Origin: Paraglaciecola arctica BSs20135
Lineage (GTDB): Bacteria > Pseudomonadota > Gammaproteobacteria > Enterobacterales > Alteromonadaceae
NCBI RefSeq assembly: GCF_000314995.1
Contig: NZ_BAEO01000062.1
Span: 1-64,000 of the forward strand
DNA length: 64,000 bases
Reading direction: 5' to 3'
Part shown: positions 1 through 64,000 of the stretch, one piece after another
Numbering within the stretch: the first letter of the stretch is position 1
Layout of the letters: every line of letters starts with the position of its first letter
Position numbers and translations under genes: made by a program
Notes under the pieces: model-generated
The model's input: only the letters and a program-made list of their open reading frames with translations
What the model was told of the DNA's origin: nothing
The model's database searches: none

Positions 1-2
1 AC

Positions 3-134
3 ACACAGGTCATCAACGCATTCGAGGCATGGGTAAAGCAAAAACGCTACTTCGATGCGCATAACCTCAAGAGAGCAGTCAAAATATTACCGATAAGGCA
101 CAGGTACGCCTATAAATTCGATAAATGCTTATAA
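3..134 (+). CDS. C-terminal tail of an unidentified protein (partial)
   Basis: An open frame enters from the left edge and stops at TAA. It encodes 43 residues rich in Lys, Arg and aromatics (ending KFDKCL). I do not recognise the family. The basic, aromatic composition would suit the end of a transposase or another nucleic-acid-binding protein, but that is only a guess. The true start lies outside the window. Confidence 0.35.
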   Translation, partial: TQVINAFEAWVKQKRYFDAHNLKRAVKILPIRHRYAYKFDKCL

Positions 135-251
135 TTCCCATCAAATAGGCTGAAACTTCCTCTAAGCCTCATATCTCACTCAACCCAAGCCATTTTTGCC
201 CTGAAAATCGATATTGAATGTTTGGGTAATAGCCAGAATTTTATTATGGGT

Positions 252-293
252 GGCTTGGTAAAACCGGCTTGGTAAAACCGGCTTGGTAAAACC
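252..293. repeat. 14-bp tandem repeat, three perfect copies
   Basis: The unit GGCTTGGTAAAACC occurs three times head to tail without mismatch. The same unit holds the 9-mer GGTAAAACC. It lies in non-coding sequence between the left-edge gene tail and the terminator of the PEP-CTERM gene. The copy number could vary by replication slippage. Confidence 0.9.
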
Positions 294-334
294 GTTCGGG
301 TCAGGTTCGTTGAAAGTAGATTAATTCTAGGCAT

Positions 335-370
335 AAAAAAGCTCCAAAGCCTTTGAAAGGAAGTGGAGCT
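335..370 (-). terminator. Rho-independent terminator of the PEP-CTERM gene
   Basis: AGCTCC (340-345) pairs with GGAGCT (365-370), with an inner CCTTT/AAAGG stem. On the minus strand the hairpin is followed by six T residues. It lies 20 bases past the stop codon of the minus-strand gene at 391-990. Confidence 0.8.
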
Positions 371-390
371 AACTTACTGTTATATGGGGA

Positions 391-990
391 TTACTTGCGA
401 TTAGAGAATCGTAAACCTACAAGCAACAGGCCCAATAACGTTAGGTAGGCAGGCTCAGGCACCGGATTGGCGACAGTGGTTAATTGAAAACCGGCTATCG
501 CAAACCCACCGTCGAATATGTCTGCACTTACGGTGATCTTACCGTTTACATCAGCGGTAATTGCAGAACTAAATATTGCTTGAGAAGACGCGACGTTATT
601 AGAAATATTATTTGAAACTCCACTTAAAACATTCGCGCCATTGAATAACACTCTTTCGGCTACTGTGTTAACAGTATCAAGATCCCAAATTTCAAAAATA
701 ATCGAATCAATACCGAAACCGTTTGAAGATATCGTTATTTCGTCGCCTTTTCTTAGAACAAAGTTGGCGCCTCCACTAAATAAACCAGAGCCATCCTCGA
801 ACTCACCTAATGCGCTATTTGTATTAGCTGTATATTGCAGAAAAAGATTGCCAAAAGAAGGGATTGTGACGGTGTAGCCATCGGTTAAGTTTCCAGCGGT
901 GCCACTAAGATCAACATTGATTAAGCTTGCTTTGGCTGGTAGAGCTAAAAATGCTAGCGCTAAAAACATCGTCATAACTTGCTTCTTCAT
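391..990 (-). CDS. PEP-CTERM sorting domain protein, exported
   Basis: A 199-residue exported protein of unknown function. Residues 1-21 form a Sec signal peptide (KK, then a hydrophobic stretch ending LPAKA). The tail carries VPEP at about residue 177, a hydrophobic segment and a basic end (RFSNRK), which is the PEP-CTERM signal handled by exosortase in Gram-negative bacteria. The middle (about 25-170) is Ser/Gly/Asn-rich and beta-prone, as is usual for PEP-CTERM proteins associated with exopolysaccharide or biofilm matrix. AGGA nine bases upstream supports this start. It is a single-gene unit with its own terminator. No exosortase or exopolysaccharide genes are visible here, so they must lie elsewhere in the genome. 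Confidence 0.85.
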   Translation of the reverse strand: MKKQVMTMFLALAFLALPAKASLINVDLSGTAGNLTDGYTVTIPSFGNLFLQYTANTNSALGEFEDGSGLFSGGANFVLRKGDEITISSNGFGIDSIIFEIWDLDTVNTVAERVLFNGANVLSGVSNNISNNVASSQAIFSSAITADVNGKITVSADIFDGGFAIAGFQLTTVANPVPEPAYLTLLGLLLVGLRFSNRK

Positions 991-1323
991 ACTACTATTT
1001 CCTAAATATTTTAATTAATTATAGTTATGCAAAAATCGAGCTGAGAATATAAGGTGTTGATTTCAAGTGATTTGATTGTGTCATTGTAGTTGAAGATACT
1101 AAATGTTGTAAAAAAACTGACAATATCTGTGGAGGTCATGTTAGTTGAAAGCAACGAGTGCACTGCGGTAACTATCATAATCTGGTTATATGGGTTTCTT
1201 GTTAATTTGGTTTTCACGATAGGGTGCGATTGAACTGTGTTGCCTATTGCTTCATTTAACCTAAAATGCGTTTAGATTCGCCCTAATAATAATTAGCGAG
1301 ACACTCTTTTATCCAGAGTTGAG
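991..1323. other. Intergenic region, no gene seen
   Basis: This holds the upstream region of the minus-strand PEP-CTERM gene (SD AGGA at about 1000) and the downstream side of the gene at 1324. A 68-codon minus frame at 1011-1217 lacks family features and a convincing Shine-Dalgarno and is probably chance. I see no clear terminator or operator. Confidence 0.5.
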
Positions 1324-1995
1324 TTACATAGTATCTTCTATGTATTCACCCATTGCCTTTTTCACAGCTGACAAGATTTCGCTCCGCATAAGATCTTGTT
1401 CCTTAGCTTTGAAGCCCGATTTATTTTCAAATACTGTCTCAGAATTACTCACACGACTGACTTCCACGCCGCTATCATCTTCGATCAACACTCGAATATT
1501 CATTGTTACCAGCAACGCGTCATCATCAGACATGCCTGCTAGAACACTGTTTGGATCATTAATTTTATCGTTCGCTTCACGCGCTTTTTCTGCCTGCTTC
1601 CCTAAACCAAATATGCCTCCAAGTTCTGAAACCAAAGCCAAGCTTGTTGTCGCCAATTCTTTGGTGCTCATGCCATCTTTATGAGGTGTAAATGCAAAGG
1701 CAGGCGAACTAACCGTTATGATTGGACCAGACTTATAGGACTTTGATTTATATCGCTTTACACTAAACTCACCTGATTTACTCAGGGCTTTGGCAGCCGC
1801 CTTGGTTATATCGACCAAATAATTGCCCTCTGCGTCTCTAATCTTTTTTAAATAAATGACAGTTACGTCATCTTCAAAGTCGTCAAATTCATCAGCGATA
1901 CTGCCACCTGAGACAACTAAAAAAGCAGTAAAGAATAAAGTAAGAAAAATAGCACGGGTAAAGAGATTTAATATTTTGGAGTGAATAGCTTGCAT
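1324..1995 (-). CDS. Exported protein of unknown function
   Basis: A 223-residue protein. I chose the ATG at 1995 because GAGG lies about ten bases upstream, although the frame is open 16 codons further. The N-terminus (HSKILNLFTRAIFLTLFFTAF...) is a signal peptide ending near SIADEF. The mature part starts with an acidic stretch (DEFDDFEDDVT). It is followed by a beta-rich region (VTVIYLKKI...), a Gly/Ala-rich helical stretch (ALVSELGGIFGLGKQAEKA) and a C-terminal region (ALLVTMNIRVLIEDDSGVEV, then a long helix). The pattern suggests a periplasmic or outer-membrane-associated lipid or polymer-binding protein. I recognise no family, so no function is assigned. It stands alone. Confidence 0.7.
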   Translation of the reverse strand: MQAIHSKILNLFTRAIFLTLFFTAFLVVSGGSIADEFDDFEDDVTVIYLKKIRDAEGNYLVDITKAAAKALSKSGEFSVKRYKSKSYKSGPIITVSSPAFAFTPHKDGMSTKELATTSLALVSELGGIFGLGKQAEKAREANDKINDPNSVLAGMSDDDALLVTMNIRVLIEDDSGVEVSRVSNSETVFENKSGFKAKEQDLMRSEILSAVKKAMGEYIEDTM

Positions 1996-2408
1996 AACTT
2001 GAACCTCGCTCGATAAAAATATCAATGCAAAGTCAGAATACACAATGCCACATCAGATGGTTTTTATTATTTAGCAGAGACTGAAATGCCTCTGTGGTTT
2101 AAAGACTAGTAAAAGACTCCAATAAATTCAAACGCTTTTATTAAGTCCTCCAAAACGTTGGCGAGAAGAGATCAAGGGCAGAGTTGTTGACCTATAAATG
2201 ACGGGTTCACTCTTTCTTTAATAGAAGTTCAGAAAGCAATTGGATGGATATTCTAATTATCATTGAAGTCTTGTTAATTATGTTCGGTGATTGAACGGTA
2301 AGGCGACTGACTTATCCCCTTATAGGTAAAGCTAAAGATATTTTGAAGGGTTAGTGCTCTCTTACGATGCGTGTCCATGTAATTGATGTTTAATTGTGAT
2401 GTTTAGAT
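1996..2408. other. Intergenic region containing one copy of a 42-bp repeat
   Basis: No gene is seen. The notable content is the left copy (2288-2329) of the repeat whose partner lies at 2861-2903. On the minus strand this copy falls about 80 bases past the stop of the 95-residue gene at 2409-2696, so it may act in transcription termination. Confidence 0.5.
2288..2329. repeat. Direct repeat, left copy (flanks small gene)
   Basis: Shares the core GGCGACTGACTTATCCC with the copy at 2861-2903, plus a similar TGATTG leader and a TTATAGGTAA end. The copies are about 80 percent alike by eye. TTATCCC...GGTAA can form a short hairpin. The pair brackets the 95-residue gene. Confidence 0.7.
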
Positions 2409-2696
2409 TTATTTTTGAGGTTTTGATGTCATATGCCATGCATTACATTGCTCGCAGTAATAGGTGAAGAGTTTTGAGGTATCTGCTCCCTTGTTTAGTC
2501 TGTATATGACGGCTGCTTTGGCTTTAGATTGAGTTGTATAAAGGTGTTTGCCACATTGACCAATCACAGCTTCTAACTTTTCGCGTTTGGGAAGTAATGG
2601 CAACTCAACTGACGATTTGTTTTTTTGCCCTGTTTGACTGAGAGAGTCAATTAGCTCGATAAGCTTCAATCTCTCTTTTTGTTTACGATGATTCAT
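2409..2696 (-). CDS. Small CxxC...WH zinc-ribbon-like protein
   Basis: A 95-residue basic protein. Residues 1-55 are Lys/Arg-rich and helical. The C-terminal part has one Cys near residue 50 (IGQCGKHLYTTQSKA) and then YYCEQCNAWHMTS near the end. A CxxC followed three residues later by Trp-His is familiar from small phage- and plasmid-borne proteins with a probable zinc knuckle, whose role is mostly unknown. It lies between two imperfect direct repeats and has its own region of AT-rich sequence, which may mean it is part of a small transferred cassette. A role in binding nucleic acid is inference only. Confidence 0.6.
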   Translation of the reverse strand: MNHRKQKERLKLIELIDSLSQTGQKNKSSVELPLLPKREKLEAVIGQCGKHLYTTQSKAKAAVIYRLNKGADTSKLFTYYCEQCNAWHMTSKPQK

Positions 2697-2860
2697 TTAT
2701 AAAAAAACAGCAAACTAGCCAGGTTGTACTTTTAGTTATCATTTGAATCACTCCACTTCGTGAATAATTTAGGTAAAAGGTCGACAATGACAACTATGCA
2801 TTATTTATTAAATTAACTTCAATACGAAAATCCAAAAAAAGATCAGTATTTTAGTTGTGA

Positions 2861-2903
2861 TGATTGTTCAATAGGGCGACTGACTTATCCCTTTATGGGG
2901 TAA
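2861..2903. repeat. Direct repeat, right copy (flanks small gene)
   Basis: Partner of 2288-2329. It contains GGCGACTGACTTATCCC followed by TTTATGGGGTAA, giving a short TTAxCCC/GGGxTAA hairpin. It lies 20 bases past the stop of the 74-residue minus-strand gene, as the left copy lies past the 95-residue gene, so a duplicated terminator is an alternative to a mobile-cassette boundary. Confidence 0.7.
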
Positions 2904-2923
2904 TGGAAGAGCGAATGTTGAAT

Positions 2924-3148
2924 TTATTTTCGGTCTTTTAAGTCATTGATAAGATAGGCCAGAAACTGGCGAATTGTGTCTAAACTTAACTCGGCCCCTT
3001 TCATATGTTCTTCTAAATGTTCTATTTCATTTTCCTGCTTTAAAAATTCTCGTCTTTCAAGTTCTACAGTAAGTTGTTTAAGAGTCGTTTCTGTATCTGC
3101 AATTAAAGCACGTAGGCGATCGGTGCTTAGTACATTGACATTAGTCAT
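2924..3148 (-). CDS. Small coiled-coil protein downstream of a phosphate transporter
   Basis: A 74-residue, almost wholly helical, charged protein. Residues 8-55 have a heptad-like pattern (LRALIADTETTLKQLTVELE, then EIEHLEEHMKG). No signal peptide, membrane segment or catalytic motif is seen. It starts 12 bases after the stop of the Na/Pi transporter gene and GGAG lies upstream of its ATG, so the two are very likely co-transcribed. A regulatory or PhoU-like accessory role for the transporter is an inference from position and shape, not from recognised homology. Confidence 0.65.
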   Translation of the reverse strand: MTNVNVLSTDRLRALIADTETTLKQLTVELERREFLKQENEIEHLEEHMKGAELSLDTIRQFLAYLINDLKDRK

Positions 3149-3160
3149 ATCATTAACTCC

Positions 3161-4321
3161 TTATTGGATTAGGTTTGAAACAAGGATGCATAAAGCAGGA
3201 ATTACAAAAAATACAGCCAGAATATAAACTAAAGCAATTAATTTATTTTCTGAGGCCCTGCGCCCTAGCCATTCGGCACAGCGTACGGGTATATAGCGCA
3301 GAAATGGCACGCCATATATTAATACAACACCCAAAATATTGTACGTCAGGTGAATAAAGGCGATTTGTAAAGCCGCTTCACTATTACCTGTTACAGCTGT
3401 AGCTGCTAATACTGCTGTGACGCAAGTACCAATATTCGCACCCAATGTAAAAGGGTATATTTGTTTTAGATTAAACGCCCCAGAACCTGCCAGTGGCACC
3501 ATAAGCGACGTAGTGGTTGACGACGATTGCACTAATACAGTAACTATTGTTCCAGAAAATATGCCAGAAATAGGGCTGCGGCCAATGGCTGCATGCATTA
3601 TTTCACGGGCTTTGCCTACCATGAGTTTTTTAAGTAGTTTGCCTATTAATGTAATAGATACAAAAATAAGCATTATGCCGATGATAATCAAAATGACACC
3701 GCCAGTTTGATCGCCAAACGATTGCAAAGTATATTTCACATTACTAACGACTGGGGCCGTAGCTGCTTTTACAAAATTAAAGCTATGCATTGATACTTCA
3801 CTACTTCCGTAAAATATCTGGGCTAGCATGGATCCTAATTTCTCAAGAAGGCCAAAAGCGATTTCTAGTGGTAAAAAGATAGCGACCGATAACAAGTTAA
3901 AAAAGTCATGTACTGTGGCTGCAGAGAAGGCTCTCGCAAATTCTTTTTTTGCTTTGACATGACCTAAGGAAACTATGGTATTGGTAATAGAAGTACCAAT
4001 ATTTGCACCCATAACCATGGGTACCGCAACGGAGACTGGTAATCCACCGGCGACTAATCCCACAATTATAGAAGTTACCGTAGAAGATGACTGGATTAAT
4101 GCCGTGGCTATAGTGCCAATCACTAAACCTGCAAAGGGATTACTGGCAAATTCAAATAGTTCTTTCGCATGTCCGCCTGCGGCCATTTTAAAACCACCAC
4201 CAATTAGACTAACTGCACAAATAAGTAAATAAACCAATGCGGCAACTGCTAGCCATTGTGAAAGATTATTTGACGCTCGATCGGAGTTGCTCGATTCAAT
4301 TGTGCTAGCTAATTCACTCAT
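3161..4321 (-). CDS. Na+/phosphate cotransporter, NptA/PF02690 family
   Basis: A 386-residue inner-membrane protein of the Na/Pi cotransporter II family, which uses the Na+ gradient to import inorganic phosphate (some members export it). The two inverted family repeats are clear: ALIQSSSTVTS at about residues 75-84 and VLVQSSSTTTS at about 263-272. The QSSS motifs line the transport path, and each is followed by the matching GANIGTxxT (about 106 and again in the second half). Eight or more hydrophobic segments are visible. I chose the ATG at 4321, with GGAAAG four bases upstream, over an in-frame TTG four codons earlier. The length fits the short bacterial form without the C-terminal PhoU domain; the separate small helical protein just downstream may take that place. 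Confidence 0.9.
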   Translation of the reverse strand: MSELASTIESSNSDRASNNLSQWLAVAALVYLLICAVSLIGGGFKMAAGGHAKELFEFASNPFAGLVIGTIATALIQSSSTVTSIIVGLVAGGLPVSVAVPMVMGANIGTSITNTIVSLGHVKAKKEFARAFSAATVHDFFNLLSVAIFLPLEIAFGLLEKLGSMLAQIFYGSSEVSMHSFNFVKAATAPVVSNVKYTLQSFGDQTGGVILIIIGIMLIFVSITLIGKLLKKLMVGKAREIMHAAIGRSPISGIFSGTIVTVLVQSSSTTTSLMVPLAGSGAFNLKQIYPFTLGANIGTCVTAVLAATAVTGNSEAALQIAFIHLTYNILGVVLIYGVPFLRYIPVRCAEWLGRRASENKLIALVYILAVFFVIPALCILVSNLIQ

Positions 4322-4689
4322 ATTACTTTCCAATTTTATTTATCAATGAAAGCTTACGAATGTAATGAGTCAGAGTTATGACAATTGCCGATAAGGAAGA
4401 AATAGTTTAGAACTGCGGAACTGCGAGGTCAGGTTTTTTGAAAGTGATAGCCGTCTATTATGACTCCCCGCCATTTTTTGTTCTCATAAGAAGTTTATTT
4501 GTAGATTGATTCCATTCAATTAACCTAGCTGATAGTATTTTTGTGTGTAGGGTTTAATATCCTGATAATAAATTTCGATATCTATAGCCATCATTATTTT
4601 ATAAATAAAGGCATGGTACGGTTCGTCATATCAGTGTTCAAAAAATAAATAGCGTATTTCAACTAAAGCTCATTCTGGATAATAATAAA
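4322..4689. other. Divergent intergenic region
   Basis: Upstream region of both the minus-strand Na/Pi transporter and the plus-strand M49 peptidase, so promoters for both must lie here. A 19-base stretch at 4427-4445 (GGTCAGGTTTTTTGAAAGT) matches 299-317 at 17 positions. No Pho-box or riboswitch fold was recognised. Confidence 0.4.
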
Positions 4690-6798
4690 ATGAAGTTAAC
4701 TAAAATTACTGCAGCATTAACGCTTGCATTTGCCATGGCAGGTTGTACAGAACAGGCTACCGATAAATATTTAGAAGCAGAAAAACAAAAATCTGAATTA
4801 GTAGAAAGTCACTCGCAACAGAATAAAACTGAGGACGTTTCATTTAAATGGCAGGCAGAACGTTTTGCGGATATTCGGATCTTGCGTTATCAAGTGCCTG
4901 GCTTTGAAGAGTTAGCCTTAGAAACCAAAGAGTTATTGTTTTATTTATATAAAGCTGCGCTTTCAGGTAGGGACATGACATGGGACCAAAACTATAAATA
5001 TAACTTAACGGTTCGCCATACATTAGAAGCTATTATTGCCGATTACTCAGGTGATAAAACCACTGATGAGTTTGCTAAATTCATCGAATATTCCAAGCTA
5101 GTTTGGTTTTCTAACGGGATCCATCATCATTACATGTCAGCTAAAATTATGCCTGAATTTAGTGCCGAGTCATTTGCGCTTTATGTTAATGATGTAGCGG
5201 ATAAAGGAAACCTGCCATTAAATGAGCAGCAGAATGTTGAGCAGTTACTTAGCTTACTTACTCCTATCATGTTTGATCCAAAGATTGCTCCTAAAATGGT
5301 GGATCAATCAGCAGGTATTGACAATATTGTTGCCTCTTCGGTTAACTATTATGAAGGTGTTACAGAAGCAGAAGTTACCGAGTTTTATAAAAACAAAACC
5401 AATGTTGATGAAAAGCGCAAAGTGTCATGGGGGCTCAACTCAAAACTCACTAAAACTGATGGTCAGTTAGTTGAGCAAGTTTGGAAAGTGGGTGGCATGT
5501 ATGACAAGTCTATTACTGAGATAGTGCAGTGGTTAGATAAAGCAGCAACCGTAGCCGAAAATGCACAACAGAAAAAAGCCTTAACCTTGCTTGCTAAATA
5601 TTACCGCTCTGGTGATCTGAAAGATTTTGATGATTACTCTATTGAGTGGGTTAAAGACGTTAATTCTGACGTAGATGTTGTAAATGGTTTTATTGAAGTA
5701 TATGACGACCCATTAGCATACCGTGGTTCATTTGAGTCTGTGGTTTCGGTCAAAGATCATCATGCGACAAAAGTTATTTCAAAGATTGCAGCACAAGCAC
5801 AATGGTTTGAAGATAATTCGCCATTAATTGAAGCCCACAAGAAAAAAGAAGTAAAAGGTATAACAGGTAAAGCGATTACTGTGGTTGTTGAATCAGGCGA
5901 CGCTTCACCATCAACACCTATCGGCATTAACTTACCTAATGCCAACTGGATCCGCGCTGAACATGGCTCTAAATCAGTGAGCTTAACCAATATTGTTGAT
6001 GCCTATGATAATGTCAAAGGAGGCTCTTTAGCTGAATTTGCATGGGATGAAGCCGAGTTAAAACGTGGTAAAGAATTTGGACCTTTAGCCTCACATTTGT
6101 TAACCGACTTACATGAAGTGATTGGACATGCTTCAGGACAAATCAACCCAGGAGTTGGCACGCCTAAAGAAACCTTAAAACAGTATTCTTCTGCACTAGA
6201 AGAAGGCCGCGCAGATTTAGTGGCTTTGTATTATCTGATGGACGAAAAACTTATTGAACTTGGTATTATGCCAAGTTTAGAAACAGGTAAGGCTGCATAC
6301 GATAGTTACATTCGCAATGGCATGATGTTGCAACTTCGCCGTTTGAAGAAAGGCGAAGTCATTGAAGAGGCCCATATGCGAAACCGTCAACTGGTTGCAA
6401 GTTGGGTGTTTGAAAAAGGTGCCACAGAAAACGTTATTGAAAAACGTGTTCGTGATGGTAAAACATATTTTTTCGTCAATGATTACATTAAGTTACGTGG
6501 CTTGTTTGGTGATTTATTACGTGAGCTGCAACGCATTAAATCCGAAGGTGACTTTGCTTCAGGTCAGGCCTTAATAGAAAACTATGCAGTTAAAGTTAAT
6601 GACGACATTCATCAAGAAGTATTAGCAAGATATGAAAAATTGGATATTGCACCTTATTCAGGGTTTATAAACCCTAAACTGGAAGCTGTATATCAAGACG
6701 GAAAAATCATCGATGTTACCATTAGCTATCCTGATGATTTCCAACAACAAATGATGGAATACGCTGAAGAATATCAATTGTTACCTGTAATCAATTAA
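4690..6798 (+). CDS. Dipeptidyl-peptidase III-like zinc peptidase (M49), lipoprotein
   Basis: A 702-residue member of peptidase family M49, which removes dipeptides from peptide N-termini. HEVIGH at residues 475-480 is the family's unusual six-residue zinc motif HExxGH. EEGRAD at 504-509 supplies the third zinc ligand (Glu). Residues 1-19 form a lipoprotein signal with lipobox AMAGC (Cys19), so the enzyme should be anchored in the periplasm or outer membrane, unlike the cytosolic eukaryotic enzymes. The length matches M49 proteins of marine bacteria and Bacteroidetes. It is a single-gene unit. Its likely role is digestion of imported oligopeptides. Confidence 0.92.
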   Translation: MKLTKITAALTLAFAMAGCTEQATDKYLEAEKQKSELVESHSQQNKTEDVSFKWQAERFADIRILRYQVPGFEELALETKELLFYLYKAALSGRDMTWDQNYKYNLTVRHTLEAIIADYSGDKTTDEFAKFIEYSKLVWFSNGIHHHYMSAKIMPEFSAESFALYVNDVADKGNLPLNEQQNVEQLLSLLTPIMFDPKIAPKMVDQSAGIDNIVASSVNYYEGVTEAEVTEFYKNKTNVDEKRKVSWGLNSKLTKTDGQLVEQVWKVGGMYDKSITEIVQWLDKAATVAENAQQKKALTLLAKYYRSGDLKDFDDYSIEWVKDVNSDVDVVNGFIEVYDDPLAYRGSFESVVSVKDHHATKVISKIAAQAQWFEDNSPLIEAHKKKEVKGITGKAITVVVESGDASPSTPIGINLPNANWIRAEHGSKSVSLTNIVDAYDNVKGGSLAEFAWDEAELKRGKEFGPLASHLLTDLHEVIGHASGQINPGVGTPKETLKQYSSALEEGRADLVALYYLMDEKLIELGIMPSLETGKAAYDSYIRNGMMLQLRRLKKGEVIEEAHMRNRQLVASWVFEKGATENVIEKRVRDGKTYFFVNDYIKLRGLFGDLLRELQRIKSEGDFASGQALIENYAVKVNDDIHQEVLARYEKLDIAPYSGFINPKLEAVYQDGKIIDVTISYPDDFQQQMMEYAEEYQLLPVIN

Positions 6799-6819
6799 AC
6801 GCCATTATTGATAAACGAT

Positions 6820-7109
6820 TAACAAAAATAAAGGGAGCAGAAATAAAAAGGGGCGTTGTTACGTTAAGTATCAGGCCCCTTATCCTGCAGGGCAGTGCTG
6901 TTGAAACAATCAAACTAGCCACGAGTATAAATAATACATCGTTTGAGATGTCTTATTACATCACGCTTACCAATAGCGGTAATGAGGCGGTTGATAATGT
7001 ACAAGTTACAGCAATGATACTAGAGGGTATTGATTTGAATAATCCCGGTGAACAGCCTACGGTTAATTTTCTCTTGATAATTGCGTGGTTAAATCAAGTT
7101 TTATTGTAG
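6820..7109 (+). pseudogene. Hybrid gene remnant: adhesin-like repeat fused to AraC tail
   Basis: A stop-free frame ends at TAG 7109. The only ATG (6948) gives 53 residues. Upstream, the frame continues without a start codon (TIKLATSINNTSFEM), then YYITLTNSGNEAVDNVQVT, which resembles the DUF11/conserved-repeat beta domain of surface proteins. From about 7030 the same frame switches into a near copy of the end of the AraC regulator at 12339-13382 (IDLNNPGEQPTVN... against VDLNNPNEQPMVN...), including the identical ending AWLNQVLL. The join is in frame. No Shine-Dalgarno or complete domain is seen, so I treat it as debris from a rearrangement rather than a working gene. Confidence 0.65.
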
Positions 7110-7231
7110 CAATAATACAAATTGAGACATATACGATAAAGATTGATACTTTTAGGCAAACATTCACTCCCATTGTGTCTATCTACACACATATTTTTTA
7201 TTTACCCTAATCACAAAATAATTTGAATTTG
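7030..7231 (+). repeat. Duplicated AraC 3' end and downstream DNA, copy 1
   Basis: About 200 bases closely match 13303-13504, including the last 26 codons of the AraC gene, its TAG, and the following non-coding DNA (ATTGAGACATATACGATAA, then GATTGATACTTTTA, then TCTACACACATATTTTT). Similarity is about 85-90 percent by eye. The two copies, in the same orientation, flank the FG-GAP gene, the transposase remnant and most of the AraC gene, so recombination between them would delete about 6.3 kb. Confidence 0.9.
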
Positions 7232-7380
7232 CTACGTGTAATAACGTGAAATATTTATCAGTTAATATTTTAGTTATTTCAAGTGCCATTTTTATAAGTA
7301 TGAAATCCCCACTATGTCTATAAAGAAGACCATTAAAAGGTCCAGCCATAAATTTATTATCAAAAAAGGTAGATATACAC

Positions 7381-10300
7381 ATGTTTAACCTGACACATAA
7401 TTCAAAAAAGAAGTGGTTAGCTTCTTTTGCACTTATTACCAGTGTTGGCGTTGCTGTTGCAGCAAGCGTTAGTTTTTCTGATGATTTTTCAAATGATGTT
7501 TCAATTGACACGGTAAAAACCACGGCCAATTTATCGACTGAAGAGCAAGCAGTATATTTAGCTGGATCACAACCGCTACATAGATTACCCGACGAAAATA
7601 TTGCAGGAGAAGACTTAGGCACTGAGACCGAAAGTACATGGGGGCTCGCCTTTGGGGATGTAAATCGTGACGGCTACTTAGACTTGGTGACTGGCAATTT
7701 AGGACAGCCCAATAAAGTATATATTTATGACAGTAGTAACGGTAATTTTGCAGCAACAGGCACAAATATAGGTAGCGAGTCAGATGCTAGCTATGATGTC
7801 GTTTTAGCTGATGTAGATAAAGATGGCGACCTTGACCTAGTGGTTGGTAATTATGGTCAAACCAATAAGTTATATATTTATGATAGTAGCACTAACAGTT
7901 TTGCAGCAACAGGCACAGATATTGGCAATGACACCGATAATTCATGGGGACTAGCTTTAGGAGATGTGGATGGTGACGGCGACCTTGATGTCGTGGCCGC
8001 GAATAAAGGTCAAACCAATAAATTATATCTTAATGATGGGACTGGCAGCTTTACAACAGGCGCAGGTACAAACATAGGTAGTGATACAGATAATACCCAG
8101 TCTATCGCCTTAGGGGATGTAGATGGTGATGGTGACCTTGATCTAGTGATAGGTAATGAAGGTCAAACTAATAAATTATACCTTAATGATGGAAGTGGTA
8201 ATTTTTCGACTACAGGTACCGCTATAAGTAGTGATTTGGATGATACCGTTTTTAGCTCATTAGAGGACTTCGATGGTGATGGTGATCTTGATTTAATGAC
8301 AGCTAATTATGGTACAAGCCATAAGTTGTATCTTAATAACGGCAATGGTGTTTTTGATACCGGCACTGCTATTGGCAGTGGTACGGATGATAGCTACGCT
8401 GGCTTCGTAGCTGATGTGGATAATGATGGCGACCTTGATTTAATTACAGGTAATGATAATCAAACCAATACATTATACCTTAATGATGGCCGCGGTGGTT
8501 TTGCAACCGGCTCAGCGATAGGTAGTGATACAGATAATTCTCGTGCTTTAGCATTTTCAGATGTAGACCATGACGGTGGCCTCGATCTAGTGGTAGCTAA
8601 TGACAATCAAACCAATAAACTTTACCAACAAGATGACCAAGGTGATTTTACTGCTACAGGAATAGATATTAGTAGTGAAACAAATAATTCCCATAATTTA
8701 GCTTGGGGGGATGTAGATAATGATAATGATCTGGATCTTGTTGTAGGTAATAGTGGTGTGAACAGACTTTACCTTAGCGATGGCAAGGGCCGCTTTACAG
8801 CAGGTACCAATATTGGTAGCGAAACGGACATAAGTGAAGCTCCAATTCTAGTTGATATAGATGCTGATGGTGATTTAGATCTGGTAGTCGGCAATATCAG
8901 TCAAACCAACAAAGTATATTTCAATGATGGCACGGGTAGCTTTTCCGCTACAGGCACTGCTATTGGTTCTGAAACTGATAATACTTGGGCTATCGCTTTG
9001 GCTGATTTAGATGGAGATGGAGATATCGATCTTGTAGCAGGTAATCAAGGTCAAACGAACAAAGTTTACCTTAACGATGGCAGTGGTAGTTTTGGAGCAA
9101 GCTCTAGCATAGGCACTGATACGGATGATACCTATGACATAACCTTAGTGGATATTAATGGTGACGGCCACCTAGATGCGGTAGCGGGTAATTTTTTACA
9201 AACCACTAAGGTCTACCTGAATGATGGTAATGCTGTTTTTGCGGCAGGTTCAGATTTAAACACGGATGCGGGCAAAACTCGACGTGTTGTTTTTGCTGAT
9301 TTAGATAATGACGGTGATATGGATTTGGTGGCAGGGAATGATAGTGCTGTTAATAAATTTTATCTTAATGATGGCAGCGGTAATTTCCCCGCAGCGGGCA
9401 CCGATCTTGGTAGTGAGCCTGACGACCGCATAGGTCTTGCGCTCGCTGACATGGATAATGATGGTGATATCGATGTAGTAGCAGGTAATTATAATAAAAC
9501 CAACAAACTCTACCTCAATGATGGTAATGCTGGTTTTTCTGCCACAGGTATAGAAATTGGCAGTGAAACGGATCAAACTTTTGCTATAGCTTTGGTCGAT
9601 TATGACGGTGATGGTGATATTGATGTGTTATCAGCGAACTCCAATCAAACCAATAAACTTTACCTTAATAACGGTAACACTAGTTTTACGAATACCGGTA
9701 CAGACTTCGGCAGTGATTCAGGTCAATCTGTTACAGCAGCATATGCTGATATCGATAATGATGGTGATATCGACCTCGTGGTCGGTAATGAATCTCAAAC
9801 TAATCAACTCTTCCTTAATGATGGTAGTGGTAATTTTCCTGCCGTTGGTACTGATATTGGTAATGATACAGATAATACCCAGTCTATCGCCTTAGCTGAT
9901 GTCGATAATGATGGTGATCTGGATGTGATTGCTGGTAATTTATCAGAAATCAATAAACTCTACCTCAATGACGGCAGTGGTGGTTTTTCTGCCACAGGCA
10001 CTGATATTGGTAGTGAAAGCGATAGCACCACAGTGATTGCTGTTGGCGATGTTAATAGCGATGGGCACATTGACTTAGTGGTAGGTAATTCCGGCGCTGT
10101 AGAAAATAAGCTTTACCTTAATGACGGCAGTGGCGGTTTTTCAGCTACAGGTAGCAATATAGGTAGTGAAGCGGATAGTACTTATTCAATTGCCCTACAG
10201 GATATTAATAAAGATGGCTTTTTAGATATTATAGTCGGAAATGAACAAACAACAAATAAGCGTTACCTTAACGATGGTAATGGCGGTTTTCCAGCAACAG

Positions 10301-11844
10301 GTACCAACATTGGTATTCAAACCGATGATACCGCGTCTCTTTCTTTTGCTGATATCGATAATAATGGCACCGTGGATATGATAACGGGTAATTATTTTCA
10401 ATCAAATAGACTTTATTTCAATGATGGTAATGGTAATTTTCCAGCTGTACCTACTGATATTGGTAGTGAATTAGATAGTACCCGTACTGTCATTTTTGCT
10501 GATGTTGATAAGGATGGCGATAAAGACATCTTGGTCAGTAATCAATCGAACACTAATAAAATTTATTACAATAATGGACAAGGTGCTTTTCCCGCAATAG
10601 GCGTTGATATAAACAGCGTGGCTGATAATACCCGTGCGATGGTATTAGCAGATATAGATAAAGATGGCGACTTGGACTTGATTGCATTTAATCGTGGACT
10701 AGCCAATAAACTGTATAAGCAGCTTAGCCATAATATTCATGCCAACCAGATTTACTCAAATAAAGTTAATGGCAGTGTGACAGAGGTTGTTGATGTTACG
10801 TTAACGGCTACCGCTACAATAAATACAGCCGATACTCGCAATACGTCTATTGATTATTATGTAACCAATGATGGCGGTGCGAAATGGCACAGCGTTAAAT
10901 CTGGTGCTAATTTCATTTTCCCTGAAACTGGCACCGATGATATACGCTGGCGTGCACAATTGAATTCAATATCACCTGTTATTACCCCTGAATTGTCAAA
11001 TGTTGAATTGTTGTTTACAGCAGTGCCTAAAATTACAGGTGCTACTTACGATATTCTTGTTGGTAGATTAACAATAACTGGAATTAATTTTGCTGATAAA
11101 ACCGGTGCAAATAATGATATTGATGCTTCAATGTTTAGCTTCACAGGTGAAGCCAGCGCTAGTTATACATTAACGGACACGGCTGATGTTGACATAACTA
11201 GCTCAACAGAATTTACGCTAACACTCAGTGCAACAGATAAAGTAGCAATTAATGCGTTAATCAATAAAAACGGCTCAGTTTCAAATGACGGTACAGTTTA
11301 TAACTTAGCAGCGGCGGAGGATTGGAATACAGGCGCTAAAGCTAGCTTAATCATTGCAGATAGTACAACGCCAATCCCAGCAAGTAATCTTAATCAAGCA
11401 CCAACTATTGGCGGAGTGCCTGTAGTAACTGCCTCAAAAGGTGTAAATTACAGCTTCATCCCAACATTTGCGGATAGTAATACAGGTGATACAAAAACCT
11501 TTAGCATCACTAACAGACCTGATTGGGCAACGTTTAATACTGGTAACGGTGCATTAACAGGTACACCAGATAATGGTGATATTGGTACAACCACTAATAT
11601 CGTTATTACAGTAACCGATAGTGGAGGCTTAAGTGCAAGCCTAGCAGCTTTTAATATCAAGGTTTCTTCAACAGCTGTAACACCAACACCTGTAACACCT
11701 CCAGCCCCTCCACCACCATCATCTGTTACTACTACCACAGTGACAGTGACTAAAGGTTCAAAAGGCGGCAGTATGGGAATAATTCTTATCGCCTTAATGG
11801 GGCTAGTGTTATATCGTGTACGTCGACAGCAACAGATGAGCTAA
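7381..11844 (+). CDS. Giant FG-GAP/VCBS repeat surface protein with GlyGly-CTERM tail
   Basis: A 1487-residue exported protein. Residues about 10-32 are a signal peptide (WLASFALITSVGVAVAASV). From about residue 75 to 1120 I count 20 complete and one final partial repeat of about 50 residues. Each carries DxDxDGxxDL (a calcium-binding FG-GAP/VCBS loop), then GNxxQTNKLYLNDGSGxF and a linker GTxIGSxTDxT. Twenty-one blades would make three seven-bladed propellers (inference). Next come a beta-rich module (about 1120-1330), a putative Ig/cadherin-like domain starting NQAPTIGGVPVVTASKG (about 1340-1430), a Thr/Pro linker, then SKGGSMGIILIALMGLVLYR with basic residues after it. That ending fits the GlyGly-CTERM signal processed by rhombosortase and linked to type II secretion. 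The protein probably mediates adhesion or binds glycans at the cell surface. A GC-poor promoter region with no clear regulator site precedes it. Confidence 0.9.
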   Translation: MFNLTHNSKKKWLASFALITSVGVAVAASVSFSDDFSNDVSIDTVKTTANLSTEEQAVYLAGSQPLHRLPDENIAGEDLGTETESTWGLAFGDVNRDGYLDLVTGNLGQPNKVYIYDSSNGNFAATGTNIGSESDASYDVVLADVDKDGDLDLVVGNYGQTNKLYIYDSSTNSFAATGTDIGNDTDNSWGLALGDVDGDGDLDVVAANKGQTNKLYLNDGTGSFTTGAGTNIGSDTDNTQSIALGDVDGDGDLDLVIGNEGQTNKLYLNDGSGNFSTTGTAISSDLDDTVFSSLEDFDGDGDLDLMTANYGTSHKLYLNNGNGVFDTGTAIGSGTDDSYAGFVADVDNDGDLDLITGNDNQTNTLYLNDGRGGFATGSAIGSDTDNSRALAFSDVDHDGGLDLVVANDNQTNKLYQQDDQGDFTATGIDISSETNNSHNLAWGDVDNDNDLDLVVGNSGVNRLYLSDGKGRFTAGTNIGSETDISEAPILVDIDADGDLDLVVGNISQTNKVYFNDGTGSFSATGTAIGSETDNTWAIALADLDGDGDIDLVAGNQGQTNKVYLNDGSGSFGASSSIGTDTDDTYDITLVDINGDGHLDAVAGNFLQTTKVYLNDGNAVFAAGSDLNTDAGKTRRVVFADLDNDGDMDLVAGNDSAVNKFYLNDGSGNFPAAGTDLGSEPDDRIGLALADMDNDGDIDVVAGNYNKTNKLYLNDGNAGFSATGIEIGSETDQTFAIALVDYDGDGDIDVLSANSNQTNKLYLNNGNTSFTNTGTDFGSDSGQSVTAAYADIDNDGDIDLVVGNESQTNQLFLNDGSGNFPAVGTDIGNDTDNTQSIALADVDNDGDLDVIAGNLSEINKLYLNDGSGGFSATGTDIGSESDSTTVIAVGDVNSDGHIDLVVGNSGAVENKLYLNDGSGGFSATGSNIGSEADSTYSIALQDINKDGFLDIIVGNEQTTNKRYLNDGNGGFPATGTNIGIQTDDTASLSFADIDNNGTVDMITGNYFQSNRLYFNDGNGNFPAVPTDIGSELDSTRTVIFADVDKDGDKDILVSNQSNTNKIYYNNGQGAFPAIGVDINSVADNTRAMVLADIDKDGDLDLIAFNRGLANKLYKQLSHNIHANQIYSNKVNGSVTEVVDVTLTATATINTADTRNTSIDYYVTNDGGAKWHSVKSGANFIFPETGTDDIRWRAQLNSISPVITPELSNVELLFTAVPKITGATYDILVGRLTITGINFADKTGANNDIDASMFSFTGEASASYTLTDTADVDITSSTEFTLTLSATDKVAINALINKNGSVSNDGTVYNLAAAEDWNTGAKASLIIADSTTPIPASNLNQAPTIGGVPVVTASKGVNYSFIPTFADSNTGDTKTFSITNRPDWATFNTGNGALTGTPDNGDIGTTTNIVITVTDSGGLSASLAAFNIKVSSTAVTPTPVTPPAPPPPSSVTTTTVTVTKGSKGGSMGIILIALMGLVLYRVRRQQQMS

Positions 11845-11858
11845 AATAAGTTGCATGG

Positions 11859-11887
11859 GCCACAGCAAACATGAGTTTTACTGTGGC
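11859..11887. terminator. Hairpin downstream of the FG-GAP gene
   Basis: GCCACAG (11859-11865) pairs with CTGTGGC (11881-11887) across a 15-base loop, 14 bases past the stop codon. There is no T tract, so it may be a weak terminator, an RNA-stabilising hairpin or part of the transposon remnant that follows. Confidence 0.4.
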
Positions 11888-11924
11888 TTATCCACTGCTT
11901 TCAGCCTCTAACGCTTTAGCTTCA

Positions 11925-12275
11925 TTTTAAGAAAAAATTCCAGTGGACGCCAAGCGACAAGGGGTACTTATACCTTGTTCGATGTATTGTTTCTCACAGT
12001 AGCAGCTGTCATTGGTGGCTTTCAAGGCTGGGAAAATATAGCTGGTTTTGGATATTGCCATTTGGATTGACTAAAACAGCACTGTGACTATCCTTAAGGC
12101 GACACCATTGCCCGTTTGGTTAGCAGTATTGACCGCTCTCTTTTTAGTCAGCCTTCACCTAATGGATGCAATCCACAGAGACAAACAACGAATGCGAAGT
12201 TACTGCAATTGATGGAAAGTCGTTAAGCGGCTCTTTTAACCGCATCGACAGACAATCCACCATTCATATGTCGTT
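11925..12275 (+). pseudogene. Decayed ISAs1-family transposase (N-terminal part)
   Basis: In one frame from 11969 the translation reads FDVLFLTVAAVIGGFQGWEN, then FGYCHLD, a stop, LKQHCDYP, a stop, GDTIARLVSSIDRSLF. In another frame it continues WMQSTETNNECEVTAIDGKS and LSGSFNR. These are the hallmark blocks of the ISAs1/H-repeat transposase N-terminus (D-L-L..V.AVI.G..GWE.I..FG and VIAIDGKT.RGS). At least two stops and one frameshift are present and the DDE core is missing. I see no terminal inverted repeats. This is a dead transposon scar between the FG-GAP gene and the AraC gene, consistent with transposon-related rearrangement here. Confidence 0.8.
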
Positions 12276-12338
12276 TTGATACTGCAAATATCAGTTCAAT
12301 TGTGTAAGATCTTATAACCTAAATTATTAAGATTTTGC

Positions 12339-13382
12339 ATGACACAGAAAATATCATCTTTTCATTTTTGTACTTCTGCACTTCCTATCGAACATAAAAA
12401 AGTTGCGTGGCGAGACGTCATGCATCCATTTTATCAAACGTCAGACCAAGTTGAAGATGCGATATTTGAAGCCAAGGTAAGCGGTTATTTTTTTAAAAAT
12501 TTCTTGTGTATTAATGCAGAAGCCGATCCGCAAAATTATTACAGTGGTACAGAACGAGCACTTAAATCTGGCTATGATGGCGTGATTGTTAAATTAATTT
12601 TAGAGGGACATTGTGACTTTTCTGGTGATGCCAGTAGTATTCGCAATGGTGCGGGCGGTATAACTATCCTTGATATGTCACGGGAGGTCATTGGCATCAC
12701 CCCTAAAATTGATACTATTAACCTGGTTATACCTAGACATGTTCTAAGTAAACATATCGTCAATATAGAGAGTTTACATCTGCAAACGTTAAACCAAGCA
12801 AGTGTGATGACTCGCCTGTTAGTAAATCATATGACAATGTTAAGAAAAGAAGCAAAATCTATTACTCAAAATGAAATATTAGACGTTTCTAAATTGACTA
12901 TTGAATTGGTCATATCTGCCTTACAAAATCATATCAAGACAGCTAATCTTGCCCCCCCTAGATCAGAGAATTCGCTATTATTTAAAATTAAAGAATATAT
13001 TTGTTCAAACATTCAAAGTACTGATTTAAGTGTGGTTAATATTTGTACAAAATATCATATTTCTAGAGCAAAACTTTACCGTATAACTGAGCCTTTAGGG
13101 GGCGTTGCAAGCTTTATTCGAAAGCAGAGGTTACAGCATGCCTATCGTTTGGTGCGTAGTAATGAGGAAACAAAAGTACAAGTATCTACTATTGCCTTTC
13201 AGTCAGGTTTTAAGTCTTTATCTAATTTTAGTTTGTTATTTAAAGAAGAGTTTGGGATATCACCTTCAGAATCTATTCAGTTAAATAATACCTACAAAAA
13301 GGTTGATTTGAATAATCCTAATGAACAGCCTATGGTTAATTCTCTTTTGATAAGTGCGTGGTTAAATCAAGTTTTATTGTAG
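12339..13382 (+). CDS. AraC-family transcriptional regulator
   Basis: A 347-residue DNA-binding regulator. Residues 1-200 resemble the AraC-binding-like (cupin-type) sensor domain: VAWRDVMHPFYQT is typical of the group that includes FeaR-like regulators. Residues about 215-325 hold the two helix-turn-helix motifs; the second is near VSTIAFQSGFKSLSNFSLLFKEEFGISPSE. The ligand is unknown. Its last 26 codons and downstream DNA are duplicated at 7030-7231, upstream of the FG-GAP gene, which makes the FG-GAP gene a plausible but unproven target. The region after the second HTH is unusually long (about 40 residues). No good Shine-Dalgarno is seen at the ATG. Confidence 0.88.
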   Translation: MTQKISSFHFCTSALPIEHKKVAWRDVMHPFYQTSDQVEDAIFEAKVSGYFFKNFLCINAEADPQNYYSGTERALKSGYDGVIVKLILEGHCDFSGDASSIRNGAGGITILDMSREVIGITPKIDTINLVIPRHVLSKHIVNIESLHLQTLNQASVMTRLLVNHMTMLRKEAKSITQNEILDVSKLTIELVISALQNHIKTANLAPPRSENSLLFKIKEYICSNIQSTDLSVVNICTKYHISRAKLYRITEPLGGVASFIRKQRLQHAYRLVRSNEETKVQVSTIAFQSGFKSLSNFSLLFKEEFGISPSESIQLNNTYKKVDLNNPNEQPMVNSLLISAWLNQVLL

Positions 13383-13504
13383 CAATATACTAATTGAGAC
13401 ATATACGATAAGGATTGATACTTTTAAGCAAACATTCACTCACTCTCTTTGTGTATATCTACACACATATTTTTCTTTAGCTTACCAATAAAGTAATTTG
13501 AGTT
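13303..13504 (+). repeat. Duplicated AraC 3' end and downstream DNA, copy 2
   Basis: Partner of 7030-7231. This is probably the parental copy because it is joined to a complete AraC gene. The match runs through the stop codon and about 120 bases into non-coding DNA, and ends near AAGTAATTTGAG. Confidence 0.9.
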
Positions 13505-13569
13505 AGTGGTTTTTAATAAACGACTAACCTCCCTTTTAATATCTGGATTGTGTTGAGAGGTATTGAATC

Positions 13570-15078
13570 TCAACTTGACCAAACTGGTGTGGTACAGCCG
13601 ATATGATAGATGTCTTCTTTTATGCCATGTTCACTTAGTGTCAGCATAGCAAAACCATTGGCCGCTCTCGGGCTGGAGTAGTACAGCTCTTGCAGCCTGG
13701 AAGTTGAGTCTAATGGTGCGTCAGAATACCAATCAACTGTATTTTGGCAGTTGGCCATACCAGGAGGAATGGCAAAAGGCATGGCACTATGTCCAATACA
13801 TCGACTTTTTACTGATCCAGAATTAGCATTTGCACTGTAAACTGCGCCTAAGTGGATATGTCCCCAATACCAATAATCTGGCGTGATAACACGGGTAACA
13901 TCATCCCACAGATATTTTGAAGAGCTGGCTCCATCGGTACTCAGACCGGTATGGTGCGACATTAAAATTACTTTTTTGCCGCTGACACCTAATTTTGACA
14001 AAAATTGATATTGTGGGTTTTTTGCTTGATCGCCCAACCCTCCTTGCATATACAAAACGGAGGGATCAAAATAAGCAGAATCAATCCCTGCAATAATCCA
14101 GTCAGCAAATTCTAGCGCAAAATAACTGCAATTTTGTTGTGAAGAAAATAACGGATCCGTTAATGCCTGCTGATAATAACCATAAGCCCCGCCGTACATT
14201 TCATGATTAGAGTTGAGGGTAAAACAGCGACCATTGCGAGCCAGATTAGGGTATAACTTCAATATATTGACTAAATTATCTACTTCTTCGTTTGCTGGAG
14301 ACCGATGCGCGCCAGTGCCAGAATAATAGGTATCGCCTAAATGAATAATGTAATCGGGAGGGGGGCAAAGTTGAGCTAGGCTATCCATTACCGCACAAGC
14401 TGGACCATTCTGGTTGGCTAAGCCAGTTAATGGATACTTTCCTGAACCCCAATCACCAATAATGGCGATCCGTACTTGATTATCGTGAGACGATTGTAAT
14501 TCAAATGGCTGATCCCAATCATGAGTTTGAAAATCGGCAATGCCATACCCTTTACCAAACCATTTAGGTAAATGATTTAATAAATCATTTTTTAGTGTCC
14601 AGGCCCATCCCGGATCGAGCTGTTCATATTTATGAGTACCGTATATGTCACCCCACTTATTGCATTTAACATTGGAGGTATTGGGTAATGATGATGCTAA
14701 GTTAGCAAACTGCTGTTGAGTAAACGCGGGGGCCGCAGCGACACTGGCCATGGCATCCCAGAGCAATTTCAGCGCTGGAATGGCATCTATTTCCTGCATT
14801 AATTGAACTGGGGGATAATGCAAAAAATATAGCAAAAATGCCACTTCACCATCTCCTTCCCAGGGGGCATTATCATCCACCTGCTCTGCCATCAGTGAAC
14901 GCAAGTCCTGACTTGCTCCATAATGCTGGATTTCAAGTTCCTCTAGTAATGTGCCTATGTAGTCGGATAAATCCTCCACTGAAAAATCATCTTCAGTGTT
15001 AGACATAAATAATTCCCTGCCCATTCCATCTGACAACAAAGGCAGTATTCTGCCTTTGTATTGTTGTTTATTTGGCAT
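13570..15078 (-). CDS. Purple-acid-phosphatase-like metallophosphoesterase
   Basis: A 502-residue calcineurin-fold hydrolase. All five metal-site blocks are present: GDWGSG (Asp209), LGDTYYSG (GDxxY, Asp249), NSNHEMYG (about 290), MSHHTG (about 385) and GHIHLG (about 421). The D-x-G first block and GDxxY are like purple acid phosphatases rather than the DxH type. Residues 1-200 are an uncharacterised N-terminal extension, largely helical, with no signal peptide, so a cytoplasmic site is likely. I chose the ATG at 15078, with AGGA six bases upstream; the frame is open 26 codons further. The substrate (phosphomonoester or diester) cannot be read from the sequence. It lies downstream of the borosin/kinase operon on the same strand, 324 bases away, so co-transcription is uncertain. 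Confidence 0.85.
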   Translation of the reverse strand: MPNKQQYKGRILPLLSDGMGRELFMSNTEDDFSVEDLSDYIGTLLEELEIQHYGASQDLRSLMAEQVDDNAPWEGDGEVAFLLYFLHYPPVQLMQEIDAIPALKLLWDAMASVAAAPAFTQQQFANLASSLPNTSNVKCNKWGDIYGTHKYEQLDPGWAWTLKNDLLNHLPKWFGKGYGIADFQTHDWDQPFELQSSHDNQVRIAIIGDWGSGKYPLTGLANQNGPACAVMDSLAQLCPPPDYIIHLGDTYYSGTGAHRSPANEEVDNLVNILKLYPNLARNGRCFTLNSNHEMYGGAYGYYQQALTDPLFSSQQNCSYFALEFADWIIAGIDSAYFDPSVLYMQGGLGDQAKNPQYQFLSKLGVSGKKVILMSHHTGLSTDGASSSKYLWDDVTRVITPDYWYWGHIHLGAVYSANANSGSVKSRCIGHSAMPFAIPPGMANCQNTVDWYSDAPLDSTSRLQELYYSSPRAANGFAMLTLSEHGIKEDIYHIGCTTPVWSS

Positions 15079-15402
15079 ATTCTTGTCCTGTTTCATTGTA
15101 AGTTTGCATATGAATTGGCTGGTTACAATCGGTGATAAAAAAATAAAACAAGACAAAGCAGGAAGGATAAAACTGGATTCGATTTCCTTATCTAAAAATT
15201 CTTAAGCTAACCAGTTTTTTAAAGATAGAAGCTTTTGATGCCATGTCAATAGGGGGTGTGGGTAATAAATTATACGAAGCATCAAAAGCTATGGAACCAA
15301 ATTCCATTTGATGTTTTGCTCTACCCATCTGGAAACCGGCATCTTGGTTGATTTTTGCAAAGAAATTGCAAAGTGTTTTTTGGGGCCGGCTGAGGTTTGA
15401 CT
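15079..15402. other. Intergenic region with a 12-bp perfect inverted repeat
   Basis: Separates the metallophosphatase from the sensor kinase. Apart from the inverted repeat at 15230-15290, it has two TTGCAAAG copies near 15354-15373. No gene is seen. Confidence 0.5.
15230..15290. repeat. Inverted repeat AGCTTTTGATGC/GCATCAAAAGCT
   Basis: Perfect 12-base arms (15230-15241 and 15279-15290) are separated by 37 bases. It lies about 110 bases past the stop codon of the sensor kinase on the minus strand. The long loop makes an intrinsic terminator unlikely; a protein-binding site or a small mobile-element remnant is possible. Confidence 0.75.
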
Positions 15403-18400
15403 TCAGTTGTTTGCTAATTGGTTTTTAATTTTTGCTACTAGTTCGAGCATCGCTTGATTAAAGCGCGTTAATTGTTCTGCGAATTCTTGATTGTTTTGTT
15501 GGGTTTTATTATAGATAGTTGATTCTATTGATCTTGTCAGTTTTGCTAAGTTATCTGCTCCAATATAAGTCAGAGTCGGGAGTAGGTCGTGGGTAATTTT
15601 ATAAATGTCTTGATAAGCGCCATTTTCGATTAGTGTGTTCAAGGTTTTTAACGTGGGCTCCTTTTCGACGAAGTCTTTTAACATACTGACAAAGGTTTCT
15701 TCGTCTACAAATAGTTTTTGCATGGCCTTGGCTTGATCCATTATCAACAGTGTTTCTATGGGGTTTATCGCTGATTTGTCCACTGCGCTTAACTTAGATT
15801 GTTGTGAGTTTTGAGTTATTACCTGCGGACTAGCGAGTAAAATCTCTGCTAGAACCTGATAAAAATATTCAGGTTCAATAGGCTTGGTGATATGTGCTGT
15901 CATACCTGCTGCAGAGCTCTTTTGTAAATCCTGATTCATGGCGTTGGCCGTCATGGCGATGATTGGTAAGTTGCATTTTAATTCATTACGCAGTGTTAAT
16001 GTCGCTGTTAGCCCATCCATCTCAGGCATCTGTACGTCCATTAAAATACAATCAAAATTGCCTTGATGTTTATATGCCTCTATCACCTCTAAACCATTTT
16101 CAACTAAAATGACCTCTGCTTTAGTATATTTTAAGAAACCTAATGCCACTTTTTGATTCAGCTTGTTATCTTCTGCCAACAAAATACGTTTAGTGCTTAA
16201 ATCAGGAACATTTTTCATTTCTTTAAAACTAGGAGATGAGTCGGTTTTCAGATTAAAAGCGACTTCTTGTAATCTATTGATTAACTCGCTGGCACTAAAG
16301 GGTTTTTCGATAAAATCTTTGATGCCTAATTGTTTGGCTTGTTGTTGCATGTGGGAAAAATCAAAAGCAGACAACATAATGATTTTGGGTTTGTTGAGGC
16401 TAAATTCTTGATTGATAATGGCGGCTACTTGCAGGCCGTCGATATCCGGCATCTTCCAATCTAATATCAATACATCATAAGGCTGGAGTTTAGCCGTAGC
16501 TAAACGCAATTTGTTTAAGGTTTCTTGCCCACCGTCTGCTAAATCTGACTTAATGTTTGCTTGTAGTAGAATTTCGGCTATGACTTGGCGTGACAAATTA
16601 ATATCGTCTGCGACTAATACTTTAAGGTTAGATAGTTGTTTCGAAGGGGAGCTGATGTGTTGATTTTTTTCCTCTTTAAGTGGCAAGGTAAAATAAAAAG
16701 TGGTGCCAGAACCAAGCTGACTTTCCACCCAGATTTTACCCCCCATTAACTCAACAAGTTGTTTGCAAATAGCTAGGCCTAATCCGGTGCCGCCGTATCT
16801 GCGAGAAATAGACTCATCTCCTTGAGCGAAAGACTCAAACAATCCATCCATTTGATTTTGAGTTAGTCCAATGCCGGTATCTTTGACCGCAAACTCAAGT
16901 AAAACCCCTTGCTCAGTAGCTTTGTTTTTAACTGTGACATAAACCAAACCATCATCAGTAAATTTCACTGCATTACTGAGTAAATTAACTAACACTTGTT
17001 GTATGCGTAACCCGTCGCCTTGCAAATATAAAGGCACATCACGGGCAATATGCTGAATAAGTTCAATGTTTTTTTGATGTGCACTTATCAATTGTAAGCG
17101 AATGGCCTGACTGACAGTTTTATCCAGCTGGAAACTAGTGGTTGTAATATCCAACTTACCCGCTTCAATTTTAGAAAAGTCCAAAATGTCGTTAATGACA
17201 CCCAACAAGGAACATGAGGCTTCATCAATTTGCCGCAAATTGGTCATGTCGTCAGGATTATCTGCGTTTCTTTGCATTAATTTGGTCAAACCAGAAATAG
17301 CATTGATAGGGGTACGAATTTCGTGGCTCATTCGGGCTAGAAAGTCCGACTTAGCTTGAGTGGCTTGTTTGAGTTCTTGAGAATAGCGATTAAGTTGTGC
17401 ACGTTGCTTGCGAGTACGAATTAACAAAGCAACGACTAACAGCAGGGCAGCAAATACAGTCAGGGTAAAATACAGCTGATATCGATTATTCTGATCTTGG
17501 ATCAGGCTTTTTTGTAGCTGTAATTCGTTTTCTTTATGTAATAGTTTAATTTCTTTTTCTTTTTCAAACACATTAAGGCGAACATTATTTATGGCCAACA
17601 TTTGTGCTTGTTTCTGGTTAAAACTTTGTTTGTATAATGTGTTGTATTGTTTTAAAAAATTAAGTTGTGAGTTGGTATCACCCGTTAAATCGGTTAATTC
17701 AATCAGTTTTTCTAAAATCTGTAAAAATTGATTTTTGTCGTTTCTAAGCACTTCATTTTCAAAACTTTTTTTCAATTCATCGATAGCATTATTGGTATTG
17801 CCTTGTTGCTGATAAATGTCAGCTATGAGTAATAGTCGTGGTACTTCATTATATAAATAATCCACTTTTCTATCGGCTTCAATGGATTGACTGATCCTTT
17901 TTAGCCCTTCTTCAAAATTGCCTTGTTCAACATTTATCTGCGCGATTAGAAGATAAACCACCCCAATAAAAGGGTAATCAACTTGCTGTAATATTTTTTC
18001 TGCGATCGTAGCGTTGACTGTTGCATCCTGCAGTTGCTCTAACTGGGATTGGGCGAATGCAATGCGAAAATATGCTAGTCCTTCATAGGCTTTATTATTA
18101 TGTTGTTGCGCCGCAGCAAGTAGTCTGTATGAATTTTGCAAAGTGCCCTGATAATTCTCAAGGGAATTGTATACGTTGGATATTGAACTATATACACCCA
18201 GCACTTTGTCACTTTGCAGCTCACTATATAGTGAAAACGCCTTATTTAATGCTTCTAACGCCGCTCCATATTCTCCTATTGTATCTAATACCGCGCCCTC
18301 GATTCGAAAAGACTCGGCTAATTGTAGGTTATTATCAGAAGTTTCAGCTTTGGATCGCGCCAGTAACAATCTTTGGTAGGCGACCTCTATGTTTTGTTTT

Positions 18401-18660
18401 AATAAACTTGCATATGCCCACACGTTTAAAAACGCACTTTCATGGTAATCATCTGGATTTTTTATAAAATAGTTACGCAAATATTCAATTCTGACAGGCA
18501 CAGATGATTCATTAGCTTGAATTTGTGTCCTTAAAGACTCAATTTGATCGCTAATACTTTGATTAGTTTCGGCATGAAGGTAAGTTGCTATTAAACAACA
18601 GGTTAAAAGGCTGCAGAAAAAAGCAGCCTTCAAACCCCTTGTGAATGTCATTAAGATCAC
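15403..18660 (-). CDS. TPR hybrid histidine kinase with two receivers and HPt domain
   Basis: A 1085-residue phosphorelay sensor of the inner membrane. In order: signal/TM segment (8-28); tetratricopeptide-like helical repeats (about 45-345), predicted periplasmic; coiled coil (355-395); TM (396-414); HisKA with MSHEIRTP (His446); HATPase with DTGIGL and GGTGLGLAICK (about 555-670); receiver 1 with phospho-Asp in VLILDWKMPD (about 690-810); receiver 2 with CILMDVQMPEMDG (about 830-945); and HPt around ITHDLLPTLTYIGA (His1024). The full relay is thus on one chain, as in ArcB/BarA. The coding start (GTG 18660, or ATG 18651) lies only three bases past the stop of the borosin precursor gene, indicating co-transcription and probable translational coupling. 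No response regulator with an output domain is adjacent, so the final partner is unknown. A periplasmic peptide is an attractive but unproven ligand. Confidence 0.92.
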   Translation of the reverse strand: MILMTFTRGLKAAFFCSLLTCCLIATYLHAETNQSISDQIESLRTQIQANESSVPVRIEYLRNYFIKNPDDYHESAFLNVWAYASLLKQNIEVAYQRLLLARSKAETSDNNLQLAESFRIEGAVLDTIGEYGAALEALNKAFSLYSELQSDKVLGVYSSISNVYNSLENYQGTLQNSYRLLAAAQQHNNKAYEGLAYFRIAFAQSQLEQLQDATVNATIAEKILQQVDYPFIGVVYLLIAQINVEQGNFEEGLKRISQSIEADRKVDYLYNEVPRLLLIADIYQQQGNTNNAIDELKKSFENEVLRNDKNQFLQILEKLIELTDLTGDTNSQLNFLKQYNTLYKQSFNQKQAQMLAINNVRLNVFEKEKEIKLLHKENELQLQKSLIQDQNNRYQLYFTLTVFAALLLVVALLIRTRKQRAQLNRYSQELKQATQAKSDFLARMSHEIRTPINAISGLTKLMQRNADNPDDMTNLRQIDEASCSLLGVINDILDFSKIEAGKLDITTTSFQLDKTVSQAIRLQLISAHQKNIELIQHIARDVPLYLQGDGLRIQQVLVNLLSNAVKFTDDGLVYVTVKNKATEQGVLLEFAVKDTGIGLTQNQMDGLFESFAQGDESISRRYGGTGLGLAICKQLVELMGGKIWVESQLGSGTTFYFTLPLKEEKNQHISSPSKQLSNLKVLVADDINLSRQVIAEILLQANIKSDLADGGQETLNKLRLATAKLQPYDVLILDWKMPDIDGLQVAAIINQEFSLNKPKIIMLSAFDFSHMQQQAKQLGIKDFIEKPFSASELINRLQEVAFNLKTDSSPSFKEMKNVPDLSTKRILLAEDNKLNQKVALGFLKYTKAEVILVENGLEVIEAYKHQGNFDCILMDVQMPEMDGLTATLTLRNELKCNLPIIAMTANAMNQDLQKSSAAGMTAHITKPIEPEYFYQVLAEILLASPQVITQNSQQSKLSAVDKSAINPIETLLIMDQAKAMQKLFVDEETFVSMLKDFVEKEPTLKTLNTLIENGAYQDIYKITHDLLPTLTYIGADNLAKLTRSIESTIYNKTQQNNQEFAEQLTRFNQAMLELVAKIKNQLANN

Positions 18661-18663
18661 GGC

Positions 18664-18870
18664 TTAATATGAATGGACTTTTATGTCTTTATTTAAATTT
18701 TCAAATTTGCTCTTCACAGTATCCCAATCTTTATTCTTGATAATCTTTACATCCGCATCTGCTAGGCCGTAGCTGGTGGCTGTTGCAACTGGGTCTTTTA
18801 AGTAAGCCTCCTTAAGTTCAGCATTACTATCTAGTTCTTCTAAAAAATCTACGAGAGACTTTGTCATCAT
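18664..18870 (-). CDS. Split-borosin precursor peptide (SonA-like)
   Basis: A 68-residue peptide encoded directly downstream of a borosin-type methyltransferase. Residues 4-50 are helical (LVDFLEELDSNAELKEAYL, DPVATATSYGLADADVKII). The pattern F..L..d..L...Y..DP.A....GL...D is shared by LigA-fold and Nif11-like leaders and by the borosin-binding domain of split borosin precursors. The short C-terminal part, about residues 58-68 (NLNKDIKVHSY), is the probable core. Alternating Ile63 and Val65 there would be candidate N-methylation sites, by analogy with SonA of Shewanella oneidensis (from memory). AGGA lies five bases before the first of two ATGs. No protease, exporter or maturation gene is adjacent, as in other split borosin loci. 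The function of the methylated product is unknown. Confidence 0.8.
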   Translation of the reverse strand: MMTKSLVDFLEELDSNAELKEAYLKDPVATATSYGLADADVKIIKNKDWDTVKSKFENLNKDIKVHSY

Positions 18871-18911
18871 GTTTTCCTTTTAGGTTGAGTAAAGTAATTA
18901 CAGTTGTAAAG

Positions 18912-19730
18912 TTATTGGTTTCGATAACCCATAACTTGTTCTTGGGTCAAGCCAAGTTTTGTTAAACGCCCCTGATGATAATCAGGTAAGCCCAGCGAAG
19001 GCACAACTAGGGTTGAAATCAGTGTGGGCTGACAGTTTGTTAATTCATATAATGGGAAACGTTCAATTCTAGGGCCATACAATGGCAGTGTGGCTGCTTC
19101 ATAGAGAATGATTTCGTGCTCTGCAGGATACATTTTCATTAAAATTTCTTGATAAAGCTCTAATCCTGCTTTGCAGTGATCTGCATCCAACACCCCTAGG
19201 GAAGCTTCTCCAGCCAAGCCTATTTGCCAGATAATTTGGGTCATATGGGGGTCGAGCTTATAATCGCGAAACAAAAATTGGGTGGCTTCATAAGACTGAC
19301 AGCCATAATGAGCCGGATCGATACCTAAATCAGCGATAAGACAATCTTCGGCAGAAATACCGGGCAACATTTCAGCCCGCAATCCTAGTTCTTTTACTTT
19401 TTTAATTGCCCCATGGGAAGGATTAACAAATACACCAGGGTGGCCATAAAAAGCCGCACAGACTTTTTGCCCTGCTTTTACCGCGTCTACTATACGATCT
19501 GTCATCTGTTGGTAAGTAATAGCGCGAGATTTGCCTGCTTGGTACAGGTCATCTAATTGCACAGTATTGGGGTTAAGTTTTTTAACCACATTCTCGCCAA
19601 TTTTGTTGCTAATACCCATAAACACTATATCTGCGTTTTCAATATAACTCTGGGCCAATAGCGTCATTTGGCCGGCAACACTGATACCTGTGCCCACTAC
19701 TACCAGAGAGCCTAGTTGTTTTGTTGACAT
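18912..19730 (-). CDS. Borosin alpha-N-methyltransferase (SonM-like, tetrapyrrole-methylase fold)
   Basis: A 272-residue SAM-dependent enzyme of the tetrapyrrole methylase superfamily, of the branch that methylates backbone amides of a peptide. SAM-site blocks: VVVGTGIS (10-17), FYGHPGVFVNPSH (94-106) and MLPGISAEDCLIADLGIDP (121-139). YGHPGVFV, SAEDCL and the following GCQSYEAT are characteristic of OphMA/SonM-type enzymes rather than of cobalamin or siroheme methylases. Tyr63, Arg69, Tyr73 and Tyr95 align, with a constant offset of three as I recall, with active-site Tyr66, Arg72, Tyr76 and Tyr98 of OphMA. The enzyme ends after the catalytic domain, so the substrate is a separate peptide: the next gene, 41 bases away. 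I chose the ATG at 19730 (AAGGA five bases upstream) over an in-frame start 12 codons earlier. Confidence 0.9.
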   Translation of the reverse strand: MSTKQLGSLVVVGTGISVAGQMTLLAQSYIENADIVFMGISNKIGENVVKKLNPNTVQLDDLYQAGKSRAITYQQMTDRIVDAVKAGQKVCAAFYGHPGVFVNPSHGAIKKVKELGLRAEMLPGISAEDCLIADLGIDPAHYGCQSYEATQFLFRDYKLDPHMTQIIWQIGLAGEASLGVLDADHCKAGLELYQEILMKMYPAEHEIILYEAATLPLYGPRIERFPLYELTNCQPTLISTLVVPSLGLPDYHQGRLTKLGLTQEQVMGYRNQ

Positions 19731-19768
19731 ACAGTCCTTGTCCCTTTTTTTTATTATCGCTAACAATA

Positions 19769-19819
19769 CCAGTACTGACTTGTCAAAAACAGTGTGTTTT
19801 TTTACCCAGTACTGATTTA
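19769..19819 (-). promoter_or_regulatory. Two CAGTACTG palindromes upstream of the borosin operon
   Basis: CCAGTACTGACTT (19769) and CCAGTACTGATTT (19806) are direct copies 37 bases apart, each holding the perfect palindrome CAGTACTG. On the minus strand a TTGACA (-35-like, 19786-19781) lies between them and the downstream palindrome falls in the would-be promoter spacer. The matching -10 is poor (TTAGCG or GATAAT at a non-ideal distance). Spacing near 3.5 helical turns suits a repressor or activator bound at two sites. The regulator is unknown. Confidence 0.45.
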
Positions 19820-19956
19820 TTAAAAAATAATGATTTTTTTACAATATGTGAATGACAACAAATACATGGTTTTAGTCAGGTATTTATTATCATCAATTGC
19901 AGGTGATCGTAAATATGAAGGCTAGGCTCGCAATGTGTTGAATGAAATATAACGAT

Positions 19957-22038
19957 TTATTTGAAATGGTTGACTGAAAAATCAAGCAGCTGTTGGGCGG
20001 GTATAGGTTTACTAAAATAATACCCTTGGACAAAGTTACAGCTTAGTTCTTCTAATAACTTCAGTTGCTCCTCAGTCTCAACACCTTCAGCAACAACTGT
20101 TAGTCCTAAACTATGTGACATGGTAATAATGGCTTTAACTAAATCACAATCTGCCTTGTTTAATGTTATGCCATGAATAAAGCTGCGATCTATTTTCAGT
20201 ACATCAAAAGGATATTGTCTTAAATAACTTATAGATGAATAGCCTGTACCAAAATCATCCATTGATAATTTTATGCCTAAATCATTAATTTCAGCTACGG
20301 CTTCATGGATATAAGATTGAGCGCTCATTAATACCCCCTCAGTAATTTCAAGTTCTAAACTTTCAGGGTTAACATTTTCCTCAGTAAGGGTATTTTTGAG
20401 GAAACTGAGTAACTCATTATCTCTGAATTGACGAGGAGATAAATTGACAGAGATTGTGTATTTTTGATGTTGAATATTTTGCCATTGATTTAAAAAACAT
20501 AGTGCTTGTTTAATAACATATTTGCCAATAGGCACAATGAGTCCAGTGTGTTCAGCAATTGGAATAAACTCATCTGGCGTTACATTGCCTAGCGCTAAAT
20601 TATGCCAGCGCAGCAAAGCTTCGGCACCAATAATTTCTTTGTTTTTTACATCCAATTGAGGTTGGTAATATATTTCAAATTCATTACGCTCTAACGCTCC
20701 GCGCATCTGCTCTTCAATTTCCATACGGCGTTGAATAATAATATTCATTTCATTAGTAAAAAATGAATAGGTATTGCGGCCTAGCGCTTTCGCTTGATAC
20801 ATTGCAGTATCGGCATTTCGTAATAAGTCAGATGAACTACTACCATTTTCCGGATACATAGCAACACCAATACTTGTTGTTAGTATTAATTCTCTGCCAT
20901 CAATTTTAAAAGGCTTTCTAAACGTTTCCAGTAAATTTTCAGTAATGGTTAAGGCATCATTATGCTCAGTGAGACCTCTTAGTAAGACAATAAACTCATC
21001 CCCACCTAAACGACCAACAGTATCTTCTTTTCGTAATACTTGCTGTAATCTATGGGCTGCTTTGATTAGAAGCTTATCGCCTATTTCATGTCCTAATGTG
21101 TCATTTACTTTTTTAAAGTCGTCTATATCAAGAAAAAGTACCGCAGCTTTTTCAATATTTCTTTCCGCTTCAATTAGCATTTGTGATAAACGGTCAAGAG
21201 CTAAAAAACGATTGGGTAATGAAGTTAGATTGTCAAAGTAAGCTTGATGGCGAATGAGTTCGGCAGACTTGTACTGTTCGGTAATATCACGAATAATTGC
21301 CACAACTTGTTTATATTTTGAGAAATGGTTAATTCTTGCCTCAAAATATACCAGCCCATGGGGCATTGTGAGTTCATATTCAAAACTTATAGTCCCTTTT
21401 TCCTGTAATAATTTAGCAATATGAGTATTAAACTTGTTAGTTACTTTCGCAGGTAATATATCGGCTATATTTTTACCTACCAGTTGATTGGGTGGGACAT
21501 AAAGATTTTTTGTATTGCTCGCATGATAATCGAGGATTGTTCCATCATCAGTCATCAAAAAAAATAAATCGGGGATGGCCTCAAATATAGTTTCAAGCAT
21601 ATTCTCTTTAAATACAGCTTGTTCTTGAGCTTGTCTAACGTCGGTTAAATCTACATCAATACAATACATTTGTTTGGTATTATATTGATTTGTAAACATT
21701 ACATGGCTAGAAAAAACTGATACATCATGACCGTTTTTATTGCGTAAGGTGATCTCAGTTGCAGGAATTTCTACCTCATTTTCTATCCAGTCACTGTGCG
21801 CTGCAATAACAACGTCGCGGATAGGTTCAGGAATAATCAGATCTTCTAGTTTTTGTCCTATAGCCTCTTTTTTACTATAACCATAAAGTAATTCGCTACC
21901 TTCATTCCAATAGATAACGCGTCTTTGTTCATCGTATCCCTGCACAGAAATAGCATTCACTGCATCAAATAATTGGTGTAGTGGATCATTGATAACATAT
22001 TGATGGATTAACATATTTTCAACTTTGCTTGATTTCAT
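19957..22038 (-). CDS. PAS-PAS-GGDEF-EAL cyclic di-GMP protein
   Basis: A 693-residue cytoplasmic signalling protein for c-di-GMP turnover. Domains: PAS 1 (about 20-135; YWNEGSELLYGYSKKEAIGQ), PAS 2 (about 145-262), GGDEF (270-430; intact GGDEF at 345-349) and EAL (440-690; EALLRWHN with Glu473, DDFGTGYSS and KIDRSFIHG). Both catalytic signatures look intact, so it could make and/or break c-di-GMP; in this architecture the phosphodiesterase often dominates. No TM segment is seen. PAS domains may sense redox state or a small ligand; no cofactor residue is evident. It is transcribed in the same direction as the borosin operon but 226 bases upstream of it, with the CAGTACTG region between, so it is probably a separate unit. 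Confidence 0.93.
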   Translation of the reverse strand: MKSSKVENMLIHQYVINDPLHQLFDAVNAISVQGYDEQRRVIYWNEGSELLYGYSKKEAIGQKLEDLIIPEPIRDVVIAAHSDWIENEVEIPATEITLRNKNGHDVSVFSSHVMFTNQYNTKQMYCIDVDLTDVRQAQEQAVFKENMLETIFEAIPDLFFLMTDDGTILDYHASNTKNLYVPPNQLVGKNIADILPAKVTNKFNTHIAKLLQEKGTISFEYELTMPHGLVYFEARINHFSKYKQVVAIIRDITEQYKSAELIRHQAYFDNLTSLPNRFLALDRLSQMLIEAERNIEKAAVLFLDIDDFKKVNDTLGHEIGDKLLIKAAHRLQQVLRKEDTVGRLGGDEFIVLLRGLTEHNDALTITENLLETFRKPFKIDGRELILTTSIGVAMYPENGSSSSDLLRNADTAMYQAKALGRNTYSFFTNEMNIIIQRRMEIEEQMRGALERNEFEIYYQPQLDVKNKEIIGAEALLRWHNLALGNVTPDEFIPIAEHTGLIVPIGKYVIKQALCFLNQWQNIQHQKYTISVNLSPRQFRDNELLSFLKNTLTEENVNPESLELEITEGVLMSAQSYIHEAVAEINDLGIKLSMDDFGTGYSSISYLRQYPFDVLKIDRSFIHGITLNKADCDLVKAIITMSHSLGLTVVAEGVETEEQLKLLEELSCNFVQGYYFSKPIPAQQLLDFSVNHFK

Positions 22039-22224
22039 AAGCGAGATCCAAATATTTCATGTCTGTTGGTAGTAAATAATAGGCCTAAATAATTTAATTG
22101 GCAGTTTTAAACAGAATTCAACTAAGTGTTTAATAAATCTTTTGGGAAACCTAGGGATTGAATTTGATTAAATATTTTTCTGGTTAACTGTTTCAAAACC
22201 TTTAACTGTTGTTATACATCTATA

Positions 22225-24018
22225 TTATTCTGCGGATTTCGAGTCATAAGATCGAGATAATCCATTAGCAAACATATATTGTACGCCTTGTTGAAACCCT
22301 AGAGCCCAGACATCAAGATCATGACCACCATTCACAATATGTAGTTGCACTGGGCTAGTTAAGCACTGGTCAATCTCTTGTTTGACACATTGGCTGAGTT
22401 GCTGCTGCAAAATGACTGCCTGTACTTCCATATTGTAACTATGTGCATCTTTTGGCAGATCATGCTTTTCACTTATATGGTTCCAATCATCATCTCCGGT
22501 AATGATGTAGATAGGGACTCTATGTTTTTGTGCTAGATATGACTGAAGCGCAACTGGGTAGTTGAGTCTGTTCCATTTGGATAAGCTAAAAGGTTCGCCG
22601 AATGCTCCCCGCGTCACTGCCCCAGATGTGATGGGCGCATCCTTATGCTGAACTGCAGGACTTAATAATACGGCAGAGCTAAACAGTTGTGGATAAACAA
22701 GGGAATAGCGTAGTGCCCCATATCCTCCCATAGAAAAGCCAAGAATGCCTCTTCCTGATCTTTGACTAATAGTCTGATATTTTGCATCTACTTCAGGTAT
22801 CAATTTTTGAATGATTGATGACTCAATAGCGCCATATTTATCCGAGTCAATCCAGTAGCTATTACCGCTGATTGGTGCAATTGCAATAACGGCAGGGATT
22901 ACTTTTTGCTCAATCATAGAATCTAGAATGGGCCAAAATTCGTTCCAACTTGTATCATTTCCACCGCTACCATGTAGCAGGTATAAAACCGGATATTTGG
23001 TGTCGTTTTGAGCGTCGTAGCCATCTGGTAAATAAACCTTATAAAATAATGAAGCGTGATCAATTTGGGACTGTTTTAGTGAACCCTCGCCGCTTAACTG
23101 ATTGGTTAACACCAGCCCTTTGTTGGATGCTTGAGATATTGATGGATCATAAAGGGAATGAGATAAAGGTAGATTGTCGTTATCAAAAAAGTATTTCAAG
23201 CCTTCTTCGATACCATTTAACCAAGCATTTTTTGTTGCACTACCATGCAAAACTCTTAATTCGGCAGGGTTTGCAGGGACATCATGGAATTTTTTAAATT
23301 TTTTCTGAAACAAGTTGGCTTTATGCAGTTGTTGGTATAACTGCACTGCTTGTATATTGTTATCCACATTCTCGTTTTGCGGATGTCGCAATTTATGGTC
23401 TGGGTCTGAGCACCCTGGATCATCGCCAGCAATAATATAAAATGGTATTCGAGCTGATTGCTTCGCATATTGGACAATGGAACGAGAGACTAGGTTTTCA
23501 TCCCATTTAGCTTGAGCAAATAGCCCGGAAAAATTAAGTGTGATAATACCTTTAAAAAACTCGGGATGAGTAAGTCCATATACAGTGGCGGCTTGTGCTC
23601 CTATCAATAATCGTCCATCAGCATATGGGCGCGAGTTATAATGTTTGTCCACATAGTTAATTGCTTCCTGCATTACCTTGTGATGATATAAAACATTATT
23701 TTTTGGATCATTTACAACAGAATTATCTGCCTCCACCAACACTGTGATAACTGGTTCAATAAGCCCTTCAATGAACATATTATCTAAAGTTTTATAAATT
23801 TCATTGCCTTTATTGGCGCTTAATTTATCAGAACTCAAAATATAAATAACGGGATAACCGCGACTGCGATTTGCATCATACTCTTTTGGAAGATGAGGCT
23901 GATAATCAACCGTTAATTTACTGGTTACAATATGCTCATCAGTACTATTGAGGGCGTTTGCGGCTAAGCAAATGTTCATCAAAAAGACCAGTGTAAATCC
24001 GCAACTTGTTCTAGTCAT
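22225..24018 (-). CDS. Exported tandem esterase D-type hydrolase, first domain degenerate
   Basis: A 597-residue secreted protein with two alpha/beta-hydrolase domains of the putative esterase (esterase D/feruloyl esterase) family. Residues 1-22 form a signal peptide. Domain 1 (about 35-275) keeps the fold (YPVIYILSSD, HPEFFKGIITLNFSG) but has IGAQAATVYG where GxSxGG is expected, so its nucleophile Ser is replaced. Domain 2 (about 300-590) has YPVLYLLHGSGG and GFSMGGYG (Ser429), with a late His in VNGGHDLDVW. The dead first domain may bind substrate or stabilise the active one. Likely substrates are acetyl or feruloyl esters on glycans, by family. It is divergent from the TonB receptor gene at 24580, and the two may work together. 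Confidence 0.85.
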   Translation of the reverse strand: MTRTSCGFTLVFLMNICLAANALNSTDEHIVTSKLTVDYQPHLPKEYDANRSRGYPVIYILSSDKLSANKGNEIYKTLDNMFIEGLIEPVITVLVEADNSVVNDPKNNVLYHHKVMQEAINYVDKHYNSRPYADGRLLIGAQAATVYGLTHPEFFKGIITLNFSGLFAQAKWDENLVSRSIVQYAKQSARIPFYIIAGDDPGCSDPDHKLRHPQNENVDNNIQAVQLYQQLHKANLFQKKFKKFHDVPANPAELRVLHGSATKNAWLNGIEEGLKYFFDNDNLPLSHSLYDPSISQASNKGLVLTNQLSGEGSLKQSQIDHASLFYKVYLPDGYDAQNDTKYPVLYLLHGSGGNDTSWNEFWPILDSMIEQKVIPAVIAIAPISGNSYWIDSDKYGAIESSIIQKLIPEVDAKYQTISQRSGRGILGFSMGGYGALRYSLVYPQLFSSAVLLSPAVQHKDAPITSGAVTRGAFGEPFSLSKWNRLNYPVALQSYLAQKHRVPIYIITGDDDWNHISEKHDLPKDAHSYNMEVQAVILQQQLSQCVKQEIDQCLTSPVQLHIVNGGHDLDVWALGFQQGVQYMFANGLSRSYDSKSAE

Positions 24019-24579
24019 TAAGCCTCGTTGTTAATTGATTGTTGGTTTGTGCGGTATAGAATATAGCCAAAAGTTGCTGATGAGTTAATTCAATGATCCT
24101 TTATTCAAAACATACCGATACTATCGTTTTGCGCAATATCTAGCTGATTTTAATAAATACAGGTAGTTTTTGATAAATATTTCAGATATAAATTTAACAA
24201 GTTAGTACTTTGAAATAATGAAAATTTGACTGAGTAAAAATACAATCTCACGTTAATATAAACGAAGTGACAGCGGTCTCAAGTACACTTTAACCCGCAT
24301 TTATACGGTTTCCCCCCATTCAATTTGTCCTCCATATGGCTAGGTTTGTTGGTCTCTGCTGCAAGTCGTTTTTTGTATAAGATTTGAGAAGTAACTTTAT
24401 ATATATTCTGAAGATACTATTGAGGGATTTTGTTCGCCATTTGGTTACCGTATATTTTTAATGAGAAACATATTTTTTACATAAACTTTACAGCTTGGCG
24501 GTTGTTTTCATCGATTGTTTCAGGCTCGTTAAACTGACTTTTGTTAAGTCGAGAACACTTATTTTACAGAGGCGAAAAA
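24019..24579. other. Divergent intergenic region, esterase and TonB receptor
   Basis: 561 bases that must hold promoters for both flanking genes. It is AT-rich. I see no riboswitch-like fold, no clear Fur box and no convincing operator palindrome. AGAGG at 24568 is the Shine-Dalgarno of the TonB receptor. Confidence 0.4.
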
Positions 24580-26826
24580 ATGCATAATAAAAAAATGAAA
24601 AAACTGTCTGCGATAATAATTGCTAATATGGCGATGTTGCCATTATTACCCGCGACTTCTTTTGCACAGCAAGCCGTTGATGAACAACAATCGAAAGCTG
24701 ATGTAGAGAAAATCATTGTTACTGGCTCAAGGCAGCCCAAAGCTGCAAATAAAATTCCCGGCGCTATTAATGTTATCTCTCGAGAAGAAGTCAGTCGTAA
24801 TATAGCTTTGACCTCTGATGCAACATCGTTACTCACCAGAACCGTTCCTGGATATTCAGAATCCACTCAGCAAATGTCTAATTCAGGGGAAACCCTTCGT
24901 GGGCGTGTCGCATTAAGGTTGTTTGACGGCGTTCCTCAAGGTTCTCCATTACGAGAAGGTAATCGGGCAGGTATTTTTACTGATATGGGGATTATCGAAC
25001 GCGTAGAGGTTATTAATGGTCCTTCAGCCTCTGAAGGTGTTGGTGCTGCGGGCGGAATTATTAATTACATTTCACGTACTCCTACCAAAAAAGGTACAGA
25101 AGTAACTTTGTCTTCTCAATATCGAACTCAGTTTGAAGACGATAGTGAAAGTTGGAGACTAGGTTTTAATGTGGCACATCTAGAAGATGATTATGACTTG
25201 GTTTTGGCGGCGTCTTTTGCTGAAACAGGCATAGGTTACGATGCAGATGGTCGTCGCATTGGTTTGGGAACAAGTGGTTCTGCAATGGATTCAGAATCTG
25301 ATAATTTGTTTATAAAAGTTGGCACCAATTTCGGTGATCAGGATGAGCAACGTCTAGAACTGTCTTTGAGCCGTTTTAATATAGCTGGCCAAGGCAATTA
25401 TATATTAGTCGATGGTGACAGAGAAACAGGTTTAAGTAGCACTTCAGAACCTGGACGTCCATTAGGAGCAAGAGCAAGCTTTAACGATTTTAGTCAACAG
25501 AGCCTGACTTATACTAATGACGATTTTTTTGGCGGTTCTTTTTGGGTTCAATATTATCGAGCTGATCAAGGAATGCGTTACGAAGCCGAAAATAGTATCG
25601 ACAAACAAGACCCTTTAATTGCTCCAATAGCATTAGATGAAAACGGTGTTCCACTTAGTGATTTTCCATTAATTGATCAGTCAGAGATCCATTCTGATAA
25701 AGAAGGCTTGAGATCTTCTTGGACGAAATTAGATATCTTTGGAGTAAGAGATTTAGAGCTACAAGTTGGTTTGGATGTTGTGACAGATACGGCTCAGCAG
25801 CTATTAGCTCTGACTAATCGTGTTTGGGTGCCACCTATGGAATACACCAGCAAAACACCTTTCTTGCAACTTTCTTATGACTTAGGTGATGTTACTGTAA
25901 CCGGTGGGGTTCGTCGTGAAGATGGTCAATTAAAAGTAGATGACTACACTACAACTTGGTACAGAGACCGCCGAGAAGTATCTGGTGGTACCTTAGATTA
26001 TCAGGAAACATTAACCAATTTGGGTGCCATTTGGCGAGTTACTGACGATTTTTCCGCATATATATCAACAGCTAAAGGCTTCACGCTACCTAACGTAGGT
26101 ATTCCGCTGCGTAACATTAGTTGCTCCAACGACACCAGTGAAGGTGATGTGCCGTTTGGCGGCACGCAACCTGATGGATGTCCTGACGATGATCCTATTT
26201 CTGTAGATGGAATTCTTGATTTACAACCCATAGTTGTACAAAACAAAGAGATAGGGTTCAACTGGAATGGTGAGCGCGCAAACTTTGGGGCATCATATTA
26301 CCTGTCTGACTCAGAATTTGGGGTTAGTTTGAGAGTCGACCCTGAAACTGAAGATTATATAATGCTGCGCAGACCTACTGAGATTAAAGGTTATGAGATG
26401 ACAGCTGGTTTCAAAGTCACCGATACCATTGAACTGAGTGCGATGTACTCGCATACCGAAGGTAAAACCCGTACTGGCGATACTGGACCGCTTGATCGCG
26501 AAATGGGGATGCGTGATGTTGGCCCTGACAAAGTGGTGTTAACGGCGAACTGGAAGTTTTCAGATCAGGGTAGGGTAGTACTAGGTGCTCGTACTGTTCT
26601 TGACAATGATATAAACGAAGGTCAAGCAGGTGAAGAACACATAGATGGTTATACTCTTTTTGACTTAAATGCTAATTATCAATTAGACAATGCCACGTTC
26701 AGCGTTGGTATAGATAACCTGTTAGATAAGTCATATTTTTTAAGTCATTCTCAGGTTGACCAGTGGAGAAATTATTTTAAAGGTCAAGGTCGTATAGTTA
26801 GTTTGGGCTATACATTAAAATTCTAA
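24580..26826 (+). CDS. TonB-dependent outer-membrane receptor
   Basis: A 748-residue receptor that takes up a ligand across the outer membrane using the TonB-ExbBD system. Signal peptide about 1-30 (ending TSFAQQA). A TonB box-like EKIIVTGSR follows, then the plug (about 50-160) with IERVEVINGPSASEGVGAAGG, and a 22-strand beta barrel ending in FSVGIDNLLDKSYF and the terminal aromatic strand SLGYTLKF. The organisation resembles siderophore-type (FhuE/FepA-like) receptors, but nearby genes are catabolic rather than siderophore genes. I chose the ATG at 24580 (AGAGG seven bases upstream); the frame is open 13 codons further. It stands first in a row of same-strand catabolic genes, separated from them by a hairpin, and may import their substrate. 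Confidence 0.9.
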   Translation: MHNKKMKKLSAIIIANMAMLPLLPATSFAQQAVDEQQSKADVEKIIVTGSRQPKAANKIPGAINVISREEVSRNIALTSDATSLLTRTVPGYSESTQQMSNSGETLRGRVALRLFDGVPQGSPLREGNRAGIFTDMGIIERVEVINGPSASEGVGAAGGIINYISRTPTKKGTEVTLSSQYRTQFEDDSESWRLGFNVAHLEDDYDLVLAASFAETGIGYDADGRRIGLGTSGSAMDSESDNLFIKVGTNFGDQDEQRLELSLSRFNIAGQGNYILVDGDRETGLSSTSEPGRPLGARASFNDFSQQSLTYTNDDFFGGSFWVQYYRADQGMRYEAENSIDKQDPLIAPIALDENGVPLSDFPLIDQSEIHSDKEGLRSSWTKLDIFGVRDLELQVGLDVVTDTAQQLLALTNRVWVPPMEYTSKTPFLQLSYDLGDVTVTGGVRREDGQLKVDDYTTTWYRDRREVSGGTLDYQETLTNLGAIWRVTDDFSAYISTAKGFTLPNVGIPLRNISCSNDTSEGDVPFGGTQPDGCPDDDPISVDGILDLQPIVVQNKEIGFNWNGERANFGASYYLSDSEFGVSLRVDPETEDYIMLRRPTEIKGYEMTAGFKVTDTIELSAMYSHTEGKTRTGDTGPLDREMGMRDVGPDKVVLTANWKFSDQGRVVLGARTVLDNDINEGQAGEEHIDGYTLFDLNANYQLDNATFSVGIDNLLDKSYFLSHSQVDQWRNYFKGQGRIVSLGYTLKF

Positions 26827-26835
26827 GACTATAAA

Positions 26836-26870
26836 ACTTGCCCTCGGTATAGGCCGAGGGTAAGACAAGT
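26836..26870 (+). terminator. Hairpin after the TonB receptor gene
   Basis: CCCTCGG (26841-26847) pairs with CCGAGGG (26854-26860), extended by ACTTG/CAAGT. It lies 15 bases past the stop. There is no T tract, so it may attenuate rather than end transcription into the catabolic cluster. Confidence 0.55.
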
Positions 26871-26960
26871 TCCACTGCATACCTGATATATTCTAATTTA
26901 CATAATTCTGTTACTCCAGTTAGTTAAGCGGAGTCCACAAAATAAGCTGCATGAGTTTCT

Positions 26961-29126
26961 ATGACCGATAAAAAGTACAACATACCCGCCCCCAAACCTA
27001 AAATAGCTGAATTTGAACAACCTCATACTTTACCTATTCATCTACCTACTCCTGGCGAACCAACACCTTGGCCATTTCATAAAATTGGTGAGTGGAAAAT
27101 TGACGTAAATGCGGGTGTCGATACGTGGCGTCATGGTATGAAAGTGTGGCGCCAAGAACATTTGATCCGAATGGGATATGACGATGCCCAATATAAGCGT
27201 GAAGAATTACTTTGGTCACAGAGTAACTATGTGCACGCGCAAATGATGGTTGAAGATCGTTATTTTTATGATCCTGTTGCAAGACAATATACGGTAGACA
27301 AATATCTTGATGATCTGAAAGCTCGATTTGGCGGAATTGACAGCGTTTTACTTTGGTACATTTACCCAAACATCGGAATTGATGATCGCAGTCAACACGA
27401 CTTAGTTGATTCATTACCGGGCGGTCTTGAAGGATTGAAACAGGTTGTTGCCGATTTCCATCGCCGTAATGTGCGAGTGTTTTTGCCCACTATGCCATGG
27501 GATAATGGTACCCGAGATAATGGTAAAACAGATTGGCAAGCTATGGCCGAGCTCGCCGCTGAAGTGAATGCAGACGGTATCAATGGAGATACTTATTTTA
27601 GTGTTCCTCATTCCTTTAGAGTGGCTTCAGACAAAACCGGGCACCCAGTGGTTTTACAACCCGAAACCTGGCCACTGTCAGATGAAGCATTGATGTGGAA
27701 TAACCAAACTTGGGGTAAAGCCTCGACCTCTTTTATACCTGCGGTTAGCAAATTGAAATGGTTAGAGTCGAGGCATTTAACTAATGTCGAGAACCGCTGG
27801 GCGAGAAATCGTACCGATGATTTCCAATATATATTCTTTAATGGTCATGGTTATAACGCTTGGGAAAATATTTGGGGTATCTGGAATCAATTCACTCCCA
27901 GAGATGGGGAAACCTTGCGGCGTATTGCCACTATTTTCCGAAAATTTTCCACTTTGCTTGTCGGCCCCGATTGGGAGCCCTATGCACAAACTCTTCAGCA
28001 AGGTGTTTTTGCAAGCGCGTTTCCTAGAGAACAAATGACCTTATGGACTGTAGTCAATCGCAATGAGTATGAATTATCTACAGAGCAACTAGTTGTTAAT
28101 CATCAGGCTGGTACGCGCTATATCGATATCTGGAATGGCGTTGAGCTAAAAGCCAGATTATCCAAAGATAAGGCAATATTACATTTTGATATGGAGCCTA
28201 ATGGGTACGGCTGTGTATTAGCGTTAAAAGAAGGCGAAAGTATCACTGATCTAACGGTTTTCTTGCAGCAAATGAAAGAGTTAGCTGCTAAGCCGTTGCA
28301 ACACTATTCAGGAGCGTGGAAAGCGCTTGTACAGAATATGGTCGATATTCCAGCAACTGCACCTAAGACAGAAGCACCTGAAGGCATGATCGCCATTCCT
28401 GCTGGTGGTTTTGATTTTAAGGTGGGTGGGATAGAAATTGAAGGTTTCATGTGGGCAGGTCTAGACTTCCAATATCCGTGGGAAAACGTGCCGCGTCGAG
28501 CCCATAACCAGCACCTAGATATAAAGCCATTTTTTATGGATCAATATCCTGTGAGTAATGCTGATTATTTCAAATTTGTCACTGCCACTGGTTATCATCC
28601 TGAAGATGATTTCAACTTCTTGAAGGATTGGGTAGATGGAAAACCTCAAAAAGGTTGGGAAAATAAACCCGTAACTTGGGTGTCCATTGAAGATGCAAGA
28701 GCATACGCAACTTGGGCAAATAAACGCTTGCCTAACGAATGGGAATGGCAATATGCAGCCCAAGGTACGGATGGACGTTTGTTCCCATGGGGCGACAGTT
28801 GGGATGCTAACGCTGTGCCAGCAATCAATCACCAAAGAGATTTATTGCCTCCTGCCAATGTTGATGCACATCCAACCGGCGCTAGCCCATTTGGGGTAAT
28901 GGATATGGTGGGGAATGTTTGGCAATGGACCAATGAATTTGTTGACGAACATACTCGTGCTGCAGCTTTGCGTGGAGGATCATCATATCACCCAGCTACA
29001 TCTCATTGGTATTTCCCACAAGCCTATCAGTTAGATCAACATGGTAAATATTTATTGATGGCGCCCTGTAAAGACAGATCAGGAATGCTCGGATTTCGCT
29101 GTGTTGTTGATTCTAACCGAGATTAG
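26961..29126 (+). CDS. TIM-barrel glycosidase-like protein fused to an FGE/SUMF1-like domain
   Basis: A 721-residue protein without a signal peptide, so probably cytoplasmic. The N-terminal ~440 residues look like a TIM-barrel glycoside-hydrolase-type domain (SVLLWYIYPNIGIDDRSQHD, VRVFLPTMPWDNGTRD, EVNADGINGDTYF) followed by a beta-sandwich-like part. I cannot name the GH family. Residues about 475-720 form a formylglycine-generating-enzyme (SUMF1) fold: GGFDFKVGG, FFMDQYPVSNADYFKFV, PVTWVSIEDARAYATWANKR, LPNEWEWQYAAQGTDGRLFP, GNVWQWT, LRGGSSY and a GFRCV end. The true FGE Cys pair context is not clear, although two Cys are present in APCKDRSGMLGFRC. Many FGE-fold proteins bind other substrates, so sulfatase activation should not be assumed. 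The start has a weak Shine-Dalgarno. It is probably the first enzyme of the cluster running to 39 kb. Confidence 0.75.
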   Translation: MTDKKYNIPAPKPKIAEFEQPHTLPIHLPTPGEPTPWPFHKIGEWKIDVNAGVDTWRHGMKVWRQEHLIRMGYDDAQYKREELLWSQSNYVHAQMMVEDRYFYDPVARQYTVDKYLDDLKARFGGIDSVLLWYIYPNIGIDDRSQHDLVDSLPGGLEGLKQVVADFHRRNVRVFLPTMPWDNGTRDNGKTDWQAMAELAAEVNADGINGDTYFSVPHSFRVASDKTGHPVVLQPETWPLSDEALMWNNQTWGKASTSFIPAVSKLKWLESRHLTNVENRWARNRTDDFQYIFFNGHGYNAWENIWGIWNQFTPRDGETLRRIATIFRKFSTLLVGPDWEPYAQTLQQGVFASAFPREQMTLWTVVNRNEYELSTEQLVVNHQAGTRYIDIWNGVELKARLSKDKAILHFDMEPNGYGCVLALKEGESITDLTVFLQQMKELAAKPLQHYSGAWKALVQNMVDIPATAPKTEAPEGMIAIPAGGFDFKVGGIEIEGFMWAGLDFQYPWENVPRRAHNQHLDIKPFFMDQYPVSNADYFKFVTATGYHPEDDFNFLKDWVDGKPQKGWENKPVTWVSIEDARAYATWANKRLPNEWEWQYAAQGTDGRLFPWGDSWDANAVPAINHQRDLLPPANVDAHPTGASPFGVMDMVGNVWQWTNEFVDEHTRAAALRGGSSYHPATSHWYFPQAYQLDQHGKYLLMAPCKDRSGMLGFRCVVDSNRD

Positions 29127-29145
29127 TTGCTTGTTTTAATCAATG

Positions 29146-29200
29146 GCGGGAATAAACATTATGTATGCTTTGATGAAAGTACCATTCTGTTTATTCTCGC
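29146..29200. repeat. Inverted repeat between FGE-like gene and CoA-transferase
   Basis: GCGGGAATAAACA (29146-29158) and TGTTTATTCTCGC (29188-29200) pair with one mismatch across 29 bases. It lies 20 bases past the upstream stop codon. It is possibly a terminator-like or mRNA-processing structure inside the operon. Confidence 0.55.
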
Positions 29201-29275
29201 TTTAAAGTCATACAAACTTACCTGATTGGGTAATCAATTTTGACTATTCTCTCATTGGATTAGTGGAGGAAGTTT

Positions 29276-30490
29276 ATGAATTCTAAACCAGAATATTCTT
29301 TATCAACAAGATCTGGAGCTGATGGGCCTCTAAGTGGCATTCAGGTTATAGATTTAAGTGCATATATTGCAGGACCATATGGTTGTACCTTATTAGCTGA
29401 TCAGGGCGCAGATGTCATTAAAATTGAGCCCCCTACTGGCGATAATATGCGTAAATATCCTACCACCTTGGAAGCTGAGCACAGAGGTTTTCTCGGGATT
29501 AATCGTAGTAAACGTGGATTGGTGCTAGATCTTAAAAGCCAGGAAGGTCATGAAATACTGATGAAGTTGGTAAAAAAGGCCGACATATTAGTGCATAACT
29601 TTCGCCCTGGCGTACCTGAACGACTCGGTATCGATTTTGAAACGTTAAATTTAATCAACCCCAGACTAATTTATTGTGTTGTTACTGGTTATGGTGAAAC
29701 GGGACCGTTGAAGAACAAGGCTGGCTTTGATCAAGTGTTACAAGCGATGAGCGGAATTTGTTCTATGCAAGGGATACGCGGTAAAACACCTGAAATAGTC
29801 AACGGTTCAGTTGTTGATTATTATGCTGCAGCATTAATATCTGGTGGCGCGTCCTCTGCTTTATATGAACGTGAACGCAGTGGGTTAGGACAATATGTTG
29901 GGGTGTCGTTATTACGTAGTGCCTTAACGATGCAATCAGCTAGGCTTGTCTGGGCTGAAGGTGAACCTGCCAATATCGGACGAGATTTCCGGTCAGGGGG
30001 GATAACCGGCATCCACCCAGCCAAAGAAGGATATTTGTATTTATCTGCTAATACACCACATTTTTGGAAAGCACTTTGTAATAAAGTTGGTCTTCCCGAT
30101 TTAGCGGCTTCTGAGCGCTACGATAGTATTCGCAAAAGAGCTGAACATGCTGCAGAAATAGTACCTTTGTTACAAGCAGCATTAATGAATAAAACCGCCA
30201 TTGAGTGGGAGACCCTTTTTGGTAATGACGTGCCATGTGCCGCTGCTCGACAAATTGAAGACGTATTTAACCATGAGCAGGTTGTGGCAGAAGACATGAT
30301 GACCACATTTGAACATCCACTGGTGGGTACATATCAGGGAATGACCCGGGCCATAAAATTTGGCCGCACACCAGGACCTAAACCTTTTGCGGCACCAGTG
30401 TTTGGACAACATTCCGATGCTGTGTTGGAGCAGCTCGGATTTACCGAATTACAACGGACTAAACTGCGTAATGATAGCGTAGTGAAATAA
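29276..30490 (+). CDS. Class III CoA-transferase (CaiB/BaiF family)
   Basis: A 404-residue enzyme that moves CoA between carboxylic acids. The N-terminal block PLSGIQVIDLSAYIAGPYGC, then GADVIKIEPP and NRSKRGLVLDLKS, are typical of the family. AGFDQVLQAMSG carries the catalytic Asp152, which forms the acyl anhydride with the substrate. The length and the C-terminal part (PAPVFGQHSDAVL-like ending) are normal. GGAGG lies directly upstream of the ATG, a strong Shine-Dalgarno. Its place between a glycohydrolase-fold gene and a CitE-like lyase suggests it activates an organic acid to its CoA ester for cleavage. The acid is not identified. Confidence 0.92.
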   Translation: MNSKPEYSLSTRSGADGPLSGIQVIDLSAYIAGPYGCTLLADQGADVIKIEPPTGDNMRKYPTTLEAEHRGFLGINRSKRGLVLDLKSQEGHEILMKLVKKADILVHNFRPGVPERLGIDFETLNLINPRLIYCVVTGYGETGPLKNKAGFDQVLQAMSGICSMQGIRGKTPEIVNGSVVDYYAAALISGGASSALYERERSGLGQYVGVSLLRSALTMQSARLVWAEGEPANIGRDFRSGGITGIHPAKEGYLYLSANTPHFWKALCNKVGLPDLAASERYDSIRKRAEHAAEIVPLLQAALMNKTAIEWETLFGNDVPCAAARQIEDVFNHEQVVAEDMMTTFEHPLVGTYQGMTRAIKFGRTPGPKPFAAPVFGQHSDAVLEQLGFTELQRTKLRNDSVVK

Positions 30491-30574
30491 ACCTATTCAT
30501 GCCTATTGGTTTACTACAAGGCATCAAAATGATGCCAGTCAATTATTTGTTGTTTATAAATTTAAGGAAATTTT

Positions 30575-31957
30575 GTGATTATTCGATATCTGGATCCTCT
30601 AGAACAGCTAGAGTTTGAAATTATTCAACGCACAGAACAAGGCGACGATGCCAGCGAACTTTCGAATGCTTTCAAAAAAATACAGAGCCAGCCGTTAGAG
30701 CTGGGCAGTCAGAATGCTCGTCAGTTACTGATCGAATTAATGGCCACTGACAAACAGGGCAATAGATCGTCTTTAACTGAACCTGATGAATTGAATGCGA
30801 TAATGGATGCTGCAAAACCAATAAATGCTCCCGAATCAATTCGAACTCCTCTTAATGAAGCTGAACTTTATAATCGTATTCTGGGCGGTTGGTTAGGGCG
30901 TTCCGCTGGTTGTTTACTTGGTAAACCAGTGGAGCGATATCAACGGCCTTCGTTGCGAGAAATGCTAGAAGCCAATAATACTTGGCCATTGGATAATTAT
31001 TGGACCCAAGATGGGATGCCAGAGGAAATTCTGACCAAGTATCCATGGAAAAGACGTGGAGGTTTGGCCAGTCTTAGGGAAAATATTCAATATATGCCCG
31101 AAGATGATGATCTTAATTACACTATGCTAAATTTACACGTATTCGAGACCCATGGTGAAAATTTTAGTAGTGAAGATGTGGGCACCGCCTGGTTAGCAAA
31201 ATTACCGGTGATGGAGTTATTTACTGCTGAACGAGTGGCCTATTTTAACCTCTTAGCAGGGCATGATGCACCTGAGTCTGGACTCTATATTAACCCGTTT
31301 CGGGAATGGATCGGCGCCCAAATTCGAGCCGACTTGTGGGGTTACATTTCTCCTGGAAAACCACAACGGGCAGCCGAATTTGCCTGGCGTGATGCTCGCC
31401 TGAGTCACTCACGCAACGGTATCTATGGTGAAATGTTTTTTGCCGCACTGATTGCCGAAGCTTTTTATGGATCAGATATACGTACCTTAGTGCACGCTGC
31501 TTTAGCTTGTGTCCCTGCTGAATCACGCTTTGCGAAAGCTATTAATATAGTGCTGGAATTTCCCCTTAAAGAAATGCAATGGGAGCAAGTGGTAGATGAA
31601 ATCTACCATCATTTTGGCCACTACCATTGGGTACACACCATCAATAATGCGGCATTAACCGTTGCTGCATTATTAGTGGGTAACGGCGATCTGGAAAAAA
31701 CCATATGTAATGTGGTTATGGGAGGCTGGGATACTGATAGCAACGGCGCCACAGCAGGCTCCATAGTCGGTATCATCAACGGTGCCACCGCATTGCCTAA
31801 TAAATGGATCGACCCACTGAATAATCGTATTCGCTCTAGTTTGGGAGGGTTTGATAATGCCCAATTTACTGATTTAGCCACTAGAACTGTTGCTGTCATA
31901 CAAAGTTCATCGAACCAAAAATCAAATGCTGCTGTTAGTCAGGTAGATGATTTTTAA
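30575..31957 (+). CDS. ADP-ribosylglycohydrolase-fold enzyme, long form
   Basis: A 460-residue protein of the ADP-ribosylation/crystallin J1 family (PF03747), which hydrolyses N- or O-glycosidic bonds of ribosyl compounds with two Mg2+. Residues 1-95 are an extra N-terminal domain not found in DraG. The core starts at LNEAELYNRILGGWLGRSAG. Metal-site blocks: EDDDLNYTML (in place of the usual TDDT) and GGWDTDSNGATAGSIVG. The first block departs from the DraG consensus, and the surrounding genes are for catabolism, not protein ADP-ribosylation. I therefore infer a small-molecule glycohydrolase. It is 84 bases downstream of the CoA-transferase and probably co-transcribed. Confidence 0.88.
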   Translation: MIIRYLDPLEQLEFEIIQRTEQGDDASELSNAFKKIQSQPLELGSQNARQLLIELMATDKQGNRSSLTEPDELNAIMDAAKPINAPESIRTPLNEAELYNRILGGWLGRSAGCLLGKPVERYQRPSLREMLEANNTWPLDNYWTQDGMPEEILTKYPWKRRGGLASLRENIQYMPEDDDLNYTMLNLHVFETHGENFSSEDVGTAWLAKLPVMELFTAERVAYFNLLAGHDAPESGLYINPFREWIGAQIRADLWGYISPGKPQRAAEFAWRDARLSHSRNGIYGEMFFAALIAEAFYGSDIRTLVHAALACVPAESRFAKAINIVLEFPLKEMQWEQVVDEIYHHFGHYHWVHTINNAALTVAALLVGNGDLEKTICNVVMGGWDTDSNGATAGSIVGIINGATALPNKWIDPLNNRIRSSLGGFDNAQFTDLATRTVAVIQSSSNQKSNAAVSQVDDF

Positions 31958-32026
31958 CCGCTAATACTGCTTTTAACTACTGTTTCTAACAATAATTGGG
32001 TTATTGACTACGCAATCTGCTTTGTG

Positions 32027-32049
32027 GATAGCTGTGGTCAATAGCTATC
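32027..32049. terminator. Short hairpin after the long glycohydrolase gene
   Basis: GATAGCT (32027-32033) pairs perfectly with AGCTATC (32043-32049) over a 9-base loop. There is no T tract. It is a weak candidate terminator ahead of the CitE-like gene. Confidence 0.35.
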
Positions 32050-32256
32050 TGGGGACCCAAGTTAATTATAAAGAAACAAAAAGTATGGTTTGAAGATAGA
32101 ATAGAACTATTTTGTTAATCCTAAAAATAACTTAAATTGCCCCCTAGTACTTGTTCTATAAAGTTTTGAATGAAAATGTAAATTCTCAATTGTTAACATT
32201 TGCAACAAACAAAACAAAACAAATATATCTTTTTAGCTAATCAATAGAGGGTAATT

Positions 32257-33132
32257 ATGCGTAGTAAGCTTTTTGTTCCTGGTATCCGCCCTGAATTATT
32301 TAGTAAGGCATTAGCCGGGCCTGCCGACGCCATTTCTATAGATTTGGAAGACTCGGTAGTTGCTAGCCAAAAAGTCCAAGCACGGCATATTATCAGCGAG
32401 TTTTTGCTGTCCGCGGAAGTTGCTACTTGTCTCAAAACTATTATTGTTAGGTGCAACGGAATTTATACTAGTCATTTTAAAGATGATCTAGCGGCCGTTA
32501 TTCGCCCTAACCTAAGCATGCTCAATTTACCTAAAATTGAATCAGCCAAAGATGTCTTGGCTGCGGTTTCCTTGATTGAAAAAATCGAACGGGAAAACGC
32601 TATTGTTAACCCCATTCCTTTACTCGTTAACATCGAGACCGCCAAAGGACTACGTAACGTAATAGAAATCTGCGGCGCCCATAAAAGAGTCGCTGGACTG
32701 CAATTAGGCTTGAATGACTTATTTGATTCAGCTGGGATCGATCGAGATGATAACGCCAGTGTGCATGCTGTAATGCTGACGCTTCGGCTAGCAGCCTGCG
32801 AAGCCGGTATTAAGGTTTATGATGGCGCATTTCCCGATATTAATAACATGCAAGGGTTTCAAACTGAGGTAGAAATGGCGCGTCGCTTGGGATATAGCGG
32901 CAAAAGTTGCATACATCCTAATCAAGTCGCGACAGTTAATCGACTGTTTATCCCAGCAGCAGAAGATGTTGCCTTGGCAGAGCAGATTGTTGAAGCGGCT
33001 GATAAAGCTGAAAGTAAAGGTGTCGGGGTTTTTACTGTTGCTGGAAAAATGATTGATCTTCCCTCTATCCAGCGGGCTAAATCAGTACTTGCAGAATATA
33101 GGCACTACATAAACACCCAAACAACGGCTTAA
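32257..33132 (+). CDS. HpcH/HpaI-family CoA-ester lyase (CitE-like)
   Basis: A 291-residue TIM-barrel lyase related to citrate lyase beta subunit, malyl-CoA and citramalyl-CoA lyases, which split beta-hydroxyacyl-CoA esters using Mg2+. Family blocks: RSKLFVPGIRPELFSKAL at the N-terminus (substrate/CoA binding), AISIDLEDSVV (metal-binding region), LVNIETAKGL (Glu ligand), LGLNDLFDSAG (in place of the usual GxxDL) and GYSGKSCIHPNQV. The length is right for the single-domain form. GAGG lies upstream of the ATG. With the CoA-transferase two genes upstream it forms a plausible acid-activation and C-C cleavage pair that would yield acetyl- or propionyl-CoA plus a 2-oxoacid. The preceding 300-base gap may contain its own promoter. 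Confidence 0.9.
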   Translation: MRSKLFVPGIRPELFSKALAGPADAISIDLEDSVVASQKVQARHIISEFLLSAEVATCLKTIIVRCNGIYTSHFKDDLAAVIRPNLSMLNLPKIESAKDVLAAVSLIEKIERENAIVNPIPLLVNIETAKGLRNVIEICGAHKRVAGLQLGLNDLFDSAGIDRDDNASVHAVMLTLRLAACEAGIKVYDGAFPDINNMQGFQTEVEMARRLGYSGKSCIHPNQVATVNRLFIPAAEDVALAEQIVEAADKAESKGVGVFTVAGKMIDLPSIQRAKSVLAEYRHYINTQTTA

Positions 33133-33166
33133 TCGACTTAATGGTAAGAATTTCAGGATGTACAAA

Positions 33167-35641
33167 ATGAACCAAATTATGCCCAATAACAGTAAAGTGT
33201 CAGGTCATCGATCTACTCTCTTTTCTATCACTCTAAAGCCATTTTTAGCATTGGTTTTGATTCTAATGATAAGTCTCGGAGTTAAGGCCGAAAATCTAGT
33301 TGCTGTGAGTACCGAAGATGTCAAACCTTTGCCTGGCGATGTTGCTGTAGCAAAAATTTGGACATATCAACAAAACTTGGTGGCAGTTGATAGTCGCGAC
33401 AATATTTGGAGTTTTGATCAAACAACGGATAAATGGGACAAAAAAGAAATACCTTTTCGAGGCATAGTGAAAGGCACGGCAATTAGCGCCGATAGTACTT
33501 ATTTGCTGATGGCAGACCCGTCAACAGGCTGGATAAATAGAGTTGAATCTTTTGGATCCTCTGAACAACCTCAGGGTTATTCAATGCCTATGTTACCCGA
33601 ACCACTTAAATTCGCTGCTGCAAGCATCTTGGATGAAAAGCTTTTTATTGTGGGCACATCTGCACAAGGAGCTTCGAAAATGTTGGCTCTAGATTTATCG
33701 TCAGATAATGCCGAATGGCAAAACTATCCTGTTTGGTCGGGAGATGGAGGGGTTGTTACATCAGTCATTGCTCAAACAGATAGATTACAAGTTACCTTAA
33801 AGCATGAGGCAAGTACTGAAGAGCAAATGTGGCAATGGTTACCCAAAGACGGTTGGCAGCAACGCAGTATATTACAGGGTAATGTGATTGAAGGAACTGC
33901 TCGTTCTATGGGACAAGGACATGCGCTTTATCTTGTAACCAGTGCGGATGGTTCCAGCGTAAAAGTAATGAGCTTTCAAACGATAACTGGCGCATGGGCT
34001 GAACTGGAACGTTGGGACAATCATGGCACCTTGTCCGGTACTGGATGGAAAAAAGGAATTCTGTGGGTCGCATCAGCAAATGACCAGAACGGCACACAAC
34101 TAGGACTGGCGCAAGTGCAGTCTAGACAAAATTTATTATCGCTGACGGATTGGGTCATCTTAGTGGTTTACCTGATTGCGATGTTGGGTATGGGTTTATA
34201 TTTTTATCTGCAACAAGGACAGTCATCAGAATCCAACTTTTTCCTTGGTGGTCGCTCAATTCCGTTTTGGGCTGCAGGAATAAGTATTTACGCTTCGAAT
34301 GCCAGTTCTATTAGTTATATTGCTGTTCCCGCTAAAGCTTTTGCTACTAATTGGCAATATTTGATGAGCAATATGATCCTCGTACTTGGATTAATATTTG
34401 TTGCTGTGTGGATAGTGCCATTATTGCGTCGACTCAATTTAATATCTGTATTTCATTATTTGGAAACCCGCTTCCATCCGTCTATTCGTGTGATCTCGAG
34501 CATTTTATTTATTGTGTTCCAGTTGGGCGGCAGAATGACGGTTATTTTATATTTACCTTCATTGGCATTATCCACTGTTACTGGGCTGGATATAACGATG
34601 TGTATACTTGTTATGGGCTTTGTGACCATATGTTATACGGTATTAGGTGGCATGAAAGCCGTTATTTGGACTGATGTTTTACAATTGTTTGTCATGTTTG
34701 GCGGCACTATTTTTGCCATTGTTTTTATCTTAATGAAACTTGACGGCGGCACTACAGAGTTTATTTCCAGCGCCTTAGCAGATGACAAGTTCAAAATGGT
34801 TGATTTTAGTTTCAATCTAACTGACGCAACAATATGGGGATTCTTGTTTCTGGTCTTTTTCGACACTGTGCTCACTTTCCCTAAAGACCAAGTACTAATG
34901 CAGCGGGTATTTTCGACATCTTCCGCTAAAGAAGCAGGACGCTCGATGTGGACGTTTTCGGCGATAGTAATACCTGGAAGTGCAATGTTTTATTTGATTG
35001 GTACTGCTCTCTATGTCTTTTATCAAGCTAACCCTGGACGAATGGATCCTTCGTTGTCTCTTGACGCAACCTTCCCGTTATTTATTTCCGCGGAACTGCC
35101 AGTCGGCGTTACCGGCTTGATCATCGCCGGTATATTTGCCGCTGCAATGTCCACCCTGTCGAGCATTTTGAATAGTGTGGCGACAGTATCAACTGTGGAT
35201 TTTTATGAGAAATGGTTCAAAACCAGCGATGAAAAGACCAATCTCCGCTTTGCAGAAATTGTGACTGTGGTTGCTGGCTTAATTGGTATTGCTTTAGCGC
35301 TGTTGTTGGCAAGTTATAATGTTAACTCTTTACTCGATGTGGCACTTGAACTTTGGGGCTTATTAGGTGGTGGATTCGCTGGTGCTTACACTTTGGGTAT
35401 GTTTACTAAGCGTGCAAATTGGCAAGGCGTTATTGTTGGGGTAACGGCTAGTTTCATTGTGACCTTTATGGCTTGGACAGTTGACCTTGTGCACCCCTAT
35501 TTTTATATGCCTCTTTCAGTCTTCGTCTGCATTGTTGTTGGATATGCTGCTAGTTGGTTTTTCCCCGCCCCTGAACGTCTGGATGGATTAACCATTTATG
35601 CGGATCAAGCAGGATCTAAAGTTCAGGCTGCGGACCAATAA
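33167..35641 (+). CDS. Na+/solute symporter with N-terminal periplasmic beta-propeller
   Basis: An 824-residue fusion. Residues about 20-45 are hydrophobic (signal anchor/signal peptide, LKPFLALVLILMISLGVKA). Residues about 46-320 form a beta-rich, kelch/propeller-like domain (repeats such as KLFIVGTSAQGASKMLALDL). From LSLTDWVILVVYLIAMLGMG onward is a complete SSS-family symporter of about 13 TM helices (FFLGGRSIPFWAAGISIYAS, VLGGMKAVIWTDVLQ, FDTVLTFPKDQVLMQRV). Similar propeller-SSS fusions are known in sialic-acid and hexuronate uptake loci, where the propeller may be a mutarotase or a substrate receptor. I prefer the ATG at 33167 (AGG nine bases upstream) over 33158. It is 25-35 bases after the lyase gene and very likely in the same operon. 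Confidence 0.88.
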   Translation: MNQIMPNNSKVSGHRSTLFSITLKPFLALVLILMISLGVKAENLVAVSTEDVKPLPGDVAVAKIWTYQQNLVAVDSRDNIWSFDQTTDKWDKKEIPFRGIVKGTAISADSTYLLMADPSTGWINRVESFGSSEQPQGYSMPMLPEPLKFAAASILDEKLFIVGTSAQGASKMLALDLSSDNAEWQNYPVWSGDGGVVTSVIAQTDRLQVTLKHEASTEEQMWQWLPKDGWQQRSILQGNVIEGTARSMGQGHALYLVTSADGSSVKVMSFQTITGAWAELERWDNHGTLSGTGWKKGILWVASANDQNGTQLGLAQVQSRQNLLSLTDWVILVVYLIAMLGMGLYFYLQQGQSSESNFFLGGRSIPFWAAGISIYASNASSISYIAVPAKAFATNWQYLMSNMILVLGLIFVAVWIVPLLRRLNLISVFHYLETRFHPSIRVISSILFIVFQLGGRMTVILYLPSLALSTVTGLDITMCILVMGFVTICYTVLGGMKAVIWTDVLQLFVMFGGTIFAIVFILMKLDGGTTEFISSALADDKFKMVDFSFNLTDATIWGFLFLVFFDTVLTFPKDQVLMQRVFSTSSAKEAGRSMWTFSAIVIPGSAMFYLIGTALYVFYQANPGRMDPSLSLDATFPLFISAELPVGVTGLIIAGIFAAAMSTLSSILNSVATVSTVDFYEKWFKTSDEKTNLRFAEIVTVVAGLIGIALALLLASYNVNSLLDVALELWGLLGGGFAGAYTLGMFTKRANWQGVIVGVTASFIVTFMAWTVDLVHPYFYMPLSVFVCIVVGYAASWFFPAPERLDGLTIYADQAGSKVQAADQ

Positions 35642-35692
35642 GTGAGCTCCGCAGGTTATTTTTGCAGAGTATTTTTTGTGATGGGGATATAA

Positions 35693-36571
35693 ATGGATAC
35701 TAAGTTTCTTAAAACCTTCGTAACTGTTGTAGATTGCGGCTCAATGGCTGCAGCTGCCAGACAGCTTAATCTTACCCCGGCTGGTGTGGCGCAACAGATC
35801 CGCACCTTAGAGCGTCAGATTGAAGCTCCATTAATTAGGCGAGCAGGGCGTACGGTAACTGTGACTGAAGCAGGCGTTCGAATACTCGAGCGCACTCGCA
35901 ATGTAATACAAAACGTTGCCGAACTACGTACTATGGCAATTGATGACTCGGTCGGTGGTGAACTTAAGTTAGGCGCATGTAACACAGCATTAACGGGGAT
36001 TTTGCCTGACATATTAGCTAATGTAGTTGCTGACTTTCCGCAGATTGGGGTCACCATTCAGCCTGGTTTATCTATTGACTTACACCGTTCGGTTGAAAAT
36101 GGCCAACTAGATGCCGCGTTTGTATTGCAAGCACCGTTTACACTTTCCAAAACTTGTTGCTGGCACCTGCTTCGAGAGGAGCCTTTAATTGTATTAGCAC
36201 CTGAGAGCATGAAGAACTGTGATCCTCATGAATTGCTCACTACTCAGCCTTTCATTCGTTATGACCGAAATTTGTGGGGTGGCAACTTGGCAGATCAATA
36301 CCTCAATCAAGTAGGGATTTCACCAAATGAACGTTGTGAATTAGCAGCACTCAATGCGATTGCCGTTATGGTGGATCGGGGATTAGGAGTTTCACTTGTA
36401 CCTGATTGGGCCAAACCATGGCCGGAGGGCTTAAATCTTACGCGGATTGCACTGCCCATCACATTTGAGCCTAGAAGAATTGGAGTGGTTTGGTCGCGCT
36501 CTTCGATTAGAAGTCGACTGTTAGAAGCTTTTATTCAAGAAATTAAAAAAGCTAATTATGGTCGGATTTGA
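35693..36571 (+). CDS. LysR-family transcriptional regulator
   Basis: A 292-residue regulator. Residues 1-60 form the winged HTH (FLKTFVTVVDCGSMAAAARQ, LNLTPAGVAQQIRTLERQI). Residues 90-290 form the periplasmic-binding-like effector domain (GELKLGACNTALTGILPDIL). It sits inside the cluster on the same strand, 51 bases after the symporter, which is unusual for LysR genes, as they are often divergent from their target. It is the only regulator in the cluster and therefore the likely local switch. The inducer is probably a pathway intermediate (inference). Confidence 0.92.
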   Translation: MDTKFLKTFVTVVDCGSMAAAARQLNLTPAGVAQQIRTLERQIEAPLIRRAGRTVTVTEAGVRILERTRNVIQNVAELRTMAIDDSVGGELKLGACNTALTGILPDILANVVADFPQIGVTIQPGLSIDLHRSVENGQLDAAFVLQAPFTLSKTCCWHLLREEPLIVLAPESMKNCDPHELLTTQPFIRYDRNLWGGNLADQYLNQVGISPNERCELAALNAIAVMVDRGLGVSLVPDWAKPWPEGLNLTRIALPITFEPRRIGVVWSRSSIRSRLLEAFIQEIKKANYGRI

Positions 36572-36687
36572 GCTTTCGCCTCTGAGGAAAAATCAATCCA
36601 AAACTCCGTGTGTCAGAATCGTAAATCAAAGGTTAGTTGCGGTTCAACTAATAACATTTTCCAAACCTATTCTAAAGATAAAATGAA

Positions 36688-37659
36688 ATGAAAAACTCTC
36701 AAATTAATAGCTTAGTTCCCCCCGTCAAAGTGGTTGTTGTTGGCAGTGTTAATTGCGATTTAACGACCTACCTAACTGATTTTCCTTTAAAAAATCAAAC
36801 GGTAATGGCCAAAAAATCTATTTTATCTATTGGTGGGAAAGGGGTTAATCAAGCCATTGCAGCGGCTAAAGATGGTGCAAATGTAAGTTTCATCGGATGT
36901 GTAGGGGATGATCTATTTGCCAGCAATGCGCTTAATTATTTGCACTCACATCAAATCAATACCGACAATATTCGTGCTATTAAAAATGAATCCACAGGCA
37001 CTGCTTCAATTTTGGTGACTGATCAGCGAGAGAATATTATTGCTGTTGCGCCGGGAGCCAATTGGCTGCTAACTGTTGAAGATGTTTACAATTCAGAAGC
37101 GCTAATTCGTGAGGCAGATGTAGTTATTGTTCAGTTGGAAATACCAGCTGAAGTGGTGAAAGTTGCTTTGGAACTTTCTCGAAAACACCATGTTTTATCC
37201 GTACTTAATCCCGCACCGGCTGCCGACTATGCAAAATCTTTATATTCACTTGCCGATATTGTTACGCCTAACGAAACTGAGGCGGCTGAGCTAACTGGTA
37301 TTGAAGTTAAGGATAACGATAGTGTTATTGAAGCCGCGAATATTATGTTGTCCGAAGGGGTTAAACAGGTCGTTATTACATTGGGAGAAAGAGGAAGTTA
37401 CGTAGCGTCTAACGAGATCCAGCAATTTATTCCCCCGTTTTTAGTTGAAGCTCTCGATCCAACCGGCGCGGGGGATGTATTTAATGGCGTTTTAGCGGTA
37501 GCAAGAGCGCGAAAACAGCCCTTCATTGACGCCGTGGTACGTGCTTCAGCAGCTGCTGCGTTGTCTGTCATTAAACCTTTGGCACAAGATGCGGCCCCTG
37601 ATCACCAACAAATTAATCAATTTCTGCAACTTAACGCAACTACTTCAACACAGCCGTAG
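36688..37659 (+). CDS. rbsK: Ribokinase-like PfkB sugar kinase
   Basis: A 323-residue kinase of the PfkB family. N-terminal VVVVGSVNCDLTTYLTDFP and IGGKGVNQAIAAAKDGANVS match the ribokinase sugar-binding signature (GGKGxNQA). The C-terminal DPTGAGDVFNGVLA carries the catalytic Asp of the GAGD anion hole. The length fits ribokinase. The ATP-site block VVITLGERGSYV is present. Ribose phosphorylation to ribose 5-phosphate is the likely role, although related kinases act on deoxyribose, tagatose or nucleosides. In this neighbourhood it would capture the sugar released by the glycohydrolase-fold enzymes. The rbsK symbol is a family-level assignment. Confidence 0.85.
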   Translation: MKNSQINSLVPPVKVVVVGSVNCDLTTYLTDFPLKNQTVMAKKSILSIGGKGVNQAIAAAKDGANVSFIGCVGDDLFASNALNYLHSHQINTDNIRAIKNESTGTASILVTDQRENIIAVAPGANWLLTVEDVYNSEALIREADVVIVQLEIPAEVVKVALELSRKHHVLSVLNPAPAADYAKSLYSLADIVTPNETEAAELTGIEVKDNDSVIEAANIMLSEGVKQVVITLGERGSYVASNEIQQFIPPFLVEALDPTGAGDVFNGVLAVARARKQPFIDAVVRASAAAALSVIKPLAQDAAPDHQQINQFLQLNATTSTQP

Positions 37660-37878
37660 CATGGAGGGATAACGCTAAAAAAATTAATGACAGTAATGAA
37701 TAGCGATACCGCTGCTTACTAAATAAGCGATGACTTGTTAAAAAACAAATCAAATGAATGCAGTTTTACGTTTGATCAAAACACATTGGAACAGTTGCAA
37801 ACATAATATTTTGGATGTTTTAGCTGCTACCTACCCTAGACAATTAACCCCTTTTAAATGATGGATTTGGAGAAAAAT

Positions 37879-39042
37879 ATGCTGAGCTTTGTAGATAGAG
37901 TAAAAGGAGTGATTTATGGCACTGCGTTTGGTGATGCCATTGGCGCCACTATTGAAAAGCTTACTTACGAGCAAATTTTAGAAAAATACGGCAGGGTGGA
38001 AACCATATTAATGCCTTGGCATAAGGCAGATTGGTCAGCTTCTATGCGTAATAATCGTCAACGAGGTTACGGCATTATTACCGATGATACTTTAATGACC
38101 ATCGCTCTTATGAATATTTATAACGATGTGAAACGTCCCCTCGATGCGTGGGATATGGCTGATGGAATGGTAAAAGAAATAGCATTTAAGAAAACTTATA
38201 TTCCAGAATTAGGCAGAGAAGATCATATTATCGAGCGTTTGTTTTACCCTGAAAAATGGATTTTTCAACGTCATGCACTCGCTAATTGTGAACCACGAGA
38301 AGGTGGGATCGGCAATATGATAAATTGTGGTGCCGCCATGTATATTGCTCCTATTGGGATAGTGAACGCTTGCAATCCAAAGGCTGCGTATGATGAGGCT
38401 ATTAATTTTGCCAGTGGCCATCAAGCTAGTTATGGACTAGAAGCAGCAGGTGTATTAGCCGCTTGTGTTGCTAAAGCATTTGAACCCGGCGTTGTTATTG
38501 AAGACATAGTCGCAACAGCTTTATCGCTGGCGAAGGATGGCACTAAGATGGCTATACAGGATATGTGCGAGAAAGCGCGACAACTGAAAAGTCAAAAAGA
38601 TGATCATGCATTAGTGGTCGCTGAATTCCAAAAAACAATTTTGCCGTATTCACCTATGGCTGATGATGTCAGCCGAAAAATCGAAAAGATAGGTGTGCCG
38701 TCAAATCATTACGTACCAAGTCGACTGTTCGCTATTGAAGAATTACCTTTTGCACTTGCCTACGCGGTATTACATGACGGTGACTTTAGACAGACCATTA
38801 TTGGTGGTATTAACTCTGGACGAGACACGGATTCCATTGGTGTTATGTCTGGCGTGATTTTAGGTGCAATGTATGGGCACAAATATATAAATGATGAAGA
38901 GTTAGAGGTGTTAACTGAAACAAACAAAATACCATTCCAAAACATTGCCGAACAGTTTTCGGAAACTGCACGGAATATGATTGAGAATAATTCAAAAATG
39001 GAACGACATAAACAAGAACTGCTAACAAGCATAATGAAATAA
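37879..39042 (+). CDS. ADP-ribosylglycohydrolase-fold enzyme, canonical form
   Basis: A 387-residue PF03747 protein, a second member of this fold within 6 kb. It starts VKGVIYGTAFGDAIG; TDDT at residues 68-71 and GRDTDSIGVMSGVILGAMYG near the end are the canonical dinuclear Mg2+ ligands. I chose the ATG at 37879 because GGAG lies six bases upstream; the frame is open seven codons further. No signal peptide is seen. The preserved metal site predicts hydrolysis of a ribosyl N- or O-glycosidic bond. Pairing with ribokinase 220 bases upstream favours a nucleoside-type or ribosylated small molecule over protein substrates. Confidence 0.9.
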   Translation: MLSFVDRVKGVIYGTAFGDAIGATIEKLTYEQILEKYGRVETILMPWHKADWSASMRNNRQRGYGIITDDTLMTIALMNIYNDVKRPLDAWDMADGMVKEIAFKKTYIPELGREDHIIERLFYPEKWIFQRHALANCEPREGGIGNMINCGAAMYIAPIGIVNACNPKAAYDEAINFASGHQASYGLEAAGVLAACVAKAFEPGVVIEDIVATALSLAKDGTKMAIQDMCEKARQLKSQKDDHALVVAEFQKTILPYSPMADDVSRKIEKIGVPSNHYVPSRLFAIEELPFALAYAVLHDGDFRQTIIGGINSGRDTDSIGVMSGVILGAMYGHKYINDEELEVLTETNKIPFQNIAEQFSETARNMIENNSKMERHKQELLTSIMK

Positions 39043-39131
39043 CGGCTCATTAATCTCGGTTCTTCAGTGTCGAGTTTTTCTTCTGAAATCTCACGTTTTT
39101 TTTAAAATATGTCTACTTGGCAGGTGTTTTA

Positions 39132-40109
39132 ATGTTTATAGCTTTATTGGCAATAATTATTGGTCTTAGTTTATTGGTATGGAGTGCCGATCGTTTTGTT
39201 GATGGAGCTGCTATTTTAGCAAAACACTTTAAACTACCTCCATTACTTATAGGTATCGTCATCCTTGGTTTTGGGACGTCTGCACCAGAAATGGTGGTTT
39301 CTGCTATGGCTGCAATTGATGGTATTCCAGGACTCGCACTGGGAAATGCAATAGGTTCAAATATTACCAATATTAGCCTTGTCTTGGGGATAACAGCAGT
39401 CTTATGTCCTATCACTATTCATTCAAAAATTATAAAAAATGAAATGCCGCTTTTAATATTTATAATGCTATTTTCTGGGTATTTATTTTTTGATGGTGTT
39501 TTATCAACTTTTGATGCCTATTTATTACTCACTGGATTTGTACTGGTAATAATATGGTCAGTTACTGCTGCTCTGGGGCATCGTTCTGACGCTTCAAACT
39601 CGGAGTGTTGCGATGATCAGCCGTCAACTCCAATACTTCTTAGACGTGAAATAATCTGGCTTATCGTTGGTTTAGTTGTACTTATAGCTAGTTCACGATT
39701 ACTTTTATGGGGTGCTGTTGAAATTGTTTCAGCTCTTGGGGTTAGTGACCTAGTTATTGGACTGACTATTGTTGCTGTTGGGACTTCATTGCCAGAATTA
39801 ACCACTACTATTGCTGCCGTTCGCAAAGGTAATCACGACATCGCTATTGGTAATCTCATCGGTTCAAATATGTTCAATATTCTTGGGGTTGTTGGTCTTA
39901 CCGGTGCAATTGCGCCGATAACATCGATTCCTGCGGAGGTCATGAGCCGTGACTGGCCAGTCATGTTTGCTTTGACTCTAATATTACTAGTAATGGTATT
40001 TGGATTTGGCAAGAGGAGCCGGATCTTTAGAAAAGAAGGTATTTTCTTACTAGCTATTTATTGCTCTTATAATGGCTATTTGGTCTACGATGCACTTGGA
40101 ATAAAATAA
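39132..40109 (+). CDS. Ca2+/Na+ exchanger-family transporter (CaCA, YrbG-like)
   Basis: A 325-residue inner-membrane protein. The two inverted alpha-repeats are clear: GFGTSAPEMVVSAMAA with GNAIGSNITNISLVLG, and AVGTSLPELTTTIAAVRKGN with GNLIGSNMFNILG. They carry the acidic ion-binding residues of the cation/Ca2+ exchanger family. Ten hydrophobic segments are seen. I chose the ATG at 39132 (AGGTG six bases upstream) over a TTG five codons earlier. It closes the plus-strand block and meets the convergent gene at a bidirectional terminator. Its link to the catabolic cluster is by position only; it may handle Na+ brought in by the symporter. Confidence 0.93.
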   Translation: MFIALLAIIIGLSLLVWSADRFVDGAAILAKHFKLPPLLIGIVILGFGTSAPEMVVSAMAAIDGIPGLALGNAIGSNITNISLVLGITAVLCPITIHSKIIKNEMPLLIFIMLFSGYLFFDGVLSTFDAYLLLTGFVLVIIWSVTAALGHRSDASNSECCDDQPSTPILLRREIIWLIVGLVVLIASSRLLLWGAVEIVSALGVSDLVIGLTIVAVGTSLPELTTTIAAVRKGNHDIAIGNLIGSNMFNILGVVGLTGAIAPITSIPAEVMSRDWPVMFALTLILLVMVFGFGKRSRIFRKEGIFLLAIYCSYNGYLVYDALGIK

Positions 40110-40126
40110 AAAAAATAAAAAAAAAT

Positions 40127-40159
40127 AAAAAAGACAAAGCTAAAATCTTTGTCTTTTTT
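40127..40159. terminator. Bidirectional rho-independent terminator
   Basis: AAAAAAGACAAAG (40127-40139) pairs perfectly with CTTTGTCTTTTTT (40147-40159) over a 7-base loop, with A-rich and T-rich flanks on the two sides. It serves both the plus-strand exchanger and the minus-strand symporter. Confidence 0.9.
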
Positions 40160-40191
40160 AAATGATACTCAATATAGGAATTAACGGCGAG

Positions 40192-41763
40192 TTACCACCA
40201 AGCGCTATAAAATGCGGCAAGTATCAAAATGATACCAATCGCCAAGATATTGAACGAAGGGGTTGTAGAGAAATTAACTTCTTTAAGAGACACTGTTTGT
40301 GATTGTGTATTAGATCCAGCCGATCTGAATACCAATGAGCAGAATACCGCTAAACCGATACAGGCTAAGAACACTAAGCCAACTCTATCCATAAAGGGGA
40401 TAGTTGGGAAAGCAAATTTGAAGGTAAAAGATAACACGGCTGAACCTATTGCTGCCGACATTGCGCCTACTGCATTCATTTTCTTCCAGAACATTCCTAG
40501 AACAAAAAGTACCACTATTCCAGGAGTAAAAAATCCGGTGAATTCTTGGATGTATTGGAATGCTTGATCAAAATTTCCAAGTAATGGTTTTGCGCAGAGC
40601 ATAGCAATTATCAACGCTAGCAAACTAACTATACGGCCCACTGCAACGTAGTGGCTCTGACTTCGATCCTTTTTAATATGGGAATATATGTCGATAGTAA
40701 ATATGGTTGAAACACTGTTACACATGGATGCTAATGACGACACTATTGCTGCAATAAGTGCTGCAAATACCAGCCCTTTAATACCAACAGGCATTAATGC
40801 CATTAGGCTAGGATATGCTTCGTCAGGGCGATCTAAATCGGTAAACAATAATGCGGCAGCAATGCCTGGCACTACAACAAAAAATGGAATAAGGAGTTTC
40901 ATGTATGCAGCAAAAGCAATACCTTTTTGTGCTTCTTCGAGGTCTTTAGCGGCTAGGGCGCGTTGAATAATATATTGATTAAAGCCCCAATAGGAAATAT
41001 TCATAATCCACATTCCGCCTAACAATACCGAAAGCCCTGGCAGATTTGCGTAATGGGGGCTATCAGCATCAAAAATCATATTGAATTTTTCAGGCAGTTG
41101 CTCGGTTAATATACCAAAACCAGCAATAAATCCTTCACCGCCTGCGACTTTATCTAAACTGATGTAAGTTAAAACAAAACCACCAAAAACTAATAATACA
41201 ACTTGTATTATATCTGTGTATGCAACGGCCTTAAGGCCACCATAAAGTGAATAAGCGAGTGAAAACAATCCAAGACAAACCATGCCCGTTGTTATATCAA
41301 CGCCTGTAATCGTATTAATGGCCAAACCACCCAACCAAAGCACTGCAGTTAAGTTGACAAAGACGTAAACAGCTAACCAAAATACCGCCATTATGGTCCT
41401 AACTCTATTGTCATAGCGTTGCTCCAAGTATTGCGGCATGGTAAATATTTTGTTTTTGAGAAAAATAGGTAAAAAGTATTTACCGACAATAATCAAAGTA
41501 ATAGCGGCCATCCATTCGTAAGACGCAATGGCTAAACCCAAAACATAACCTGAACCTGACATGCCAATAATTTGTTCCGCCGAAATGTTCGAGGCTATTA
41601 ACGAAGCACCTATTGCCCACCAAGGTAAGGATTTACCGGCTAAGAAATAGTCTTCTGTATCACGTTCATGATTTTTCTCATCCCGAGAAATATACAGCGC
41701 CAGCGCGAGTAGCGCACATGCGTAAAAGACAAAAATGCCTATATCAATTGCAGATAGATTCAT
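40192..41763 (-). CDS. Na+/sugar symporter, SglT-like (SSS family)
   Basis: A 523-residue inner-membrane protein of the solute:Na+ symporter family, closest in pattern to the Vibrio galactose transporter vSGLT. Seen: DTEDYFLAGKSLPWWAIGAS, LIASNISAEQIIGMSGSGY, then SLYGGLKAVAYTDIIQVVLL and SYWGFNQYIIQRALAAKDL, all SglT landmarks. About 14 TM helices. The likely substrate is galactose or a short galactoside released by the alpha-galactosidases in this locus (inference from neighbours). It is on the same strand as the sulfatase and the GH36-like gene upstream, but a strong 15-bp hairpin stands between them. Confidence 0.93.
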   Translation of the reverse strand: MNLSAIDIGIFVFYACALLALALYISRDEKNHERDTEDYFLAGKSLPWWAIGASLIASNISAEQIIGMSGSGYVLGLAIASYEWMAAITLIIVGKYFLPIFLKNKIFTMPQYLEQRYDNRVRTIMAVFWLAVYVFVNLTAVLWLGGLAINTITGVDITTGMVCLGLFSLAYSLYGGLKAVAYTDIIQVVLLVFGGFVLTYISLDKVAGGEGFIAGFGILTEQLPEKFNMIFDADSPHYANLPGLSVLLGGMWIMNISYWGFNQYIIQRALAAKDLEEAQKGIAFAAYMKLLIPFFVVVPGIAAALLFTDLDRPDEAYPSLMALMPVGIKGLVFAALIAAIVSSLASMCNSVSTIFTIDIYSHIKKDRSQSHYVAVGRIVSLLALIIAMLCAKPLLGNFDQAFQYIQEFTGFFTPGIVVLFVLGMFWKKMNAVGAMSAAIGSAVLSFTFKFAFPTIPFMDRVGLVFLACIGLAVFCSLVFRSAGSNTQSQTVSLKEVNFSTTPSFNILAIGIILILAAFYSAWW

Positions 41764-41901
41764 TATAAATATTCCAAGATTATTGTTTGTCAGGCCCGCT
41801 AGGAGTTACCTCAAAATTCGATGTACTTTGAACATTAAGGTTTAAAATTAACTAGATTTACCTTAGATGACTAAATCTAGTATTCCGCTGTATTGAGCTA
41901 T

Positions 41902-41935
41902 TTATAGGTTCTCTCTAGTAAGAGAGAACCTATAA
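41902..41935 (-). terminator. Strong 15-bp hairpin after the sulfatase gene
   Basis: TTATAGGTTCTCTCT (41902-41916) pairs perfectly with AGAGAGAACCTATAA (41921-41935) around a 4-base loop, 13 bases past the sulfatase stop codon. There is no T tract, but the stem is long and stable. It probably ends or attenuates the GH36-like/sulfatase transcript before the symporter gene. Confidence 0.7.
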
Positions 41936-41947
41936 GAAGTCGTTAAC

Positions 41948-43480
41948 TCATTTCTGAGTTACTTTCTTGAATCTTTCATTTTTCAACGAGTATTGAGACC
42001 CTGACAGATCAGGATATTTGGCTCTTAAGAGGTCATATTCAGGGTTAATAGCGGTATCTCCCCAAATGCCAAGCATTAATTTTAATGATTCCTCACGTTC
42101 TGGATATTGTCCTTTGTCATCTGTTTGTTTAATCCAAGAAGTTAAGATTTCCCTATGATGAATTAACTCGGCGGCATAATTGGGATCATTAGCTAAGTTG
42201 TTAATTTCATCAGGATCATTCACTAAATCATATAATTCCTCTACATCTCTTTGAGGAAGCCAATGTTTAGCTTGGATGTCATTGAGTTTACCGTCCAGAT
42301 AGAGTTGGCGGGAAACATTGGTTAGCTCCCATTCATCTCGATAGCTAGGTTGCATAGCTGAACGTTCAGGAAAGAAGTTTTTAATATATTTATAGCGCTC
42401 GGTTCGTACTGAACGAATTCTATCTATGGTGAAGTCACACCTGTCTCTGGCTGATATTACATAATCTTTGCTCTTGTAGTGTCCGCTAAACAGATTTTCA
42501 CCTTCAAAGTACTCGGGGATATCAATACCGGCAACGGCTAATGAAGTAGCACCAATATCCAGACCACTGATTAATTCATCTCTTACGCCAGGTACCACAA
42601 TATTAGGGTTACCTTTCCAATAAGCGATGAAGGGCACTTTTATACCTCCTTCATATAGAAATTGTTTGTGACGCAGGAAACGTGTTCCATGGTCGGCAAA
42701 GAAGAATATAAGAGTATTATCAAGTTCGCCGTCATCTTTTAGGCGCTGCAATATTTCACCAACGTCCCTGTCTGTCATTTGTAAAGATTCTAGATATCTT
42801 GCCCATTCTTCTACAACGACAGGATCATTTGGATAATAGGGAGGTAATTTTATTTTGGATCTGTCTATTGGAAATTTAACCCTATCTTTAAATGTACTGC
42901 TGAAGATGTGCTTGCCACCTTTTAGTTGAATTTGTCCAAAAAATGGCTGGTCTTTATCTTGTCTAGAATTCCAATCAATAGGTACACCTGATTTTCCGTA
43001 TAAGGGATGAACCATGTAATCACCCTCATATAAATCCTTTCTATCATAGCTAAAGTTGTAATCCTCTTTACCACTATTAAAGGTGAAATATCCCGCCTTT
43101 TTAAACAACTCAGGTACGGTTGTGATCGTCTCAGGTAAGTAAAATGCAGACTCTTCAGTTCTTGCACTATGGTGATTATGCACGCCTAAGGTGGTTTGCA
43201 TAACACCAGTGATCATAGCTGAACGCACAGCGGAACAAACTGGCGCTGGCATGATGGTGTTGGTAAATTTAACGCCTTTATTTGCAAGATCGTCAATTAC
43301 TGGGGTTTTTACCAATGGTTCACCATAGGTTCCCAAATCTTGGGATATATCCTCTACATAAATCCATAATATGTTGGGCTTTTTATCTGGTGTTTTGGCT
43401 ATTTGCTCAGTTTTTTGGGCACATGAACATAATAAAAATGTCATTACCAAAAGTGCAACATAGGGTCTCAGTTGGTTCAT
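41948..43480 (-). CDS. S1-family sulfatase, lipoprotein
   Basis: A 510-residue alkaline-phosphatase-fold sulfatase that removes sulfate esters from sugars. The signal peptide ends in lipobox LLCSC (Cys20), so it is anchored in the periplasm. The N-terminal metal block is PNILWIYVEDISQDLGTYG. Cys82 lies in CSAVRSAMITG, the C-x-A-x-R form of the formylglycine motif, so it needs a formylglycine-generating enzyme for activity. DHGTRF and the DLVNDPDEINNLANDP tail are typical of choline-sulfatase/heparan-N-sulfatase-like members. I chose the ATG at 43480 (AGGA eight bases upstream); the frame is open 25 codons further into the previous gene. It lies 25 bases after the GH36-like gene, so the two form one operon, presumably acting on the same sulfated galactoside. 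Confidence 0.93.
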   Translation of the reverse strand: MNQLRPYVALLVMTFLLCSCAQKTEQIAKTPDKKPNILWIYVEDISQDLGTYGEPLVKTPVIDDLANKGVKFTNTIMPAPVCSAVRSAMITGVMQTTLGVHNHHSARTEESAFYLPETITTVPELFKKAGYFTFNSGKEDYNFSYDRKDLYEGDYMVHPLYGKSGVPIDWNSRQDKDQPFFGQIQLKGGKHIFSSTFKDRVKFPIDRSKIKLPPYYPNDPVVVEEWARYLESLQMTDRDVGEILQRLKDDGELDNTLIFFFADHGTRFLRHKQFLYEGGIKVPFIAYWKGNPNIVVPGVRDELISGLDIGATSLAVAGIDIPEYFEGENLFSGHYKSKDYVISARDRCDFTIDRIRSVRTERYKYIKNFFPERSAMQPSYRDEWELTNVSRQLYLDGKLNDIQAKHWLPQRDVEELYDLVNDPDEINNLANDPNYAAELIHHREILTSWIKQTDDKGQYPEREESLKLMLGIWGDTAINPEYDLLRAKYPDLSGSQYSLKNERFKKVTQK

Positions 43481-43505
43481 ATTTGTTTTCCTATATTTGA
43501 TTAAT

Positions 43506-45356
43506 TTACTGTTTTGTAAACGACAATAATCCCGATGTGGGTACGTCGAAACCATGTAGTCCCTGTTTCAAGTCGACACTTTTTTTACTGATTATCTTAC
43601 CCGTGCAATCAGTGATAACAGCATTGTATTTGCCCCAACTGTCACTCAAATCTAGTACAACGCGGTTAGATTTTTTGGCGTTTACTATATCTAAATTTGG
43701 GAGTGACACACTTCCTAATTTAACTACCTCGTTGGCATAAAGTGCTGTGATTTGTTTATTACTGGTATTAGCGCTTATCTGTGGGTATTTCCCATAAATT
43801 CCGTGAGCCTTGAAATCTCCGTCTAACAATACGTGTTTGTTATTTGACCAATATTGGGTGTAAAAAGTTAACATCTCGACATGGGGTTTGGGAATGTCAG
43901 CAAGTCGAACTGAAATTTGTGGTACCGAGAATAATATGTTTAAAAATTGTAAGGCTGCGATCTCAGCTTTTTCATCCTTGTGCCACATCAGCATGTCTGA
44001 ATGCACTGCGGTGTTGCCACTTAACACTCTGAGATTTACAATTCTTTCTCTATTGGTAATGGCACCATTAGGTATGTCGGTAGCGCGAAACATATTGCCG
44101 TACTTGCGCATTGCCGGACCAATATAACGCTGGCGAAACTCAATCATTACCTCGGGATTGATTTTTTTTAGTGCCACAATGGTGTCTGTCATTAATCTAT
44201 CAACAGCTTCGTAAACAGAGGCGTAATCTCTGCCATCAGTGGCTTCTAATACTGTTGTTGAATAACTTTTAAACTGATCGATAAAATCTAATTTTAAACC
44301 ATCCCAGCCCCAGTTTTGGATGGCATTTTCATAATGACCGATAATATATTCCCGTACTTCCGGAAAACGAGGATCTAACACATAAGTCTGTAAACTTTTA
44401 TGATGAGTCAGAAATTTGCCTTCGAATTGCTGCAAACCCTTAGCTTTCTCACCCATAAATGGCAGAGAATACCAAAGCAAGGCTTTCATGCCTTGGTCAT
44501 GAACGTCATCGACAAATTTTTTGATTTCAGGTAAACGATCAGGCTGCCAGTCTCCTGTATATGCGTAACCGCGATTACTGTCTGTTGTCTGCCAACCGTC
44601 ATCAACAATAATGGATTTGAAGCCCATTTTGACCGCGAGTTTAACTTCTTCGAGTAATTCATCGTGATCAATGTTTTGGTGATAACTGTACCAAGTTGAA
44701 TACATCGGCTCGGTTGCAGCTTCAGGTACCTTGGTTGGGATATAAGCCGCCATTGATGCCCACCAATTTGAAACATCTAATAATGCTGAATAAAACGGCC
44801 TAGCGCGGCGATCAAAACGAATCTCGGTGCTGTACTGAGTGACTTTTTTATGTTTTTCACTAAAAAGTTCAATACTGGCATAAATTTGGGCATCTTCTTC
44901 TCTGATTTTTGCAGCTAGATTTACCGGATTAACTGCATCCGCCACTGCTACGGTTAGGCGATTTACATCGTCAAATCCAAATAAGGTAAAAACCGGGGCA
45001 TTACGAGTTAACATAGATTCTAATTTAGATTCGTCCCAATCAGCTTGCAATATGTGACTTTCGTTGTAGGCTGCAGTCCAGATCCCGGAAATATCTGTCG
45101 ATGGCAGTGACCACTTAAGGGTCAATTTGGGCGGAGTGGTTGCTTCACTATGACTAAGTGTTAAAACCGCGACGTCTAAGCCATCTTCTATTTTGGTATT
45201 ATCGATATTCAGACTAAAACCAGCCAAATCACCTTCTACAGTTATTTTCTGTTCACCAATAACAAAATGCCTTTCTTGTGCGACGGCGTATTGCACACCT
45301 AGCAACATGAAAAACAAACTTAATCCAACTCTTTTCATTCGATCTCTAGTAAACAT
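43506..45356 (-). CDS. Exported alpha-galactosidase-like glycoside hydrolase (GH36-like clan D)
   Basis: A 616-residue exported enzyme. Signal peptide about residues 7-26 (MKRVGLSLFFMLLGVQYAVAQ). An N-terminal beta-sandwich (about 30-200) precedes a TIM barrel with MGFKSIIVDDGWQTTD, GLKLDFIDQF (probable nucleophile Asp357) and FRATDIPNG (probable acid/base Asp427). This layout matches clan GH-D (GH27/31/36), nearest to GH36-like proteins of marine Bacteroidetes and Alteromonadales. A C-terminal beta domain follows. Two possible starts are present; the first ATG has AGGA nine bases upstream. Its periplasmic site, next to the sulfatase, suggests it cleaves alpha-galactosyl ends after desulfation. 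The exact linkage cannot be read from sequence. Confidence 0.82.
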   Translation of the reverse strand: MFTRDRMKRVGLSLFFMLLGVQYAVAQERHFVIGEQKITVEGDLAGFSLNIDNTKIEDGLDVAVLTLSHSEATTPPKLTLKWSLPSTDISGIWTAAYNESHILQADWDESKLESMLTRNAPVFTLFGFDDVNRLTVAVADAVNPVNLAAKIREEDAQIYASIELFSEKHKKVTQYSTEIRFDRRARPFYSALLDVSNWWASMAAYIPTKVPEAATEPMYSTWYSYHQNIDHDELLEEVKLAVKMGFKSIIVDDGWQTTDSNRGYAYTGDWQPDRLPEIKKFVDDVHDQGMKALLWYSLPFMGEKAKGLQQFEGKFLTHHKSLQTYVLDPRFPEVREYIIGHYENAIQNWGWDGLKLDFIDQFKSYSTTVLEATDGRDYASVYEAVDRLMTDTIVALKKINPEVMIEFRQRYIGPAMRKYGNMFRATDIPNGAITNRERIVNLRVLSGNTAVHSDMLMWHKDEKAEIAALQFLNILFSVPQISVRLADIPKPHVEMLTFYTQYWSNNKHVLLDGDFKAHGIYGKYPQISANTSNKQITALYANEVVKLGSVSLPNLDIVNAKKSNRVVLDLSDSWGKYNAVITDCTGKIISKKSVDLKQGLHGFDVPTSGLLSFTKQ

Positions 45357-45727
45357 TTATCAATTTCCTAAATTTGATATTACTTAAATTGATCCACACA
45401 AATGGGTGTAGCGACATTTGATACTTAAGCAAAAACATACTGCACTAATCGTTTAATATAGCAGTAACAAGTGTAATTATTGTCCTGCAAAACAGCTAAG
45501 AACTCTCGTTTAATAGCTTTTTTTGTGAACAAAATCCTCTTTGAAAAATTCTTGAATAAAGGTCTAACACTATCCGCTAAGGCTGTGTTATTTATAATAA
45601 AAATAGGTAAATCATGGTTTTTCACTTAATCGTTTAGAGAGCATGAGATGTTTCTCATGCCTTTGAGCGGAATAAAAATTACGAGTGATTTAAATTTTTC
45701 CACCGTACATAAAATGGGTTGATCAGA
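45357..45727. other. Divergent intergenic region with a small hairpin
   Basis: Upstream of both the minus-strand GH36-like gene and the plus-strand NhaC gene. It contains the hairpin at 45641-45660. A 66-codon minus frame (45425-45625) has no family features and is probably chance. Confidence 0.45.
45641..45660. repeat. 8-bp hairpin GCATGAGA/TCTCATGC
   Basis: Perfect arms with a TGTT loop, 68 bases before the NhaC start. It could be an operator or a 5' leader hairpin. No T tract. Confidence 0.5.
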
Positions 45728-47197
45728 ATGACAGTAGCAAAACAGCAAAGTGAGCATCAACTGCCACTTTATTTGGCGATGTTACCTTTTGCCATCATGT
45801 TGATTTTTTTTATCTGTGGCTCAATATTTATTCAAACCGGTAATAACGTTGTAGTGGTTTCATTACTGGCTGCCGCGGTTGTGGCTACCCTTTTGGCTTT
45901 AAAACAAGGGCAATCCTGGGATCAAGTGCAATCTTCTGCCGCCCATAAATTGGCAAGTTTGTTTCCAGCATTGTTAATACTGTTGGCTATAGGTGCATTG
46001 ATAGGTTCATGGGTACTAAGTGGCACAATTCCCTACTTTGTGGCAATTGGCTTACGTTTGATTGACCCAGAAACTTTTGTACTAACCGCCTTTTTGTCGA
46101 CTGCAATAATGTCACTTATGACTGGCACATCTTGGGGCTCAATTGGCACCCTAGGAGTGGCTATGATGGGTATGGCACCTGGACTAGAAGCGTCTCCTGC
46201 TATGGTCGCAGGAGCTGTGGTTTCAGGCGCCTACTTTGGTGACAAAATGTCGCCTTTATCTGATACAACCAATGTTGCCGCGCTTGCTGCTGGTGTTAAT
46301 TTATATACCCATATTCGGCATATGCTTTATACCGCTGTGCCAGCATTTTTACTGGCGGCAATTGTCTTTTTTATTGCAGGTTCTAGTGGTGTATCCAGTT
46401 CAAGTTCAGAACTGCCTCTGGGGGCCGTTCGGATGTTGCGGGATATCGATATGGCTTACGTGCTAAATTGGTGGACCCTTATACCACCCTTCATTGTTTT
46501 GGCATCTATCGCCGCAAAACTACCACCTGTATTGGGTATTGCTGCATCCAGCTTAAGTGCTTTGGTCATTGGTGTAAGTGTGCAAGATTTCTCAATCAGC
46601 AGTGCTATTGATGCCGCAATGAATGGTTTTAATAGTTCAATGTTTAACCCGTCTGGTGTCGAAATATCCTCGTTTAGTGAGCCTTTTTTAACTTTGATCA
46701 ATCGCGGAGGAGTCTACGTAATGGTTGACACTTTAGTGGTCATTGTTGCGGCTATATTACTCACTGGTGCAATGGAAGTTTCAGGGGCACTAAATGTTAT
46801 CATTACACGCTTGCTAAGATTTGCTACCTCAGTATTTGGTTTGATCGCTGCCACTATGTCTTCAGGATTGTTAATGATCTCTCTATCCAGTCATGGAAGT
46901 GTTACTGCATTGATAGTTGGCAACTTGTTTCAGGGGGCTTATAAAGATCGCAAATTAGCCCCAGAAAACCTTTCTCGTTCTTTGGAAGACTCAGTGACCT
47001 TGATGGATCCCATTTTACCTTGGACAGTTTCCGGAGTGTTTATTGCTACTACTTTAGGTGTTGCTACTTTAGATTATGCACCTTGGGCTATATTTTGCCT
47101 CGGCGGGCCGTTGTTTTCGTTGTTTTACGCCTTTTCTTATCCTTATCTCCATTTTGGAATTAAACCATTGTTAAATAAGGATAATACAATAAACTAG
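45728..47197 (+). CDS. Na+/H+ antiporter, NhaC family
   Basis: A 489-residue inner-membrane antiporter. Eleven or more hydrophobic segments are visible. SLMTGTSWGSIGTLGVAMMG and GAYFGDKMSPLSDTTNVAAL are the NhaC-family signatures, the latter with the Asp residues used for ion exchange. I chose the ATG at 45728 over a TTG three codons earlier; its Shine-Dalgarno is weak. Placed inside a locus whose importer is Na+-driven, it would be well suited to pump Na+ back out (inference). It is the only plus-strand gene between two minus-strand blocks. Confidence 0.93.
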   Translation: MTVAKQQSEHQLPLYLAMLPFAIMLIFFICGSIFIQTGNNVVVVSLLAAAVVATLLALKQGQSWDQVQSSAAHKLASLFPALLILLAIGALIGSWVLSGTIPYFVAIGLRLIDPETFVLTAFLSTAIMSLMTGTSWGSIGTLGVAMMGMAPGLEASPAMVAGAVVSGAYFGDKMSPLSDTTNVAALAAGVNLYTHIRHMLYTAVPAFLLAAIVFFIAGSSGVSSSSSELPLGAVRMLRDIDMAYVLNWWTLIPPFIVLASIAAKLPPVLGIAASSLSALVIGVSVQDFSISSAIDAAMNGFNSSMFNPSGVEISSFSEPFLTLINRGGVYVMVDTLVVIVAAILLTGAMEVSGALNVIITRLLRFATSVFGLIAATMSSGLLMISLSSHGSVTALIVGNLFQGAYKDRKLAPENLSRSLEDSVTLMDPILPWTVSGVFIATTLGVATLDYAPWAIFCLGGPLFSLFYAFSYPYLHFGIKPLLNKDNTIN

Positions 47198-47230
47198 ACA
47201 GCATAAATTGGGACATGCTGCCGTTTAGAC

Positions 47231-47247
47231 TGCCCGGCGCCGGGGCA
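47231..47247. repeat. GC-rich palindrome between convergent genes
   Basis: TGCCCGGCGCCGGGGCA, near-perfectly self-complementary around GGCGCC, lies between the stop codons of the NhaC and GH36 genes. It contrasts with the AT-rich surroundings. It may be a shared terminator stem, though no T tract follows. Confidence 0.5.
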
Positions 47248-47336
47248 TAATCGATAGGTATGGATTGAGGTTGGTAATAACAGTTGAAAACCGCTTTAAA
47301 TCTTCAGGAATTCTTCATTTTCACGCAGTCTGGATA

Positions 47337-49541
47337 TTAAACCATATTTAGTTGCAACACTGCGCTGTCATATTCTTGAGTAAAATTTAGCGATAGACCA
47401 TAGGTCATTAATACGTCACCACTTAGCACCGAATTTTCAATACTACAGTGACTATGATCATCAAGTTTATTAATTTCTCTAATCACATATTTTCTATCTT
47501 CTTGCAAGCCGTCCAATCTTATATGTGGCTGAATTTGACCAAGTTTGTAACAAATGTTGTAGGCAAAAACAATGACCTTTTGGGCATCTTGACTCACGTA
47601 CATACAAGCAGCAAAGTGACCATCATATGGGGATGCTAGACGATACAAATCACCAAACATTATGGTCGCACGGATCAATTTATAGGTCTGTATCGCTGAC
47701 TTCACAAAAGCTAATTCATCCTCCTGCATATCTTCTGGTTTTAGTTCCAGACCGAGACGTCCTGACATAGCAACATCAAAACGAAATTTAAGGGGAGTAT
47801 GACGCTGTGTTTGAATATTTGGGGATAATGTCACATGAGCAGCGGTAGCAATGGCGGGGTATATGTAATTTGTTCCCCATTGAATAAAAACACGTTGCAA
47901 CGCATCTGTATTGTCGCTTGGCCAAAACTCATGGTTGCGCATAAGCATGCCATAATCAATACGACCGCCCCCACTAGCACAAGCTTGAAACATGACCTTA
48001 GGATGAGCTTTAATTAGTCGGTCGTAGACCTTATACAAACCACTAACATATTCAAACCAAATATGGGTCTGTTGGTCTTTTGGCAAATACTGCGATCCGG
48101 GATTAGTAAAAGAACGGTTACAATCCCATTTGATATAAGAGATCAACGGGCTTTGATTTAAAATGTCAGACACGCTGTAAAAGATAAAATCTTGTACTAG
48201 AGGATTGCTTAGATCCAATATTAGTTGATTGCGATAGAGTATCTGTTCTCTATTTGGTTGTTGTACTACCCATTCTGGATGAGCTTTAAACAACTCACTA
48301 TCGGGGTTTACCATCTCAGGCTCGACCCACAAACCAAACTTTAAACCCCGTTCATTCGCTTGTTCAGCTAAATAAGCCAAACCATTCGGTAATTTTTGCT
48401 TATTTACCTGCCAATCTCCCAGCCCTCTATCTGGTCCATTTCTGGCTTTGTCATTGTTGCCAAACCAACCATCATCGAGCACAAACATTTCACCACCCAT
48501 GGCCGCTGTACCATCCATCATTTCAAGCAGTTTGGCTTCATCAAAATCGAAGTGTAAACCCTCCCAACTATTAAGTAATATGGGGCGTTCTAAGTCGCCA
48601 TCCAGTAACTTATAACGTCTTGCCCAGCTATGCAGATTACGTGATGCCTGACCCCGTCCTTTATCGCTATATGTCATAATGAATTTAGGGGTGTTTAATT
48701 TATCACCGGGTTGCAGGTGGTAGTCTGTTGCAACGTTGTCGATGCCAGCTGTGATACTTAATAATCGTCGATCACTGGTATCATGATATAGCTTTCCATT
48801 ACTGTAATTAAACGTCATATTCCAACAGCCACTCCAAGCTAATGCTGCTGCAATAACCTCTCCCTGTTTTTCATCTGCAGGCGTGCCTAGGGATAACATA
48901 AACGACGGGTTGTGCCCAAAAGAAGACCAAGTACCATAACGATTATCAAGAACCTTTTTACCCATCTGCAACTTTTCTTGCTGCAAAGTGTTTTCTCTTT
49001 CCCAAAGTCCTTGGAAACTAGTGAGGTAATAGTCTTCGTATTGATTTGCGATACTAAGTTCTGCTGAGGAGTATTGGTTAAGTACGATATTGCTTTGTTC
49101 GTTATGAAAAAATACCACCCAACTTTCGATTACATCTTGTTGTTGATAGCAGCTGTAATTGAGTTCTACGTAAAAAGGGTAGTACTTATCTTTGAGTAGA
49201 ATAATAATATGGCTTTTATTGTTATCAACTTGTTCGATTTTATGGGATTGATAAATTAGCTCAGTGGATAGTGCTCCATCAGCATGAGTGACCCATAATG
49301 CTGCGTTACTATTACCCCCTCCAAAACTTGAATAAGCCGGGGTTGCTTCTTCACCTTTGCGAGGCCGCCCTTGGGGAATGAGTTCAAGAGGGTTTTGAAT
49401 ACGTTTACCATAATAAAATTGTAGTAGCTCACCGGTTAAGGTATTAACCCCCAATAATAACAAAGTATTATTGGTCGAAATTTCTATGACAGTATCAATC
49501 TGGTAATCCGTTTGATATATCATTGTGCCGTTAAGCTTCAT
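47337..49541 (-). CDS. Cytoplasmic GH36 alpha-galactosidase
   Basis: A 734-residue retaining alpha-galactosidase of family GH36 (AgaA/RafA type), which removes alpha-galactose from melibiose, raffinose-type sugars and galactosyl-glycerol. Order: N-terminal beta-sandwich (1-330), TIM barrel (330-650) with GEMFVLDDGWFGNNDKA, GLKFGLWVEPEMVNPDSEL, YIKWDCNR (nucleophile Asp473), FQACASGGGRIDYG and WPSDNTDALQR (acid/base Asp543), then a short beta domain. No signal peptide, so it acts on imported sugar. The length is that of the full GH36 form. It is on the same strand as, and downstream of, the TonB receptor at 49869, but a 327-base gap with a hairpin separates them. Confidence 0.95.
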   Translation of the reverse strand: MKLNGTMIYQTDYQIDTVIEISTNNTLLLLGVNTLTGELLQFYYGKRIQNPLELIPQGRPRKGEEATPAYSSFGGGNSNAALWVTHADGALSTELIYQSHKIEQVDNNKSHIIILLKDKYYPFYVELNYSCYQQQDVIESWVVFFHNEQSNIVLNQYSSAELSIANQYEDYYLTSFQGLWERENTLQQEKLQMGKKVLDNRYGTWSSFGHNPSFMLSLGTPADEKQGEVIAAALAWSGCWNMTFNYSNGKLYHDTSDRRLLSITAGIDNVATDYHLQPGDKLNTPKFIMTYSDKGRGQASRNLHSWARRYKLLDGDLERPILLNSWEGLHFDFDEAKLLEMMDGTAAMGGEMFVLDDGWFGNNDKARNGPDRGLGDWQVNKQKLPNGLAYLAEQANERGLKFGLWVEPEMVNPDSELFKAHPEWVVQQPNREQILYRNQLILDLSNPLVQDFIFYSVSDILNQSPLISYIKWDCNRSFTNPGSQYLPKDQQTHIWFEYVSGLYKVYDRLIKAHPKVMFQACASGGGRIDYGMLMRNHEFWPSDNTDALQRVFIQWGTNYIYPAIATAAHVTLSPNIQTQRHTPLKFRFDVAMSGRLGLELKPEDMQEDELAFVKSAIQTYKLIRATIMFGDLYRLASPYDGHFAACMYVSQDAQKVIVFAYNICYKLGQIQPHIRLDGLQEDRKYVIREINKLDDHSHCSIENSVLSGDVLMTYGLSLNFTQEYDSAVLQLNMV

Positions 49542-49868
49542 AAAAAAGTCTGCCTGTTATTAATCATTTCTAAAACATTATTGGTGCCGTCTATATCGAG
49601 CAGACATGCAGCGGCTTTTATGCGCTTGAAAAAAAACAACTCGTTTTGTGAATACATATTGTCACAAATTATTTGTAGAGCTGTTGCGATAATTACTATC
49701 AATAATTGTCTCCTTAAGCTGTCAGGATCTGGTAACTGTTTCCAACAAAATACAATTTTTGATTAATTTGACTGGTTTTAATACAAACCTAAAAATAATC
49801 TGATTATCACTGTTTGATATAACCTTTCAAAGTGCATCCATGCACCTTGAAAAGTGTTACTGACTATA
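49542..49868. other. Intergenic region with terminator-like palindrome
   Basis: Between the minus-strand TonB receptor stop and the GH36 start. Contains the hairpin at 49825-49852; the rest should hold the GH36 promoter. No gene is seen. Confidence 0.5.
49825..49852 (-). terminator. Terminator-like palindrome after the TonB receptor
   Basis: TTTCAAAGTGCAT (49825-49837) pairs with ATGCACCTTGAAA (49840-49852) with one mismatch and a 2-base centre, 17 bases past the receptor stop. On the minus strand no T tract follows, so termination efficiency is uncertain. The tight symmetry also fits a protein-binding site. Confidence 0.6.
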
Positions 49869-52580
49869 TTAGAACTGAGCTCTTACACCAATTGCATAAC
49901 GAGCACCAAAGTCTTCATAACCAGAAAGTTGCGCTTTATCTAGGTCATAAAATTGGCTAAGAGTTTCATTGGTAATGTTTATGCCTTCAACAAATACCTG
50001 GAGATTTTCATTAATATCGTAGCTACCACGGAAGTCTAATTGACCAAAATCATCGGTTGATTTAGGACCACCAATATAACTTACAGCTTCGTTTATAAAA
50101 TCAGAACGATAGTTATAGGCCAGTCGTAACTTAATGGCGTCTTTTTCATAAAATGCGACTAAGTTAGCATTATGTTCAGATAAACCTTCTAAGGTCAGCT
50201 CGCCACTGGCACCCAACTGACTGTAGTCAGCACTGCTGTCAATATTGGTATAGTTGGCTTGTACTCCTAAGCCATCAAAAGGTGCTGGCAGAGAGTCAAA
50301 AATTTGCTGATAGGCAACTTCATAACCTGTAATATTGCCTTCGCCACCATTACGTGGACGAGTATCGCCAAACTGCACGTCAAAGATAATGACAGGCTCG
50401 GTGGTAACAGTTAAAAAGGAATCCAATTCCTTTTTAAAAGCAGCAAAAGTTAAAGAGCCTACATCATTAAAGTACCATTCTAACGACAAGTCATAGTTGG
50501 TGGATTTAAATGGTTTAAGATTTGGATTTGAAGCGTTAACTCGCTCTGAACCCACATTGGTTGAATAACTAATCCCGGTCGACAAACTGCTTATAGTTGG
50601 TCTGGTCAATGTGTCGGAATATCCTGCTCGTAAAATAATGTCTCCCTCTTCATTTAAATCTACGCGGAAACTGGCACTGGGCAAAAATTCGGTATAATCA
50701 TTGTTAAATTCTGTGGAAGTTGGATCGCTGAGTGTTACCACGCGATTTTCAACAAAACCATCAGGATCTACTATGTCCACAAGTGACACAATTTCCTGAA
50801 ATTGTCCGGTAGATACTTGGTCAGTTTTGATAAAACGACCACCAACTTGACCATCCCATATATCACCACCAAGGGAGAGTTGCAGATAACCAGCCCAACT
50901 TTCTTCACTCACTTTGCTGGTGCCCGCTGGATTGGGTTGAGCTTCATAACCGCTGGTTGCTAATCTTGCTTCGATACTCGCACGATCTGCTGGTGATAGT
51001 TGACTTAGCGCGGCTTCACTTTCTAAGAAAGCTTGAATATCCTCGTAGTCAAAATCAATCCACTGATTGGTGAAATTGCCACCAACTTCACTCATGTAGT
51101 CACCTGGAGTGAATGACGTGAAAATAGAGGGGTCGGTATATTTTACTTTGCCTCCATTATAACAAGTGGCACAATCCCCTCTTTTTGAAGCAATGACATC
51201 TTTTTCACGATCAGAGTAATAGATGCCAAATTGAACACTGCGTATCACTCCCAAGTCTTCCAAAATGTAATCAAAATCAAGCTTGGCTTCTAACACTTCG
51301 TCGCTAGTATCTCTGCCTTGTTTTGATGCTACATGGGATTCCCATATAGTTGGATTAGTTAAAACTTCGGTTGTGGTGATAAGCGGAAAATCCCCTGCCA
51401 TGGTAAACGATACATCAGTATCTGCCCGAGCAATGAAAAATCGGTCTTTACCATAAGCATTACTCTCAGCTTCGGAGTAAGCAATATCACCCACTACAGT
51501 CAAATTTTCATCAACTTGCCATTCGTGGTTGTAGCCAATTTGGAAAGTGGTTGTATCTCGTGGGTTTGAACCTTTGATGACATCAACACGGGCTGCTTTG
51601 TCGGCAGAAATGACTAGGTTGTTTTGATCAACTACTACATTGCTAAATCCTGCAGCTCCGCCTGCATCAAGTGGATATGCCGCTTGATAGCTGGAATCAG
51701 CCACATCAAACAATGAGAATAAACCGTCGACTGTTATTTCATGATCATCGTTAGGACGCCATTGGAATACAGCAGTACCGCCTAAACGTTCTCTATCTTG
51801 ATTAAATACCTGAAACCTTTGAGCCGCTAACGTGGTTGCGCCAGTAATAGCCTGACCACTGACAGTCTGACTTGCATCAAAGTCAAAATTTCTATAACCA
51901 TCAGAAAATATACTATCCAATCTGGCTGTCCGTTGACTATAAGCAACTGACATCAAAAAACCCATAGTATCGTCATTAAAAGTGTTGCTATAAAGTGCAG
52001 AGGTTTTTACGTCGTTTGCTTTAGAATTACTATCATAACTTGCTGAGCCAGAAGCGATAAATTTGGATCCATCAATTTCAAATGGTCGCCAAGTTGAGAT
52101 ATCTACAGTACCGCCAATAGCACCTTCAGTTAGTACCGCGTTTGAACCTTTATAGACTTGTGCCCCGTTTATTAAATCGGCAGATAGTACATCTAAGCTA
52201 AATTCTCGACCGGCATTTTCAGTCGCCAACATACGACCGTTTGCAAGAACAGTATTAAATTCTGGCCCTAATCCTCGTACTGTAACAAAACGACCTTCAC
52301 CACCAGAGCGGTCAATGGAAACCCCAGTAATGCGCTGAAGTGCCTCAGCAACGTTACCGTCAGGAAATACACCTATGTCCTCAGCAGAGATACCATCAGT
52401 AATGACACTGGCATCTCGCTTTAATTCGTTGGCCGATAACATACTGCGTTTTATTCCAACGACGTTAATTACTTCAACATCATTTTGGGCTACATTTTCA
52501 ATATTATTTTCTGCTGAATAAGAACTTATTGAAGTAAACAGTGCTGCACTTATGGCAACTGATAGGTATTTGGTTTTCAT
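49869..52580 (-). CDS. TonB-dependent receptor, Caulobacter/Xanthomonas (TIGR01782) type
   Basis: A 903-residue outer-membrane receptor. Signal peptide 1-23. VINVVGIKRSMLSANELKRD (TonB box region), then VFPDGNVAEALQRITGVSID, FVTVRGLGPEFNTVLANGR and VYKGSNAVLTEGAIGGTVDI are diagnostic of this group, which typically imports oligosaccharides. A very long barrel follows (about residue 190 on) and ends in the aromatic strand YAIGVRAQF. A CATCYNG loop holds two Cys. Its neighbours (GH36, MelR-like regulator, GH97) make an alpha-galactosidic oligosaccharide the likely ligand. It is divergent from the MelR-like gene across a 550-base region. This is the probable entry door of the galactoside pathway. 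Confidence 0.93.
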   Translation of the reverse strand: MKTKYLSVAISAALFTSISSYSAENNIENVAQNDVEVINVVGIKRSMLSANELKRDASVITDGISAEDIGVFPDGNVAEALQRITGVSIDRSGGEGRFVTVRGLGPEFNTVLANGRMLATENAGREFSLDVLSADLINGAQVYKGSNAVLTEGAIGGTVDISTWRPFEIDGSKFIASGSASYDSNSKANDVKTSALYSNTFNDDTMGFLMSVAYSQRTARLDSIFSDGYRNFDFDASQTVSGQAITGATTLAAQRFQVFNQDRERLGGTAVFQWRPNDDHEITVDGLFSLFDVADSSYQAAYPLDAGGAAGFSNVVVDQNNLVISADKAARVDVIKGSNPRDTTTFQIGYNHEWQVDENLTVVGDIAYSEAESNAYGKDRFFIARADTDVSFTMAGDFPLITTTEVLTNPTIWESHVASKQGRDTSDEVLEAKLDFDYILEDLGVIRSVQFGIYYSDREKDVIASKRGDCATCYNGGKVKYTDPSIFTSFTPGDYMSEVGGNFTNQWIDFDYEDIQAFLESEAALSQLSPADRASIEARLATSGYEAQPNPAGTSKVSEESWAGYLQLSLGGDIWDGQVGGRFIKTDQVSTGQFQEIVSLVDIVDPDGFVENRVVTLSDPTSTEFNNDYTEFLPSASFRVDLNEEGDIILRAGYSDTLTRPTISSLSTGISYSTNVGSERVNASNPNLKPFKSTNYDLSLEWYFNDVGSLTFAAFKKELDSFLTVTTEPVIIFDVQFGDTRPRNGGEGNITGYEVAYQQIFDSLPAPFDGLGVQANYTNIDSSADYSQLGASGELTLEGLSEHNANLVAFYEKDAIKLRLAYNYRSDFINEAVSYIGGPKSTDDFGQLDFRGSYDINENLQVFVEGINITNETLSQFYDLDKAQLSGYEDFGARYAIGVRAQF

Positions 52581-53130
52581 ATTTCACCTCTAGCATTAGT
52601 GTTAGTCATGTGTGATTAATTATTTTATTTTTTATGAATCAATTTGTTGAACAGTTCGATCTAGGTCAACAACTCACCGTAAAATTTATATCTCGAATGA
52701 CATCACTTTGCTTTCCTGATAAACACCCGATTACTACTAATAAATAACTATGCTTGCTCGAAGCAACTTTGAAATGTCGTTAAATCACAATTAATGTTGT
52801 GATGATTGTTGTAATTGGAGGCTTTATTTTTGCGGTTTATAGTTGGTAGTTAATGCTCAGAATGAGGGCTTTTTACTTTTGCCAAAATTGGTCTAACCAT
52901 CTGAAATTTATAAATGTTTTTTCTTGTTCGTTGGGTTGGGTTAGTGTTAATTAACTCTTTTTTCAAGACTCATTAAAATTATTTTTGGCCTTAATGAACC
53001 GGGTAAAAAAGACTTGCAATAAAGAGGCGTCCTATTTATACATGTATTATTCCCGTTTTCTAACATTGCTGTTGTACAAAGTGGTTTCATCTATTAGCTT
53101 AACCTAGTACTAAAAAGTAGGAATGACATT
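52581..53130. promoter_or_regulatory. Divergent control region, TonB receptor and MelR-like gene
   Basis: 550 bases without a gene, between two divergent starts, so the likely binding region of the MelR-like regulator. It contains the 18-base palindrome TCACAA-N6-TTGTGA at 52785-52802 and a shorter TTGCT-CGA-AGCAA at about 52755. Neither matches a site I can name; the first is CRP-like in size but opposite in half-site order. Confidence 0.45.
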
Positions 53131-54036
53131 ATGTTGGACTGGGTAAATCGCATAAAATTTAGTGAAAATAGCCCATTAGAAGTATTGGGGCATGAGAATA
53201 ATTTTGGTTTTCAAAGGCATAAACCACAAATTATGGATGCGAGTCACTGGCATGGCCATATTGAAATCAATTATCTGTTTAATTGTTCAGCTGATTATTT
53301 GATTAATGGTAAAAAAGTAAGTGTGCCCGAAGGACGTATGATCCTTTTTTGGGCTTCAATCCCACACCAAATGATCGCGTCTTCAGGTGAAGGTGAAATG
53401 GTTAACATATACGTGCCTCTACAATCATTTCTATCTTGGAAATTTTCAAATACTTTTATCAGTGAAATTCTTCATGGGGAGGTATTGGTGGCTGATAGTT
53501 TGCATTCTAGTGATCATCCTGTAACCCGTATGTGGGAAGATGATTTAGAAAAAAAAGAAATAGCACTAACAATGCAGGTTATTGATGAAATCAGAAATCG
53601 TATTCGGCGAATGTCCCTTGAATCCTATTCTACGTTTGAACTATCTCATTCTTCAGATAAATTAGACAATAAGTCACTTGTCGGCGGTCTGTTTCATATA
53701 CAGGCAATACTCCGCTATATTGCCGACAACTATGACCAAAAAGTCACTATTGAAAATGTTGCACAAGTGACGGGATTACATCCAAATTATGCAATGAAGC
53801 TATTTCAACGTGTGATGAAAATATCCATTAAAAAATATATCAATAAATTACGTCTACAACATGCTCAAGCACTCTTGATCGATACTAATAATGCAGTTTT
53901 GAATATCGCCCTTGAAGCCGGTTTTGGCTCAATTAGTCGCTTTTACGATATTTTTCAGCGCGAGTATCAACAAACACCTCAACAATTTCGCCATCAATGG
54001 ACTAATCCCGAACATGGAGAGCGAATGTATATCTAA
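53131..54036 (+). CDS. MelR-like AraC-family regulator
   Basis: A 301-residue regulator resembling E. coli MelR, the melibiose-responsive activator. The sensor part has MDASHWHGHIEINYLFNC, DYLINGKKVSVPEGRMILFW and ASIPHQM, closely following MelR (SHWHGQVEVN, YLINNEKV, ITLFWACTPHQ as I recall). The C-terminal HTH pair (about 190-290) includes RYIADNYDQKVTIENVAQVT and LHPNYAMKLFQRVMKISIKK, again MelR-like. Such regulators bind alpha-galactosides and activate transport and alpha-galactosidase genes. The location between the TonB receptor and GH97 genes fits that role. The melR symbol is withheld because orthology is not shown. Confidence 0.88.
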   Translation: MLDWVNRIKFSENSPLEVLGHENNFGFQRHKPQIMDASHWHGHIEINYLFNCSADYLINGKKVSVPEGRMILFWASIPHQMIASSGEGEMVNIYVPLQSFLSWKFSNTFISEILHGEVLVADSLHSSDHPVTRMWEDDLEKKEIALTMQVIDEIRNRIRRMSLESYSTFELSHSSDKLDNKSLVGGLFHIQAILRYIADNYDQKVTIENVAQVTGLHPNYAMKLFQRVMKISIKKYINKLRLQHAQALLIDTNNAVLNIALEAGFGSISRFYDIFQREYQQTPQQFRHQWTNPEHGERMYI

Positions 54037-54202
54037 CTTGAGGCCATAGATGGCTGTAGGTTATTTAGTTTTTAAGTGGTTATTTTCTTCACTTAAAAGT
54101 TATTTTTGAAGATGTTTTCCTTTGTTTTCGATAAGTTATTTAACTTGTTTGATGTTCCACTATATCGACCATTTTATTTTGAGAAATATATACGAGATCA
54201 AG

Positions 54203-56218
54203 ATGAGAACAATTCAATTGCGAACCATAAATAAACTGATCCTGTTCATTATTGTGACAGGGTTATGCTTAAGTAATATTCAAGCCAAATCTTTAGAGCA
54301 GGCGTCTACAGAAAATTCTGTTTACGAAATTAAATCTCCAGACGGCGAGTTAGTTTTAACTGTATCCGCCCAAAATACTTTGAATTATTCATTAAAAGTG
54401 GCAGGTAGGGATATATTAAAAAATGCAAGTGCGGCGCTAACCTTTGCTGGTGTAAGTGATGATGTATTGGTTATTGACAGTGTTAAACGAGCAACTGTTA
54501 ATCGTACCCTCACTCCTCATATTCGTCAGAAATCCAAACAAGTCGTCGAACATTATAATGAACTGATTTTAAATTTCAAAAATCAAAAAAGTATAAGCTT
54601 TCGTGCCTTTAATCAAGGTGTTGCCTATCGTTTTAGTACTCAAAAAACAGGGGAGGTCATTGTTACGGCAGAGCACGCAAAATTTAATTTTGCAGCTGAT
54701 CACCAAGTATTGTTTCCTGAAGAAACCAACTTTATTTCCCACAATGAGCGTTTATATCTACCCAAGCAGCTTAATCAGATTTCCAACAAACAATTTGCCA
54801 GTTTGCCTTTATTGGTCGATGTGGAAGGGACTAAGGTTGTCATTACTGAAACTGCATTACGGGAATATCCTGGTATGTGGATTGAAGGAAATAGTGATAA
54901 CTCACTGAATGCACGTTTTCCACATTATGTGCTTAAGAGTGAGCTAAAAACAAATTCTGATCGCAACGAAAATATTATTGAGCGAGGTCAATATTTATCC
55001 AAAAACACTATTGAGCAGCAGCAAGGTGGGAGGTCTTTTCCTTGGCGAATAATTGCAATAGGCAAAGATGACGCTGATTTATTGCTTAATCAATTAAGTT
55101 ACCTGTTAGCTGACGAATTAGCTATTGATCCATCCTGGATAAAACCGGGTAAAGTTGCATGGGATTGGTGGAATGCCAATAACGTATATAACGTAGATTT
55201 TAAAGCAGGGATCAATACCCAAACCTATAAATATTATATCGATTTTGCTGCCCAATACGGATTGGAATACATAGTGTTAGATGAGGGGTGGCATCATTTA
55301 ACTAATGTCTTAGATGTTGTACCTGATATTAATATTCAGGAGATTATTGATTATGCCAAAGCTAAAAATGTTGGGGTGATTTTATGGGTGATCTGGAAAA
55401 CCTTAGATAATCAGTTGGAAGTTGCATTAGATACTTTTGAAGAGTGGGGGGCGGCAGGTATCAAAGTAGATTTTATGCAACGTGATGACCAAGCCATGGT
55501 GGACTATTATTGGCGTGTTGCCAAACAAGCCGCTAAACGTCACTTATTAGTTGATTTCCACGGGTCCTACAAACCGGCAGGAATACGCAGAGCTTACCCG
55601 AACGTTATTACCCGGGAAGGGCTGCGTGGTCTGGAGCATAATAAATGGGCAGATTATATTACTGCAGAGCACAATTTGACCTTACCTTTTATTCGTCAGT
55701 TAGCTGGACCTATGGATTATACTCCAGGTGCTATGGTTAATTCTCAACCTGAAAATTTCAACATTAACTTTAATCGCCCAATGAGTATGACCACACGTGT
55801 ACATCAAATGGCCATGTATGTTGTGTTTGAAAGCCCATTGCAAATGTTGGCCGATAGTCCATCGAATTACCTAAGAGAAGCTGAATCTACTGATTTCATC
55901 AGTAAAGTACCTACAGTGTGGGACGAAACGATCATAGTATCGGCTAAAATTGCAGATCACATTATTACGGCAAGACGTTCTGGTGACGAATGGTTTATAG
56001 GAGTGATGGGCAACAGTAATAAACGTGAGTTTACTATTAATTTATCATTCCTAGATAATGGAAATTATCAAATGGATAGTTTTGCAGACGGCATTAATTC
56101 CGATAGATATGCTAGTGATTATAGGATCCACAATCAGCAGGTAATTAAAAATCAAGATATCCCCATAAAGCTCGCTCCCAGCGGTGGTTGGGTTGCCCAC
56201 CTAACCAAACTCAAATAG
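54203..56218 (+). CDS. Exported GH97 glycoside hydrolase, probable alpha-galactosidase
   Basis: A 671-residue enzyme of family GH97. Signal peptide 1-28 ([19 protein letters not shown]), so periplasmic. GH97 N-domain (about 35-300) with [15 protein letters not shown]; catalytic TIM barrel (about 300-560) with [36 protein letters not shown] (Asp423) and [18 protein letters not shown]-terminal beta domain to the end. The Asp in KVDFMQ is the nucleophile position of the retaining GH97 alpha-galactosidases (BT1871 type), whereas inverting alpha-glucosidases (SusB) lack it. I chose the ATG at 54203; the frame is open 27 codons further but lacks a signal-peptide-like start there. It follows the MelR-like gene by 166 bases and completes a set of three alpha-galactosidase-type enzymes in different compartments. 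Confidence 0.9.
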
Positions 56219-56312
56219 GTTTACCACAACTAATATCTTTGAAGAACCCAGTAAAGAAAAGGTTCATTTAATTGAATCGCTGGATCTGGGTCTTAATTTT
56301 TTGCAGGAAAAC

Positions 56313-57512
56313 ATGATGAAACAACATTTTTTCGAGCGGCTACAACAACAAATCTTGGATACAAAAGCCCAAGGGTTATATAAAACTGAACGTGTTATCA
56401 ATTCTAGTCAACAAGCTGATATCAGGGTTAATGAATCACAACAAGTTCTCAATTTTTGTGCGAACAATTATTTAGGTTTAGCTAATCATAGGGATTTAAT
56501 AACTGCCGCTAAACAAGGCTTAGATTCCCACGGTTTTGGTATGGCCTCGGTTCGTTTTATTTGTGGCACTCAAGATATTCACAAACAATTAGAAGCTAAA
56601 ATTAGTCATTTTTTAGGGACTGAAGATACTATTTTGTACCCTTCTTGTTTTGATGCGAATGGCGGCTTATTTGAAACGATTCTAGATGCTGAAGATGCCA
56701 TTATTTCAGATGCGTTAAACCATGCCAGTATTATTGACGGTGTGCGATTATCGAAAGCTAAGCGCTACCGTTACGCGAATAACAACATGCAAGAATTAGA
56801 AGCACAGCTTATTCAAGCCGATGCTAATGGGGCCCGCACTAAGCTTATCGCCACTGATGGCGTTTTTTCTATGGATGGTATTATTGCCAACTTAAAAGCG
56901 ATTTGCGACCTAGCCGACAAATACCAAGCATTGGTTATGATAGATGACTGCCATGCTACTGGCTTTGTTGGTGAAAATGGTCGTGGAAGTCACGAATATT
57001 GTGATGTGATGGGGAGAGTTGACATATTAACAGGCACCTTGGGTAAAGCATTAGGCGGAGCTTCTGGCGGTTATACGTCAGGTAAAAAAGAAGTTATCAG
57101 TTGGTTACGTCAACGATCACGTCCCTATCTCTTTTCTAATTCAGTCGCGCCTCCTATTGTCGCAGCCTCCCTAAAAGTATTTGACATGATGAGTGATGGC
57201 AAGGCTTTAAGAGCTCAGTTGAATCGTAACAGTAGCCACTTTAGGCAGCGTATGAGTGATGCTGGTTTTATTTTATCAGGCAAAGACCATGCAATTATTC
57301 CTGTGATCTTAGGCGATGCTAAACTGGCCAGTAGTATGGCTGACCACCTGTTGCAAAAAGGCATCTATGTAGTGGGCTTTTCATTTCCTGTGGTACCAAA
57401 AGGGCAAGCGCGTATTCGCACCCAAATGTCAGCCGCTCACAGCCTAGAGCAAGTTGATCAGGCAATAGATGCGTTTATTGAAGTTGGTAAAGAATTAGGA
57501 GTCATTGCATGA
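56313..57512 (+). CDS. kbl: 2-amino-3-ketobutyrate CoA ligase (glycine C-acetyltransferase)
   Basis: A 399-residue PLP enzyme that converts 2-amino-3-oxobutyrate and CoA into glycine and acetyl-CoA, the second step of threonine degradation. Family blocks: [58 protein letters not shown] and [18 protein letters not shown], where Lys binds PLP. The length equals E. coli Kbl (398). AGGA lies five bases before the ATG at 56313; the TTG start four codons earlier is unlikely. The stop overlaps the start of tdh by four bases (ATGA), so the pair is translationally coupled. Confidence 0.97.
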
Positions 57513-58531
57513 AGGCCTTAGCCAAATTACATAAAGAAAAAGGCATTTGGTTAACCGAATGCGATATTCCTGAAGTCGGCCATAACGACTTGCTGATAAA
57601 AATCCATAAAACCGCAATTTGTGGTACTGATATGCATATTTATAATTGGGATGAGTGGTCACAAAAGACTATTCCCGTGCCTATGGTCATTGGCCATGAA
57701 TATGTTGGAGAAGTGGTTGACTTGGGTCAAGAAGTAAGAGGTTTTACTATTGGTGATCGCGTATCGGGTGAAGGACACATAACTTGTGGTTATTGCCGTA
57801 ACTGCCGTGCGGGACGTAGACATTTGTGCCGAAACACCACTGGGGTTGGTGTAAATCGTCAAGGTGCATTTGCAGAATATTTGGTTATTCCGGCCTTTAA
57901 TGCTTTCAAAATACCCCATAATATATCCAGTGATTTAGCGGCTATTTTTGATCCCTTTGGTAATGCTGTACATACTGCCTTATCCTTTGATTTAGTTGGT
58001 GAAGATGTGCTGATCACAGGTGCTGGTCCCATTGGTATTATGGCCGCCGCCGTCGCTAAACATGTTGGAGCTCGTAATGTTGTCATCACTGATGTAAACG
58101 AATTTCGCTTAACACTTGCAAGAAAGATGGGTGTAACCCGAGCCATTAATGCCAATCAAACAAGCTTGAAAGAAGTGATGAACGACCTCGGTATGACCGA
58201 AGGTTTTGATGTCGGTTTGGAAATGTCTGGTGTACCTTCCGCCTTGAGGGATATGCTCGCCCATATGAACAATGGTGGTAAAATTGCGATGTTAGGCATT
58301 CCTGCTGGTGACGTCGCCATTGATTGGACTAAAGTGATTTTTAAAGGCTTAACAATAAAAGGTATTTATGGTCGTGAAATGTTTGAAACTTGGTATAAAA
58401 TGGCCAGCTTGGTGCAAAGTGGTTTGGATTTAAATCCGATTATTACTCATCAGTTTTCGATAGACGAATTTCAACAAGGTTTTGAAACCATGGGGTCAGG
58501 GCAATCAGGTAAGGTTATTCTTAATTGGTAG
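57509..58531 (+). CDS. tdh: L-threonine 3-dehydrogenase
   Basis: A 340-residue zinc-dependent medium-chain dehydrogenase that oxidises L-threonine to 2-amino-3-oxobutyrate with NAD+. Visible: catalytic zinc site [13 protein letters not shown] and GHEYVGEV, structural zinc [18 protein letters not shown]-binding [18 protein letters not shown] and the substrate-site [15 protein letters not shown]. The length matches E. coli Tdh (341). It overlaps kbl by ATGA. The kbl-tdh order is the standard one in Gammaproteobacteria. Confidence 0.98.
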
Positions 58532-58568
58532 ATGCTAAGGTTGGATAATATTGAGCAAAAGTCTCCAA

Positions 58569-58829
58569 TTAAGCAGCGTTCAAGTTAATCATAATCGCTA
58601 AGATGACGACGCTATTTTCTCATAACTCAGCTATCTGCTATCTTGAAGGTGCTTACCAATATTGCTGCAGTCGCCCTTACTGTAGGGTGACTGCATAGGT
58701 CGTCATAATAAACGTAATAATAGCAGCACTGGATGTGTTCCATGTATTGGCAATACATCTATTACTCTTTAACAGACTATTACAATTATTATAAGGAAAG
58801 CGGCAGTCTTAAGCAGAGTTCAGGTTAAT
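58569..58829. repeat. Pair of 19-bp direct repeats, related to an inverted copy at 62801
   Basis: AAGCAGCGTTCAAGTTAAT (58571-58589) and AAGCAGAGTTCAGGTTAAT (58811-58829) differ at two positions. A third copy, reversed, lies at 62801-62819. The second copy overlaps the stop of the HAD gene. They look like members of a dispersed repeat family. Confidence 0.7.
58666..58695. terminator. Hairpin after tdh
   Basis: TGCAGTCGCCCT pairs with AGGGTGACTGCA (one G-T mismatch-type position) over a 6-base loop, 135 bases past the tdh stop. The stem is strong; no T tract. It could terminate either flanking transcript. Confidence 0.55.
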
Positions 58830-59584
58830 TACTTTAAAATAGCCACTAATTCATTTAAGTCTTTAACTAAATAGTCAGGCTTAGGGGCAAGTGGATACAG
58901 GGCTTTCCCTGGGCGGGCAATAAAAGCGGTTTGCATACCGGCAGCTTTAGCCCCAGCAATATCCCAACCGTGTGCAGCGACCATTAGAGCTTCTTCTGGT
59001 TTAACTCCGAGTTTTTTTAAAGCCCACTCATAGGCTCGTAGGTCGGGTTTATATACTTTTATATCTTCAATGCTCATTCGTTCATCAAAATATTCAGTTA
59101 ACCCTGCGTTGGCAAACTGGGTTTTCACGCCTGCGTTAGATGAGTTAGTTAAGCTAACTACTTTATATCCTAAGGTTTTTAAGGCTGACAACGCTGGCTT
59201 AACATCTGGATGAGCAGGAAGTGATAACAGCGGTGTTTTAATAGCTGTGACTGCTTGTTCCTGAGTGATCTTTATTCCCTCATTTTGGGCAACCATCATC
59301 AGCGCTGCGACGCCAATTTTACCAAAATCTTGATAGTCGCCTGTTACTGTGGTGACCAAAGAATGATGCAGCATAGTAGAAAACCATAAGGCTGTAAGAT
59401 CTTCATTGCCATTTAAGGTTTTACCGATAGAGCTGCGCATGGTGTCCAGGTCTAATAAGGTTTCGTTTACGTCAAAAACGATTACCTTAGGTTTTGGTGC
59501 GGCTTGAGTCATAAATTGTGCTCCAAATAAAAAAATAATAATACTAGTAATAGTTAAAAAACGATTTCGTTTTATAAAGTGCAT
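58829..59584 (-). CDS. Exported haloacid dehalogenase type II-like protein
   Basis: A 251-residue HAD-superfamily protein. VIVFDVNETLLDLD (nucleophile Asp in DVNET), SLTNSSNAGV, a Lys in VYKPDLRAYEWALKKLG and AAHGWDIAGAKAAGMQTAF all match L-2-haloacid dehalogenases (type II). Unusually, residues 5-28 form a signal peptide (FLTITSIIIFLFGAQFMTQA), placing it in the periplasm, while most of the family is cytoplasmic. I chose the ATG at 59584 (GAGA six bases upstream); the frame is open ten codons further. Dechlorination or phosphatase activity cannot be told apart by sequence alone. No partner gene is adjacent. Confidence 0.88.
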   Translation of the reverse strand: MHFIKRNRFLTITSIIIFLFGAQFMTQAAPKPKVIVFDVNETLLDLDTMRSSIGKTLNGNEDLTALWFSTMLHHSLVTTVTGDYQDFGKIGVAALMMVAQNEGIKITQEQAVTAIKTPLLSLPAHPDVKPALSALKTLGYKVVSLTNSSNAGVKTQFANAGLTEYFDERMSIEDIKVYKPDLRAYEWALKKLGVKPEEALMVAAHGWDIAGAKAAGMQTAFIARPGKALYPLAPKPDYLVKDLNELVAILK

Positions 59585-59972
59585 GGGTCTCTCGTTGGTA
59601 GTTAAAATAAACATTCTTTGGCAGCTAATACGGATATTAATGCTGTTAGGTTATGGCAGCTTTATATTTATCAAAGCTAGCATATGTTGTAGTTGAAAAT
59701 GACAGGTTTACAGGCTGAAAAATACTAGCAGGCTTTTTAACCTGTCATAATTAAATTTACATTAGGCAATGCAACAGACCGTGTAAGTTGAAATTGATTA
59801 CAACAAATATTTATTTACCTATATGGATACCCTGAATGTGACGCACAGGTTTTGCTTTGAATAAAGCGAAGACAAGTGCTTCAATTAACAATATATCCAT
59901 TGCTATTCACTTGAAATCACAATAATTAATAAGGTGAAAGCCTCCTATTTAATGAAGATAAAAAATGAAACT
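59585..59972. other. Intergenic region with a long inverted repeat
   Basis: 388 bases between two minus-strand genes. Contains the inverted repeat at 59699-59748 and presumably the promoter of the HAD gene. No gene is seen. Confidence 0.5.
59699..59748. terminator. Inverted repeat ATGACAGGTT/AACCTGTCAT
   Basis: Perfect 10-base arms (59699-59708 and 59739-59748) enclose a 30-base loop that itself contains two AGGCT copies and short A and T runs. It lies about 225 bases past the stop of the LysR gene on the minus strand. It may terminate that transcript or be a small mobile repeat. Confidence 0.45.
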
Positions 59973-60944
59973 CTATTTTTGACTTTTTTCACACATTGAT
60001 GGATTGTTTTTACATAAACTATCCATTACCTGTGCCGTTTCAAGCTCCACATTTCGGCTAATAATCCGTTTAAAATGCTCCCTTAGCCATATTAACCCTT
60101 GGTCTCTATCTTGTCGTTTGTGCCAAATTGTGGAAACTTGTTGGGGCATTAATTCTATAGGTGGTTTGGTGGCTGAAATTTCTCCAGCAATTATCTCTTT
60201 GGCTACCGCAGAAATTGGGATCACGCATATCAGGTCACTGCGCTTTATTAAATTGGCAACTGAGGAAAAATGATTAACGCTAACAGCAACCCGTCTGGAT
60301 AATCCGTGTTGTAGCAAAACCTGATCGGTATATCCGGTGATATCGCCCGACAATGACACCAGAAGATGATCCGCCGCTGCAAATTCTTCCAAACTTAGGT
60401 CAGCTTTTGCCAATGGATGATCATGATTCATAATGCAAACATAAGTAGGTGAAAACAAATATTCGGCTCTAAATGTATTTGAAATAACGCCTGTAGTGCC
60501 AATCACCATATCAACTTCTGCATCTTCCAAAACCTGATCCGTATTAATTATGGTATAGGGGACAGCATGGATATTAACGCCCGGCGCTTCCTTCTCGAAG
60601 GTACATCGTAGTTCTGCCCAGGCCATATCCACTACTATGTCATTTAGTGCCACGCGGAATGTCCGTTTGGCAGTTGCAGGGTCAAAACTCTTGGGGTCTA
60701 CCGCTTCGGTAAGTGAAAGCAGCGGGGCGCGGACTTGATTCCACAAATTTTGCGCATGCAAAGTAGGCTGAATATTGCGGCCATCCTTGACAAATAGTTC
60801 ATCTTTCCAAGCCACTCGCATTCTGCTTACCGCGTTAGATACCGCGGGTTGTGTCATGGATAGTCGATTAGCTGCGCGAGTAATGGAACGCTCGGTCATG
60901 ATGGCATCAAATACCATTAAAAGGTTTAGTTCTTGTGGACGCAT
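59973..60944 (-). CDS. LysR-family transcriptional regulator
   Basis: A 323-residue regulator. Residues 1-65 hold the HTH: LNLLMVFDAIMTERSITRAA and MTQPAVSNAVSRMR. The effector domain begins near TFRVALNDIVVDMAWAEL. The N-terminal pattern (ELNLLMVFDAI..E.S.TRAA) is that of the NodD/SyrM/LeuO-type LysR subgroup. The C-terminal tail is Cys- and Lys-rich. It is divergent from the PagL-like gene with 139 bases between the starts, making that gene a natural candidate target. Confidence 0.92.
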   Translation of the reverse strand: MRPQELNLLMVFDAIMTERSITRAANRLSMTQPAVSNAVSRMRVAWKDELFVKDGRNIQPTLHAQNLWNQVRAPLLSLTEAVDPKSFDPATAKRTFRVALNDIVVDMAWAELRCTFEKEAPGVNIHAVPYTIINTDQVLEDAEVDMVIGTTGVISNTFRAEYLFSPTYVCIMNHDHPLAKADLSLEEFAAADHLLVSLSGDITGYTDQVLLQHGLSRRVAVSVNHFSSVANLIKRSDLICVIPISAVAKEIIAGEISATKPPIELMPQQVSTIWHKRQDRDQGLIWLREHFKRIISRNVELETAQVMDSLCKNNPSMCEKSQK

Positions 60945-61083
60945 ATTTTATTCATTGCAATAACCATGGCGCTACAATACATCACAAAATATAATGTGTC
61001 ACATATGAATATATAATTATACTTAGTTTTTTAGCGCGCTCATACTCCGCATCCTCAAAATAGTGAATAGAGGAGCTAAGCAA

Positions 61084-61674
61084 ATGAGCGTCAAAAAAAG
61101 TTTAATAGAATTAATTCAAACAGTAAGAAATTGCCATTGGTTACTCTTGTTATTGGCTATGTCTTCTATTCTACTCCCTAGCCTAAATGTGCAGGCCAGG
61201 GAGCAAGCGGTTGCAATCGATTATTTACATGGTGAAGGCAACTTAAATGGAGTTCGTCTGGCTTATCGTCCTTATTATACTCAGCTCACCACATTTGAAT
61301 TGTTAGGCGATCTTGATGTGTATTGGGAGGTCAGTATGAATTTTTGGGAATTCGGGGAAGATAATCAACATGAAGTAAATTATGCAATTGCATTATCTCC
61401 AGTGTTTTCGAAGCAATTCGATACTTTATATAACAAATATCCCCTTAAGTGGGAATTTGGTATCGGAGTCTCACTGATAACTAATACTAGTTTTGCTGGT
61501 AAAGATATAGGTTCGCACTATCAGTTTGAAGACCGTCTAGGTTTGATAATGGAGTTTGGCGAGCAACTAGAAAAATCTTTGGCTGTTCGTTATATGCATT
61601 ATTCAAATGGCGGCTTGAATGATCATAATCCTGGTTTAGATTTTCTGAATCTGTCATATGCACGGGAGTTTTGA
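61084..61674 (+). CDS. PagL-like lipid A 3-O-deacylase (acyloxyacyl hydrolase)
   Basis: A 196-residue outer-membrane enzyme. Signal peptide ends near SLNVQAREQ (about residue 38). The mature part is a small eight-strand barrel with regular alternation and a C-terminal aromatic residue (NLSYAREF). The catalytic block MHYSNGGLNDHNPG holds the PagL His-x-Ser and following acidic residues, so removal of the 3-linked acyl chain of lipid A is predicted. GGAG lies about ten bases before the ATG at 61084; the GTG seven codons earlier is less likely. It is divergent from a LysR regulator and followed by an MlaC-like gene. Confidence 0.85.
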   Translation: MSVKKSLIELIQTVRNCHWLLLLLAMSSILLPSLNVQAREQAVAIDYLHGEGNLNGVRLAYRPYYTQLTTFELLGDLDVYWEVSMNFWEFGEDNQHEVNYAIALSPVFSKQFDTLYNKYPLKWEFGIGVSLITNTSFAGKDIGSHYQFEDRLGLIMEFGEQLEKSLAVRYMHYSNGGLNDHNPGLDFLNLSYAREF

Positions 61675-61965
61675 AATTGTTTTTGATTATGTTGGTCCTT
61701 AAAGCATGAATGACTCGCCTAAAACCAAATTGTTAAGTGGGCAGGTAGATCCAATTGTTCAACGGTTGTATCTGGACTCACAACTACAAGTTTGAAAGGA
61801 CCAAAACCGCTTGTAGTGTTTATGTAAATCCCAATGCTGCATTTTTGTCATTGTGATGCATATCATTGCTGCTACACCCTATTTATTTATAAATGAGATT
61901 GTAATTTCTCCTTTATAGAATTGTTAAATGTTAATTATTTTATAGCTCACAAGGAGCGCTCACTC

Positions 61966-62625
61966 ATGAATACAAAATTTTTTAAAATTATAAGAGAACT
62001 CAGCCAATCTGTACTACTCATACTGGTAACTGTGCTTGCAAACTCGAGTTATGCAGAGACGGTTAATCCTCAGGTATTGTTAGAAAAAGTCACTAAGGCT
62101 ACATTTGAACGAATCGAATTAGAGCAACCAAGTATTCAATCTAATCCCGATCACCTACGCGTTATTATCGAACAAGAATTGATGCCGTATATTGATCATA
62201 AATTTGCTGCATTCAAGGTGTTAGGGAGCCAATTTAGATCCGTTCCTAAAGACAAAATTCCAGAGTATGTGGACGAGTTTAAGGAGTATTTGGTTTCTAG
62301 TTTTGCTGTTGTTTTAGCGAACTATGGTGGACAGGAGCTGGTGTTTGAACCTGTCAAAGACGCTGGAAATCAAAACGATATGACCATTAAAGCCATCATT
62401 AGAAAAGCGGGTACCCCTGATATACGTGTTAGTTTTAAATTACGTAAAAATAAAAAAACACAAGAATGGAAAACTTATGATCTAGTGGCAGAAGGGATCA
62501 GTTTGTTGTCGAGTAAACGTAATGAATTTGCATCTATGATCCGCCAAGAAGGAATACAGGCTGTCATCGACGAGATGAGAAGCAAAAATAACAAACCTTT
62601 GAACATCGCCTCAAATGGCAACTAG
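61966..62625 (+). CDS. MlaC-like periplasmic phospholipid carrier (Ttg2D family)
   Basis: A 219-residue exported protein of the MlaC/Ttg2/toluene-tolerance family, which shuttles phospholipid across the periplasm between MlaA and MlaFEDB. Signal peptide 1-28 (SVLLILVTVLANSSYA). NPQVLLEKVTKATFERIE, then MPYIDHKFAAFKVLGSQFRS, EYLVSSFAVVLANYGGQELV and KTYDLVAEGISLLSSKRNEF follow the family pattern. AAGGAG lies nine bases before the ATG at 61966. It is an orphan copy: mlaFED and mlaB are not in the window. Nearness to the PagL-like gene suggests an outer-membrane lipid-remodelling role. Confidence 0.9.
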   Translation: MNTKFFKIIRELSQSVLLILVTVLANSSYAETVNPQVLLEKVTKATFERIELEQPSIQSNPDHLRVIIEQELMPYIDHKFAAFKVLGSQFRSVPKDKIPEYVDEFKEYLVSSFAVVLANYGGQELVFEPVKDAGNQNDMTIKAIIRKAGTPDIRVSFKLRKNKKTQEWKTYDLVAEGISLLSSKRNEFASMIRQEGIQAVIDEMRSKNNKPLNIASNGN

Positions 62626-62656
62626 GTTAAACAAATTCTAGGTCTGTAAAACAGTT

Positions 62657-62677
62657 GGGTGGGTTTTTATCCCACCC
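62657..62677 (+). terminator. Hairpin after the MlaC-like gene
   Basis: GGGTGGG pairs perfectly with CCCACCC around TTTTTAT, 31 bases past the stop. The stem is GC-rich and the T run lies in the loop rather than after it, so it is terminator-like but not classic. Confidence 0.6.
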
Positions 62678-62800
62678 CATGAAAAATCAACCCACTTTAG
62701 TTAACAGGGAAGTTGACTAGATCAAAGCTAGACTGTGTTTTTAAAGTGTTATTTTCAACTTTTGGCCTCTATGGGGCTGACAGTTGAGCTTCTCCTAAAT

Positions 62801-62819
62801 AACCTGAACTCTGGTTAAG
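62801..62819 (-). repeat. Inverted copy of the 58569/58809 repeat
   Basis: Read on the minus strand: CTTAACCAGAGTTCAGGTT, which differs from the 58811 copy at one core base. It sits in the gap between the MlaC-like gene and the amidase gene. Confidence 0.65.
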
Positions 62820-62897
62820 TAGTATTTACTTGCAATAAGTAGCCCGCTTTATTAGTTTGAGCTAACCTCATTATCATTCTACTAAAGAGATCCCAAG

Positions 62898-64000
62898 ATG
62901 CATGTATTATTTTATGCCTTAGCGGCTGGTATTTGTATTTCTGCTTGTTCGCAAACAGCAGAACGTTCTGTGACAAAACAACCGATATCGGTTGCTACTG
63001 ATTTCCGTGCTACCGGTATTATCGCAGGCTCTTTGCCTGAGGTTATTGAGGCGCTGAATAGCGGTGAAATAAGCTCAGAAGATCTAGTGAAGTTATACCT
63101 GCAAAGAATTGAAAAAATAGACAAAAATGGCCCTCAGCTACAGGCTGTTTTAGCCCTTAATCCAGATGCGTTGTCAAGGGCAAAAGAGTTAGACCAATTG
63201 CGTGAATCTGGTGAAATTCTTGGGCCTTTACATGGTGTGCCTGTGCTACTTAAAGATAATATCGAGTCGAAAGATCGCGTTGCTACCACAGCTGGATCCC
63301 TTGCACTCAAAGATAATATCACTGGGCGTGATAGTCCTCTTGTCGCTGGTTTACGTGCTCAAGGTGCGATAATTTTAGGTAAAACTAACTTGAGTCAATG
63401 GGCTAATTTTCGCTCTGAAGGTTCAATGAGTGGTTGGAGTGCATTAGGTGGGCAAGTGAAAAATCCCCATATGTTGGATCGTAATCCTTGTGGATCTAGT
63501 TCAGGATCAGGTTCGGCCACCGCCGCCTCTCTTGCTGCTGCGACAGTTGGAACGGAAACCAATGGTTCGGTTATCTGCCCGTCAAACGCCAATGGTATTG
63601 TAGGATTTAAACCTACAGTAGGCCTTGTGCCACAGCAGTATATTATTCCTATTTCAGTCACTCAAGATACCGCAGGGCCGATGACTAAAACTGTTATGGG
63701 GGCTGCCTTGATGATGAATGCCATGGCAACCACTACGCCCAATACCGACTATACCGCAGGGCTTACAAAAGGTGCGTTAGAAGGTGTGAGAGTAGGGGTG
63801 TTAAATTTTGCCAAAGGCGAGTCAAAACCAATATTGGATTTATTCAAAGCGGCGTTGCTTGATCTTGAGGCTGCAGGCGCCATTTTGGTTAACATAGATG
63901 AGCGCCCAGCAGCGCCCGATAATTTGGGGCAAATGAGCTATGACCTTCTCAAATATGAATTTAAAGATGGGTTGAATACCTATCTGGCCTCCACATCTCC
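62898..64000 (+). CDS. Amidase-signature hydrolase lipoprotein (3' end beyond window)
   Basis: An open frame from ATG 62898 to the window edge: 367 complete codons and still open. Lipobox AGICISAC (Cys17) gives a periplasmic lipoprotein. The amidase-signature triad is visible: catalytic Lys119 in LLKDNIES, the Gly/Ser-rich GSSSGSGSATAASLAA (199-214; cis-Ser) and GTETNGSVICPS with nucleophile Ser224. Related enzymes hydrolyse amides or act as GatA in tRNA charging; the exported form here is more like the peptide or aryl-amidase lipoproteins found in Alteromonadales. The frame uses normal codons and a family-typical order, so it is a real gene. Its C-terminus is missing from the window. Confidence 0.92.
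   Translation, partial: MHVLFYALAAGICISACSQTAERSVTKQPISVATDFRATGIIAGSLPEVIEALNSGEISSEDLVKLYLQRIEKIDKNGPQLQAVLALNPDALSRAKELDQLRESGEILGPLHGVPVLLKDNIESKDRVATTAGSLALKDNITGRDSPLVAGLRAQGAIILGKTNLSQWANFRSEGSMSGWSALGGQVKNPHMLDRNPCGSSSGSGSATAASLAAATVGTETNGSVICPSNANGIVGFKPTVGLVPQQYIIPISVTQDTAGPMTKTVMGAALMMNAMATTTPNTDYTAGLTKGALEGVRVGVLNFAKGESKPILDLFKAALLDLEAAGAILVNIDERPAAPDNLGQMSYDLLKYEFKDGLNTYLASTS

What the first reader, a model, noticed from the sequence alone, without database searches (positions are those of the whole stretch)
15403..19730. Split borosin RiPP locus fused in one operon with a giant TPR hybrid sensor kinase
Seen: a methyltransferase with OphMA/SonM-type blocks (YGHPGVFV, LPGISAEDC, GCQSYEAT), a 68-residue helical precursor 41 bases downstream, then a 1085-residue TPR-TM-HisKA-HATPase-REC-REC-HPt kinase whose start lies 3 bases past the precursor stop. 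Known: borosins are backbone N-methylated peptides, and split forms occur in Shewanella. Inference: tight coupling of a precursor peptide and a sensor kinase suggests that the modified peptide, or its state, is sensed. That would be a RiPP acting as a signal or as a subunit of a phosphorelay. I do not know of a described borosin-kinase operon.
Basis: partly seen in the sequence, partly recalled or inferred. Interest (0 to 1): 0.88.

Follow-up and report, generated by a model that had tools for sequence, protein, structure and literature searches.

The report
Methylated-peptide gene beside TPR sensor kinase
A marine bacterium carries a three-gene unit that probably makes a backbone-methylated peptide and, right beside it, a membrane sensor whose outer part resembles known peptide-pheromone receptors; the same pairing recurs in many related bacteria with different signalling outputs, so the peptide is probably a signal, though no experiment has shown this.

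Summary
In detail: on the minus strand, a SonM-type N-methyltransferase (MT, 18912-19730), a 68-aa SonA-type precursor (18664-18870) and a TPR-TM-hybrid histidine kinase (15403-18660) lie in one tight run. Of 142 non-redundant MTs examined, 135 lie within 6 kb of a homologous TPR sensor: 45 with kinase output, 84 with diguanylate cyclase (GGDEF), 6 without a recognised output or cut by the contig end. Kinase-type and GGDEF-type sensors are one family (E 6e-43). A SonM-SonA pair (92% and 87% identical to the solved chains) is followed 1 nt later by TPR-TM-GGDEF. One locus has one MT and three precursor-sensor pairs. In three of four sets, precursor divergence tracks the sensor more than the output. 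The predicted sensor fold is close to Rap/NprR pheromone receptors, among other TPR proteins. Best reading: the peptide is its neighbouring sensor's ligand. Methylation, export, processing and binding are unproven. A GGDEF link is partly in print; no kinase link was found in the papers searched.

The parts
18912..19730 (-). SonM-type split-borosin backbone alpha-N-methyltransferase, 272 aa (ATG start; the longest ORF starts at TTG 19766)
   Evidence: PDB SonM E=3e-68, OphMA about 1e-52; Pfam TP_methylase; six of seven SonM residues checked are kept
18664..18870 (-). SonA-type precursor peptide, 68 aa; helical borosin-binding region then C-terminal ...IKVHSY (putative core; its match to the SonA core is by eye)
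   Evidence: SonA is best PDB match, E=0.0015; Pfam LigA 22.2 bits, below cut-off; aligned orthologues in 15 of 15 loci
15403..18660 (-). TPR-TM-HisKA-HATPase-REC-REC-(HPt) hybrid sensor kinase; GTG 18660 or ATG 18651 start
   Evidence: Pfam and NCBIfam; orthologue in 15 of 15 loci, its frame broken in L015
17398..18651 (-). Sensor part of the kinase (residues 1-418): N-terminal hydrophobic segment, TPR superhelix, long helix through the membrane segment; this is the part kept across kinase and GGDEF forms
   Evidence: AlphaFold2 mean pLDDT 94.4; hhalign to the GGDEF-linked sensors E=6e-43

Best explanation
The three genes are a self-contained peptide-signalling unit. The methyltransferase puts N-methyl groups on the backbone near the C-terminus of the precursor (inferred from SonM/SonA). 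A mature peptide, trimmed by an unknown peptidase, reaches the periplasm by an unknown route (inferred). It binds the TPR superhelix of the neighbouring sensor, much as Phr-type peptides bind Rap/NprR (inferred from fold, gene pairing and correlated divergence). Binding changes the long helix that runs from the TPR domain through the membrane (predicted), and this sets the activity of the fused output: here a hybrid kinase with two receiver domains and a likely HPt; elsewhere a kinase without HPt, or a diguanylate cyclase. Shown here: gene content, conserved linkage, homology of the sensors, swapped outputs, predicted fold. Not shown: methylation, export, binding, output.
For: 15 of 15 named loci keep MT-precursor-kinase on one strand. 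135 of 142 non-redundant MT genes (154 scanned) have a homologous TPR sensor within 6 kb, 132 on the same strand, 3 on the other; by locus 128 of 135. In 147 family genomes 76 of 77 MT matches have a sensor match within 6 kb; sensor matches lie within 6 kb of an MT in 63 of 74 at 150 bits or more, 18 of 29 at 75-150 bits and 0 of 27 at 57-75 bits. Kinase-type and GGDEF-type sensors align over 372 columns, E=6e-43; the sensors of L154 (kinase domain, cut by contig end) and L047 (GGDEF) match at 1.8e-75. L133, L148 and L149 keep a precursor-like ORF plus a TPR-TM protein with no output domain. L174 has one MT and three precursor-sensor pairs. Partial correlation precursor-sensor given MT and output: 0.18 (39 of 999 permutations reach it, n=33) and 0.18 (7 of 999, n=62) with identity distances; 0.71 (0 of 999, n=33) and 0.46 (0 of 999, n=62) with BLOSUM distances; precursor-output is near or below zero in those four. 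Rap/NprR pheromone receptors, LGN peptide complexes and AimR are among the top folds. N-terminal hydrophobic segment in 103 of 106 sensors; Cys pair in 64 of 64 GGDEF-type sensors.
Against: No exporter or peptidase in the window's three genes, and 0 of 103 precursor-like ORFs carry a hydrophobic segment in their first 40 residues, so how peptide and TPR domain meet across the inner membrane is open. A pre-set test found groove positions no better conserved than other positions (p=0.91). TPR solenoids match one another easily, and APPBP2, LGN and APC/C rank as high as or above Rap; no TPR sensor without a borosin link was modelled as a control. With identity distances the precursor also tracks the MT, and more strongly (0.44, 0.29), and the GGDEF SonA-like set (n=8) shows no precursor-sensor signal (0.14, 206 of 999). 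Sensor and precursor are both fast-evolving and adjacent, which could inflate the partial correlation. Sensors without MT exist (11 of 74 at 150 bits or more). The four class-level MTs outside the order lack a TPR sensor (L136-L139). One kinase flavour has a further REC-GGDEF-like gene after the kinase (L074, L177; by eye), so the unit is not always three genes.
Confidence: 0.55

Rival explanations
1. The sensor is the regulator of the borosin pathway, not its receptor: it detects an outside cue and switches the output that controls borosin production; the peptide acts on other cells or on metals or competitors.
For: Biosynthetic clusters often carry their own sensor kinase (general knowledge). 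Sensors without MT or precursor in the fetched stretch exist (L078, L158-L164, L166), so the sensor can do something alone.
Against: I noticed no transcription factor common to the neighbourhoods I read, though this was not tested systematically and one flavour has a REC-GGDEF-like gene; most outputs are GGDEF (84 of 135), which do not directly control one operon; several precursors each have their own sensor beside one MT (L174); precursor divergence tracks the sensor in three of four sets; TPR-TM proteins without output are kept.
Confidence: 0.2
2. The precursor, or the MT-precursor complex, acts in the cytoplasm as a protein regulator of the kinase or cyclase, with methylation as an intracellular state (for example reporting SAM level).
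For: No export machinery in the three genes and a hydrophobic N-terminal segment in 0 of 103 precursor-like ORFs; SonM and SonA co-purify and crystallise as a complex (PMC8429565, passages).
Against: What is kept with the precursor is the predicted periplasmic TPR part, while the cytoplasmic output swaps; precursor divergence does not track the output domain.
Confidence: 0.15
3. The TPR-TM protein is a chaperone, trafficking or immunity partner for the peptide, and the signalling domain reports its load.
For: TPR-TM proteins without any recognised output occur beside precursor-like ORFs in L133, L148 and L149; L143 has three such ORFs in a row with no strong TM segment in the one tested.
Against: The output motif is intact in most linked proteins: GG[DE]EF in 62 of 69 and the HExRxP-type motif in 36 of 37; the three precursor-sensor pairs in L174 all end in GGDEF.
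Confidence: 0.08

Closest known systems
Type IV split borosin SonM/SonA of Shewanella oneidensis MR-1 (PMC8429565, passages seen)
   Same: Discrete methyltransferase and LigA/BBD-type precursor, same order; six of seven SonM residues checked are kept. A close pair in L052 (243 of 263 and 62 of 71 residues identical to the solved SonM and SonA chains) is followed 1 nt later by a TPR-TM-GGDEF gene.
   Different: 46% MT identity, different C-terminus (IKVHSY against YLVISHGNGD); the partner sensor has a hybrid kinase output instead of GGDEF.
Borosin types drawn with a GGDEF domain (PMC11395268; Figure 1 legend and discussion read, figure not held)
   Same: Shows that others have seen a GGDEF domain in at least one borosin cluster type.
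   Different: Word finds in its main text gave 0 for kinase, sensor, TPR and diguanylate. Its sources for split types (Imani 2022, Cho 2022) are not held.
RRNPP peptide-pheromone receptors (Rap, NprR, AimR) of Gram-positive bacteria and their phages
   Different: Those receptors are cytoplasmic and lack a membrane segment (recalled); here an N-terminal signal-like segment and one TM helix put the TPR part outside, with kinase or GGDEF output.
RiPP signals sensed by histidine kinases (nisin-NisK, AIP-AgrC; recalled)
   Same: A modified ribosomal peptide sensed by a membrane kinase.
   Different: Gram-positive, unrelated modifications and sensors; no N-methylation or TPR (recalled).

Membership tests
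Type IV split borosin | Separate alpha-N-methyltransferase related to SonM/OphMA | tested here: met
   SonM E=3e-68, OphMA about 1e-52
Type IV split borosin | Catalytic and core-handling residues of SonM | tested here: met
   Y58, R67, Y71, F99, E146, W166 kept; Q178 aligned to V180 (residue roles from PMC8429565 passages)
Type IV split borosin | Separate precursor with SonA-like binding domain and C-terminal core | tested here: met
   SonA chains are the best PDB matches, E 0.0015-0.0027; Pfam LigA just below cut-off; the core itself is placed by eye
Type IV split borosin | Backbone N-methylation of the precursor | not testable with these tools
   needs MS/MS
Hybrid sensor histidine kinase | HisKA, HATPase_c and receiver domains | tested here: met
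   Pfam over cut-offs
Hybrid sensor histidine kinase | C-terminal HPt domain | tested here: inconclusive
   No Pfam Hpt hit in the window protein; BarA model aligned to residue 1056; Hpt hit in the homologue L074; the region is missing in L016 and L017, and in L015 the frame is broken
RRNPP receptors | TPR superhelix of Rap/NprR type | tested here: met
RRNPP receptors | Soluble cytoplasmic receptor without membrane segment (defining feature as recalled) | tested here: not met
   One strong hydrophobic segment from residue 393 and an N-terminal signal-like segment
RRNPP receptors | Direct peptide binding | not testable with these tools
   needs binding assay

The most novel reading that the evidence does not exclude
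Split borosins of this bacterial order are pheromones: backbone-N-methylated peptides read by cognate periplasmic TPR receptors with interchangeable kinase or c-di-GMP outputs, a Gram-negative, membrane-bound counterpart of Rap/NprR/AimR signalling. Tandem precursor-receptor pairs would give several channels served by one methyltransferase, and MT-less receptors would be eavesdroppers.
Probability: 0.4. Interest if true: 0.95.

Novelty: new variant of a known kind. Interest (0 to 1): 0.82.

Why it matters
The biological role of bacterial split borosins appears open: the 2021 SonM/SonA paper says that none of these pathways was yet tied to a final natural product (PMC8429565, passage; a 2023 paper recalled by title reports such a product but was not held). 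A conserved precursor-receptor pairing gives a direct, testable role, names a candidate receptor for each peptide, and would add backbone N-methylation to the chemistry of bacterial signals. It would also give ligands for a family of orphan TPR-TM kinases and diguanylate cyclases.

Tried and rejected
Groove conservation: pre-set TPR positions 2, 5, 9, 12, 13 (recalled as ligand-facing) were not better conserved than the rest (p=0.91); N76, Y80, R116 and N159 stand out only after the fact. Upstream GGDEF-EAL gene (19957-22038) and downstream phosphoesterase as further members: no close homologue in the fetched flanks of the 15 loci, some of which are short. Plain co-location without function: unlikely given. 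Universal rule for all borosins: rejected, because L036, L132, L136-L139 and L146 lack a TPR sensor within 6 kb; L136-L139 are all four class-level hits from outside the order.

Counting limits: 132 MT-selected regions (8 further regions and those were chosen otherwise and are not in this count) were fetched out of the matches, mostly from the best downward and spread over genera, not all of them; with the 15 loci these gave 154 MT genes, 142 after removing those 95% or more identical (135 loci). One search repeats with a strict rule (sensor score of 40 bits or more) and gives the same totals; the best sensor is downstream in 123 cases, upstream in 9, on the other strand in 3. The 6 without output are L039 (cut by contig end), L112 (a GGDEF protein follows), L133, L143, L148, L149. 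18 of 64 GGDEF-type sensors had no TPR_12 hit. The sensor searches scored at most 6 or 12 candidates a genome, so weak sensors can be missed. Precursors were picked by position; some picks are wrong (for example L040, L045). Of 110 loci with a picked precursor and sensor, the four sets use 33, 62 and 8 (20 is a subset of 33); 7 were not analysed. The hydrophobic-segment test used the first 60 residues of sensors but the first 40 of precursors. In L015 the MT and kinase frames are each broken.

Literature: 'borosin' is in 32 held papers, listing seen, 'split borosin' in 7; four papers were opened, by passages or sections. 'borosin' with 'histidine kinase' gave 1 paper, unrelated; with 'GGDEF' 1; 'backbone N-methyl' with 'diguanylate cyclase' 0; SonM/SonA terms, listing only; 'SO1480' 0; a four-term TPR/periplasmic/diguanylate cyclase/peptide-signal search 2, listing only; a last loose search was uninformative (5 of 6,371 shown, none on borosins). 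Imani 2022, Cho 2022 and Crone 2023 are not held, so whether they mention the kinase or the TPR sensor could not be checked.
Full report
What is there. On the minus strand three genes follow each other: a 272-aa methyltransferase (19730-18912), 41 nt later a 68-aa ORF (18870-18664), and 3 nt (GTG) or 12 nt (ATG) later a kinase of about 1085 aa ending at 15403. The methyltransferase is a SonM relative (PDB E 3e-68, 46% identity) with the SonM residues Y58, R67, Y71, F99, E146 and W166 kept and Q178 aligned to V180. The small ORF has SonA as its best PDB match (E 0.0015) and a sub-threshold LigA hit. The kinase has TPR, HisKA, HATPase_c and two REC domains by Pfam; its HPt is supported only by a BarA alignment and a motif. 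The genome is of a Paraglaciecola relative: G196, a same-genus genome, has a methyltransferase identical to an earlier locus, by its numbers and contig length that of P. hydrolytica S66, L005.

Recurrence. A scan of named genomes gave 15 loci in Paraglaciecola and Alteromonas; 15 of 15 have methyltransferase, precursor and kinase in the same order and strand, with broken methyltransferase and kinase frames in L015. The window's flanking genes have no close homologue in the fetched flanks. A sensor-only model (residues 1-418) searched in 295 family genomes gave 32 matches. Comparing its listing with the methyltransferase listing by eye, 22 of 32 lie directly by a methyltransferase, and 19 of the 21 of 75 bits or more do. 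The two exceptions are L078 (no precursor or MT found) and L079 (SonA-like precursor and kinase, no MT found; part of that stretch reads N).

The wider pattern. I fetched 132 methyltransferase-selected regions from family, order and class searches. With the named loci these hold 154 methyltransferase genes, 142 after removing those 95% or more identical, in 135 loci. 135 of 142 have a TPR sensor within 6 kb (128 of 135 loci), 132 on the same strand: 45 with a kinase output, 84 with GGDEF, 6 with none found or cut by the contig end. The median gap from methyltransferase to a same-strand downstream sensor is 334.5 nt over 118 cases. The 7 without are L036, L132, L136-L139 and L146; L136-L139 are all four class-level hits outside the order. 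In a set not chosen by me (147 family genomes, all 77 methyltransferase matches in them), 76 of 77 have a sensor match within 6 kb; sensor matches have a methyltransferase within 6 kb in 63 of 74 cases at 150 bits or more, 18 of 29 at 75-150 and 0 of 27 at 57-75. The sensor model was built in part from these same loci, so the second comparison is not independent; the first rests on loci found by methyltransferase alone. For scale, the own genome has 77 GGDEF and 76 HATPase matches but two sensor matches of this family at E 1e-15 or better (12 candidates scored). Related genomes are not independent samples.

One sensor family, several outputs. Pfam finds TPR_12 in 35 of 36 kinase-type sensors and in 46 of 64 GGDEF-type sensors. 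Profile comparison aligns the two sets over 372 columns (E 6e-43). L154 has a kinase catalytic domain, cut by the contig end, behind a sensor that matches the GGDEF-linked sensor of L047 at 1.8e-75. L133, L148 and L149 keep a TPR protein of 385-393 aa with a TM segment near its end and no output domain, next to a precursor-like reading frame. What is kept beside the precursor is therefore the TPR part. Precursors come in several flavours: SonA-like; 'PAEDDE'-tailed, often with a GNAT-like neighbour (both judged by eye); and a third ending in ...NIGRIG... In L052 a methyltransferase and precursor 92% and 87% identical to the solved SonM and SonA chains have the TPR-TM-GGDEF gene 1 nt after the precursor. 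The window's own genome holds a second module of the GGDEF kind (L059).

Pairing. In L174 one methyltransferase sits with three precursor genes, each directly upstream of its own TPR-TM-GGDEF gene, plus a fourth such sensor. L175 has two precursor-like ORFs. In L170 and L176 the precursor-sensor pair comes first and the methyltransferase (a fragment in L176) after. In L165 a precursor and two sensors occur without a methyltransferase in the stretch (all). Distance matrices of the four parts were compared. With identity-based distances, precursor-sensor partial correlations given methyltransferase and output were 0.18 (39 of 999 permutations as high; n=33) and 0.18 (7 of 999; n=62), precursor-output 0.02 and -0.17, and precursor-methyltransferase 0.44 and 0.29. 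With BLOSUM distances precursor-sensor was 0.71, 0.72 (subset of 20) and 0.46, each 0 of 999, and 0.14 (206 of 999) in the GGDEF SonA-like set of 8; precursor-output was -0.05, -0.11, -0.08 and 0.18; precursor-methyltransferase 0.14, 0.13, 0.28 and 0.44. Splitting the precursor of the 33 gave 0.61 with the sensor for both leader and C-terminal part, so the core is not singled out. The direction holds in three of four sets, one of them a subset of another; the size depends on the distance used, and shared fast evolution and adjacency could produce part of it.

Sensor anatomy. The window sensor is predicted with mean pLDDT 94.4 as a TPR superhelix capped by one 92-residue helix (326-417) that runs through the membrane segment; the GGDEF-type sensor has the same plan (95.1). 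Of 106 linked sensors 103 have an N-terminal hydrophobic segment and 82 have more K+R after than before the membrane segment; in the 64 aligned GGDEF-type sensors two cysteines are invariant; 0 of 103 precursor-like ORFs have a hydrophobic segment in their first 40 residues. This points to a periplasmic TPR domain. High-ranking PDB neighbours include LGN complexes, Rap with pheromone peptides, NprR, and for the GGDEF type also AimR; APPBP2 and APC/C subunits score as high or higher. Fold similarity among TPR solenoids is easily had, no unlinked sensor was modelled as a control, and a pre-set groove-conservation test was negative (p=0.91).

How it most likely works. The methyltransferase modifies the precursor C-terminus; a product of it is the ligand of the adjacent sensor; the TPR domain passes the state through the long helix to a kinase or cyclase. 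Steps shown: gene content, linkage, sensor homology, output swapping, predicted fold. Steps inferred: methylation, trimming, export, binding, direction of the output. The weakest point is how a precursor without a signal segment reaches a periplasmic receptor. A cytoplasmic regulator role and a mere pathway-regulator role remain possible.

Against what is known. It is a member of the split-borosin kind on the sequence features tested. It works, if the reading is right, like Rap/NprR signalling, but it is not a member of that family: the receptor is membrane-bound. GGDEF appears in a published borosin figure (legend read), so that part of the link is not new; the three papers most likely to discuss it were not held. 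In the searches listed under Tried and rejected I found no paper that connects borosins with TPR sensors or histidine kinases; only four papers were opened.

Noticed in passing
L174 (G135:C7:67000-85000): One methyltransferase with three tandem precursor / TPR-TM-GGDEF pairs and a fourth such sensor: a natural test bed for cognate specificity.
   Followed up: partly
L079:5998-9443: SonA-like precursor plus TPR hybrid kinase with no methyltransferase found in the stretch, nor listed for that genome at the search threshold; part of the stretch reads N.
   Followed up: partly
L158-L164, L166, L078: Solo TPR-TM sensors of this family without precursor or methyltransferase found in the fetched stretch, possible eavesdroppers or sensors of other ligands.
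   Followed up: partly
L133:4127-5287, L148:6068-7249, L149:6062-7219, L143: TPR proteins next to borosin genes with no output domain; three TPR-like ORFs in a row in L143, the one tested lacking a strong TM segment.
   Followed up: partly
L074, L086, L092, L101, L177: A different precursor flavour (MDNLSRFY...) with a TPR hybrid kinase; a REC-GGDEF-like gene follows in L074 and L177 (by eye).
   Followed up: no
L052:5822-6037: The SonA-like precursor gives phmmer hits to TAL-effector repeats (summed E to 1e-27, no single stretch passing), hinting at a shared helix-turn motif.
   Followed up: no
L125:5169-6584, L146:600-2516: Unusually long methyltransferase ORFs (471 and 638 aa), perhaps fusions.
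   Followed up: no
window 24541-56218: Carbohydrate-use genes: TonB-dependent receptors, a sulfatase-modifying-factor domain, SSF symporter, GH36 melibiase, GH97; also, outside this range, a giant FG-GAP repeat protein at 7381-11844 and an M49 peptidase at 4690-6798 (10 window ORFs scanned).
   Followed up: no
window 19957-22038: PAS-GGDEF-EAL protein directly upstream of the methyltransferase on the same strand; no close homologue beside the unit in the 15 named loci.
   Followed up: partly
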